Of a stretch of 42,498 nucleotides of DNA, positions 1 through 42,498 are shown in pieces. The notes under the pieces are model-generated. The model made no database searches. It saw only the letters and a list, made by a program, of their open reading frames with translations, and was not told the DNA's origin. The position numbers were made by a program, and so were the translations under genes. The stretch's first letter is position 1, and every line of letters starts with the position of its first letter. Source of the stretch: Bacteroidota bacterium (GTDB lineage: Bacteria; Bacteroidota; Bacteroidia; Bacteroidales; FEN-979); contig JAPLDO010000051.1 in NCBI GenBank assembly GCA_026391715.1, positions 1 through 42,498 of the forward strand. Reading direction: 5' to 3'.

Positions 1-296
1 TGTTTGCAGAAGATGAATATTTGCAAGCCCTTATTGACAGGGACAACAAAATAAGTTTCTTTAAGGAACAATTAGATAACACAAAAGAACAATTAGATAA
101 CACAAAAGAACAATTAGATAACACAAAAGAACAATTAGATATCGAAATCGAATTAAGAAGAAGGAGTTATAAAGCCTTGGACGAAAAAGATAAAATAATA
201 GTTGATTTAGCAAAAACACTCAAAAATAGTGGCATGACAATTTTTGAAATACAACAGAAAACCGGATTATCAATTGAAATAATAGAAAAACTATAA
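1..296 (+). CDS. C-terminal end of an Rpn-family (PD-(D/E)XK) nuclease/transposase-like protein, cut by the window edge
   Basis: The frame is open to the left edge (first full codon at base 3), so only the last 98 or so residues are seen. They hold a coiled coil made of a seven-residue unit, EQLDNTK, repeated three times plus a partial copy, then a charged stretch and a C-terminal tail reading LKNSGMTIFEIQQKTGLSIE. A tail of the form 'LKxxGMxxxxIxxxTGLSxEEIxxL' after a charged helix is typical of the Rpn/PDDEXK_2 recombination-promoting nucleases that are common in Bacteroidota. The catalytic domain would lie outside the window, so activity cannot be judged. The family call is inferred from the tail alone. 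Confidence 0.6.
   Translation, partial: FAEDEYLQALIDRDNKISFFKEQLDNTKEQLDNTKEQLDNTKEQLDIEIELRRRSYKALDEKDKIIVDLAKTLKNSGMTIFEIQQKTGLSIEIIEKL
66..141 (+). repeat. 21-bp tandem repeat coding for a heptad coiled coil
   Basis: The unit GAACAATTAGATAACACAAA plus one A occurs three times (66-86, 87-107, 108-128), followed by a 13-base partial copy. The copies are identical, so this looks like recent slippage. Each copy codes for EQLDNTK and adds one heptad to the coiled coil of the Rpn-like protein. Confidence 0.9.
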
Positions 297-351
297 TTCG
301 ATTCATGGCGTAAACGATTAACAAAACCTCAATGGCGGTAGTTTTTATCTT

Positions 352-1017
352 TTATTTTTCCGGCTTTGCCTTAGCTGCCACAGCCATATAAATTGTTGCA
401 AAGGCAAGACTGATCCACATACCGGCTGGAATTATCCCGACAAACAGACAGATTAAACCGAGCAATCCGACAAAAAATGCCGCGACTGCCATCAGAAAAA
501 TGTTTCCGGTAAAACCAGCGGTCATTTGCCAGCTTTTCCTCACCGCATCAACTGCTTCCATCTTTTCGTCCATCACGAGGTAGGGAACGAAAGCCAGTTT
601 GCAGGCAAAAATGATTCCGGGAACAATCAGAAGCGCTATACCGATTCCGACAATCAAACCAACGAGTAATACCGACAAAAGAACATTTCCGATTTGCTGG
701 AAAGCAAAAAACATATCGGAAGCCTTGAACTGCTCGCCGCGAACAGCCTTCAGGTAAACCCAGTTGGCTCCATAACTAACCGGAGACAATACCACAATTC
801 CGTAAACTATGTTGAAAAATCCGGGAAAAACAATTCCATATATAGCAGAGTCGAAAAAAATTCCGCTTAGTCCCATGGGAATTGAAACGAGAAACTGGAT
901 TAAGAAAATGAGAAGCATTTCAGGAAAACACCTTTTCAGGGTTTCCCATGCATGACCGTAAGACCCGGAAACTGTTGCCTCCGGCATGATTTGCTGATTG
1001 TTTTGTTGATTTTCCAT
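352..1017 (-). CDS. Multi-pass integral membrane protein of unknown function (YciC/DUF975-like layout)
   Basis: This 221-residue protein has a short polar Gln/Asn-rich N-terminus and about five to six hydrophobic segments. Around residues 125-170 it shows a glycine-rich helix, then VPGIIFACKLAFVPYLVMDE and EAVDAVRKSWQMT. The pattern 'PGI..(a)...(v)P.(v).(d/e)......A(v)..S(w)...' recurs in bacterial membrane families such as YciC, DUF975 and the GPDPase membrane domain. No catalytic residues are evident, and no substrate can be assigned. The ATG start gives a sensible soluble head before the first membrane helix. It is separated from the upstream minus-strand gene by the decayed GxxExxY remnant. 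Confidence 0.6.
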   Translation of the reverse strand: MENQQNNQQIMPEATVSGSYGHAWETLKRCFPEMLLIFLIQFLVSIPMGLSGIFFDSAIYGIVFPGFFNIVYGIVVLSPVSYGANWVYLKAVRGEQFKASDMFFAFQQIGNVLLSVLLVGLIVGIGIALLIVPGIIFACKLAFVPYLVMDEKMEAVDAVRKSWQMTAGFTGNIFLMAVAAFFVGLLGLICLFVGIIPAGMWISLAFATIYMAVAAKAKPEK

Positions 1018-1074
1018 TTTTCTTTTGTTTAAATGATAATATTAATGACTATCCGCTTGTGTACCTGATAATTA

Positions 1075-1172
1075 TTTAGCCACTCTGCGGCTCTTTGCGG
1101 TTTCTTTGCGGTAAAAAAAGGTTTAACCGCAGAGAACCGCTGAGTTTTTCCGCAGAGAGCCGCAAAGCTAAA
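1075..1172. repeat. Imperfect inverted repeat of the 'CCGCAGAGAACCGC' type
   Basis: The left arm (CTCTGCGGCTCTTTGCGG and on) and the right arm (ACCGCAGAGAACCGC, CCGCAGAGAGCCGCAAAG) are largely complementary around an AAAAAAAGGTTTA centre. It lies directly 3' of the GxxExxY remnant. Similar 'accgcagagaa' repeats are often found next to GxxExxY genes; that association is from general knowledge. Confidence 0.65.
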
Positions 1173-1175
1173 GAT

Positions 1176-1345
1176 TGTTAACCAATCTTTTAATTCCTTA
1201 ACATGTAAAACATTAAAATTCATCAATAAACCGAATTTACAACCTGATAGTTTCAAATAAGTTAAAACTGGCGCTATATGAATTTCGTTTAACGCCTCAG
1301 CAGACTTTAGTTCGATGATTATGTTTTCATTGCAATTTTTGTCTG
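1176..1345 (-). pseudogene. Decayed C-terminal remnant of a GxxExxY protein
   Basis: One minus-strand frame reads IIIELKSAEALNEIHIAPVL, then TYLKLSGCKFGLLMNFNVLH. This is the well-known C-terminal half of the GxxExxY family (PD-(D/E)XK-like fold, ELKxxxxLxxxHxxQxLTYL(k)LxxxxxGLLINFNV). The N-terminal half with the GxxExxY motif is missing, because the frame runs upstream into the out-of-frame 3' end of the CarboxypepD_reg-like gene. At its own 3' end the frame continues into repeat DNA (FAALCGKTQRF...). I read it as a truncated, non-functional fragment. The exact left and right limits are estimates. Confidence 0.75.
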
Positions 1346-2631
1346 AATAACATTTTATTATCAGCATCCGAAGAAAGGTCGTAAAGATAATAAACCCAGC
1401 CGTTATAAATCCTGATTTTTTCAGGATAGGCATGCTGAAGGCTTAACTGTTTGATCATGACGCCATTGTTCAGATTGATTTCATACACCGTGCAAACGCC
1501 GTTTCGGAGGAATGTCGTGTAAACTTTGTCCGAAGTTTTATCAATCTCAATATCCTGAGTCCATCGTCCGTCATTCACTTTTTCAATTTGCAGCGATAGT
1601 TTGTAGGAGAAATTTCCCGCATGATCATAAAACTCAACCTGCCTTTCAGGATTATTGAAAATGCAGGTATATAACCCAATCTGATACAGCATTGCTTTTA
1701 CCGGACGATACAGAATTTTATGAACATAATTCCATGTAACGAAATCATTTCTCGATTCCGGCGGTCTGGCGCTCATCAGCAGATAAGCGTCGTCACTGTT
1801 TCTACGCTTCATTTTCAGTTTCTCTTCATCCTCCACACGCGAAAGTGTTTGCTGCATCATGGTTTTACGGTTTACGCCAAAATATTCAACGCTTAACCCA
1901 TGCTCAGTGATTTTCCTGAAAAATAGAACTTCACTGGTCGAAGCTACGCAGTTTTTCAGGATGTCTTCGAATTTCTTCAGTTTCACCGGATGAATGAGTT
2001 GAATGCGGTTTCCGGAACGAAAAATCTGAAACCCGGAATCACGGGTTAAAATGTGCAAATTCCCAATGCAATCCCTGAAAATGTTCACAGGTTTAAAGCT
2101 GAACTGCTCCGACAAAGCTACGGTATCGCCTGACAGATTTTTACAGATAAGTTCGGCTTTTGAAATCCTCTGCCGAAAAACGAGTGTCCATACAAGGTTG
2201 CTGTCAATATCAAAATCAAGAACTGCATAGTGATCATCCTTAAAAAAAGGCTCAAGCAGATTTGCTTTTATTTCAACCTCATTGAGTTCAACAGCTTTTC
2301 GACGGAGGTATATGGACAACTGAAATGAAGTTTCATCGAGCAGCGCCAATTTTGATTCAAATCCCACAAAACTCACAGTCAGAGTTGCCGGAATGACGTC
2401 GGTAAAAAAGGAAAAAGCGCCGGTTTTGTCGCTGACCGTACCAATGCTGGTTCCTTCAATAAAAAGGTTAACCCCCGACAATCCCCGTTTCGTTCCTTCT
2501 TCTGTCACCGTTCCGTAATAAAACCGGTGATGCTGTTGCGCCATGGCAGAATCCGTCCACGGAAAAACCACAGCGCAAAAACAACAGATGTAAATGATTT
2601 CTTTCGCCAGCGAGGTTTTTAATCCAATCAT
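1327..2631 (-). CDS. Secreted protein with N-terminal CarboxypepD_reg-like domain
   Basis: This 434-residue protein has a signal peptide ending near AMAQ (about residue 31). Residues 37-118 form a CarboxypepD_reg-like beta-sandwich: YYGTVTEEGTKRGLSGVNLF, GTSIGTVSDKTGAFSF, LTVSFVGFES. Such domains are common at the start of Bacteroidota envelope proteins. The remaining roughly 310 residues look like a beta-rich, possibly propeller-like region with no motif I recognise. It is transcribed away from the LytS-type kinase gene. Oddly, the last four to six codons and the stop lie in the GxxExxY remnant, so the natural C-terminus may have been replaced. Confidence 0.75.
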   Translation of the reverse strand: MIGLKTSLAKEIIYICCFCAVVFPWTDSAMAQQHHRFYYGTVTEEGTKRGLSGVNLFIEGTSIGTVSDKTGAFSFFTDVIPATLTVSFVGFESKLALLDETSFQLSIYLRRKAVELNEVEIKANLLEPFFKDDHYAVLDFDIDSNLVWTLVFRQRISKAELICKNLSGDTVALSEQFSFKPVNIFRDCIGNLHILTRDSGFQIFRSGNRIQLIHPVKLKKFEDILKNCVASTSEVLFFRKITEHGLSVEYFGVNRKTMMQQTLSRVEDEEKLKMKRRNSDDAYLLMSARPPESRNDFVTWNYVHKILYRPVKAMLYQIGLYTCIFNNPERQVEFYDHAGNFSYKLSLQIEKVNDGRWTQDIEIDKTSDKVYTTFLRNGVCTVYEINLNNGVMIKQLSLQHAYPEKIRIYNGWVYYLYDLSSDADNKMLFRQKLQ

Positions 2632-2758
2632 TTATTTCAAAATCTTGTTTTCTAATTCAAATTTAATGAAAAGAATAATCAGTTCCCGAAAAATTGGTCG
2701 GTTGAAATAACCTTATTGCCGGATAAACAGATGAAATCAACGATTTACAGCGATTTCA

Positions 2759-2790
2759 TTTGGAATTAGGTTACATCTGTCGTTAATTTG
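2759..2790 (+). promoter_or_regulatory. Possible Bacteroidota promoter for the LytS/LytTR pair
   Basis: A TTTG at 2759-2762 is followed after 20 bases by TTAATTTG (2783-2790), close to the Bacteroidota -33 TTTG / -7 TAnnTTTG consensus. The LytS-type start codon is 23 bases further on. The second base of the -7 box is off consensus. Confidence 0.4.
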
Positions 2791-2813
2791 TAGGTGAAAT
2801 TCAATCACTTGAG

Positions 2814-3839
2814 ATGAAGACAAAATACAAAATCCTAATCCATATCGCCTTTTGGATTTATATGTTCAACCAGATTCTGTTGACATTTGCCATGATGTCG
2901 GATAAAAATTACGACATGTTTCAGGAGATAACCATATATCCGTTTACCAGTTTTATCACATTTTATTGTTTCTATTTCACTTATGGAATGTTTTTCACCT
3001 GGAAAAACAAGCTTTTTCCTTTTCTTTTATTGATTGCCGTAATTGCTATTCTCATTCCATTGCGTGTTGGTCTTGAATATTTATTCTGGAAATATATCGG
3101 GTACTCTCATCTTAAATCGTTGGATTCGCTAACTATAGATAGCAGTTGGTGGTTTAATTCCATACGCCTTGTAATAATCTATGGAATTTATGCGCTGTTT
3201 ATGCAACTTGCAATAGGATGGTTTGAAAGCAGAAAATTGAAATCGGAATTACTGGTAGAAAAGCAATCGGGCGAACTTGCGCTTTTGCGGTCGCAGGTAA
3301 ACCCGCATTTCCTTTTCAACACTCTTAATAACATCTATTCGCTGGTTTATAAAAAGTCGGACGACGCTCCTGAAGCCGTGATGAAATTGTCGGCAATTAT
3401 GCGCTACATGTTGTATGACGCAACCACCGACAGTGTTTTACTCGAAAAGGAGATTGAGTATTTGAAAAGCTTTATTGAACTTGAAAAACTCAGAATCCGG
3501 CATAACGATTTTGTGGAGATGAATATTTCAGGGAGCGTTGAAGGAAGGATTATCGCTCCGATGCTGCTCATCCCGTTTATTGAAAATGCCTTCAAACACG
3601 GCAGTAAATCAATGGGATCTCCCGGAATATGGATTAATTTACTTGTTGAGACGAATCAGATAAGTTTCGATGTAATTAATTACCTTCGTAAAAATAATAC
3701 TGCAACAAAAGACGCCTCAAATGGGATTGGATTAACCAACGTAATGCGAAGGCTCAATTTGCTTTATCCTGGAAAACACAGGCTTGAAATCAGTGAGGAT
3801 GAAAATATGTATCGTGTAAACCTAATTCTAATTATATGA
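2814..3839 (+). CDS. LytS-type sensor histidine kinase (His_kinase family)
   Basis: This 341-residue membrane kinase has four predicted transmembrane helices in residues 5-135, followed by a short coiled linker. The His_kinase (PF06580) core starts at QVNPHFLFNTLNN, with phospho-acceptor His165. The ATP-binding part shows LLIPFIENAFKHG (N box) and GIGLTNVMRRL (G box). No extracytoplasmic sensor domain is present, so it probably senses through the membrane helices. It overlaps the response-regulator gene by four bases (ATGA), which indicates a translationally coupled two-component pair. The stimulus cannot be inferred. The name follows the family and is not a claim of orthology to Staphylococcus LytS. 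Confidence 0.93.
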   Translation: MKTKYKILIHIAFWIYMFNQILLTFAMMSDKNYDMFQEITIYPFTSFITFYCFYFTYGMFFTWKNKLFPFLLLIAVIAILIPLRVGLEYLFWKYIGYSHLKSLDSLTIDSSWWFNSIRLVIIYGIYALFMQLAIGWFESRKLKSELLVEKQSGELALLRSQVNPHFLFNTLNNIYSLVYKKSDDAPEAVMKLSAIMRYMLYDATTDSVLLEKEIEYLKSFIELEKLRIRHNDFVEMNISGSVEGRIIAPMLLIPFIENAFKHGSKSMGSPGIWINLLVETNQISFDVINYLRKNNTATKDASNGIGLTNVMRRLNLLYPGKHRLEISEDENMYRVNLILII

Positions 3840-4564
3840 AAATAAATTGTATTGCCATTGATGACGAGCCTTTGGCGCTCGAAATCATCAAAGATTATTG
3901 TTCGAAAGTTGCTTTTCTGAACCTTCTTAAAACCTTTGATAATGCCATTGAATCTATTGACTATATCAGGTCAAATAAGGTAGATCTGATTTTCCTCGAT
4001 ATTCAGATGGAAGAACTTACCGGAATCCAGTTGCTTAATGCTCTAAAACATCGTCCTTATGTGATTTTCACAACGGCTTATGAACGCTATGCCATTCAGG
4101 GTTTTGAACTCGATGTAGTTGATTACATGCTGAAACCAATTTCCTTTGAGCGATTTATCAAGGGCGTTAACAAGGTTTTCGATCGCATGCAAACTGATAC
4201 GAGCGGAGCAAAAACCGAAACAGCCAAACCCAAACCTGAAGAAGCCTCCTTTTTCTTCGTGAAAACCGAAACCCGTATGGAACGAATTGAAAATAATGAT
4301 GTTTTGTATGTGGAGGGCATGGGCGATTATTGGCGAATCGTTACTAAAACCCGACGGATTATGACTTTGATGAATGCAAAAAAACTGGAGGAGGTTTTAC
4401 GCGAACCACAGTTCTGCCGGGTTCATAAATCCTATTTTATTGCTCTCGATAAAATCGAATCCATTGAACGAAACCGTATCAAAATCGCCGACCAATATAT
4501 CCCGGTTAGCGAAACTTACCATAAAGTCTTTTTTGACCTTGTAGAACGGAAAAAACTGGCTTGA
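3836..4564 (+). CDS. LytTR-family DNA-binding response regulator
   Basis: This 242-residue protein has a receiver domain at residues 1-120 (acidic pair Asp9/Asp10, phospho-acceptor Asp55 in LIFLDIQM, Lys in MLKPISF), then a linker rich in Lys, Pro and Glu. A LytTR DNA-binding domain (about 140-240) contains VLYVEGMGDYWRIVT, MNAKKLEEVL and FCRVHKSYFIALDKIESIER. The gene overlaps the preceding kinase by four bases, so the two form one operon and presumably one phosphorelay. LytTR regulators usually bind imperfect direct repeats; I did not find a convincing target here. Confidence 0.95.
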   Translation: MKINCIAIDDEPLALEIIKDYCSKVAFLNLLKTFDNAIESIDYIRSNKVDLIFLDIQMEELTGIQLLNALKHRPYVIFTTAYERYAIQGFELDVVDYMLKPISFERFIKGVNKVFDRMQTDTSGAKTETAKPKPEEASFFFVKTETRMERIENNDVLYVEGMGDYWRIVTKTRRIMTLMNAKKLEEVLREPQFCRVHKSYFIALDKIESIERNRIKIADQYIPVSETYHKVFFDLVERKKLA

Positions 4565-4634
4565 TTCAAGCCATTGAAAAGAGGTTGAAGATTTTGCCAC
4601 TGAATAAATTCAGGAAATTGAAAAGGAAATGTAA

Positions 4635-4642
4635 TATCTTTG
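4635..4642 (+). promoter_or_regulatory. Candidate -7 promoter box (TATCTTTG) for tRNA-Gly
   Basis: TATCTTTG matches the Bacteroidota TAnnTTTG consensus and ends 11 bases before the tRNA. A TTG at 4618-4620 is only 14 bases upstream, so the -33 element is uncertain. Confidence 0.45.
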
Positions 4643-4653
4643 TCGGTCAGATT

Positions 4654-4726
4654 GCGGTAGTAGCTCAGATGGTAGAGCATCAGCTTCCCAAGCTGAGGGT
4701 CGTGGGTTCGATCCCCATTTACCGCT
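4654..4726 (+). tRNA. tRNA-Gly (anticodon CCC)
   Basis: The 73-base cloverleaf has a 7-bp acceptor stem (GCGGTAG with TTACCGC, one G-U pair), a D arm with AGCTCAGATGGTAGAGC, an anticodon arm TCAGC-TTCCCAA-GCTGA with anticodon CCC, and a T arm GTGGG-TTCGATC-CCCAT. The CCA end is not encoded. Confidence 0.95.
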
Positions 4727-4756
4727 CAAAGTAAACTGAATTTACTCGCCATTAAC

Positions 4757-4798
4757 AGCCCCGGAAAACGTATGAGAACAGTTGTCCGGGGCTTTTTT
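4757..4798 (+). terminator. Rho-independent terminator after tRNA-Gly
   Basis: The stem AGCCCCGGA pairs with TCCGGGGCT and is followed directly by a run of T (CTTTTTTAT). It lies 30 bases after the tRNA. Confidence 0.85.
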
Positions 4799-4899
4799 AT
4801 TGAAATAATAAATTTGCAACTCATCGCATTATAAAGCAATTACAAACGCGGGTATATTTTCAGATTTTTTTCATGCGTTTGCCCAGGTTTCGTATCCCA

Positions 4900-5829
4900 T
4901 CAAATCGCAAATGTCACCCCCATCGTTATGGAATACACGTAATATGGCAGGTAGTAGGTGAGCTGGTTCCGGTCATGCTGCATGTAATACCTGATGTTAA
5001 GCGAAAGCCATTTCAGGATATTAAAATTCAGGAGCGATTCGACAGTTATGCAAGGATATGGCGTTCGATAATCGGCTGAAATGGAATAAAGCGGAGTACC
5101 CTTAAACGTTGAAGAAAAGGGTTGCTGATACGAAAAAAGCACATTCATATTCACGTTTTTTCCAAACGATGCGATTACACTCAGGTACATTGCAGCGCGG
5201 GGAGCGGCGCGGTTTACAAACCCGGCGCTATCTGGGTCTAATTGATGAATGGCATGGTAAATTTTCTTCATTTCATCTGCATTCCACCAATCAACATAAT
5301 CGGGTGGAAGCAGATCATACCGATCAAACTGATAAAGCATTCCGACGCCGGCAGTTATTTCAACTTTTTTCTTCATGAGAATAGTGGGAACCGCATAAAA
5401 ACCTACCTGCCAGCGATTATAAATGCCGCGGTTTTCATCAAACTGAAACATTACAAAAGGCTGAGCATTAATACGGTTAGTTTTAATCGTGTCGTCAACA
5501 AAGAGATGCCGCCAAAGATTTGCTCTGAAAATTGCATATCCGTTATTGCCGGTTGACCTTTGTTCCAATCCTTTGTAGGTAATCACACCCGATATTTCGT
5601 AAGTATTCCGGCTGTCAACATAAAGCCCTGCGGCTGTTGCCGAGAGATAAAGGTACTGTAACGCATCCTGACTAAAATAAAAACCAAGATAGAGGTTTCC
5701 GGTGAATTGACGCATTTTCAACGTATCGAGTCCCTCTTTGTAGAAAGTAATCACCTGTGAACTTCCTGATATTGAAGACAAAATTAACATCAGCAGAAAT
5801 AAGAGTGGTTTCAGCATTAGCTTGTACAT
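4900..5829 (-). CDS. Predicted outer-membrane beta-barrel protein of unknown function
   Basis: This 309-residue protein has a signal peptide (MYKLMLKPLLFLLMLILSSI, cleavage near GSSQ). The mature part alternates short amphipathic strands rich in Tyr, Phe, Trp and Asn: LYLGFYFSQDALQYLYLS, NRWQVGFYAVPTILMKKKVE and ISADYRTPYPCITVESLLNF. It ends in strands reading LSLNIRYYMQHD and YSITMGVTFAI. A terminal strand with aromatic and hydrophobic alternation is usual for outer-membrane barrels. No named family is recognised. It converges on tRNA-Gly and its terminator, and stands alone. Confidence 0.65.
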   Translation of the reverse strand: MYKLMLKPLLFLLMLILSSISGSSQVITFYKEGLDTLKMRQFTGNLYLGFYFSQDALQYLYLSATAAGLYVDSRNTYEISGVITYKGLEQRSTGNNGYAIFRANLWRHLFVDDTIKTNRINAQPFVMFQFDENRGIYNRWQVGFYAVPTILMKKKVEITAGVGMLYQFDRYDLLPPDYVDWWNADEMKKIYHAIHQLDPDSAGFVNRAAPRAAMYLSVIASFGKNVNMNVLFSYQQPFSSTFKGTPLYSISADYRTPYPCITVESLLNFNILKWLSLNIRYYMQHDRNQLTYYLPYYVYSITMGVTFAI

Positions 5830-6107
5830 TTTTTATTTCTCTGGGTTTATTAGCGTCTCCTATGGGTTTCTAAGTGTAATTTTTATTTCACAGAGTGAAA
5901 CTGAAGTGATACAGCGCGACATGGAGATTTTTTTGACGAGGATAAAATTACCAAAAATAATGAACCGCAAAACTGAAGTAAATAATCAGGTCAACATACA
6001 ATTTTCTCATTTAGCGATCATTTAGCCTCCATCAGGAAAAATCAAGGCTCATATACGCAACTATGAAAAACACCAAAACCCAAAATTATAATCATGAAAA
6101 CAATCGC
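5830..6107. other. Intergenic stretch without a recognised gene
   Basis: The region between the barrel gene and the AAA gene promoter holds only short open frames without motifs, and no strong hairpin. I see nothing more in it than A+T-rich leader sequence. Confidence 0.6.
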
Positions 6108-6137
6108 TTGTTAGGGAACCATTATTCATTATTTTTG
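6108..6137 (+). promoter_or_regulatory. Good Bacteroidota promoter for the AAA/nuclease gene
   Basis: A -33-like CTTG (TTG at 6108-6110) and a -7 TATTTTTG (6130-6137) are separated by 19 bases, which fits the Bacteroidota consensus. The start codon is 16 bases after the box, giving a very short leader. Confidence 0.6.
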
Positions 6138-6153
6138 TAGAAAACAATATCAG

Positions 6154-7722
6154 ATGAAACGTTTTTTTAATGTTACCGGCTTGTGCAATCCGACAGATCA
6201 TTTTATGGTTGACCCTTTGCGGGGTTTGAATAAAACAATATTAGATTTGATTGACAACAAGTATTATTTCACGATACACGCCCCGCGCCAAACCGGCAAA
6301 ACAACCCTGCTGCGGGCATTGATGGACCAAATAAACGCAGATGGCGCCCGGATTTGTCTCTATTTTTCTGTCGAAACAGCCGGTTATCGCAGCATTACCA
6401 TTGATGACGCCAATAAAAATATCAACAGAGCCATTATTGAATCTGCTAAATCGTTTTTACCGGAGGGATATTGGCTTAAACATTTTGAAAGGGCAGGCGA
6501 AATGTCGTTCAAAGATTTTGTGATGCAATGGACAAGGGATTTACCAAAAGCTCTGGTACTATTGATAGACGAAATTGATGCATTGTATGACGATACCCTG
6601 ATTTCTGTCCTTCGCCAGTTGCGCGACGGGTTCCAGCTCCGTCCGGGGGCTTTTCCCTCATCGGTGGCATTGGTCGGTTTGCGCGACGTATGGGAATACA
6701 AAGAAAAGGTAAGGAACAACGACAAATCCATTGGCAGCGGCTCGCCGTTTAATATCAAAGCCGAGTCGTTGACAATCAGCAATTTTTCCAGACTTCAGAT
6801 AGCCGGACTTTTACAACAATATACCGATGAAGGTGGGCAGTCATTTGATGATGAAGTTGTTGATTTGATTTATCTGCTAACCGGCGGTCAGCCCTGGCTG
6901 GTAAATGCATTGGCACGGGAAATAACGGACAAAATTCTGGAAGGAGATACTTCAAAACCTGTTACCGTTGAAATAGTGGAACAGGCAAAAGAAAACCTCA
7001 TCATGCGAAGGGATACCCATCTCGACAGTTTGATTGATAAGTTGATGGACGCCCGGATCCGCCCAATCATAGACGCCGTAATTTCGGGAGCCGATGTGGA
7101 GTACGACAATTTTAACGACAATCTTCAATACGCGGTGGACCTGGGGCTTATCAAAAAATCAGGTTCCGGGATAATGATATCTAACGAAATCTATAAAGAG
7201 ATAATTCCCAGGGTGTTAAACCTGAGTTTTATGGCAAACATAATCCCCAAGGTTTCGCCGCAATGGTTCATAAAACCCGACGGGCGCCTCGACATGGATG
7301 CGCTGCTTCGCGAATTCCAGGATTTTTACCGCGAACATTCCGAAAGCTGGCTCGATAAATTCAGCTTCCATGAAAGCGGCAAACAGTTGCTGCTGATGGC
7401 ATTCCTGCAACGCATCGTGAATGGCGGAGGCTCAATCGCCCGCGAAATGGCAGTAGGCCGCGGACGTACCGACCTGGTTATAGAATTTAATGGCGATCGT
7501 TTCTTGCTGGAACTCAAGATAAAACGCTCGAACACGAATATGGAGAGAACCTACAAACAGCTTTTCCATTATCTCGACCAACTGAACCTGCCGCATGGCT
7601 ACCTTGTCCTTTTTGAACTGAAAAATTCAGACATCCTTTCATGGGAAGAGCGGATCAAATGGACCGAATTTACCTACGAATCGCAAGGGGCTAAAAAACA
7701 GTTTTCCATCGTTGAAATGTAG
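6154..7722 (+). CDS. AAA ATPase with C-terminal PD-(D/E)XK nuclease-like domain
   Basis: This 522-residue protein has an AAA_35-like P-loop domain at the N-terminus: Walker A APRQTGKTT (residues 43-51) and Walker B ALVLLIDEIDAL (DE at 139-140). A middle section (about 270-400) has winged-helix character: MDARIRPIIDAVISG, YAVDLGLIKKSG. The C-terminal part shows a PD-(D/E)XK nuclease signature: GRGRTDLVIEF (Asp440), then FLLELKIKR (Glu453 and Lys455), and later a helix with YKQLFHYLDQL. All three catalytic positions are intact. The gene is alone, with its own promoter and a downstream hairpin. ATPase-nuclease fusions of this kind occur in poorly characterised mobile or defence contexts; a defence role here is only inference. 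Confidence 0.8.
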   Translation: MKRFFNVTGLCNPTDHFMVDPLRGLNKTILDLIDNKYYFTIHAPRQTGKTTLLRALMDQINADGARICLYFSVETAGYRSITIDDANKNINRAIIESAKSFLPEGYWLKHFERAGEMSFKDFVMQWTRDLPKALVLLIDEIDALYDDTLISVLRQLRDGFQLRPGAFPSSVALVGLRDVWEYKEKVRNNDKSIGSGSPFNIKAESLTISNFSRLQIAGLLQQYTDEGGQSFDDEVVDLIYLLTGGQPWLVNALAREITDKILEGDTSKPVTVEIVEQAKENLIMRRDTHLDSLIDKLMDARIRPIIDAVISGADVEYDNFNDNLQYAVDLGLIKKSGSGIMISNEIYKEIIPRVLNLSFMANIIPKVSPQWFIKPDGRLDMDALLREFQDFYREHSESWLDKFSFHESGKQLLLMAFLQRIVNGGGSIAREMAVGRGRTDLVIEFNGDRFLLELKIKRSNTNMERTYKQLFHYLDQLNLPHGYLVLFELKNSDILSWEERIKWTEFTYESQGAKKQFSIVEM

Positions 7723-7813
7723 AGTCTGGTTTTGAGGAAAAATTCCAGGTCGCAAATTCCAAATTCCAAAGGAAAAACGAGAGAGAGTTAATTGTTTAAA
7801 AAGCCATCGTCAA

Positions 7814-7847
7814 AAGAGGCTGTCTCGTATTTTCGAAACAGCCTCTT
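7814..7847. terminator. Hairpin between convergent genes, possible bidirectional terminator
   Basis: AAGAGGCTGT pairs with ACAGCCTCTT around a 14-base loop. It lies between the ends of the AAA gene (plus) and the S9 peptidase gene (minus). The minus-strand side is followed by TTTT; the plus side lacks a T run. Confidence 0.65.
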
Positions 7848-7882
7848 CGTGAAAATGAATAATTGCAATTGAGAATTACAGC

Positions 7883-9796
7883 CTACTTCAAATGTTTCGC
7901 CAGAAACGCTTCCATCGCCCGATAAAAATCAAAACGGTTCTCTTCGTTGTGAAATCCATGTCCTTCATTGTCTTTAACCATGTATTCAACAGAAATATTG
8001 CGTTTTTTAAGCGCGTCAACAATCTGGTTCGATTCGGCGATGTTCACGCGGGGATCGTTTTTTCCCTGAGCTACAAACAACGGGGTCTTGATCTTATCGG
8101 AATTGAGCGCCGGCGAAGTTGCCACAAACTGAATGCTGTCGCCTTTGGGATTGCCAACCATTTCGTACATCATGTCGAGCATGGGTTTCCAGTATGGCGG
8201 AATGGTTTGCATAAAGGTGAAGAGGTTTGAAACGCCTACATAATCAACGCCTGCCGCATACAAATCAGGTTCCCTGACCAAGCCCTGCAAAGTTGCGTAA
8301 CCCCCATAGCTGCCGCCGTAAATGGCAATTTTTTTCGGGTTGGCGATTCCTTTTTCAATCAGCCATTTTGTGCCGTCGGTAATGTCGTTCTGCATGGTAA
8401 GTCCCCACTGCTTGAACGATTTTTCCCAGAAATTGCGCCCATAACCGGTAGATCCGCGGAAATTCATCTGTAGGATTGCATATCCCCGGTTGGCGAGGAA
8501 CTGAATTTCGGGGTTGAAATACCAGCCATCGCGCGCCCACGGTCCGCCATGAGGGTTGACCACTACGGGCAGATCCTTTGCCGTTTCCATGGTGTATCCT
8601 ACCGGAAGTGTAAGATATCCCTGAATTTTCATGCTATCCCTTGCCGCAAATTCAATGGGCAACATCTCGGCAAGTTCGTCTTCCTTTAACCAGGGAGCAA
8701 TGTCGGCAATCTTCTGAAGGCTGTCATTGGCGCGGTCATATACGTAATAGCCGCCCAGCGAACGGTCGCTGTAAGCGCGGATCATGAACTTGTCCTCCGC
8801 CTTGGTCATCGAGGTGATGCTGATGGAGTAATTACCGAGATGTTTCTGAATCTTTTCAAAGAATTGCCTGCTATCCTCGTCAAAATAGTGTCGTTCCTGT
8901 TTCCACGATTCAAAGTTGGCGCAAATAAGAGTTTTCTTCAACCGCGACCAGTCCACATCGTTCACATCATAATCCTTGTTTTCATAAAGGGTTTGTAACT
9001 CTTTTCCGTTTGCAATGTCGAAAATCACGATGGCGCTTTTATCGCGACCAAGGTTAGAGGAGGCATAAACATTTTTATTGTCGAAGGTGAACATTAGCGG
9101 CGAAAGAGTTTCCTTGAAGTTGGTCGTGAGAACCGGCTTAAACTTGTCGGTTTCCTTCTCACGGTAAAGAATTTGAGTATTCACGCCGTCAACGATAGCG
9201 GTAGCGGCGCGGAGCTTTCCTTCGTGGTCGAGAATCCAACCCTGGATATTGCCTGGGTTTTCAGCAAGTTGGATCATTTTTCCGGTAACGATATTCAGAC
9301 GGTAAGGATCAAACACTTCGGGATTCCGTTTGTTTAACCCTATGATCATTTCATCGGGGAAATCATAAAGATCGTCAAAAATCTCAGTTCTCACTTTCGG
9401 AAAATCAGTAAAACACTGTAGGTTTGATCCGTCAATGTTTACTCCGTATAGCTTAAAGTTTTCGTCGCCGCCGGTATCCTTGAGAAATACGATCCGGGTG
9501 GGATTTTTCCAGAAATAACCGGAGATATCGCGGTCTTTTTCCGATGTAAGGCGCACTGCCTCTGTTTTCCCGATCTCTTGTACGAAGATATTCATTCGTT
9601 TCTCATAAGGAGCCATGTATGAAAAGTGTTTCCCGTCGGGGGAAATCTGATAGCGGGATTTCTCCGGGTTTTTAAAGAAATCTTCGAGCGGAATTTGTTT
9701 TGCCTGCATTGGTTTTTTTGATTTGCATCCCCCCAGAACAAGGGAAAGAGTGATGAAACCTCCAAGGATAAGGAAGATAAGTTTGCTTTTTTTCAT
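7883..9796 (-). CDS. S9-family serine peptidase (prolyl oligopeptidase / acylaminoacyl peptidase type), lipoprotein
   Basis: I place the start at the ATG at 9796, giving 637 residues that begin MKKSKLIFLILGG and reach a lipobox at VLGGCKS (Cys about 24); a longer frame to 9883 has no signal sequence at its start. Residues 40-370 are a WD40-like beta-propeller (FSYMAPYEKRMNIFVQ, RDISGYFWKNPTRIVFL). The C-terminal alpha/beta-hydrolase domain has the triad Ser496 (YGGSYGGYATLQG), Asp581 (GKNDPRVN) and His613 (EGHGF). It probably trims peptides at the periplasmic face for peptide nutrition. It is divergent from the next kinase gene and has no operon partners. Confidence 0.92.
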   Translation of the reverse strand: MKKSKLIFLILGGFITLSLVLGGCKSKKPMQAKQIPLEDFFKNPEKSRYQISPDGKHFSYMAPYEKRMNIFVQEIGKTEAVRLTSEKDRDISGYFWKNPTRIVFLKDTGGDENFKLYGVNIDGSNLQCFTDFPKVRTEIFDDLYDFPDEMIIGLNKRNPEVFDPYRLNIVTGKMIQLAENPGNIQGWILDHEGKLRAATAIVDGVNTQILYREKETDKFKPVLTTNFKETLSPLMFTFDNKNVYASSNLGRDKSAIVIFDIANGKELQTLYENKDYDVNDVDWSRLKKTLICANFESWKQERHYFDEDSRQFFEKIQKHLGNYSISITSMTKAEDKFMIRAYSDRSLGGYYVYDRANDSLQKIADIAPWLKEDELAEMLPIEFAARDSMKIQGYLTLPVGYTMETAKDLPVVVNPHGGPWARDGWYFNPEIQFLANRGYAILQMNFRGSTGYGRNFWEKSFKQWGLTMQNDITDGTKWLIEKGIANPKKIAIYGGSYGGYATLQGLVREPDLYAAGVDYVGVSNLFTFMQTIPPYWKPMLDMMYEMVGNPKGDSIQFVATSPALNSDKIKTPLFVAQGKNDPRVNIAESNQIVDALKKRNISVEYMVKDNEGHGFHNEENRFDFYRAMEAFLAKHLK

Positions 9797-9994
9797 GTTG
9801 TTAGTTTTTTGTTCAATATTAAGAAGATTTAGCCGATACGCCGCCCGTTTTCGATGAGCGTTACAGTTTTCGGGATGAATCAAGCGGCTGGCTTGATAAA
9901 AAACCGACGCCTTAGAATGTCAGATGAAAATATAATTCACGGTTTAGCGTTTAAATCTGCAAGAAATATTGGTCAATAAATTCAATTCTCATCA

Positions 9995-11494
9995 GTGGAT
10001 ATTTATCTTAGGAAAAAACGCTGGAAGCTGATCCTCTTTGCAACCGCCATGCTCATCATTGCAGGTTCGCTTTATTATACAAGTATTCTGGTCAACGAAA
10101 TCAGAAAAGATGAGCGCAGGAATGTTGAGATATGGGCAGACGCCATTCATCAGAAAGCCGACCTTGTGAATTTTACCAATGATTTGTTCGAACAAATCAA
10201 GGATGAAGAGCGGAAAAGGGTTTCAATTGTCGCTGAAGCGCAGCGCCGGATTATCAAAGCTACCGCGAATGAGGATCTCAATTTCTTTCTCAGCATCATC
10301 GGCGAAAACAACACAATTCCGGTAATTATCACCGATGAAACCGGACGAATTATGAATGCCCGGAACATCGAAGTGGAAATGGGAATATTACTGGAAGGAA
10401 ACCTGAAGGCTGAATTTTCGGTATATCAACCAATTGTAGTCACATATTGGCTCAACAAAAAAACAATTCTCTATTACAAGGATTCCAACATCTTCGCCCA
10501 ATTGAAAAAGGGTCTCGACGACCTGATTCGCTCTTTCTTTTCCGAGGTGGCGCTTAATTCGGCTTCGGTGCCGGTAATCATTACCGACAGTACCGGGAAA
10601 AAGGTTTACCAGGCAGGCAATATTCCCGAAGCGCGGCTGAAAGATGAAGTTTGGGTTGCAAACACTCTGAAATCAATGGCTTCGGAGAATACTCCCATAA
10701 AAATTGACCTTGCCGATACCGGCGTACATTATATCTACTATCAGGATTCATTTCTGCTAACTCAGTTGAAATATTATCCGATTGTTCAACTTGGGGTGAT
10801 TTTTGTATTCCTTCTGATTGCTTACCTGCTATTCAGTTATGCAAGGAAGTCGGAGCAGAATCAGGTTTGGGTAGGAATGGCAAAAGAGACTGCTCATCAG
10901 CTCGGAACGCCGCTGTCGTCAATGGCGGGATGGATGGAACTTCTAAAGCTCAAGGGGCTTGATGAGGAGACCATCCGGGAGATTGAAAAAGACGTTCACC
11001 GGCTGGAGACCATCACCGACCGCTTTTCAAAAATTGGCTCAGCAGCCCGATTAGAGAAAACCGACATCGTGGCAGTTGTTCATGAAACCATGGCTTATCT
11101 CCGTTCCCGGATATCGGCAAAGGTAATTTTCGAGATTATTCCCGGTCCAAAAACGCAGATCATTATCCCGTTAAACCTGCACCTTTTCGAGTGGGTTATC
11201 GAAAACCTTTGCAAAAATGCGGTGGACGCCATGGAGGGCAACGGTAAGGTTAGCATTGAGATTACTGATGATGTAGATCACATCCACATTGACGTTTGCG
11301 ACACCGGCAAGGGAATCCCGAAATCGCGGTTCAAAACCATTTTCCGACCCGGTTACACCAGCAAAGCCCGCGGTTGGGGTTTGGGGCTTACCCTCACAAA
11401 ACGTATCGTGGAGAACTACCATTCGGGCAAAATTTTTGTAAAATCCTCAACTCTTAACGAAGGAACCACTTTCCGCATCATCCTGAAAAAATAA
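9995..11494 (+). CDS. Membrane sensor histidine kinase upstream of hemW
   Basis: This 499-residue kinase has membrane helices at about 12-32 and 262-282. Between them lies an extracytoplasmic domain made of two related halves: IPVIITDETGRIMNARNI (residues 108-125) and VPVIITDSTGKKVYQAGN (192-209). The dimerisation motif is AKETAHQLGTPLSS with His301. The ATPase part has N box LCKNAVDAM, G1 DTGKGIP and G2 GWGLGLTLTKRIVE. It starts at GTG (9995); no in-frame ATG gives a full first helix. Only four bases separate it from hemW, so they are probably co-transcribed. No response regulator is adjacent, so its partner must lie elsewhere. Confidence 0.9.
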   Translation: MDIYLRKKRWKLILFATAMLIIAGSLYYTSILVNEIRKDERRNVEIWADAIHQKADLVNFTNDLFEQIKDEERKRVSIVAEAQRRIIKATANEDLNFFLSIIGENNTIPVIITDETGRIMNARNIEVEMGILLEGNLKAEFSVYQPIVVTYWLNKKTILYYKDSNIFAQLKKGLDDLIRSFFSEVALNSASVPVIITDSTGKKVYQAGNIPEARLKDEVWVANTLKSMASENTPIKIDLADTGVHYIYYQDSFLLTQLKYYPIVQLGVIFVFLLIAYLLFSYARKSEQNQVWVGMAKETAHQLGTPLSSMAGWMELLKLKGLDEETIREIEKDVHRLETITDRFSKIGSAARLEKTDIVAVVHETMAYLRSRISAKVIFEIIPGPKTQIIIPLNLHLFEWVIENLCKNAVDAMEGNGKVSIEITDDVDHIHIDVCDTGKGIPKSRFKTIFRPGYTSKARGWGLGLTLTKRIVENYHSGKIFVKSSTLNEGTTFRIILKK

Positions 11495-11498
11495 TACC

Positions 11499-12674
11499 TT
11501 GGCAGGAATTTATATCCATATTCCTTTTTGCAAACGCAAATGCCATTACTGCAATTTCTTTTCTCTCGCATCACAGAAAATGAAGGAGCCTTTTTTAAAG
11601 GCATTGAGAATTGAAATGGAGTTGACGCGGGATTACCTCGCAGGCGCGGAGGTGAATACAGTTTATTTTGGCGGGGGAACGCCGTCGGTGTTTAGTCCGG
11701 GGGAATATTTAATGACCCCACCCCCCGGCGCCCTCCCCAAAAAGGGAGGGGGAGAGACCCCACCCCCCAACCCCCTCCCCAAAAAGGGAGGGGGAGTGGT
11801 GAGAGAGGTTACGCTGGAACTTAATCCGGAGGATGTGACCGAGAGTTATGTGGAGGAGTTGAAGGATACGTGGTTTAACAGGTTCAGCCTGGGAGTTCAG
11901 TCGTTTGCCGATGATGATCTGACTTATTTGAACCGGTCGCACTCTGCCGCACAGGCTTTACGCGCGGTGAAATTGTTGCAGAAAACCGGGTACGAAAATA
12001 TCAGCATTGACCTTATTTACGGGGTTCCTTCATCAAGCGGGCAGCTATGGAAAAAGAATCTCGAAATTGCATTTTCTCTTGATGTTCCGCATATTTCGGC
12101 TTACGCGCTCACTGTGGAACAGCGAACGCCGCTCGCCTGGATGATCAATAAACAACGGTATGCTCCGGTGAATGATGAAGACCAGATTTCCCAGTTTCGG
12201 CAGGTAATGCAGATGGCAAAGGAACATGGATTTCAGCAGTACGAAATTTCAAATTTTTCCAAACCCGGACGCCATTCAGTTCACAATACCAATTACTGGA
12301 ATGGTATCCAATATCTTGGTTTGGGACCTTCGGCACACAGTTACAACGGTAATTCGCGGCGCTGGAACATATCCAATCTCACGGAATACATTGCCTCCAT
12401 GGAGAAAGGCGAATTGAAATATGAGGAGGAGATACTCTCGCCTGCTCAGAAATACAACGAATATGTGATGACTTCGCTTCGGACGATGTGGGGATGCAGC
12501 CTGGAGAAGATTATTTCGCATTTCGGATTTCGCATTGCGGATTTTTTCAGCCAAGGCGCTTCCCGGTTTGTTAAACAAGGGTTACTTGTGGAGTTATCCG
12601 GCGTTTATTTTCTGACTGATGAAGGGAAGCTTTTTGCGGATCGGATTGCGGGTGAGTTGTTTTTCCTCTGCTAA
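11499..12674 (+). CDS. hemW: Radical SAM heme chaperone HemW, carrying an in-frame repeat insertion
   Basis: This 391-residue protein starts with the classic MAGIYIHIPFCKRKCHYCNF, with the CX3CX2C cluster at Cys11/15/18 for the [4Fe-4S] and SAM. VYFGGGTPS (56-63), RFSLGVQSF, SIDLIYGVPSSS and HNTNYWNGIQYLGLGPSAHS follow as in other HemW proteins. The start is a TTG; the match to the family N-terminus leaves little doubt. Residues 72-99 read as two 14-residue units (TPPPGALPKKGGG, TPPPNPLPKKGGG) that do not belong to HemW. They replace or extend the usual helix before VTLELNP, making this loop about 15 residues longer than normal. HemW delivers heme to apoproteins; whether this copy still works is unknown, but the frame and all cluster ligands are intact. 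Confidence 0.93.
   Translation: MAGIYIHIPFCKRKCHYCNFFSLASQKMKEPFLKALRIEMELTRDYLAGAEVNTVYFGGGTPSVFSPGEYLMTPPPGALPKKGGGETPPPNPLPKKGGGVVREVTLELNPEDVTESYVEELKDTWFNRFSLGVQSFADDDLTYLNRSHSAAQALRAVKLLQKTGYENISIDLIYGVPSSSGQLWKKNLEIAFSLDVPHISAYALTVEQRTPLAWMINKQRYAPVNDEDQISQFRQVMQMAKEHGFQQYEISNFSKPGRHSVHNTNYWNGIQYLGLGPSAHSYNGNSRRWNISNLTEYIASMEKGELKYEEEILSPAQKYNEYVMTSLRTMWGCSLEKIISHFGFRIADFFSQGASRFVKQGLLVELSGVYFLTDEGKLFADRIAGELFFLC
11714..11796 (+). repeat. Tandem pair of G/C-rich hairpin modules inside hemW
   Basis: Two copies (11714-11755 and 11756-11796) of a 41-42-bp unit start GACCCCACCCCCC and end CTCCCCAAAAAGGGAGGGGG, a perfect small hairpin. The unit length of 42 keeps the hemW frame. The same module occurs at 16394-16437, 16496-16535 (inverted) and 28721-28775, so it is a dispersed element, not part of the ancestral gene. 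Confidence 0.9.
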
Positions 12675-12695
12675 ACTACTAACCTGTAAAACCTT

Positions 12696-12703
12696 TATAT
12701 TTG
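12696..12703 (+). promoter_or_regulatory. Candidate -7 box (TATATTTG) for the GT39 gene
   Basis: TATATTTG matches TAnnTTTG and ends 20 bases before the chosen ATG. No good -33 TTTG is found at the right distance, partly because that stretch is the end of hemW. Confidence 0.45.
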
Positions 12704-12723
12704 CACCACACTGTCGTTATCCG

Positions 12724-14280
12724 ATGCAAAATATTATTATTTCCAGCCGCAAAATAAACCTTGCTCTTTTAATCCTTCTTGCTGTTTCAGCGGTTGTACG
12801 CGCATTCATTGCCGGGTTCATTGAGCTGGGCAACGATGAAGTTTATTACTGGACTTATGCGAAATTCCCCGCGCTCAGCCATTTTGATCATCCGCCAATG
12901 GTGGGCTTGGTTATTCAGGCGTTTTCGCTTAACCTCTGGTTCGACAACGAATTCTTTATACGACTTGGATCGGTTATACTTGGAACTGCCTCAACCTGGC
13001 TCATTTTTCTTATCGGCAGGCTGATTAAAAACCCTCTGACCGGACTTTACGCCGCGTTGTTATTTACCGCCTCTTTTTACGGATTTGTCCTCAGCGGAAC
13101 TTTCATCCTTCCCGACACGCCACAGGTTTTTTTCTGGCTGCTGTCATTATATTTCCTGCTGAAAGCGCTTTCTGACGAATCGTTGTCAGGGAAAAGCAAA
13201 AATCTGATGCTCTATGCAGGCGTCGCGGTTGGACTGGCATTTTTATCAAAATATCATTCCGTTTTTTTACTGCTGGGAACTTTCCTTTATATGCTGTTCT
13301 ATAACCGGAAGTGGTTTCTGGTAAAGGAAACATATTTTTCATTTTTCATTTTTCTTCTTCTCACTCTTCCTGTAGTATTCTGGAATATTGAGAATCAGTT
13401 TATCAGTTTCACCTTTCATGAAAATCGTGTAGGGATTACCGAATCAGGTTTGCAACTGCAATATTTTCTGACCGAAGTTGCTGGTCAGTTCTTTTATAAT
13501 AACCCGGTGAATGTTGTTATAATTATCGCCGCGCTTGTAGCCCTGATTCGCAAACGATCGTTTCTTGATGTGGCTTACGTCAGGTTATTGCTTTTGATCA
13601 GTCTTCCACTGATTCTCCTGTTCCTCGGATTTTCACTTTTCCGCAGCACTTTGCCTCATTGGACTGGTCCCGGTTATCTCGGATTAATTCTGATTGCCTC
13701 GGCATTTTTGTCGGAACCACGTAACGATTTTCGTAATCCCCGCCTTATTCCGTTGCCTGTTGCAACTTCGCTCGGTTTTATTCTTCTCGTGATTATAATG
13801 GCAGTTGGTCAGATTAGGTATGGATGGGTTCCTTTGCAGCGCTGGGGAATGGAGGATGTTACACACGACCTGGTTTGCTGGAGGCAGCTTGGCGATAAAT
13901 TCGCACCGGTATCGAGGAAGCGTGAAAGTGAGGGATTGATATCAAAGGATGCGCCAATACTGACTTTCCGATGGTTTCCCGCCGCCAATTTTGATTACTA
14001 TGTGGGCAGGAAAATCAATAAACCGGCATACGCGCTTGGAACCCTTGAGCGAATTCACAAATATCACTGGATTAATAAAATAAGAGGACCGTTGAAGAAG
14101 GGGAGCGACGCCTGGTTTATTTCGCTCAGCGACGATTACGAAGACCCGAATGTTCTTTATGGAAATCTTTTCATGTCAATTGTCCCTGATGATACGCTGG
14201 TTCTCACGCGCCGTAACGAAATCGTACGTAAGGCATTTCTTTACCGGATGATTTCGCTGAAGGAGGAGATGGATTTTTAA
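12724..14280 (+). CDS. GT39-family membrane glycosyltransferase (ArnT/PMT-like)
   Basis: I use the ATG at 12724 (518 residues), because an upstream frame only overlaps hemW and adds no sensible sequence. A first membrane helix (10-32) is followed by ELGNDEVYYWTYAKFPALSH with the Asp-Glu pair at 38-39, the metal/substrate acidic motif of the first external loop of GT-C enzymes in family 39, and then FDHPPMVGLVIQ. About ten further hydrophobic helices follow (to about 400), and a C-terminal soluble part with a WFPAANFDYYVGRKINKPAY segment. Such enzymes move a sugar from a polyprenyl-phosphate donor to lipid A, protein or another glycan at the outer face of the inner membrane; the acceptor is not known. 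The gene ends five bases before the convergent pRiA4b-like gene. Confidence 0.85.
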   Translation: MQNIIISSRKINLALLILLAVSAVVRAFIAGFIELGNDEVYYWTYAKFPALSHFDHPPMVGLVIQAFSLNLWFDNEFFIRLGSVILGTASTWLIFLIGRLIKNPLTGLYAALLFTASFYGFVLSGTFILPDTPQVFFWLLSLYFLLKALSDESLSGKSKNLMLYAGVAVGLAFLSKYHSVFLLLGTFLYMLFYNRKWFLVKETYFSFFIFLLLTLPVVFWNIENQFISFTFHENRVGITESGLQLQYFLTEVAGQFFYNNPVNVVIIIAALVALIRKRSFLDVAYVRLLLLISLPLILLFLGFSLFRSTLPHWTGPGYLGLILIASAFLSEPRNDFRNPRLIPLPVATSLGFILLVIIMAVGQIRYGWVPLQRWGMEDVTHDLVCWRQLGDKFAPVSRKRESEGLISKDAPILTFRWFPAANFDYYVGRKINKPAYALGTLERIHKYHWINKIRGPLKKGSDAWFISLSDDYEDPNVLYGNLFMSIVPDDTLVLTRRNEIVRKAFLYRMISLKEEMDF

Positions 14281-14284
14281 ATAA

Positions 14285-14842
14285 TCAGGGCAACATCTGA
14301 TTGACCTCGTCCAGATTGAAATATGCAGGGTCAAAACTGCCCCCTAACCAATCAAGCATGCCTTTATATTCTTCATGTTCCGGTTGTTGCAATATTTCCA
14401 ACATGTCCATGTAGCCCCATGCTCCTCCGCAATCTTCCGGGGGGCAGTTCATCTTACCTGCCACGCATACAGGGTATTTTCCCTTAGCATCGAAAGGAAG
14501 AATTTTTTCCAGTGTAATTTGATGCTGCCAGTAATCCCCAAAGTCATACACGTAATTGATTTTTTCCTTTTCAAAAGACAACAAATCAGATATTTTCATT
14601 TTTTTATAGTCCACGCTGCCCATTTCATCCCAATAATCGTCATCAGCCATCTTCACCGTGTAATATGTTTCGCCCTGCACAAACTGATGCAAATGATAAT
14701 TTGACCATCCCATAACGGCTTGAATTACAGAATGAAAATCCGATAGCAGCATATTTGATGGAACCAACAATCGTCTCCAGATTTTGGGTTTTATTTCTTT
14801 TAATGCGATTTGTATTTGGTATAGTTTCTTTGTCATAGTCAT
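14285..14842 (-). CDS. pRiA4b ORF-3-like family protein
   Basis: This 185-residue soluble protein matches the pRiA4b ORF-3 family (PF07929): YQIQIALKEIKPKIWRRLLV, LSDFHSVIQAVMGWSNYHLH, INYVYDFGDYWQHQITLE and a Cys-rich end with CVAGKMNCPPEDCGGAWGY. The C-x-x-G...CPPEDCGG block is typical. The biochemical role of the family is not established. A second ATG two codons later (14836) is equally possible as a start. It lies 21 bases downstream of fumC on the same strand and may be read through from it; the link is probably not functional. Confidence 0.9.
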   Translation of the reverse strand: MTMTKKLYQIQIALKEIKPKIWRRLLVPSNMLLSDFHSVIQAVMGWSNYHLHQFVQGETYYTVKMADDDYWDEMGSVDYKKMKISDLLSFEKEKINYVYDFGDYWQHQITLEKILPFDAKGKYPVCVAGKMNCPPEDCGGAWGYMDMLEILQQPEHEEYKGMLDWLGGSFDPAYFNLDEVNQMLP

Positions 14843-14863
14843 TATGTTTTTTTATTAAACCAC

Positions 14864-16261
14864 CTATTTCGGTCCCACCATTTTCGTCGGATCTACTATT
14901 CTTGTGAAATCCTCATCCGAAAGCAACCCCAGTTCAAGTGTAGCTTCGCGCAAAGTAAGGTGTTCTTTATGAGCCTTCTTGGCAATTTTCGCAGAATTGT
15001 CATAGCCGATATGCGGGTTTAATGCCGTGACGAGCATCAGCGAGTTTTCAAGGTTCTTTTTAATAGCCGTCAGGTTTGGCTCAATGCCAACAGCGCAGTT
15101 ATCATTGAATGAAACGCAGGCGTCGCCAAGCAATCGCGCCGACGTCAGCAGGTTGGAGATCATCAATGGTTTGAATACGTTCAACTGGAAATGTCCGCTG
15201 ATACCGCCGATGTTGATGGCTACATCGTTGCCGAGTACCTGGGCGCAAACCATAGTCATTGCTTCAGGTTGTGTCGGATTTACTTTTCCCGGCATTATAC
15301 TCGATCCTGGTTCATTCTCAGGTAGCATCAATTCGCCTATACCACAACGAGGACCTGAAGCGAGCAACCTGATATTTGAGGCGATGTGCATCAAACTAAC
15401 GGCAAGCGTTTTCAGCGCGCCTGAGGTTTCTACCATGGCGTCGTGAGCCGAAAGGGATTCAAATTTATTGGGCGCTGTAACGAATGGCAGGTTGGTAAGT
15501 CCGGCAATCTTTTCGGCTACCAGTACATCGTAATTCCTCGGCGCATTCAAGCCTGTTCCAACTGCGGTGCCGCCAAGAGCGAGTTCCGACAGATGCGCAA
15601 GAGTATTCTGTAAGGCTTTTATTCCATGGTCAAGCTGAGCGACATATCCCGAAAACTCCTGTCCAAGCGTTAGCGGGGTGGCGTCCATCAGATGAGTGCG
15701 ACCTGTTTTGACGATAGCTTTAAACTCTTCCGACTTTTTTGCGAGTGTATTTCTGAGTAATTCAACGCCAGGGATGGTAGTTTTTACAATCATGGTATAT
15801 CCTGCAATACTCATCGCTGCCGGGAAAGTATCATTCGACGATTGCGATTTATTTACATCATCGTTGGGATGAATCACTGTTTTTTCCTCGCCGCCCAGAA
15901 TGCCGCCGTTGATTACATGTCCGCGGTTTGCGATAACTTCGTTTAGATTCATATTGGTTTGGGTGCCTGAACCAGTTTGCCAGATCACCAGCGGGAATTG
16001 GTCGTCAAGTTTTCCTTCCAGGATTTCATCGCATGCTTTAACTATCAGATCCTTTTTCAATTCCGCCAACACGCCAAGATCGAAATTGACCATCGCGGCA
16101 GCTTTTTTCAGAATTGCCATGCCTCGGATCATCTCTTTGGGCATTGAACCCGGCTCTCCAATCTTGAAGTTTGTGAGCGACCTCTGTGTCTGGGCGCCCC
16201 AGTACTTGTCCATAGACACCTCGATGGGTCCCATGGTGTCTTTTTCGATACGTGTTTTCAT
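14864..16261 (-). CDS. fumC: Class II fumarate hydratase
   Basis: This 465-residue protein is full length for the class II (iron-independent) fumarases. It shows the substrate-site [14 protein letters not shown] (96-109), [10 protein letters not shown], the catalytic base region [16 protein letters not shown] (His190), and the superfamily signature [11 protein letters not shown] at 319-329. It interconverts fumarate and malate in the citric acid cycle or its reductive branch. It lies in a minus-strand row after the ArsC-like gene, but a 272-bp inverted-repeat element separates the two. Confidence 0.97.
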
Positions 16262-16324
16262 GTAGCAGTTTGTTTTTAGAATCAGAAATTTACACTATAA
16301 ATAACAGGTTGAATATCTAAAGTT

Positions 16325-16596
16325 GAGACTACTCCGAAAAGTCATTTTTTTTGCCACATTGCTACAATCATCACGTTACTGCCCCTGATTTTAGACCCCT
16401 TCCCCCCGACCCCCTTCCCCAAAAAGGGAAGGGGGAGTCCCGTGCTAATATGCAATAGCTCTGTTAATCATGGTATTATGCCGATTAGCACGTTACCCCC
16501 CTCCCTTCTTTGGGGAGGGGTTGGGGGTGGGGTCCAATGTAGGGTTATATGACAAATAGCAGTTTATTTATGTTATTGACTTTTCGGAGTGGACTC
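16325..16596. mobile_element. MITE-like element with terminal inverted repeats and a 6-bp AAAGTT direct repeat
   Basis: The left end GAGACTACTCCGAAAAGTCA (16325-16344) and the complement of the right end GAGTCCACTCCGAAAAGTCA (16577-16596) match at 18 of 20 positions. AAAGTT occurs immediately outside both ends (16319-16324 and 16597-16602), as expected for a target-site duplication. The 272-bp body has no coding frame. It holds two copies of the G/C-rich hairpin module in opposite orientation and a central inverted repeat (CGTGCTAAT / ATTAGCACG at 16441-16449 and 16484-16492), so a single strand could fold into one long hairpin. The right direct repeat includes the stop codon of the ArsC-like gene. 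A transposase to mobilise it is not in the window. Confidence 0.85.
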
Positions 16597-16600
16597 AAAG

Positions 16601-16948
16601 TTAGCGCTTCATCAGCGGTTCTATTTCACTTACAGGATCTCCGATAACGGCTTTGTATTTTCCTTCAACAATCGGTCGCTGAATGAGTTTTGGGTTCTGA
16701 ATCATTATCATTATCAATTCATGATTCTCAAAATTTTTCCCCTTGAGGTTCTGTTTGAAGTAATCCTCCTGGGTGCGTAAGAGTTCGGCAGGTTTTCTAT
16801 TCAGTTTCACAAGGAGTTTTTCGAGGTCTTTTTCTGAAAAAGGGTTTTTGAAGTATTCCACAATTGTGAACGTTTTACCCGATTCCTTAAGGAATTGCAC
16901 TCCCGCGCGTGATTTTTTACAGGAAGGGTTATGATAAATCGTGAACAT
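16601..16948 (-). CDS. ArsC/Spx-family (arsenate-reductase-like) thioredoxin-fold protein
   Basis: The 115-residue protein starts MFTIYHNPSCKKSRAGVQFL, with the single active-site Cys10 of the ArsC/YffB/Spx family, followed by VEYFKNPF, KPAELLRTQEDYFK and a conserved QRPIVEGKYKAVIGDP near the end. The Arg-Pro pair is the usual second marker. In known members this fold reduces arsenate using glutathione or glutaredoxin, or acts as a redox regulator. There is no ars operon here, so a plain redox role is equally likely. It is 90 bases downstream of prfB, past an octamer array. Its stop codon lies inside the direct repeat flanking the inverted-repeat element. Confidence 0.87.
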   Translation of the reverse strand: MFTIYHNPSCKKSRAGVQFLKESGKTFTIVEYFKNPFSEKDLEKLLVKLNRKPAELLRTQEDYFKQNLKGKNFENHELIMIMIQNPKLIQRPIVEGKYKAVIGDPVSEIEPLMKR

Positions 16949-16992
16949 ATCTTACCAAAATGCAGCTCCAACGGACCTCTGTTACATTAACT

Positions 16993-17040
16993 ATTTCGTT
17001 TACTCGTTTACTCGTTATCTCGTTATCTCGTTAATTCGTT
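16993..17040. repeat. Degenerate octamer array containing the prfB stop codon
   Basis: Six contiguous 8-mers end in TCGTT or CTCGTT (ATTTCGTT, TACTCGTT x2, ATCTCGTT x2, AATTCGTT). On the minus strand the prfB stop TAA (17041-17039) straddles the end of the array. Confidence 0.8.
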
Positions 17041-18131
17041 ATTTCGCATTTCCATACTCCATCAAATAGGCTTTGATGAAGTCTGTCAGGTCGCCATCAA
17101 GCACAGCCTGCGTGTCGCTTGTTTCATAAGTTGTGCGCAGGTCTTTGACCATTTTATATGGATGAAGCACATAACTGCGGATTTGGCTGCCCCATTCTAT
17201 TTTCTTTTTTCCACTTTCGATAATGGCGATTTTTTCGCGCTTTTTCCGCAGTTCGATTTCGTATAACTGCGATTTCAGAAGTTTCAGCGCTTTTTCGCGG
17301 TTTTGTCCCTGGGAGCGGGTTTCCTGACATTCGATGATGATGCCGGTAGGTTCATGCCTCAGTCTGACTGCGGTTTCCACTTTATTTACATTCTGACCGC
17401 CGGGACCGCTGCTGCGGAAAGTGTCCCATGAAATATCTGAGGGATTGATATCAATTACAATATCGTCGTTGATTACCGGGTAGGCATAAACCGATGCAAA
17501 GGATGTATGGCGTTTGTGATTGGAATCGAAGGGAGAAAGTCGCACCAGCCGGTGAACGCCATTTTCGCCTTTAAGATATCCGTAGGCATAATCACCTTCA
17601 AATTCGAGTGTTACCTGCTTAATACCGGCAACGTCGCCCTCCTGATAATCAATTTCGGTAATTTTGTATTTGTTGCGCTCGCCGTAGCGGATATACATGC
17701 GCATGAGCATTTGAGCCCAATCCTGGCTTTCGGTTCCTCCGGCGCCGGAATTAATTTGAATAATTACGCTGAGACGGTCTTCTTCGCCGCTAAGCATATT
17801 ACGAAATTCAAGATCCTCAATGAGCCGCAGTGTTTCATTGAAATGCGTTTCAACCTCATGGTCGGCAGCGTCTCCCTGTATATAAAATTCCCAGATTACC
17901 AGCAGGTCTTGGTGGCTCGAAAGAGCTTTAAAAAAGGCGTCGGTCCATAGTTTTTTATCGCGGATTGACCTGAGGGATAGTTCAGCGTTCTTTGGGTTAT
18001 TCCAGAAATCGGGCGCGTGGGTAAGTTTTTCTTCTTCTTCGATCTGTGATAGTTTGCTATCAATGTCAAAGATACCTCCTCAAGGCGCCAAGCCTTGTCT
18101 GAAGGTCTTTCAGTTGTTCAGGTGTAATCAT
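17039..18131 (-). CDS. prfB: Peptide chain release factor 2, with programmed +1 frameshift
   Basis: RF2 recognises UGA and UAA and releases the finished peptide. The coding sequence is in two frames: codons 1-21 (18131 down to 18069, [20 protein letters not shown] and L) reach an in-frame TGA at 18068-18066, and the rest resumes in +1 from GAC at 18067 down to 17039, giving about 363 residues, the normal RF2 length. The slip site AGGAGGTATCTTTGAC (18080-18065) has the internal Shine-Dalgarno-like AGGAGG and CTT-TGA-C exactly as in the classical autoregulated prfB. The SPF codon-recognition tripeptide is at about 199-201 and the catalytic GGQ at about 244-246. The start overlaps the end of recX by 14 bases. 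Confidence 0.96.
18065..18080 (-). promoter_or_regulatory. prfB programmed +1 frameshift site
   Basis: Read on the minus strand this is AGGAGGTATCTTTGAC: a Shine-Dalgarno-like AGGAGG, a slippery CTT, then TGA followed by C. When RF2 is scarce, the TGA is read slowly and the ribosome slips +1, so RF2 controls its own synthesis. The mechanism is established for the family; the match here is direct. Confidence 0.95.
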
Positions 18132-18609
18132 TGCTGATATTCAGTTCGGTGAGTATTTTTTCGGTAAGATTGTATTCAAATCCTTTGCCGGTGACAAAAG
18201 TGATAATTTTTTCGCGGATATTCAAACTTTTTTGCGTAATAATCTCTTGTTTCTTTCTGAGCGCCAGTTCCCGGATCGTATTCAGGTAATCATCGGCGCT
18301 AATTTCATTCAGGGCGTTTTTGATTAACTTTTCCGGTATATTTCGACGTCGGAGTTCAACAATGATCTTGATTTTTCCCCATTTATTGATGTGAAATTTG
18401 CCCCTTACGAATGCTCGTGCAAACCGTTCTTCATCAATAAATTTCTCCTCCTGCAACCGTTGCATAATAAGTTGGATACTATCAGGCGACACCTTCCATG
18501 ACCGCAATTTCTGGTCAACATCATAAATACAACGTTCCTGATAGTCGCAGAAATATTCTAATTTATGCTGAATATTTGACAGATTATCCAATGGTTTAAT
18601 GGAATACAT
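18118..18609 (-). CDS. recX: RecX-family regulatory protein
   Basis: This 163-residue all-helical protein has the RecX tandem three-helix pattern: ALREYC-like LEYFCDYQERCIYDVDQKLR at the N-terminus, IQLIMQRLQEEKFIDEERFA, RAFVRGKFHINKWGKIKIIV and ELRRRNIPEKLIKNAL. RecX binds RecA filaments and limits their growth. recA is not next to it. The gene overlaps prfB by 14 bases, so the two are probably translated from one transcript. Confidence 0.9.
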   Translation of the reverse strand: MYSIKPLDNLSNIQHKLEYFCDYQERCIYDVDQKLRSWKVSPDSIQLIMQRLQEEKFIDEERFARAFVRGKFHINKWGKIKIIVELRRRNIPEKLIKNALNEISADDYLNTIRELALRKKQEIITQKSLNIREKIITFVTGKGFEYNLTEKILTELNISNDYT

Positions 18610-18915
18610 GTTCTACAATGCATTGTGAATGATTCACGAAGATATGAATAAATTTGCCTGTAAACAACGTTACTAATGAATATATTTCACCAGCTTCAAA
18701 ATCGCCTTTGAAAGTCGCCGAATCCTTTTTTCAGAAAACGCCGGACACTTTTAGGTGAATACGATTTTAGGCGCTGAGTGGTCAGAAACTGAGTTTCCAG
18801 TATGTTTTTTTAACCACAAAGGCGAATAAGAATGCGCAAAGGAACGCGAAGAGTTATCTGATGGTTCTTTTGTTTGAATTGATAGTCTGGTATTTGTATA
18901 TATAATTGGGCGCTA
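18610..18915. other. Intergenic stretch without a recognised gene
   Basis: Between recX and the tRNA-Val terminator I see no gene. At about 18812-18855 there is a degenerate 'ACCACAAAGGCGAA...GCAAAGGAACGCGAAG' stretch, similar in style to the repeat beside the GxxExxY remnant. Confidence 0.55.
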
Positions 18916-18918
18916 AAT

Positions 18919-18955
18919 GAAAAAAGGGCTTCGGAAATAATCTTCCAAAACCCTT
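18919..18955 (-). terminator. Terminator after tRNA-Val
   Basis: On the minus strand AAGGG-TTTTGGAA pairs imperfectly with TTTCCGAAG-CCCTT and is followed by TTTTT. It lies 12 bases past the tRNA end. Confidence 0.75.
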
Positions 18956-18966
18956 GATTTTATTAG

Positions 18967-19041
18967 TGGGACGTGCAGGATTCGAACCAGCGACCTCATG
19001 CGTGTGAAGCATGCGCTCTGAACCGACTGAGCTAACGTCCC
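18967..19041 (-). tRNA. tRNA-Val (anticodon CAC)
   Basis: The 75-base cloverleaf on the minus strand has acceptor GGGACGT with ACGTCCC, D arm TAGCTCAGTCGGTTCAGAGC, anticodon arm CATGC-TTCACAC-GCATG (anticodon CAC) and T arm GCTGG-TTCGAAT-CCTGC. CCA is not encoded. The short open frames that cross it are shadows. Confidence 0.93.
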
Positions 19042-19049
19042 TTAAAATG

Positions 19050-19079
19050 CAAATATACAAAATATCCCCTCCATTTCAA
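19050..19079 (-). promoter_or_regulatory. Bacteroidota promoter for tRNA-Val
   Basis: On the minus strand TTG (19079-19077) is followed after 19 bases by TATATTTG (19057-19050), and the tRNA starts eight bases later. This is a good match to TTTG-N19-TAnnTTTG. It lies 16 bases from the octamer microsatellite. Confidence 0.65.
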
Positions 19080-19094
19080 TATTCCGCTACCTCG

Positions 19095-19204
19095 CTACTT
19101 CTCTACTTCTCTACTTCTCTACTTCTCTACTTCTCTACTTCTCTACTTCTCTACTTCTCTACTTCTCTACTTCTCTACTTCTCTACTTCTCTACTTCTCT
19201 ACTT
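19095..19204. repeat. Octamer microsatellite (CTACTTCT), about 13.7 copies
   Basis: There are thirteen exact copies of CTACTTCT from 19095 to 19198, then a partial CTACTT. On the minus strand the unit is AGAAGTAG, and the last copy supplies the final Lys codon and TAG stop of the TPR gene (19201-19199). An exact array of this kind is likely to vary in length between strains. Confidence 0.95.
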
Positions 19205-21148
19205 ATAGCAATACCTCTTCATAACCCTATACGCATCCGTCACCCCAAGCTCTCCTGCCCGGCTCAGATCTTTACAACCGTTGTGATTTTCGTTAAGCAG
19301 GATGCTTACCAGCCCTCGATTGTACCAGGCTTCAGCAAGATCTTCGCGCAAAGCAACCGCCCTGGAAAAATCGTCAATAGCTTCACGGTAATTTCCCATT
19401 CGGCTGTTTACATATCCGCGGTTAAACCAGGCGAAGGCAAACTCAGGATCGAGAGCCAAAGCCCTGTCGTAATCGGAGATCACCAATTCATAAGTATGTT
19501 CAACGGTTGAAGGGGGCTGCGCATGCCGGGTTTTAGGCATCATCTTCCCGATGGTGATCTCCCGCTGCAAATCTTCCTGAATAGTAAGTTGCTGGATAAG
19601 CTCATAACGGACGCCAGCCCGGCTGAACCATGCGGTAACATTGCCGGAATCGTTCGCCAGCAGAGTGTTCAGGTCAGGCAGGGCTTTGTCAAAATTTCGC
19701 AATTGAATCCAGGTTACAGCGCGTTTATATAATGCGTCGGAGGAATTTCCCGCCGAATCTATCAGATGAGTTTGATCGTCAATTTCTTTCAAAAGTAAAC
19801 TGTCGCTGATTACCCCAGCCTGATTAGTCAGAGTAAGAATATTGGCAGGATAGTGGGTTTTTTTATACGCGTCGTACAGGCGCACCTTCCCGAAATCGGC
19901 TTTCCATAAAAGAATGGTAAACATTGCCTTTGGCTGGATATTTATTGCCTGATTCTGTAGTTTGCTGTTCATGGAATTCATCTGATCGAAATCGCCGCTA
20001 AGTTTTACGAGATTTTTCAGATAATCTTTCCTTTCGGCTTTCAGACTGTCGGGATCAAGGTGATTTTTCCGGCTGAGTTCCAGAGCCTGGTTGTAATCGG
20101 ATTGCGCCCCTTTGCGATCGTTCATTTTCAGTTTCAATTCGTACCGGTCATACCAGGCGTCGGTATAATCGGGTAACAGTTCAATGGTTTTATCGAGATC
20201 GGCAAGAGCGCCCTGGTAATCTTTCAGTTCGGTTTTCAGTTTACTCCTGTAAAAATAACTGACAATATTTTTGGGATCAAGTTTACTTACCACTTCAAAA
20301 TCATGAATCGCCCCACTGATTTCCTTTAAACCGATAAGCACAATCGCCCGGTTATAATAAGCATAAGAATTATAGGGTGAAATCCTGATAACGGTATTCA
20401 AATCCTTCAGTGCGGCAACCTGGTCGGGGATTTTAAGCCAGGATAGCGCCCGGTTGAAGATGGCAAAGGTGTTGGTTGAATCGAGATTTATGGATAGGCT
20501 GAAATCAACAATGGCAGAATCGTTCTGGTTAAGTTCTGTCCAAACCAATCCCCGCTGGGAATAGATATATCCGTTCAGTGGGTTGATCTTTTTTGCCTGA
20601 TCAAGGTCGTCAATCGCCTCTTTGAATCGCTTGATCTCCACTTCCGCGCTTGATTTCAGGATATACACCGACTCATTCCTGAACTTCAGTTCAATAGCTT
20701 TGTTGCAATCAACAATACAGGAATAGGTCTTTTTCAGAAAAAGGTTTGTACGCGCCCGGTGAAACCATATCTCGCCATTGGCGCCATCCATTTCGAGCGC
20801 GTGGTCAAAATCTTCCATTGCGCCGGTATAGTTTTGCAGCAGAGTGCGAACTATTGCGCGGTTAGTAAAAACATCGGCACGGAAAGGAGAGAGATCAATG
20901 GAGCGGGAATAATCCTGTTCTGCTCCCAGAAAATCGTCGAGACCGTATTTGGCATATCCTCTGAGGTAGTACAATTCTGAACCAGATGGTTCTTTCCGAA
21001 TCGCCATGTTCAGGTATTCCAACGCTTCGATATATTCACCTTTCTGAAGGCGTTCAAGAGCGTCTTGCCTTAAACTCATTCCGAATTGGGCGAATCCGAA
21101 GGATTGAATAAAAACGAAGCAAACAGGAATAAATAAACGAAGCAACAT
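19199..21148 (-). CDS. Secreted tetratricopeptide-repeat protein
   Basis: I place the start at the ATG at 21148 (649 residues), which gives a clean signal peptide MLLRLFIPVCFVFIQSFGFA ending near AQ. At least twelve TPR units follow across two blocks (about 25-370 and 470-640), with the usual W/Y..G....A..D...A(i/l)...P pattern: ALEYLNMAIRKEPSGSELYY, LRGYAKYGLDDFLGAEQDYS, WYDRYELKLKMNDRKGAQSD, WFNRGYVNSRMGNYREAIDD. TPR proteins of this kind are scaffolds in the periplasm or outer envelope; the partner is unknown. A 35-base leader precedes the thioredoxin-like gene's downstream edge on the same strand, so the two may be co-transcribed. Confidence 0.87.
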   Translation of the reverse strand: MLLRLFIPVCFVFIQSFGFAQFGMSLRQDALERLQKGEYIEALEYLNMAIRKEPSGSELYYLRGYAKYGLDDFLGAEQDYSRSIDLSPFRADVFTNRAIVRTLLQNYTGAMEDFDHALEMDGANGEIWFHRARTNLFLKKTYSCIVDCNKAIELKFRNESVYILKSSAEVEIKRFKEAIDDLDQAKKINPLNGYIYSQRGLVWTELNQNDSAIVDFSLSINLDSTNTFAIFNRALSWLKIPDQVAALKDLNTVIRISPYNSYAYYNRAIVLIGLKEISGAIHDFEVVSKLDPKNIVSYFYRSKLKTELKDYQGALADLDKTIELLPDYTDAWYDRYELKLKMNDRKGAQSDYNQALELSRKNHLDPDSLKAERKDYLKNLVKLSGDFDQMNSMNSKLQNQAINIQPKAMFTILLWKADFGKVRLYDAYKKTHYPANILTLTNQAGVISDSLLLKEIDDQTHLIDSAGNSSDALYKRAVTWIQLRNFDKALPDLNTLLANDSGNVTAWFSRAGVRYELIQQLTIQEDLQREITIGKMMPKTRHAQPPSTVEHTYELVISDYDRALALDPEFAFAWFNRGYVNSRMGNYREAIDDFSRAVALREDLAEAWYNRGLVSILLNENHNGCKDLSRAGELGVTDAYRVMKRYCYK

Positions 21149-21215
21149 GCACAAATTCAAATCAGAAACATTAACGAAGAAATTGCCGGTTCATAAAAAT
21201 CACGCGGTTGAAAGG

Positions 21216-21749
21216 TTATTTCGCTTTCATCTGATAGGTCGCCGCATCAAGCGCCTTTGGAGCCCACATCGTGAGGAACCGTATAACTTTGGTAGTGTCG
21301 TAGCCTTTTACATTCGGGTCGGGGTGTTCGAACGCGTCTGAATCCTGAGTATTCAGCCTTTTTCCATTTTTATCGAGGATCACGAAAACAGGGTATCCAA
21401 AGCGGTTTGGATATTCAAAATCGCGGAAAAGAGTATAATCGCGTTTGTCTTTTTCCCTTGGCACGTTCAGAAGGAGATAAACATAATTTTCCTTCATCAG
21501 CGAATCGAGCTTTGGAACGCCATTCACCATTGCATGGAAACGCATGCACCACGAACACCAGTTTCCGCCAAATTGGATCAGCACATTCTTGTTCTCTTTT
21601 TTGGCAAGTTCAGTTGCCTTTTTCAGATCGGCGCGGGGATCCTGGTTTTCGTTATAAGGTTTGGCTGGCGTTTGCGCGAAAGAATGAAAAAGGAAAAATT
21701 GAAAAGTAAAAACTAAAAAAATTATTATGGCTTTTTCAATGTTTTTCAT
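21216..21749 (-). CDS. Exported thioredoxin-like protein
   Basis: With the ATG at 21749 the protein has 177 residues and a signal peptide (KAIIIFLVFTFQFFLFHSFA, then Q). Residues 40-170 have a thioredoxin fold: NVLIQFGGNWCSWCMRFHAM with the redox pair Cys65/Cys68 (CSWC), LLNVPREKDKRD, and the cis-Pro loop FGYPVFVILDKNGK. It is the DUF255/thioredoxin_7 style used in periplasmic reduction. It lies between the DUF5916 gene and the TPR gene on the same strand with short gaps, so it may be in one transcript with them. The longer frame to 21788 has no signal peptide at its start. Confidence 0.87.
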   Translation of the reverse strand: MKNIEKAIIIFLVFTFQFFLFHSFAQTPAKPYNENQDPRADLKKATELAKKENKNVLIQFGGNWCSWCMRFHAMVNGVPKLDSLMKENYVYLLLNVPREKDKRDYTLFRDFEYPNRFGYPVFVILDKNGKRLNTQDSDAFEHPDPNVKGYDTTKVIRFLTMWAPKALDAATYQMKAK

Positions 21750-21795
21750 GTCCTGTTGTTTTATCCGGCTAAGATAGAAAAAATACATTCACTGG

Positions 21796-24312
21796 TTATT
21801 CCGTTTTATCCTTTTTCGAAAAGACCTTTTTAATGTAGAGGTAATCGAGATAATAGAGCGCCCTTATCGAAAAACTGTTTGATTGCAACGAATTGAGGGT
21901 TTTGCCAAGATCGGTGAAATAATTGTAAACAAGCTCTTCGCCCTGGGTGTTGATTGCGTTTTTCCATACAAGGCTCAGCTCGCTTCCGGGGGCGAAATAC
22001 CAAACAAATTGCAGGTCAACGGTAAATGCATTGAAGTTGATATTCTGCCCTTTAATGAAATCAGAACCTGTGAGAGAACCATCCTCATTGAGGGAATAGA
22101 AAGAGAAGTATTCCGCCTGCGACCAGTAATGCCGCGCCCGCAATGTCAGCGAAGTTTTTGTGCTGAAAATGTACCGCGCGTCAAGAATATTGCTGATGGT
22201 GGCGATGTCGCGGCGACCGAAAAAAATGGTTTGACCCGTCAGCAAATCATAACTCGTTTGCACCCATCCGTAATTATTCATATCCTTTTTAACCTGAAAA
22301 TCGAGTGTGACCGACAACCTGTCGCTGAAACGAATGCGCGGGGTTAATCCGATTGCCCAGGAAACATTGTTGTTGCCGGGACAGTACCTGAAAGAGAAAT
22401 TGTGCTGGTATCTGAAAGGCTTTCTGCCGTCGGACGAAAATATCCATTCATCGGAATAATTCCAGGGCGTTTTATACACTCTATTCCATACTCGAGGTTC
22501 ATAATAATCATTGAATCCTAAAGGCTGGATTCCAATGAAAAAGGAGCTTGTCCAGTATTTCTGGTATGTGGTTGTGTTGTTAAGAATGAATTCGAGGGTT
22601 TTGAAGCTGTATGGTTTGTAAAGTGTTGAATAGACTACATCGAAGTTGGTTTGCGAGTTGATGATGATCCACGCCGGGTCGAAAATATTGTATGAAAGCC
22701 GCATCAGATTGTAGGTTTCGTTATTGTATGAAATAAACCCCATGTCGTTCGGATCATAGCTGTCGCCGGTTTCCTGCCTGAGTAACTGATACTGGAACTT
22801 TCCGCTGGGTTTCGATAACGACACTAAATATTGGTGACCAAAATCCGGGCTAACCCCTTTGTTGAATAACTGGCTCACGTTTAAACGCCCAAATACCTGC
22901 AACGTGTTTTTTTTATTTCTGACACTCGTTTCGGCGCCTGTTACATTGGCTGAATAACCATCGTCGGGAGTCCAATAGTTAGTGTTGATGAGCGTTACAT
23001 AAGAGTTGTTTTTCAGGTTCTGGTCAAAAACAAGTACATTATAATTGGTAAAAGGCTGGGTCATTATCCTGCGAGTCTCACCGGTTACGGTATCCTGAAG
23101 GGTTGCCCAGGTATTTGTAGTCATCCCGTTGAAAAGTCCGATGCCGAGTCCTTTGGCATTTCTTCCTGAAATTTTTGTGGCATTGATGATACGGGTCTGG
23201 TCAGGATTTTTCGTAACCTTCTCGTATTTTTGCAGACTATAGTAAGGCGCGCCAAAGTTTTTGGGGGTACTTCCCACCCGTCGGGTATAAAAAATCTCAC
23301 ACTTGTTGAATAATTCCGTAGCTTCTGTAAAAAACTGCCTTTTTTCATCGTAGCGAATCTCAAACGGCGTGAGGTTTAGTATCTGGTCGTCCGACTGTAC
23401 CTGCCCGAAATCGGGAATCAACATCATGTCGAGGGTATAGCTCTCATTTATGCCGTAACGCAGGTCGAGACCGCCGCGCATAAAGTACGACCACTGCTCA
23501 TTATCCGGATTTTTCTCAAGATATCCCGAAATATATGGTGAAAACGAGAGTCTTAGAGGAGGTTTTATCTCAGTTATTCCGGTTAGCGTTCCGTAGTATC
23601 GGAAGATGTCCTGCGATTTATTGTCAACCCACGACCAGGTGGAATATTCGTGGCGCCGGTGCATGTTCCTCCACATATTGATTCCCCACACCTGGTTTTC
23701 AATCCTTGGGAATCGCAAAGCGGAATATGGAATTTTCACCTCCGTAATCCATGCCGAATCGGTGACAATTGCAGCGCTTTCCCACACAGCGTCCCAGGTA
23801 ATGTCCTGTCCGATGGCTGAATATTTGCAATCGTTTTGCAGGTTGGCGGGGCTTACCTTAAACTCATACATGTTCAGTCCGTCGTTGTAAGGCAGAATGT
23901 CGAAGGATATGTAATCGGTATTCAGTATCTCGATCTGGTCACGCTTGCCGAGTTCCTTACAAATGCTGTCGGGACAGGGATCGAACATCACGGCAAGGAT
24001 GTACAACGCAATATCGTCGTAAGCAAACCGGATTTCGGTGCGCAATGGAGGCAGGATGCCATTCCTCGGACTGTATTCCACAAAATTCCCGGCTACCGGC
24101 GCTGTTTTCCATATCGCTTCGTCAGGATGTCCGTCTATTTTTGGAGGAGTTGCAACACGGACGGCTACGATATTTTTTATTTTAAGCGCGTTTGAATCAA
24201 GCAGAGTTGTGGTTTCCTGTGAATAGATTTTCCCATTAAAAAGCAACATGGTTATGACCGGCAGGATCAGTGAAATGGTAATGATTCCAATAATAGGGAG
24301 GCGCGTAATCAT
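21796..24312 (-). CDS. DUF5916 family outer-membrane-associated protein with CBM9-like N-terminal domain
   Basis: I use the ATG at 24312 (838 residues); a TTG nine codons upstream is possible. After a signal/membrane segment (about 5-30) comes a CBM9-like beta-sandwich: PPKIDGHPDEAIWKTAPVAG, EIRFAYDDIALYILAVMFDP, WITEVKIPYSALRFP, and VWGINMWRNMHRRHEYSTWS. The DUF5916 part (about 230-838) is strand-rich with many aromatic positions (GGLDLRYGINESYTLDMMLI, PDFGQVQSDDQ, NLTPFEIRYDEKRQFFTEA) and probably forms a beta-barrel. Function is unknown; such genes are common in Bacteroidota. A TATTTTTG box ends only seven bases before the ATG, so either the leader is almost absent or that box is not used. 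Confidence 0.88.
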   Translation of the reverse strand: MITRLPIIGIITISLILPVITMLLFNGKIYSQETTTLLDSNALKIKNIVAVRVATPPKIDGHPDEAIWKTAPVAGNFVEYSPRNGILPPLRTEIRFAYDDIALYILAVMFDPCPDSICKELGKRDQIEILNTDYISFDILPYNDGLNMYEFKVSPANLQNDCKYSAIGQDITWDAVWESAAIVTDSAWITEVKIPYSALRFPRIENQVWGINMWRNMHRRHEYSTWSWVDNKSQDIFRYYGTLTGITEIKPPLRLSFSPYISGYLEKNPDNEQWSYFMRGGLDLRYGINESYTLDMMLIPDFGQVQSDDQILNLTPFEIRYDEKRQFFTEATELFNKCEIFYTRRVGSTPKNFGAPYYSLQKYEKVTKNPDQTRIINATKISGRNAKGLGIGLFNGMTTNTWATLQDTVTGETRRIMTQPFTNYNVLVFDQNLKNNSYVTLINTNYWTPDDGYSANVTGAETSVRNKKNTLQVFGRLNVSQLFNKGVSPDFGHQYLVSLSKPSGKFQYQLLRQETGDSYDPNDMGFISYNNETYNLMRLSYNIFDPAWIIINSQTNFDVVYSTLYKPYSFKTLEFILNNTTTYQKYWTSSFFIGIQPLGFNDYYEPRVWNRVYKTPWNYSDEWIFSSDGRKPFRYQHNFSFRYCPGNNNVSWAIGLTPRIRFSDRLSVTLDFQVKKDMNNYGWVQTSYDLLTGQTIFFGRRDIATISNILDARYIFSTKTSLTLRARHYWSQAEYFSFYSLNEDGSLTGSDFIKGQNINFNAFTVDLQFVWYFAPGSELSLVWKNAINTQGEELVYNYFTDLGKTLNSLQSNSFSIRALYYLDYLYIKKVFSKKDKTE

Positions 24313-24518
24313 AGGGGTCAAAAATAAAACTATCTTCAACCGGATAAAAAATAAATTTGATTAATGGCGGAAAATATTCTGTTTAATTGGGAATTTACAC
24401 GATTGCCGGTTTTTTTTTATCTTGGTTTTCATATCCCCGACGACCTTTTGAAGGAATTATCCTACCGGAAGAAGAAGAAAAAAGAAGGAATGTAAAGGTT
24501 GTGAAACTTTGCAGATAC

Positions 24519-25412
24519 TTATTTTATACCATTGGAAATACAGAAACATCCTCTGCCGTCGTCGAACAATTGAATCCGTTCGGGATGAGTGATGGTACCC
24601 TGCCCATCAAATACAAGTGAATTGGTTGGCGAACAGTTGGCAAAAGTTATCCCTGTTCTCAATCCCGGCTCTATCGTTATTGAATTGAGAAGGTTATTCA
24701 TATCATAATTAGATACCGTTATGGGTATGTTTCCCGTATTTTCCACTTCAAGGTAACTACCAGCCATTTTGTACATGCGATAGGTTTCAGTTCCCATTGG
24801 TCCTGTAAAAAGCGCGCCAAAGGGAGGATGAGCCAGGTCAATTTCCGCCTCGCTGTCGAATACTCTTATATCCATTACCTTGGCAAAAGTATATATTTCA
24901 ACAGTTTGAGAAACCGATATTGTATCTCCATTTTGCAAGGTTTTACCCGATATTGTAATCGTGCAATTATTAGAATCCATTGGTAAAAGAGGCGCGAAGC
25001 CCATTCCGTTCAAACGTTTGCCATGAGTAACCCCCAGCGTGATAACCGGGATAAAACCGCCCGGCGCGCCATTTGTTACCGTCGTTCTTCCGGGGATATT
25101 GCTTATTTTTTGAGGACTTACCTCGAATGCAATTACGGAAGTAGAGAATCTTACATCAAACAATGGTTCATCTCCACCATTAGTAAGGATGAAAAAATAC
25201 TCACGGCTAACTTTAATTTCTCCGAGATCAAAACCTGGAATGGACTCATCCGAAGTTTGCTTTAGCGCTGATTTTATGCCTTGGAGCTCCTGCATCGGCG
25301 TGAGGATAAAATAGCCGGGCGTATTCGAAAAGGGTTCGGGATCGGCGCTCTTTTTACATGCAGTGAATGTTGCCATCACAGCAAGAAACAATAATATGAT
25401 AAGATTTTTCAT
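24519..25412 (-). CDS. Lipoprotein of unknown function with beta-sandwich-like repeats
   Basis: With the ATG at 25412 the protein has 297 residues and a lipoprotein signal: MKNLIILLFLAVMATFTACK (lipobox Cys19). The mature part has two segments that look like immunoglobulin-like or choice-of-anchor beta-sandwiches: REYFFILTNGGDEPLFDVRF and MAGSYLEVENTGNIPITVSN. These resemble domains in which NxGxxPL...V describes mismatch between strands, but I cannot name a family. An upstream ATG (25430) is less likely. The gene stands alone between the acyl-CoA dehydrogenase and DUF5916 genes. Confidence 0.7.
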   Translation of the reverse strand: MKNLIILLFLAVMATFTACKKSADPEPFSNTPGYFILTPMQELQGIKSALKQTSDESIPGFDLGEIKVSREYFFILTNGGDEPLFDVRFSTSVIAFEVSPQKISNIPGRTTVTNGAPGGFIPVITLGVTHGKRLNGMGFAPLLPMDSNNCTITISGKTLQNGDTISVSQTVEIYTFAKVMDIRVFDSEAEIDLAHPPFGALFTGPMGTETYRMYKMAGSYLEVENTGNIPITVSNYDMNNLLNSITIEPGLRTGITFANCSPTNSLVFDGQGTITHPERIQLFDDGRGCFCISNGIK

Positions 25413-25535
25413 GGCAGAATGATTTTTCAATCGTCTAAATTAAACATTCCTTGCTTAAAAGGCTATTTAAACTATAACAATCTTTCGTTTTTCCTTGAAC
25501 CGGGGGGAAGGGGACTTAAAATGTTTGCTTATTGT

Positions 25536-26681
25536 TCAATCATAGCACCCAATATACCTTGATATTACCATCCTCTGGACCTCTGAAGTGCCTTCGCCAA
25601 TCTGAAGAAGCCGTTGGTCGCGGTAGAAACGCTCGATGTCATAATCCTTCATTAGACCGTAGCCACCATGTAGCTGAACGGCTTCATCGGCAACTTCGCG
25701 GGCAATTTCGGAGCAATAAAGTTTTGCCATGGCAGCCTCTTTGGCATAAGGCTGATCGTTCGATTTTAGCCAGGCGCCCTTGTAAAGAAGGTTTCGCGCC
25801 AGTTCAATTTTCGTAGCCATATCGGCAAGTTTGAAGGCATTTACCTGGAACTGCGCAATAGGTTTGCCAAATTGCTTCCGGCTTTTGGCATAGGTCATTG
25901 CCATTTCGAAAGCGCCCTGGGCAAGTCCAAGACCCATTGCTCCAATTGCCAAACGGCCGCTGTCGAGAGTACTCAGCATGATGCGTGATCCTTCGCCGCG
26001 TTTTCCAAGAAGATTAGAAGCCGGAACTTTACATTCATCAAAAAACAGTTGCGCCGTATCCGAAGCCCGCCACATCATCTTGTCGTGCATTGGCGCTCGC
26101 TTAAATCCAGGAGTATCGGCGTCAACCAGAATTGTAGAAAACTCCTTTTGCCCGCTGGTCTCTCCTGAAACCACCTGCACTGTCGCCCCTTTGTTAATTG
26201 CTGAGGCGCCGTTGGTGATAAAGATTTTCGATCCATTGATAATCCAGGTATCGTCTTCAAGTCTTGCAGTTGTTTTTGTAGCCCTTGAATCGCTTCCTGC
26301 ATCAGGTTCAGTGAGACCAAAAGCCCAGAGTGCATCGCCGGTTGAAAGCATAGGTAAATATTTCTTCTTTTGCTCGTCGGTTCCGTAATTCAGAATGGGA
26401 CCAATCCCCAATGAAATATGAGCGGCAAGCGTAGCCGCCTGGGAGCTGTCAACCCTCGCCATCTCCTCCACTGCAATTACATAAGCAAGGGTGTCCATAT
26501 CGAGTCCGCCATATTCATTTGGGGTGCGGAGCCCAAAAAATCCAAGTTCTCCCATTCGCCTGGTCAACGCAATGGAAAATTCCCCTTTTTCATCAAGCTC
26601 GCGAGCCAATGGTTTAACTTCCCGTTCGGCAAAATCGCGAACCGATTTTCTGATCATGTGGTGTTCTTCTGATAAAAGCAT
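25536..26681 (-). CDS. Acyl-CoA dehydrogenase
   Basis: I choose the ATG at 26681 (MLLSEEHHMIRKSVRDFAER, 381 residues), which matches the normal family start; an upstream frame to 26714 adds 11 residues next to a palindromic repeat. The FAD-binding signature is FGLTEPDAGSDSRATKT (about 122-138), substrate side WIINGSKIFITNGASA, and the C-terminal helix with DIERFYRDQRLLQIGEGTSE, where the Glu of GEGTSE is the usual catalytic base. It oxidises an acyl-CoA at the alpha-beta bond using FAD. It follows two HMG-CoA-lyase-family genes on the same strand, so leucine/isovalerate or a related branched acid is a plausible substrate, but this is inference. Confidence 0.93.
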   Translation of the reverse strand: MLLSEEHHMIRKSVRDFAEREVKPLARELDEKGEFSIALTRRMGELGFFGLRTPNEYGGLDMDTLAYVIAVEEMARVDSSQAATLAAHISLGIGPILNYGTDEQKKKYLPMLSTGDALWAFGLTEPDAGSDSRATKTTARLEDDTWIINGSKIFITNGASAINKGATVQVVSGETSGQKEFSTILVDADTPGFKRAPMHDKMMWRASDTAQLFFDECKVPASNLLGKRGEGSRIMLSTLDSGRLAIGAMGLGLAQGAFEMAMTYAKSRKQFGKPIAQFQVNAFKLADMATKIELARNLLYKGAWLKSNDQPYAKEAAMAKLYCSEIAREVADEAVQLHGGYGLMKDYDIERFYRDQRLLQIGEGTSEVQRMVISRYIGCYD

Positions 26682-26702
26682 GTGTTTCGGATTAAAAGTT
26701 CT

Positions 26703-26773
26703 GTAAAGACGCAATGCATTGCGTATTTACTATTGTTCTATTGTTCTAAAGAGACGCAATGCATTGCGTCTCT
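26703..26773. repeat. Pair of GACGCAATGCATTGCGTC palindromes
   Basis: Two palindromes (26703-26730 and 26750-26773) share the core GACGCAATGCATTGCGT and are separated by a TATTGTTC direct repeat. The second overlaps the 3' end of the HMGL gene. Further copies lie at 39118-39139, 40913-40940 and 40997-41060. Confidence 0.9.
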
Positions 26774-27625
26774 ATATTTATAAAAGACTCGCGACGCCAT
26801 GTTACAAGCCTCCCAAAAAGCCGTTTGAGCAATATTAACATTTATTCTCTTTATTTCTGCAAACTCCAGCAGATTCTCAGTCTTCAGGTTGCCAAGCGCC
26901 TCTTTCCCAGCCATGGGACAACCTCCCCAGCCATTGATGACGCTATCAAAGCGACGACATCCGGCATTCCAGGCAGCGTCAACTTTTTCAAACCACCCTT
27001 CGTTTGTGGTGTGGAGATGTAAGCCGAACTCAACATCAGGATACATTGGTATCAGCGTTGAGTAAACTTTGGAAATCAGGCTCGCATCAATTTCAATGGA
27101 GACATTTGATAATGGAATAATCCTTGCGCCAGCCTGAAATAGTTTCCCAGTCCAGTCGGTCAGAAGTTCAATGCTCCATTCATCTCCATAAGGATTTCCG
27201 AAAGCCATCGAGATGTAAATCACCGCTGTTTTGCCGCTCAACTCACACAGGTTTACAATATATTTCACTGTTTCCAGCGATTGTTCAACCGTTGAATTCA
27301 GATTCATTTTCATAAAAGCGGGAGAAAACGAAAAGGGGTATGAAATATGCGTCGCCATTTCGAGATCTGAGATTATTTCAGCGCCGCGTCTGTTCACGGC
27401 AAGCGCCATAATATTGGAATGGTTTCCTGTGAAATCAAGTTTTTGAAGCGTTTCCAGCGAGTCAGCCATCTGCGGAATTGCCTTTGGCGAAACAATGCTG
27501 CCGGTTTCAACGGTATCGAAACCAACGCGCAGGAGATGGTTGATGTAACCAATCTTTTCCTCCGTCGGGATGAGCCGTGAAAACCCCTGCATTCCTTCGC
27601 GCGGCGATTCAATGATCTTCATCAT
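26738..27625 (-). CDS. HMG-CoA-lyase-family protein, second of the pair, C-terminus made by a palindromic repeat
   Basis: The 295-residue TIM-barrel protein shows ESPREGMQGFSRLIPTEEKI in place of the usual RDGLQ, then TVETGSIVSPKAIPQMADS, FGLHLHTTNEG (metal His pair) and GWGGCPMAGKEALGNL with the catalytic Cys of HMG-CoA lyase. The Asp of the RD pair is Glu here. HMG-CoA lyase cleaves HMG-CoA to acetyl-CoA and acetoacetate in leucine breakdown. The last residues, RDAMHCVSLEQ, and the stop are read from the palindrome at 26750-26773, not from gene-derived sequence. It overlaps the upstream HMGL gene by four bases (ATGA). Confidence 0.85.
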   Translation of the reverse strand: MMKIIESPREGMQGFSRLIPTEEKIGYINHLLRVGFDTVETGSIVSPKAIPQMADSLETLQKLDFTGNHSNIMALAVNRRGAEIISDLEMATHISYPFSFSPAFMKMNLNSTVEQSLETVKYIVNLCELSGKTAVIYISMAFGNPYGDEWSIELLTDWTGKLFQAGARIIPLSNVSIEIDASLISKVYSTLIPMYPDVEFGLHLHTTNEGWFEKVDAAWNAGCRRFDSVINGWGGCPMAGKEALGNLKTENLLEFAEIKRINVNIAQTAFWEACNMASRVFYKYRDAMHCVSLEQ

Positions 27626-28632
27626 CCTTTGCCAGTCAGTGATTTCGGAATTCTTCCATTTTTAATCGCTTCAGAACGCAGTCGCCGTCCAACGATGCGC
27701 TCAACCATTGAGCCTATTTCAAGAACTTTGTCAATATCCAGTTGGGTGTCTATTCCCATCTCATCCATCATCACCACCATATCTTCGGTTGAAACAAGTC
27801 CCACAAGGTTTGGGTCTTTATAATAATAGCTTCCGGTGCCAGCCACAGGAACCCCGCTGACAAAATTGGCAGGTTGTCCGCCAATGCCGCCCATAGTGGC
27901 TTCGTAGTTGACCATTCCTGCCTGAAGGGCGGCAAGCACGTTTGCAAGTCCCCAGCCGCGGGTTGTATGAAAATGGACGATCTGCTTCTCAACCCTGACC
28001 CCGGAATCGAGCAGCATTGAGTAGTAGCGGTAAACCCTGTCGGGCGAGGCGGAACCGTCGTGGTCGGCGTGTTCCACGTCGTTCACGCCAATGTCGAGCC
28101 ACCGTTTGGTGAATTCAATGGCTTTTTCCATCTTCGTCGGACCTTCAATAGGACAGCCCCAGATTGTGCTTACCGTTCCGTTCACTTTCAGTCCTGCTGC
28201 TTTGGCAATGGGAATATATTTCTCTGCCATCTTCCAGTAATCTTCGAGGCTCAATCCCGAATTTTTCCTGTGATGCGATTCGCTGGTAGAGACCATCAAC
28301 AGTATCCTGTCAGGACCCCAGCCCTCTTTCCGCGCCTGGATGGCACGTTCAATCGCCTTCTCGCGGATTGTAATGGTTGTTAGCGAAACCTTATCAGTTG
28401 ATGAAGCCAACACCTTTCCGGCGCGAAGTCGTTTTAAAACTTCATCGGCGTCCCTGAATTGCGGCATCCCGGCAGGATTTCCAAGGTTGGTAACTTCAAT
28501 GTGCCTGAAACCAGCGAGAATCAACTGCTCCGCCAGCCAAACCTTTGCGTCGGTAGGAATAAAAATCTCTTCATGCTGAAACCCGTCTCTGACGGTAATA
28601 TCGCCTATAGTAACTCTCTTTGGATAATTCAT
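27622..28632 (-). CDS. HMG-CoA-lyase/pyruvate-carboxyltransferase-family protein, first of the pair
   Basis: This 336-residue TIM-barrel protein has GDITVRDGFQHEEIFIPTDA (intact RD pair), EVTNLGNPAGMPQF, VNGTVSTIWGCPIEGPTK and VHFHTTRGWGLANVLAALQA (metal His pair). The loop that carries GCP in HMG-CoA lyase reads GGIGGQPANFVSGVPVAGTG, so the catalytic Cys is missing. It belongs to the HMGL-like superfamily that also contains citramalate and isopropylmalate synthases, and the reaction cannot be chosen from sequence alone. It heads the operon with its paralogue (ATGA overlap) and the acyl-CoA dehydrogenase. The start at 28632 gives a family-like N-terminus. Confidence 0.85.
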   Translation of the reverse strand: MNYPKRVTIGDITVRDGFQHEEIFIPTDAKVWLAEQLILAGFRHIEVTNLGNPAGMPQFRDADEVLKRLRAGKVLASSTDKVSLTTITIREKAIERAIQARKEGWGPDRILLMVSTSESHHRKNSGLSLEDYWKMAEKYIPIAKAAGLKVNGTVSTIWGCPIEGPTKMEKAIEFTKRWLDIGVNDVEHADHDGSASPDRVYRYYSMLLDSGVRVEKQIVHFHTTRGWGLANVLAALQAGMVNYEATMGGIGGQPANFVSGVPVAGTGSYYYKDPNLVGLVSTEDMVVMMDEMGIDTQLDIDKVLEIGSMVERIVGRRLRSEAIKNGRIPKSLTGKG

Positions 28633-28652
28633 AATTTTATGGTTCTATTATT

Positions 28653-28777
28653 GATTCCACTCCTAAAAGTCATTTTTTTGCTACATTGCTACAATCAGCA
28701 CGTTATTGCCCCTGACTTTAGACCCCTTCCCCCCGGTCCCCCTCCCTTTTTGGGGAGGGGTTGGGGGTGGGGTCCAT
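28653..28777. mobile_element. Second, internally shortened copy of the inverted-repeat element
   Basis: The left end GATTCCACTCCTAAAAGTCA and the next 70 bases (TGCTACATTGCTACAATCAG, CACGTTATTGCCCCTGACTT and on) closely follow the left half of the 16325-16596 element. The right part (TGGGGAGGGGTTGGGGGTGG and on) follows its right inner arm. The central loop and the right terminal repeat are missing, so it looks like a deletion derivative. It fills the gap between the HMGL-pair promoter region and the end of the second hybrid kinase. Confidence 0.85.
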
Positions 28778-28793
28778 TGTTCTACACTCCCTG

Positions 28794-31754
28794 CTAACTC
28801 TCCACCCAATCCCTTACACATTTCTCCAGTATCCCAATATCCACTGGTTTTGATATATATCCGTTAAACCCTTCTGCTATAATGGTAGCTCTTTCGCCCG
28901 CCATTGCGCTGGCGGTGACTGCCACAATTGGGATGTGATTAGTTTCCGGACCTTTTCTTATCGCCCGAAATGCTTCAATGCCGTTCATCTCCGGCAATGC
29001 TATATCCATCAGGATGAGGTTGGGCTTGTAAATAAGCGCCATCTCCACGCCAATTTTCCCGTTTACAGCTTCAATAATACTATACCTATCATGCAACATT
29101 GCTTTCAAAGTAAGCATGTTGTCGGGATTGTCTTCCACAATCAGAATCTGTGGGCGGGGTTTTGTTGAATCCAACGGTTGAGCTTTGGCTAACAGTTTCG
29201 ATTGATCCATGGTCACCATAGTTGTTACAGCCCGGAGTAATTCAATCCGGTTAATATCTCCCTTTTGAATTAGTTGATGAATATTATTTTGTTTGAGGAC
29301 GCTCAACTCCGCCTTTGTAATGTGTTTGGCTGTGAGGATAAGAACCGGAATATGAGCTGTTCGTGGATTTTCACGCACCGTTTTCAGAACGGTAAAGCCA
29401 TCAATATCGGGCATCATCAGGTCGAGAATGATACCGTCGGGTAACAATTGTTCTAACATTGAAATAGCTTCGGCGCCATTTGACGCCACCCTGGTTTGAA
29501 AACCGCCTCCTGTAAGTATATCCGTGAGCTGGATAATTGCCGGGTCGCTGTCGTCAACGAGGAGAATAGTTTTTTGTGGAAATCCCACAGCCATTGCCTG
29601 TCCATCTTCCATAATATTCTGACGATATGTAGAGATTACTTCCTCTTTTCCTACCGCTGAACCATGGTATTTCAGCGGTAATACAAAAGTAAATACCGAA
29701 CCTTCACCCGGTTTGCTTGATACAGTAATATTTCCGCCAAGAATGTAAGCATATTTCCGGGCAATAGCCAAACCCAGTCCCGTGCCTCCATACCGGCGCG
29801 CAGTACTGCCGTCGGCTTGGCGGAATTCATCAAAGATATGCGGCAAATGCTGTTCTGCAATACCGATTCCGGTATCGGTTACAGAGATACGAACAGAACT
29901 TTCCGCTTGCTTTAAATTGACTTTAACAGAACCCCTTTCGGTAAACTTTACGGCATTACCCACAAGATTTTGCAGAATCTGCCGGCATTTCTGATAATCG
30001 GCAGTTACCGTCATAACATCCTGGTCGCCGGTTGTCATCAATTCGATGTTCTTAAGTTTTGCCTGTGGGCTTATCATCAGGCAAACTTCGGATGCAAGTT
30101 TGTGAATGTTAAATTGGCTTATTTCGGTCTCCTCATAACCTGCTTCGATTCGCGAAATATCAAGAATATCATTGATCAGCGCCAGCAGTAACTTTCCGTT
30201 TCGCTCGATCACTTCAAGATAACTGTACTCTTCTTCGGGAATTTGCCCTTCGAGTCGCCGGTTCAAAACCCCCGACAAAGCAATCACCGAGTTGAGGGGC
30301 GTGCGGAGTTCATGGCTCATATTCGACAGGAAACTTGTTTTCAGCCGGTTGGCTTCGTTAAGTTGTTGTTTTTGCGCTTCCAGTTCGGTATTTTGCATTC
30401 TCATTTCAACCGTCTGAATTGAAAGTTCGTGTTTCTGGGCTTGCAGTTCCTTGTTTTGAATATTGAGTTGTTCGGAGAAGTCACGGATTTTCTGAACTGC
30501 CAGCAACCCGTTAATTCTTGTTGACAAAAGCGGGAGGAGGTTTTCGATCAGCGAAAGCGCTTCAGGATAGAATGGGTGCAAACTTGCGAGTGAAATGATA
30601 GCCGGTATTCCTGTACCTGAAATGACCGGGATGGTTATGATCTCGCGAGGTTTGAAAACGCCGGTAACTGTGGCGAACATCATTACAGAGTCGTCTGGAA
30701 TCTGCTTGATGAGTTGCCATTTACGCGTTGAAACAGCCATTCCGAATTCGCCTTCCCGGCTGTTAGCGTCGAATGACCGGATATTCTCTTTTATCAATCC
30801 GATAGACTCAAAACAGGAATATGTATTTGTGGTTTCGTCTAACAGAAAAAGCGCGCCTACCTGGGCGCCTGTTTTTGTGATCAAACGGTTGAGCAGGGTG
30901 TTTGAAAAATGGTTTAGATCTTCGTTTTCCAGCATTAGAACAGTGATTTGCGCTGTATTTTCCCGCTCAACAATCTCCCGTTGGATTGATCCTGCCAATT
31001 GATTGAATGACGAAGTTAGTTTTCCAAACTCATTCTTCCCTTGATAATCGCACCGTGCGCTGAGATTACCTTTGCCAAATTCGTCGGAAGCGTTAACCAG
31101 AAAGGCAAGGGGTTTCCTGATGCTACGGATAAGAAAATAACTGACAACAATGGAGAAGCAAATAATAAAAACAACAAAAAAAGCCAGTTGCATATTCATA
31201 TCCCTGCTGCGATTTTGTGCTTCAAAATAAAATTCATCTCCCTTGTTTATGGCAAAATCACTGATTATTCCAATATGATCCATAAGTTTTTCAACCTGTA
31301 GACTATTGTCGCCGGTAATTATTGTTCGTTTGGCTGCTTCATCGTTTTGACCGGCATATATCAGGCGGAGGGTTTCAGCCCGCATCGAATTCCAGATTAT
31401 AAAATCATGCAGCGCTGAGTCAACATCACTTTTCGGACCCAGATACTGGTTTTTTATCACATCAAGTTGCCTGAAGGCGTCAGCCTCGTGGCTGGCAATC
31501 TGCTGGATTGTTAATACTTTGACTTTTTCATCCCGGGTGAGAAAAATGTCTTTCAAATCTCTGTGTATGAGCAGAATATCTGCCTTTAGTTCGCCAAGCG
31601 AACGGGTTACGGAAAGCGGATGTTCGTATAATCCTTTGGTTTGCTGCCATAAAATGTTGGTATGCCACCACGAAAAAGCGCCAAGCAAAATGACAAGGGA
31701 TATGATGATGGCGAGTCCGATTCGCAACTGCACTCCTGTTTTAAGGTTTTTCAT
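28794..31754 (-). CDS. Hybrid sensor histidine kinase with MCP-like sensor, HAMP, GAF and two receiver domains
   Basis: This 986-residue protein has a first membrane helix (11-30), a four-helix-bundle MCP-like sensor (about 35-185), a second helix (190-210), HAMP (about 208-262), a GAF-like domain (280-420) and a coiled coil (425-475). HisKA has FLSNMSHELRTPLN with His481; HATPase_c (about 585-695) has DTGIGI and GGTGLGLA. Two receivers follow, with Asp778 (GIILDLMMPD) and Asp917 (LILMDIALPE). It overlaps the cheR start by 14 bases, so the two are translationally coupled. The MCP-like sensor beside a CheR makes methylation-based adaptation a possible, untested idea. Confidence 0.92.
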   Translation of the reverse strand: MKNLKTGVQLRIGLAIIISLVILLGAFSWWHTNILWQQTKGLYEHPLSVTRSLGELKADILLIHRDLKDIFLTRDEKVKVLTIQQIASHEADAFRQLDVIKNQYLGPKSDVDSALHDFIIWNSMRAETLRLIYAGQNDEAAKRTIITGDNSLQVEKLMDHIGIISDFAINKGDEFYFEAQNRSRDMNMQLAFFVVFIICFSIVVSYFLIRSIRKPLAFLVNASDEFGKGNLSARCDYQGKNEFGKLTSSFNQLAGSIQREIVERENTAQITVLMLENEDLNHFSNTLLNRLITKTGAQVGALFLLDETTNTYSCFESIGLIKENIRSFDANSREGEFGMAVSTRKWQLIKQIPDDSVMMFATVTGVFKPREIITIPVISGTGIPAIISLASLHPFYPEALSLIENLLPLLSTRINGLLAVQKIRDFSEQLNIQNKELQAQKHELSIQTVEMRMQNTELEAQKQQLNEANRLKTSFLSNMSHELRTPLNSVIALSGVLNRRLEGQIPEEEYSYLEVIERNGKLLLALINDILDISRIEAGYEETEISQFNIHKLASEVCLMISPQAKLKNIELMTTGDQDVMTVTADYQKCRQILQNLVGNAVKFTERGSVKVNLKQAESSVRISVTDTGIGIAEQHLPHIFDEFRQADGSTARRYGGTGLGLAIARKYAYILGGNITVSSKPGEGSVFTFVLPLKYHGSAVGKEEVISTYRQNIMEDGQAMAVGFPQKTILLVDDSDPAIIQLTDILTGGGFQTRVASNGAEAISMLEQLLPDGIILDLMMPDIDGFTVLKTVRENPRTAHIPVLILTAKHITKAELSVLKQNNIHQLIQKGDINRIELLRAVTTMVTMDQSKLLAKAQPLDSTKPRPQILIVEDNPDNMLTLKAMLHDRYSIIEAVNGKIGVEMALIYKPNLILMDIALPEMNGIEAFRAIRKGPETNHIPIVAVTASAMAGERATIIAEGFNGYISKPVDIGILEKCVRDWVES

Positions 31755-32583
31755 AATTGATCTTTTTGGAAAAAATGGCTGAAGGAGGATACATTTCCGA
31801 AAATATTTTTGAAGGAATCAGTTCGCGTTCGGCTTCACCGGTAATTAAAAACCCGCCCATTTTGAGGCACCGCGTGATCTTGCCCAGAATTCGATCGCGA
31901 ATAACCGGTTTATAATAAAAAAGAACATTGCTACAGATAACAAGGTCGAAATCGCCATAAATGCATTCCGGCGGGCAATATTCAGTTTCGCTGAGAAGGT
32001 CATAATCAATGAAACTGATTTTTTCCCTCAGTTTGGGATTGATTCTATGGCGTCCGTTTTCCAGAGTAAACCAGGTTTGAATGTATTTGAATGGAATATT
32101 AACCAGGATTGAAGAATCGAAGATACCGTTTTCTCCGGCAGCAAGTATGTTTTTATTTATGTCAGAGGCAAAGATGCGGTAATTGAAATGGTTTCCATTG
32201 ATGGTGGAAATTTCTTCGAGCAGCATGGCAATACTATATGCCTCCTGACCCGCTGCGCAGGCGGCTGACCAAATTCTGATCTCACGGCGCGGGTTGTGTT
32301 TTAATCTATGAACGATCTCCGGGAGGATTAGTCTGGCAAGCGCTGCATAAGTTAATGGGTTTCGGAAAAACTCACTGAAACTCACGTATAGCAACTGACG
32401 AAAAACAGCCTGCTCTTCAATGTTTTCCTCAAGATAAGAAAAGTAAAACTCATTTGTTTTAGAATTGGTGGCATTTATCCGTTGATTGACAATGTGTTCA
32501 ACAAAATTTTCTTCAAAAATATCAATGTTGGAAACGATTTGTTTTTCCAGTATTTCGTTAATCATATCGGCTTTCAACTTCAT
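31741..32583 (-). CDS. cheR: CheR-type protein-glutamate methyltransferase
   Basis: The 280-residue protein has the CheR N-terminal helices (to about 90, with SFSEFFRNPLTYAAL) and a SAM-binding domain: EIRIWSAACAAGQEAYSIAM, FRIFASDINKNILAAGENGI-like YRIFASDINKNILAAGENGI, and FDLVICSNVLFYYKPVIRDR. CheR methylates glutamates of chemoreceptors; here no receptor, cheB, cheA or cheW is in the window. The gene sits between two hybrid kinases, 53 bases after the first and overlapping the second by 14. Its likely substrate is one of these kinases. The SAM motif IWSAACAAGQE differs from the usual IWSAGCSTGEE. Confidence 0.9.
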   Translation of the reverse strand: MKLKADMINEILEKQIVSNIDIFEENFVEHIVNQRINATNSKTNEFYFSYLEENIEEQAVFRQLLYVSFSEFFRNPLTYAALARLILPEIVHRLKHNPRREIRIWSAACAAGQEAYSIAMLLEEISTINGNHFNYRIFASDINKNILAAGENGIFDSSILVNIPFKYIQTWFTLENGRHRINPKLREKISFIDYDLLSETEYCPPECIYGDFDLVICSNVLFYYKPVIRDRILGKITRCLKMGGFLITGEAERELIPSKIFSEMYPPSAIFSKKINYEKP

Positions 32584-32628
32584 TGCAATCAGGTTTATTC
32601 TGGTAAAAAATTGAAATCTATAATCATG

Positions 32629-32656
32629 TCATCCCTTCATCCTTCATCCCTCGTCC
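32629..32656. repeat. Heptamer array holding the stop codon of the PAS kinase
   Basis: Heptamers TTCATCC, TTCATCC and CTCGTCC (and a shifted TCATCCC) run without gaps. On the minus strand they are GGACGAG and GGATGAA; the kinase stop TGA (32639-32637) and its last codons are within them. The same GGACGAA family occurs at 40685-40726. Confidence 0.75.
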
Positions 32657-35600
32657 TTATAAACCGATCCACAACGCTCAAAAATATTATAACATCAAGC
32701 GGCTTGGTCAAATAGTCAACGGCGCCGGCTTTCTTGAGCCTGTCAATCTGATGAGGCATAGCGTCGGCGCTGATAATAACCACCGGAATGTTCTTTGTTT
32801 TTTCTTCTGCATGAAGAAGTTTGAGCGCTTCATGCCCTGAAATGTCGGGCAAATCGAGATCGAGTAAAATTAGATCCGGCTCGTAATCGGAGGCATAAGT
32901 AACAGCATGTTTGCCATTCCTCGATATTATAAGGCGAATCGCCGGGCGATAGCTTGCAATAATTTCTTCAACCAATTCGGCATTTGAAATATTATCTTCG
33001 ATGTATAAAATGGTTCCGGTTTGCCGGGTTACAATTTGACCGGTTTTTAACGAACCTTCCTTTTGAAAGGCAAGCTCTTTATTTAAACAGATTAGTTCTT
33101 CCGCCCGTTTTGCTTTCTCTTCGTTTTGAAATGCAAGTTCTTTATTTGCAATAATCAGTTCTTCCGCCCGTTTTGCTTTCTCTTCATTCTGAAAGGCAAT
33201 TTCCATGTTTGCATTGATTAACTCCGATAAAAGTTTTTCTCTCTCGTCGTTTTGTTCTTTACTGGTTGTTTGAATTTCGATTAGCGGCAGCTCAATCCAA
33301 AAAGTACTCCCTTCTCCGGGTACGCTTTCAACTCCAACTGCTCCACCCATTGCAGTCATCAGTTTTTTAACCACCATTAGCCCAAGCCCGGTGCCTTCGG
33401 TTTCGGTTTTATCTCCATCAATGCGCTCGAAAGGTTGAAAGAGTTTATTGATATTTTCGGGTTTGATTCCAATGCCGGTATCGCTGATTGAAATTCTGAC
33501 CGAAGAGATTCCCGACGCATCAGTTTGTTGTAATTTGGTTTTTATGATTACAGAACCACCTTCGCGGTTGTATTTTACGGCGTTGTTAATCAGATTAATG
33601 AGAATCTGCTGTAAACGCTGCCTGTCGGCTCTGACAAAAAGCATATTATCAGGCGAAGTAACCAATTCGGTTTTCAAATGCCGCTTTGCCGCCTCCGGAT
33701 AAACAACATCAAGCATTTGTATTATAATGCCGTTCAGTTGAACCGGTTCGAGGGAGATTGAAATCCGACCCGCTTCGATGCGCGAAATATCGAGCACTTC
33801 ATTTATTAAATTGAGCAGATGATTTCCGCTGTTTAAAATAAAATTGACGCCCTTGCGATGAGCCGGTGAAAGTTCGCTCATTTCCATCAATTGGGCAAAA
33901 CCAAGAATTGAGTTCATAGGCGTTCGCAGTTCGTGGCTCATGCGCGAGAGGAATTCGCTTTTGGCAACATTTGCTTTGTCTGCGTCGCTTCTTGCTTTCT
34001 TAAGGTCTTCTTCATTTCGTTTTAGCGCCGTGATGTCAACCATCATTGTTAATAAACACAAATCTTTGCCAACATGAATGAGATCGGCAGAAAACAACCC
34101 GTATATTACGTCGCCTGATTTTGCTTTTGCCACCAGTTCAACTTCCCTTATTGGAATATGTTGTTTGATGTTTTCAATAATCGCGTTTCGTAATTCAGAA
34201 GCGTCAAAAAGGTGAAGTTCAAATGAAGTTTTTCCAATCAACTCTTCGCGCGAATAACCCAATATTTTAATGAATGTTTCATTAACATCGAGAAACCTGC
34301 CACTTTCAAACCCCGATATTGCCATTAATGCGGCGTTTGAATGAAAAGCTTTAGAAAACTTTTCTTCCGATAACTGGATTTTCGACATATCCTTGCTTAC
34401 TCCGAAAATAGCGGGTTTACCATCCCAGAAACCTTGGCTAACTCTTGTCTCAACAGGAATATAATCCCCGTTGTTTACCAGAAGCGGCACCGGGCAAAAC
34501 TCGGCGGTTCCTGCCAGCATTTCGCCAACAATACGTCCGGCTTCTTTGCGCCTTTCGGGTGGATGCACCATAAGAACCGAATTTCCCATAAGTTCATCGG
34601 TTGAATACCCAAGGCGTTTTATAACTGTATTATTGGTATAAATCATGTTTCCCTGTTCATCGAGCACAAACAGGAAGTCATCAATGGCGTTGAAAAAGGT
34701 TTCATAATTTCGTCGGGGTTGCTCTATTAAATAGTCCGCCTGTTTTTGGGCAGTGATATCCCAATTGGTTCCTATCATGCGAAGGGGGTTTCCTGAGCTG
34801 TCGCGATAAACGATAGCCATAGCCCTGATATTGCGAATAACGCCATTAGCCCAGACCACCCTGAACTCGGTATTAAACTCTTTTTCGCCGCTGATTGCCA
34901 TCTGGATTTCTGCATCGCCACGCTCCCGATCATCCGGATGAAGACCTGTTTGCCAGGCGTCGTAAGCGCCGCCGAAATTCTGTTTTTCGACGCCATAGAG
35001 AGCAAACATCTGATCGTCCCATAGCAGGATGTTGTTGACAATATCATAATCCCAAACGCCCAAACCACCGGCATGCAAAGCTAATGTCAAACGTGTGGAT
35101 AATAGTTTTAACTCGTCCTCTGCCCGCTTGTGTTGGGTAATATTCTGGCGTGTGCCCGACATCAGAAGCGGCTTGCCATCTTTATCCCAATATTGAACAT
35201 TTCCCCTGTCGAAAACCCATACCCATGAGCCATCCTTATGCTTCATCCTTGATTCAACCGCATAAAAATCGCACTCTCCTTTAAAATGCTTTTCCATCGC
35301 TTCGCCGGAAATTTTTAAATCGTCGGGATGAGCAAATTTTTTCCATGTTTCGATGCTTACCGGCGAGATTTCGGCGAGCGAATAGCCAATTATTTCTGCC
35401 CACCGTTCATTGAAGGTAGTTTCTCCGGTCTGGACATTCCATTTCCAGGTTCCCAAATTGGCGCCTTTTATAATATCGGAAAGATGTTGTTTTTCGGTTG
35501 CAAGTTCTTCTTCGGCAAGAGTGCGGGTTTCGATTTCTTTTATAAGGTTGTTATTTGTTTCGGTCAATTGGGCAGTTCTTTCTGCAACTAAAAGCTCAAG

Positions 35601-36593
35601 GTTTGCATTGAGATCGCATATATTCTGTTCAGCCTGCTTGCGATCGGCGACGTCGCGTTCAACATACAGAAAACCTGAAGGATTGCCTTTTGAATCATGT
35701 AAAACGTTTGAATTAATTTCAACAAAAAATTTGCTTTTATCTTTTTTTACGGCAAGATATTCTGTTACCTGATGATTTCCATCTTCTGTAACCAATTTTT
35801 GAATTTTGTCAATCAACTTCTGATGATATGACGGATCAATAAAATCAAGGAAAGAGGTTCCAATATATTGATCTTTTTCTTCAACTGAATAGCCATACAT
35901 CATGGCTAATTTATCCGACATAAATTGCAGTTTTCCATCCATGGAAGCCATTCCGATTCCATCAGGCGACGCCGATATCATAGCTTTCCATTGTTGGACG
36001 CTTTGCAGCAAATCTGCCTCCGATTGTTTCCGGGCGGTAATGTCATTGATTAAAACATGCCTTGCATTCCTGCCATTAAAAACCATTGAATGAGACGTGA
36101 TTTCAACAAACATTAATTCTCCGTTTTTCCTGATATGCCGCCATTGACCGGCGGTATTAATGGTTCGCCTTGTTAGTTTGATATCATTTAGCAGTGCGGG
36201 ATTGTCTTCGTCAAGGTGGATATCTTTTAAATTCAGTTTTAAAAATTCCTCTTTTGAGTAACCATAACTCTTTACTGCCGCCTCATTTACTTCGAGAAAA
36301 GCAAGGGTTTCGAGGTCGAAAATAATCATGGGCTGCGGATTGTTGAAAAACAAAAGGCGATAGTTATTTTCGATTTCGGTCAAAGCTTCTGCCTGATTTA
36401 TTGCCAGGCGGAGTTCTTCATTTTGCAATTCCAACTCGATCTGGCGTACCTCAAGTTCGTGAAGGAGTTTAAGGGTTTCGGCGTCGGAAGGATTGATGGG
36501 TCGTTCCGCTGATGCGTTGATGGGTTTCTTTTTCAGTAACTCTTCAGCTTTTTGACGAAGGTGCGAGGCGGAAGTTTTGATATCAGTTTTCAT
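32637..36593 (-). CDS. Six-PAS hybrid sensor histidine kinase with C-terminal receiver
   Basis: This 1318-residue cytoplasmic protein has no membrane helix. A coiled N-terminus (LLHELEVRQIELELQNEELR) precedes six PAS domains at about 75-195, 198-325, 370-495, 500-620, 625-745 and 746-865, most ending in DIT(a/e)RKxAE. HisKA has SRMSHELRTPMN with His887; HATPase_c has DTGIGI and GTGLGLMVV. A coiled coil of 21-residue repeats (about 1120-1180) follows, then a receiver with Asp1245 (LILLDLDLPD) and a Lys in YLTKPLDV. It heads a minus-strand operon with cheR and the second hybrid kinase. The last residues, IRTRDEG, and the stop come from a heptamer array. Confidence 0.93.
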   Translation of the reverse strand: MKTDIKTSASHLRQKAEELLKKKPINASAERPINPSDAETLKLLHELEVRQIELELQNEELRLAINQAEALTEIENNYRLLFFNNPQPMIIFDLETLAFLEVNEAAVKSYGYSKEEFLKLNLKDIHLDEDNPALLNDIKLTRRTINTAGQWRHIRKNGELMFVEITSHSMVFNGRNARHVLINDITARKQSEADLLQSVQQWKAMISASPDGIGMASMDGKLQFMSDKLAMMYGYSVEEKDQYIGTSFLDFIDPSYHQKLIDKIQKLVTEDGNHQVTEYLAVKKDKSKFFVEINSNVLHDSKGNPSGFLYVERDVADRKQAEQNICDLNANLELLVAERTAQLTETNNNLIKEIETRTLAEEELATEKQHLSDIIKGANLGTWKWNVQTGETTFNERWAEIIGYSLAEISPVSIETWKKFAHPDDLKISGEAMEKHFKGECDFYAVESRMKHKDGSWVWVFDRGNVQYWDKDGKPLLMSGTRQNITQHKRAEDELKLLSTRLTLALHAGGLGVWDYDIVNNILLWDDQMFALYGVEKQNFGGAYDAWQTGLHPDDRERGDAEIQMAISGEKEFNTEFRVVWANGVIRNIRAMAIVYRDSSGNPLRMIGTNWDITAQKQADYLIEQPRRNYETFFNAIDDFLFVLDEQGNMIYTNNTVIKRLGYSTDELMGNSVLMVHPPERRKEAGRIVGEMLAGTAEFCPVPLLVNNGDYIPVETRVSQGFWDGKPAIFGVSKDMSKIQLSEEKFSKAFHSNAALMAISGFESGRFLDVNETFIKILGYSREELIGKTSFELHLFDASELRNAIIENIKQHIPIREVELVAKAKSGDVIYGLFSADLIHVGKDLCLLTMMVDITALKRNEEDLKKARSDADKANVAKSEFLSRMSHELRTPMNSILGFAQLMEMSELSPAHRKGVNFILNSGNHLLNLINEVLDISRIEAGRISISLEPVQLNGIIIQMLDVVYPEAAKRHLKTELVTSPDNMLFVRADRQRLQQILINLINNAVKYNREGGSVIIKTKLQQTDASGISSVRISISDTGIGIKPENINKLFQPFERIDGDKTETEGTGLGLMVVKKLMTAMGGAVGVESVPGEGSTFWIELPLIEIQTTSKEQNDEREKLLSELINANMEIAFQNEEKAKRAEELIIANKELAFQNEEKAKRAEELICLNKELAFQKEGSLKTGQIVTRQTGTILYIEDNISNAELVEEIIASYRPAIRLIISRNGKHAVTYASDYEPDLILLDLDLPDISGHEALKLLHAEEKTKNIPVVIISADAMPHQIDRLKKAGAVDYLTKPLDVIIFLSVVDRFIRTRDEG
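33058..33215 (-). repeat. 63-bp tandem repeat coding a coiled coil in the PAS kinase
   Basis: The motif GTTCTTCCGCCCGTTTTGCT is found at 33095 and 33158, a 63-base period. It codes for about two and a half copies of (E)LAFQNEEKAKRAEELIxAN. Similar repeats are frequent in Bacteroidota hybrid kinases. Confidence 0.85.
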
Positions 36594-36770
36594 CGCGAGA
36601 ATTTATAATCTGCTTTTAATCTGCTTAACCTTAATAATACTATTGTATCACAAGGCTACAAACAAAGATAAGCAGTTTTCTAACTTTGAAAGAATAAATT
36701 TAATATGGAACAAATTTTCCGAATTGGTTTTTATAAATTCAAATTATCAGTACTTGTAACTTTACTTTCG

Positions 36771-36778
36771 TATGTTTG
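36771..36778 (+). promoter_or_regulatory. Candidate -7 box (TATGTTTG) for manC
   Basis: TATGTTTG matches TAnnTTTG and ends 22 bases before the manC ATG. A TTG is present at 36754-36756, but its 14-base spacing is short for a -33 element. Confidence 0.4.
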
Positions 36779-36800
36779 TATGGAATTTTAACCTTATGTC

Positions 36801-37904
36801 ATGTCAAAGTTGAAACACAATTACTGCGTAATTATGGCGGGCGGCATTGGCGCCCGGTTCTGGCCAATGAGCCGGACATCGCATCCCAAGCAATTCATTG
36901 ATATACTGGGAACGGGGGAAACGCTGATTCAGCAAACCTATAAACGTTTCAGGCGGATATGCCCGAAAGAGAATATCTATATTGTCACCAATGAAATCTA
37001 TAAAAAGCTGGTTCAAACACAAATTCCCGAACTTCCGGCGCAGCAAATCCTGATGGAACCTTCGCGCCGCAACACTGCGCCATGCATTGCTTATGCCAAT
37101 TACTGCATTCTTGAAAGGGATCCTGACGCCCGCGTTGTTGTCGCTCCTTCTGATCATATAATTCTGAAAGAGGATGTTTTCCTGAAAAATATCGAAGCCG
37201 CTCTCGAAGCCGCTACTGAAAATCCATGGCTGCTCACCCTCGGCATCCGTCCCAGCCGACCCGATACAGGCTATGGCTATATCCAGTACCTCGATGGCAA
37301 TGGACATGTTTATCCCAGGGAACAGCATATTAAAAAAGTGAAAACCTTCACCGAAAAACCTGACCTCGAACTGGCAAAAAAGTTCCTTGAATGTGGCGAC
37401 TTCCTCTGGAATTCAGGGATTTTCATCTGGTCGCTGAAAAGCATCATGCAGGCTTTTGAAAATCACCTTCCCGACGTTGACGCGCTTTTTAAGAAAGGGA
37501 TTGGTAAATATGGAACCAAAGATGAAAAATCGTTCATTGATAACACATATACCATCTGCAAAAGCATTTCCATTGACTATGGCATAATGGAAAAAGCCGA
37601 CAATGTTTATGTTCTCGCCGCCGATTTCGGCTGGTCCGACCTGGGAACCTGGGGTTCGCTTTACGAAAACTGTCCGAAAGACAAAAATGGCAATACTGTG
37701 GTCGGAAAAAATGTGATGGTTTACGATTCGTCGAACTGTATTGTGAACATGCCGAAAGAAAAGTTGGTGGTACTCGAGGGTCTCAACGACTACATAGTGG
37801 TGGATTCGGAAAATGTTCTTCTCGTATGCCGCAAAACCGACGAACAGCAGATCCGGCAGTTTGTTAATGATGTATTGCTCGAAAAGGGTGAAAAATACAT
37901 TTAA
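36801..37904 (+). CDS. manC: Mannose-1-phosphate guanylyltransferase
   Basis: This 367-residue protein has the nucleotidyltransferase signature MAGGIGARFWPMSRTSHPKQ (12-31), then EPSRRNTAPCIAYANY, VVVAPSDHII, the mannose-1-P side GIRPSRPDTGYGYIQY and the FTEKP motif, and LWNSGIFIWS. It makes GDP-mannose from GTP and mannose-1-phosphate for surface polysaccharide. It is the short form without the C-terminal cupin isomerase domain found in bifunctional enzymes. It is followed by a terminator and stands alone in the window, so the other polysaccharide genes must lie elsewhere. Confidence 0.94.
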   Translation: MSKLKHNYCVIMAGGIGARFWPMSRTSHPKQFIDILGTGETLIQQTYKRFRRICPKENIYIVTNEIYKKLVQTQIPELPAQQILMEPSRRNTAPCIAYANYCILERDPDARVVVAPSDHIILKEDVFLKNIEAALEAATENPWLLTLGIRPSRPDTGYGYIQYLDGNGHVYPREQHIKKVKTFTEKPDLELAKKFLECGDFLWNSGIFIWSLKSIMQAFENHLPDVDALFKKGIGKYGTKDEKSFIDNTYTICKSISIDYGIMEKADNVYVLAADFGWSDLGTWGSLYENCPKDKNGNTVVGKNVMVYDSSNCIVNMPKEKLVVLEGLNDYIVVDSENVLLVCRKTDEQQIRQFVNDVLLEKGEKYI

Positions 37905-37978
37905 AGGTTAAAAAACAGACTGTCAGGGGATAAAATGATTCATTGCCCGCCAGCTTCCCGATTATCGTTTGATCGTGT

Positions 37979-38014
37979 AAACCGACTGTCTACTTGATTT
38001 TCTGTCGGTTTTTT
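37979..38014 (+). terminator. Rho-independent terminator after manC
   Basis: AAACCGAC pairs with GTCGGTTT around a 17-base loop and runs straight into TTTTTT. It is 74 bases after the manC stop and 50 bases before the EFR1 gene. Confidence 0.8.
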
Positions 38015-38063
38015 ATCTGCCTTTATTGGCTGAAACAGAAAGTAACCTTTACATTTCTGCGAA

Positions 38064-39107
38064 ATGAATTGTTCTCTTAGTCTATATTTCTTTTCCGGCA
38101 CCGGAAACGCCCGTAATGTTGCAGGTTGGTTTTCGGGCGCGGCACAGGAAAGAAACATTCCGGTTCATGCTTACGATATTGCCAAAATGGACCGGAAGCG
38201 GATCGAACCCCCTCCTGTGGGTTCTTTGATCGGATTTATAAGCCCTACACATGGATTCAACTACCCGCCGGCAATGATGTACTTTATCTTCCGCTTCCCA
38301 CAGTCGAATGGAAACAAGGCTTTTCTGATGAATACCCGCGCAGGGCTGAAACTTTCCAAATGGTTTGTTCCTGGACTTAGCGGCATTGCTTTGTGGCTAT
38401 CGGCTCTGGTCCTGCTCGTTAAAGGCTACCGAATAGTGGGATTGCGGTCCATTGACCTGCCGTCGAACTGGATTTCCGTTCATCCCGGCGTGAAGGAAAA
38501 GGTAGTAAAATCAATGTATCGTCGCTGTAAACGGATTACTCTGATTTTTGCAAACAATATCCTCGATGGAAAGCGGGTTTATACAGCTTTCCGCGACATA
38601 ATCCAGGATTTGCTGATCTCTCCGGTTAGTATCGGTTATTTTTTCGTTGGACGTTTCATTCTTGCCAAATCATTCTATGCCAGCGACGCCTGCGACAAAT
38701 GCGACCTGTGCATCAACAACTGCCCGGTGAAAGCCATTCTTACAGTTGACAATCGTCCCTTTTGGTCATATCGTTGCGAAAGCTGTATGCGGTGTATGAA
38801 TGATTGCCCCAAACGGGCTATCGAAACAGCGCATGGCTACATCATTGGCATTATGTGCCTGCTCAACATGGGAATTATGATCTGGTTCTGGAAAGGAGTT
38901 GGCAAATTTATAGCCATCCCGGCAGATAATGGCTGGGCACAATCTGGAGTTACAATTACAGGTTGGGTTCTTACTTTCCTCGTGATGGTTGTATCTTATC
39001 GTATCTATCATTATCTCTTAAAAATACATGCCGTCAGACAACTATTTTATTATACTTCATTTACAAGATACAGGTTCTGGCGACGTTATAAACCGTCGCG
39101 GAAATAG
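38064..39107 (+). CDS. EFR1-family protein: flavodoxin-like domain, two [4Fe-4S] clusters and membrane helices
   Basis: This 347-residue protein starts with a flavodoxin-like FMN phosphate loop, SLYFFSGTGNARNVAG (6-21), and FISPTHGFNYPP. Two Cys4 ferredoxin motifs follow: CDKCDLCINNCPVKAI (about 215-230) and CESCMRCMNDCPKRAI (about 242-257). Two C-terminal membrane helices (about 264-285, 300-320) anchor it. The arrangement is that of EFR1 family ferrodoxins, in which FMN and Fe-S centres probably pass electrons at the inner membrane. The partners are unknown. The next gene, DUF3109, also has a Cys-rich metal-binding look. Confidence 0.88.
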   Translation: MNCSLSLYFFSGTGNARNVAGWFSGAAQERNIPVHAYDIAKMDRKRIEPPPVGSLIGFISPTHGFNYPPAMMYFIFRFPQSNGNKAFLMNTRAGLKLSKWFVPGLSGIALWLSALVLLVKGYRIVGLRSIDLPSNWISVHPGVKEKVVKSMYRRCKRITLIFANNILDGKRVYTAFRDIIQDLLISPVSIGYFFVGRFILAKSFYASDACDKCDLCINNCPVKAILTVDNRPFWSYRCESCMRCMNDCPKRAIETAHGYIIGIMCLLNMGIMIWFWKGVGKFIAIPADNGWAQSGVTITGWVLTFLVMVVSYRIYHYLLKIHAVRQLFYYTSFTRYRFWRRYKPSRK

Positions 39108-39117
39108 AACAGTAATA

Positions 39118-39139
39118 GAGACGCAATGCATTGCGTCTC
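39118..39139. repeat. GAGACGCAATG palindrome between the EFR1 and DUF3109 genes
   Basis: A perfect 22-base palindrome with the same core as the pair at 26703-26773. It lies just upstream of the true DUF3109 start and contains a misleading in-frame TTG. Confidence 0.92.
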
Positions 39140-39163
39140 CACAGAACGATTAATAACCATGCC

Positions 39164-39718
39164 GTGATAATACTTGAAAATACTATAATTTCAGATGAGA
39201 TAGGAACAGTGTTTTTTTGCTGTGATATGGAAAAGTGCAAGGGCGCCTGTTGTGTGGAGGGTGACGCCGGCGCGCCGCTGGAGGAAGAAGAAATTTCCCT
39301 TCTGGAGGATTACATTGACGAGATCAAACCCTTCATGGTTGAGGAAGGGATCAGGGAAGTTGAACTGCTTGGGGTTTTTGATTATGATGCGGAGGGGAAA
39401 TTTGTTACGCCGCTTGTCAACGGCAAAGAATGCGTTTTTGTTTACTTCGACAACAACATTGCGAGGTGTGCAATTGAGAAGGCATATCAGGAAAAAAAGA
39501 TAACCTTTGCCAAGCCTGTTTCATGTCATCTTTATCCCATCAGGATCAGGTCAACATCTATAAATGACATGCTTAATTACCACAAATGGCCCATCTGTCA
39601 GAAGGCTCTGGTGAAAGGCTACAATGAAAAAACGCCGCTTTACCGGTTTCTGGAAGTGGCGTTGATCCGCAAATATGGGCGGACATGGTACAATAAATTT
39701 GTTAAATTACTGCATTAG
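39164..39718 (+). CDS. DUF3109 family protein
   Basis: I choose the GTG at 39164 (184 residues), because the usual family start M-I-I-L-E-N-T-I-I-S then follows; a longer frame from the TTG at 39131 starts in the palindromic repeat. The conserved FFCCDMEKCKGACCVEGDAG (about 16-35), KECVFVYF, CAIEKAYQEKKI and SCHLYPIRI supply at least seven conserved Cys positions, consistent with a bound metal or Fe-S cluster. Function is not established. It lies between EFR1 and ferritin and overlaps the end of ferritin by 17 bases on the other strand. Confidence 0.9.
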   Translation: MIILENTIISDEIGTVFFCCDMEKCKGACCVEGDAGAPLEEEEISLLEDYIDEIKPFMVEEGIREVELLGVFDYDAEGKFVTPLVNGKECVFVYFDNNIARCAIEKAYQEKKITFAKPVSCHLYPIRIRSTSINDMLNYHKWPICQKALVKGYNEKTPLYRFLEVALIRKYGRTWYNKFVKLLH

Positions 39719-40241
39719 CGCCGCCGCTCAGCGCCAATGCCGCCCTTTTAACGGTTGCCATTGCTGCGAATTCCTTATCCATCATAAAAGGACCGCCCTT
39801 ATCGGCGCCAGCCAGTTTGATCTGGTCGAGAATGCTGCGTACGGTTTTCTCCTCCTCAATCTGCTCGGTGATGTACCATTGCAGGTAGTTGGCAGTTGTG
39901 AAATCCTTTTCATTAGTGCAGATTGCATAGAGTTCGTTGATCGAAGCCGAGATATATTCTTCGTGCTTAAGAACCTCCTGAAATACATCAGGCAACGACT
40001 TGAAACTGGCGGCTGGAGCGTCCAGCGCAGGAATTATTGCTGCGCCGCCGCGGTCGTTTAAATAATGAACCAACTTAAGCATGTGAATACGTTCCTCCTC
40101 AGTTTGAACATACAGCCAGTTGGCAGCGCCAGGGTAACCGTTTTGTTCAGCCCAGGAAGCCATGGCAAGATAGATTCGCGAGGAGTGTTCTTCGCGTTTG
40201 ATTTGTTCGTTTATCGCTGTTTCTACGTTTTTTTTGATCAT
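39702..40241 (-). CDS. ftnA: Bacterial ferritin
   Basis: The 179-residue four-helix protein has EEHSSRIYLAMASWAEQNGY (helix A with ferroxidase Glu), a helix with TEEERIHMLKLVHYLNDRGG (Glu and His of the EXXH motif), and YITEQIEEEKTVRSILDQI (Glu/Gln ligands). This layout is ferritin-like, not heme bacterioferritin. It oxidises and stores iron in a 24-mer. It is transcribed on its own; a TAAATTTG box lies 24 bases upstream. Confidence 0.93.
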   Translation of the reverse strand: MIKKNVETAINEQIKREEHSSRIYLAMASWAEQNGYPGAANWLYVQTEEERIHMLKLVHYLNDRGGAAIIPALDAPAASFKSLPDVFQEVLKHEEYISASINELYAICTNEKDFTTANYLQWYITEQIEEEKTVRSILDQIKLAGADKGGPFMMDKEFAAMATVKRAALALSGGANAVI

Positions 40242-40264
40242 GTTTTAACTTTTTTGTGGAAATA

Positions 40265-40272
40265 CAAATTTA
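40265..40272 (-). promoter_or_regulatory. Candidate -7 box (TAAATTTG) for ferritin
   Basis: TAAATTTG on the minus strand matches TAnnTTTG and ends 24 bases before the ferritin ATG. No -33 TTG lies at the right distance. Confidence 0.45.
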
Positions 40273-40310
40273 CATTTTTTTTACAAGACCTGTCAGTGTT
40301 TAATACGCGC

Positions 40311-42498
40311 CTACCTGTTAACAACAACCTTTCGCACTTCTGTCTGATCTCCAAGCGTCAACTTCAGCAAATACGCCCCATTCGGCAAATCCCGAAGGTT
40401 CATAGTCGCCTTGTTCAATCCTGTTTTGCAGGCGATCCGGTCAGCTTTTGCAACCACAACACCTGCCAGATTCATCATCTCAGCGCTGAATGTGCCTTCC
40501 TGTTCCATCAGATATTCAATATTGATTATATCCGATGTCGGATTAGGATAAACCGTAACCATGTTGTTATGCGCAACGGATGATGTATTACCGGCATCCG
40601 CGATAGTTAGTATCGCGTTACCAATAACATTTCCGTCGCCATCCGCCAATTCGGATAATGGGTTGGGGTTTAATGTGAAACGGAGGACGAAGGACGACGG
40701 ACGAAGGACGAGAGACGAGGGGCGTGCGTGTATTAACATCAAGGTTTTATCACGAGAGACATTAATCGGATCCAACGATACCCAACCGATATTCAAAATC
40801 CCGTTGCGTGTTTCAAACCAAGGGTCAATGCCGCCGTTTTCCGGCATGGTAACGCCCGTAATTTCAATCAACGATGGATCAAAATCCAACATCAACGTGA
40901 TGGCGCCGATTTGTAGGGACGCAATGCCTTGCGTCTCCATCCGAACCGGGAACGTAATTTCCGGCGTGATGGGCAACGTTCCGCGGTTTTCCAACCGTAG
41001 AGACGCGATGCATCGCGTCTCTACCGCGCATCGCGTCTCTACCGCGCATTGCGTCTCTACCGCCGTTTTATTCCCGGTTGGCGGTAAATATGACCCATTC
41101 ACATCGCCGGCGCACAAACCCATTATATCGCGGGTAACATTGGCGCATTCCACCGGAATTTCAGATATGGAGGTTTCAGCAGTCAGTCCCGAAAAAACCC
41201 ATTTGGGTATTTCAAAGTATGGCGTCGGACTTCCCCAGCCATATTTGGCAGCCATACGAATTGCGTCAGCGTCAGCCGTTGTAATAACCGGAGGAGTATG
41301 CGGCGACTTTACATCAGCGGTTATCCTTACAACAGGAGGATTTACGGGCAGATAGGAAACATTTGTAGCATGGCGTTGAACCAGCAGATAGTCGGTGTTG
41401 TTTACGCCGTTCCAGGTTTGCCACTGTCCGCTTGGGTCGGCAGAAGCTATATCAAGACTGTATGTTCCGTTTACCAGTCCGGTAAATTCATAAAAACCGG
41501 TGGCGCCTGTGGTGTAAGGCGGTCTTATGGCAACTCCGCCCTGCTTGAGGGTGATTTTCAAACCATCAAGCGGGGTTTTTGGATTATTGTCGTATTTGGC
41601 ATAACCGCTGATGTGGTAATCGCTGAACATAGTAATCTCGGTTGAAGCCGAATTTTCGATCAAACACTCACCGCTCTTAACAACCGCCCTGAAATATGTA
41701 TTCGCAGTCAGGTTGGTTGCTGTGTAAGTGGTATTTGTTGTTCCAGGTATATCAATCCAGGTTGGGCTGCTTGGTAAACTATTCGAGAGTCGGTCGCTTT
41801 CCGGGTTGGGTGTATTTGATGTTTCCCGCTTGGCGTTACTTGATGGTCCGTTGGATAAATACTGCCATTTCAGCACGCTTCCAACCTGATTTGTAAGAGT
41901 AAGCAACGTACTGTTTGTACCGTAACAGACAATTCCGCCGCCCGTAGCTGTGCCGCCAACGGTGGTGGGGTCAACAGTAATAGTCACAACGTTTGTTATT
42001 AGCGTTCCGCAACCGCTCGCTGAGGTTTGAGTCTGCCGGTAGTAAGTGGTTTGCGTCAATGCGCCGGGCTGGTAAGTAGTTCCGGTGGCGCTGCCAATAT
42101 CCGAGAAATTCGTATTGTCTGTGGAGGATTGCCACTGATAAGCGTAAGGTGTATTTCCTCCGGTGGGAGCAACACTTGTTAATTGCGCCGGCATTGTATT
42201 ATAACAGATGGACTGGCTCACTGCCGCCGAACCCACAGTAAAATTGGGATAAACCGTAATAGTCACCGCGTTTGTTGTAAGCGTTCCGCAACCGCTGGCA
42301 GAGGTTTGAGTTTGCCGGTAGTAAGTGGTTTGAGTCAATGCGCCGGGTTGATAAGTGGTTCCTGTCGCGCTGCCAATATCCGAGAAATTCGTATTGTCGG
42401 TGGAGGATTGCCATTGATAAGCGTAAGGCGTATTTCCTCCCGTTGGCGAAACACTTGTTAATTGCGCCGGAGTTGTATTGTAGCAGATGGTTTGGCCT
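40311..42498 (-). CDS. C-terminal part of a T9SS-exported repeat protein with dockerin-like and cohesin-like segments, cut by the right edge
   Basis: The frame is open to 42498, so the N-terminus is outside; about 728 residues are seen. First come near-identical Ig/PKD-like repeats of 93 residues (YQWQSSTDNTNFSDIGSATG, TTYYRQTQTSASGCGTL). A carboxypeptidase/SdrB-like fold follows (YHISGYAKYDNNPKTPLDGL), then a dockerin-like stretch (DYLLVQRHA, DADAIRMAAKYGW, CAGDVNGSYLPP). A cohesin-like domain comes next: LMLDFDPSLIEITGVTMPEN and GILNIGWVSLDP. The end is a typical T9SS type A sorting domain: VYPNPTSDIINIEY and GAYLLKLTLGDQTEVRKVVV. The protein is exported and anchored by the type IX system. 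Several in-frame repeat insertions are listed separately. Confidence 0.88.
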   Translation of the reverse strand, partial: GQTICYNTTPAQLTSVSPTGGNTPYAYQWQSSTDNTNFSDIGSATGTTYQPGALTQTTYYRQTQTSASGCGTLTTNAVTITVYPNFTVGSAAVSQSICYNTMPAQLTSVAPTGGNTPYAYQWQSSTDNTNFSDIGSATGTTYQPGALTQTTYYRQTQTSASGCGTLITNVVTITVDPTTVGGTATGGGIVCYGTNSTLLTLTNQVGSVLKWQYLSNGPSSNAKRETSNTPNPESDRLSNSLPSSPTWIDIPGTTNTTYTATNLTANTYFRAVVKSGECLIENSASTEITMFSDYHISGYAKYDNNPKTPLDGLKITLKQGGVAIRPPYTTGATGFYEFTGLVNGTYSLDIASADPSGQWQTWNGVNNTDYLLVQRHATNVSYLPVNPPVVRITADVKSPHTPPVITTADADAIRMAAKYGWGSPTPYFEIPKWVFSGLTAETSISEIPVECANVTRDIMGLCAGDVNGSYLPPTGNKTAVETQCAVETRCAVETRCIASLRLENRGTLPITPEITFPVRMETQGIASLQIGAITLMLDFDPSLIEITGVTMPENGGIDPWFETRNGILNIGWVSLDPINVSRDKTLMLIHARPSSLVLRPSSFVLRFTLNPNPLSELADGDGNVIGNAILTIADAGNTSSVAHNNMVTVYPNPTSDIINIEYLMEQEGTFSAEMMNLAGVVVAKADRIACKTGLNKATMNLRDLPNGAYLLKLTLGDQTEVRKVVVNR
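40685..40726 (-). repeat. Heptamer array translated inside the cohesin-like domain
   Basis: GGACGAA, GGACGAC, GGACGAA, GGACGAG, AGACGAG and GGGCGTG run without gaps on the plus strand. On the coding strand they read ARPSSLVLRPSSFVLR, inserted between LMLIH and FTLNPN of the cohesin-like domain. The array keeps the frame (42 bases). Confidence 0.85.
40913..40940 (-). repeat. Palindromic repeat inside the T9SS protein (degenerate copy)
   Basis: GGGACGCAATG and CTTGCGTCTCC form one diverged copy of the palindrome. It codes for METQGIASLQ. Confidence 0.8.
40997..41060 (-). repeat. Triple palindromic repeat inside the T9SS protein
   Basis: A full palindrome AGAGACGCGATGCATCGCGT is followed by two half copies (GCATCGCGTCTCTACC, GCATTGCGTCTCTACC). 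They are read in frame as VETQCAVETRCAVETRCIAS between the dockerin-like and cohesin-like segments. Confidence 0.9.
41940..42498 (-). repeat. 279-bp tandem repeat coding Ig/PKD-like domains
   Basis: Two copies are visible: the GCCGGTAGTAAGTGGTTTG start occurs at about 42035 and 42314, a 279-base period (93 residues). Long stretches are identical between copies (for example the CCGAGAAATTCGTATTGTC region), so they were duplicated or homogenised recently. The array continues past the edge. Confidence 0.88.

Follow-up and report, generated by a model that had tools for sequence, protein, structure and literature searches.

We conclude, with a probability of about 0.7, that the insert in this hemW gene consists of two tandem copies of a C-rich, REP-like palindrome dispersed in the genome, and that it lies in a tolerant helix–strand loop and is turned over by copying. 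Across the genus, the hemW loop often has hairpin DNA in its reading frame, and the type of hairpin differs among species. The case is a variant of a known intragenic-repeat phenomenon, and it is real, well beyond chance. The window, that is, the whole stretch of DNA analysed, comprises 42,498 nucleotides of contig JAPLDO010000051.1 from a Bacteroidota genome (G000 below). The features of the gene are as follows.

11499-12674, + strand: hemW (radical SAM heme chaperone), TTG start, 391 aa; TIGR00539, 260.4 bits.
11688-11804, + strand: HemW loop of variable length, preceded by GGGTPS and followed by EVTLELNPED, 39 aa long in this protein; seen in relatives and in structure models.
11714-11755, + strand: hairpin unit 1, 42 nt, encoding TPPPGALPKKGGG (residues 73-85) and E86.
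11756-11797, + strand: hairpin unit 2, 42 nt, encoding TPPPNPLPKKGGG (residues 87-99).

The protein belongs to HemW, with 260.4 bits against a TIGR00539 cut-off of 205.4, and both CxxxCxxC (residues 11-18) and HNxxYW (262-267), the latter described as a HemW motif in PMC10320005, are intact. At 11714-11797, two head-to-tail 42-nt units, identical at 38 of 42 positions, are read in an open frame as residues 73-99. The original prediction had described repeat units in frame in HemW, falling between two conserved motifs and matching the hairpin of a MITE-like element, and each of these claims is upheld, the same hairpin being present at 16413-16432 and 28740-28759. Decay of the gene was rejected, on the weak grounds of a full-length frame and intact motifs. 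The mean identity of this HemW to the rest of the genus (0.687) is the lowest of eight compared (0.708-0.742 in the seven others), and the genome is the most diverged of the eight in HemW, in a PfkB-family kinase and in RecO.

Structure models agree with the earlier claim that part of a helix has been lost at the site. The helix that precedes the insert site covers residues 67-80 in the model of a relative without the insert, where the next strand starts at 83; in the model of the window HemW, the helix spans 67-70, pLDDT falls below 50 at residues 78-99 and the next strand starts at 103. Residues 1-24 are also poorly modelled in the window protein and better in the insert-free relative. The best solved structure match was E. 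coli HemN (1OLT); structure alignments used 34 and 28 of 80 loci. In radical SAM barrels, a helix–strand connection of this kind is generally away from the active site. The HemW loop is length-tolerant and, on these models, probably disordered. The insert itself is most likely without function and is merely tolerated by the protein; a cost to HemW is conceivable, given the divergence of this genome and the poorly modelled residues 1-24.

The hairpin belongs to a large family in this genome. The stem pattern CCCTCCCCNNAAAGGGAGGG, allowing at most three mismatches, matches the window four times where 0.01 matches are expected; the 5.0 Mb genome gives 127 strand-hits and a reversed control gives one, so that many short palindromes are dispersed through the genome, as in the REP class. 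The hairpin places counted were 106 (60 fetched regions and the window; hits on C28, C124 and C247 were left out of the fetched regions), a few of them being chance matches such as L052. The C-rich unit is laid out as ACCCCACCCCC-(spacer)-CCCCTCCCC-AAAAA-GGGAGGGG and holds no stop codon in any of the six frames, so that an insertion of 3n nucleotides leaves the reading frame open. Tandem pairs are also present at other genome sites. Two hairpins in opposite orientation, with starts 80-90 nt apart, occur in 21 cases, the consensus of which is a larger element with outer inverted repeats (TTGAGNCCACTCCGAAAAGTCA) and a less conserved right end. The window holds one such element and part of another.

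16310-16611, no strand assigned: MITE-like element with inverted repeats at its outer ends and hairpins of the hemW family inside.
28644-28780, no strand assigned: second, partial MITE-like element with the same hairpin as hemW.

In the window, the MITE end sequence stands at just three positions, 16329, 16577 and 28657, and hemW is not among them. We therefore rejected the insert as a MITE insertion, since the terminal inverted repeats are missing, and nothing shows that a MITE brought the hairpin there. Within 25 nt of the 106 hairpins we counted GTAG 6 times, CTAC 9 times, CGTC once and GACG twice, and neither GTAG nor CGTC held the fixed position beside the hairpin that is expected of a REP tag. 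Plasmid records gave no match. Elsewhere in the window, copies of a GACGCAATGCATTGCGTC palindrome occur at 26698-26775, 39103-39154 and 40908-41076 (recO of G018, L263, has a similar palindrome in frame), and 19085-19204 is a tandem array of the 8-nt unit CTCTACTT.

This genome has eight in-frame hairpins, in six genes and read in four different frames: hemW (2), the PfkB-family kinase (2), RecO, UvrA, a Fib_succ_major-domain protein and an ABC ATPase. The UvrA hairpin is read on the opposite strand, and that of the ABC ATPase is located after the ATPase domain. Overlaps with other ORFs were discounted on visual inspection as short, spurious or, for L052, a chance match. A dispersed palindrome thus lies in frame in several unrelated genes, as Rickettsia palindromic elements do. 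The hairpin pair of the kinase matches that of hemW at 79 of 83 positions (95% over 85 nt) with unrelated flanks, which implies that the doublet was copied as a unit or that both pairs had a single common source. No stem of 8 was found at the kinase site in 16 sister kinases.

To place the hemW insert among relatives, we used the HemW matches obtained in 41 of 43 family genomes (two had none at that cut-off). Loops were read in 30 family genomes with loci and in 57 further contig sequences, leaving out 11 family genomes whose matches lacked a locus and L196, which has no HemW frame. Within the genus, 18 of 19 loops are longer than 24 residues (28-80), that of G026 having 23. Outside it, a plain 24-residue loop was read in 67 of 68 HemWs, and the sole exception, G039, has a 48-residue loop with a hairpin of similar make-up. 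Stems of at least 8 occur in 11 of the 19 genus loops, versus three such hairpins in 20,082 nt of remaining hemW sequence. A TCTCC-type hairpin is found in nine genus species, whereas G000 and G016 have just the TCCCC type; G020, one of the nine, has a TCCCC-type unit as well, in tandem. The intact hairpin is missing in the loops of G009, G010, G014, G023, G024, G025 and G026. In hemW of G015 (L025), a different repeat (CGCAGAGACGCAAAGGCGCA...) replaces the hairpin. One HemW outside the genus (L145) has a 24-residue loop with the internal repeat SIAHLALCIAHLAL, perhaps another repeat-filled loop. Neither an empty site nor a target duplication was readable at hemW; the nearest HemW was about 70% identical and no strain-level relative was found.

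A private insertion in this hemW is ruled out, because relatives have the site in common: it is shared by the genus, and ten sisters have related but differing hairpins in the same loop. The original prediction had seen a non-coding repeat becoming protein sequence, as with the Rickettsia elements. The part that stands is that a dispersed palindrome lies in frame in an open, conserved gene, with which it would be translated; the insertion is not private to this genome. That prediction was to be abandoned if relatives had the same insert with domain-like conservation; inserts are indeed present in relatives, but such conservation is absent. A new conserved protein domain is likewise ruled out, since 8 of 19 loops have no hairpin, two hairpin types occur, G015 has another repeat, and the number of hairpin copies per loop runs from 1 to 4 (nine TCTCC-type sisters, truncated copies counted).

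In the nine TCTCC-type sisters, the 36-nt element is nearly identical, with mainly a 4-nt loop varying; the exceptions are one further base in G022 and a stem mismatch in G019. Identity stops within a few bases on either side of the element (50-nt stretches inspected in the nine sisters), and 36 pairwise comparisons of 4-fold sites in the rest of hemW give a mean agreement of 0.41 (0.31-0.53). Seven of eight shared insert codons are identical in all nine, versus 17 of 147 shared flank codons, taken outside alignment columns 70-170 (Fisher 7e-6, on related genomes and without correction for phylogeny). The TCTCC type is present in hemW of 9 of 13 genomes that have such hairpins elsewhere, versus none of six that do not (Fisher 0.011, again uncorrected for phylogeny). 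The exact TCTCC pattern, CCCCTCTCC-N2-8-GGAGAGGGG, has no hits genome-wide in G000 and G016, whose hemW has the TCCCC type. G000 groups with G020 in a three-gene tree (support 80/84). The variant base of the G022 hemW copy recurs in another copy of that genome and in other genera. In G013, G017 and G020, the 21-mer of the TCTCC type, allowing at most two mismatches, occurs nowhere but in hemW; in G018, two of its three hits are in hemW, the remaining one having two mismatches. TCTCC stems exist elsewhere in these four genomes with a different 5' part, so that a matching donor is missing in those drafts, which counts against a simple re-seeding of hemW. In a putative short-chain dehydrogenase (assigned by eye), G012 and G025 have hairpins of different types at roughly the same position.

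Loops of the kinase, RecO and UvrA were compared in the same way, these genes being picked since G000 has the hairpin in them. A loop was called positive if it contained a stem of at least 8, or if some 21-nt stretch matched itself at 17 or more positions when shifted by one fixed lag in the range 5-24. The rule picked out 11/19 loops for HemW, 7/17 for the kinase, 5/17 for RecO and 13/19 for UvrA (the kinase had no match in G010 and G011; RecO had none in G013 and was not parsed in G010), and equal-length control windows in the rest of the same genes gave 50/950, 0/850, 22/850 and 40/950, respectively. Taking the four loops together without G000, 32 of 68 sister loops were positive versus 112 of 3,600 control windows. 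The repeats of sister kinase, RecO and UvrA loops are mostly 7-nt arrays, a lag of 7 being found in 6 kinase, 1 RecO and 11 UvrA loops; intergenic 7-nt repeats are known elsewhere (PMC4679880). One repeat is common to RecO and UvrA in G022, and another to the kinase and UvrA in G018. Loops of different genes have 13-mers in common in 8 of 103 pairs within a genome versus 14 of 1,839 between genomes, although six of these eight fall in G000, which had served to choose three of the genes, and two remain without it. The recO-loop palindrome of G019 and G021 occurs at 1 and 3 places in those genomes, so not all loop palindromes are high-copy repeats. At the UvrA loci (L273-L291), 16 of the 19 genus genomes have the match inside an open frame 1,642-1,838 codons long; in this genome the frame holds two UvrA copies in tandem, and the YRL-FSFN loop differs widely among species.

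We then examined the transposases that could move such repeats. Y1 transposases (E up to 0.01) are present in 15 of 19 genus genomes and absent in G014, G017, G023 and G024, where the TCCCC pattern gives 0-2 strand-hits. Y1 and hairpin counts do not rise together, G012 having 10 Y1 and 4 hits and G000 one Y1 and 98 hits. A search of this genome with PF01797 returned nothing at E 0.001 and one RAYT at 0.01, whose domain is split by in-frame GTAG-type palindromes and which, at 57.4 bits, stays below the NF047646 cut-off of 80. The palindromes in this RAYT (L215; G000:C200:3000-6200, - strand) are GTAGAGACGGGTTTCAAACCCGTCTCTAC, read as ETGFKPVS. No cognate RAYT flanked by the hemW-type hairpin, as expected of a REP/RAYT system, was found in this genome. 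Among 26 Y1 loci examined, which are part of all Y1 matches, a GC-rich perfect hairpin stands at 21 and a related C-rich hairpin only at L231; by pattern, L209, L213, L224, L225 and L233 lack a Y1 frame, and L209, L218, L219, L223 and L227 lack a hairpin.

A single ancestral insertion in the genus, passed down vertically and maintained because selection acts on the hairpin as DNA or RNA (an mRNA pause or stability element, for example) or on the peptide, would account for the almost identical 36-nt element that nine species have in the same place, and for the three genomes (G013, G017 and G020) without another hit of its 21-mer. We consider it unlikely: the intact hairpin is absent, decayed or replaced in the seven loops listed above and in G015, G000 and G016 have the other hairpin type, and copy number varies, with truncated units. 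Selection on an RNA hairpin is further weakened by the folding of the insert, which had no clear advantage over 200 dinucleotide shuffles (z -1.43; 12/200 as good); at gathering scores, Rfam returned two tRNAs from the whole window and nothing further.

If the loop is unconstrained, ordinary replication slippage together with low-complexity drift, with no mobile element involved, would fit the tandem units, the truncated units (G021) and the 7-nt arrays of the UvrA and kinase loops. Slippage alone, however, can neither place one dispersed hairpin in hemW, the kinase, recO and, on the other strand, uvrA, nor explain how nine species whose synonymous sites have diverged strongly come to have one and the same 36-nt element, and we regard it as quite improbable. 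An assembly or binning artefact is extremely improbable: this draft genome is in 256 contigs, the repeat is high-copy and the titles of all 80 relatives begin with MAG, yet the frame is open, six genes here contain the hairpin in frame, and inserts stand at the same site in MAGs that, by their titles, come from different sampling projects.

Under the copying explanation that we prefer, copies would arrive, or be overwritten, by copying from other repeats, either through insertion by a REP-type transposase or through ectopic gene conversion between repeats. Tandem pairs may form during or after arrival; out-of-frame events would be removed by selection, and old copies would decay. In this genome, the present pair probably displaced an older TCTCC-type copy together with part of the helix, using the resident TCCCC type. 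We lean, by a modest degree, towards a broader statement: that fixed loops of housekeeping proteins in this uncultured Bacteroidales genus are standing landing places for repeat DNA, that species fill the HemW, PfkB-type kinase, RecO or UvrA loop differently (with palindromes or 7-nt arrays), in frame and with faster turnover than the gene, and that the sequence of these loops may be set by repeat dynamics rather than by descent. What merits pursuit is the way in which repeats are exchanged in fixed protein loops throughout a genus. If true, repeats inside genes would become a process that can be traced species by species in conserved enzymes, through arrival, duplication, type switch and decay. 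It would also offer a natural test of the tolerance of core proteins to foreign sequence, and of the way short repeats move when no transposase is known for them.

In the open-access literature, we found no report of this hairpin or of genus-wide loop turnover. Rickettsia palindromic elements, the classic example, described in a review (PMC10969869) as palindromic DNA of about 150 bp in frame in unrelated genes, are alike in that respect, but the hemW unit is 42 nt long and from Bacteroidales, and the likeness is to that description, not to a sequence. As in the bacterial MITEs of the same review, a repeated element here has outer inverted repeats, and it carries two hairpins; the hemW copy is without those ends. 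REP/RAYT systems resemble this genome in their dispersed palindromes, single and paired, and in a RAYT with in-frame REPs, as reported for RAYT subclass 2.4 (PMC6006769), whereas the one RAYT here carries a GTAG-type palindrome and not the hemW-type hairpin. Along with the Rickettsia elements, the closest known cases are the intragenic GTAG and CGTC REPs of PMC3733652, short palindromes located in ORFs of known proteins including uvrA, with dimers or groups making up more than half of the inserts; the same source describes different REPs at about the same recB site in X. campestris and X. oryzae. Like these REPs, the hairpins described here lie in ORFs, occur in pairs and have uvrA among their hosts; unlike them, the hemW unit is C-rich and has no consistent GTAG or CGTC tag. 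In contrast to the intragenic REPs of PMC3733652, one loop is here traced over 19 species with switching of hairpin type, and other repeat classes fill comparable loops.
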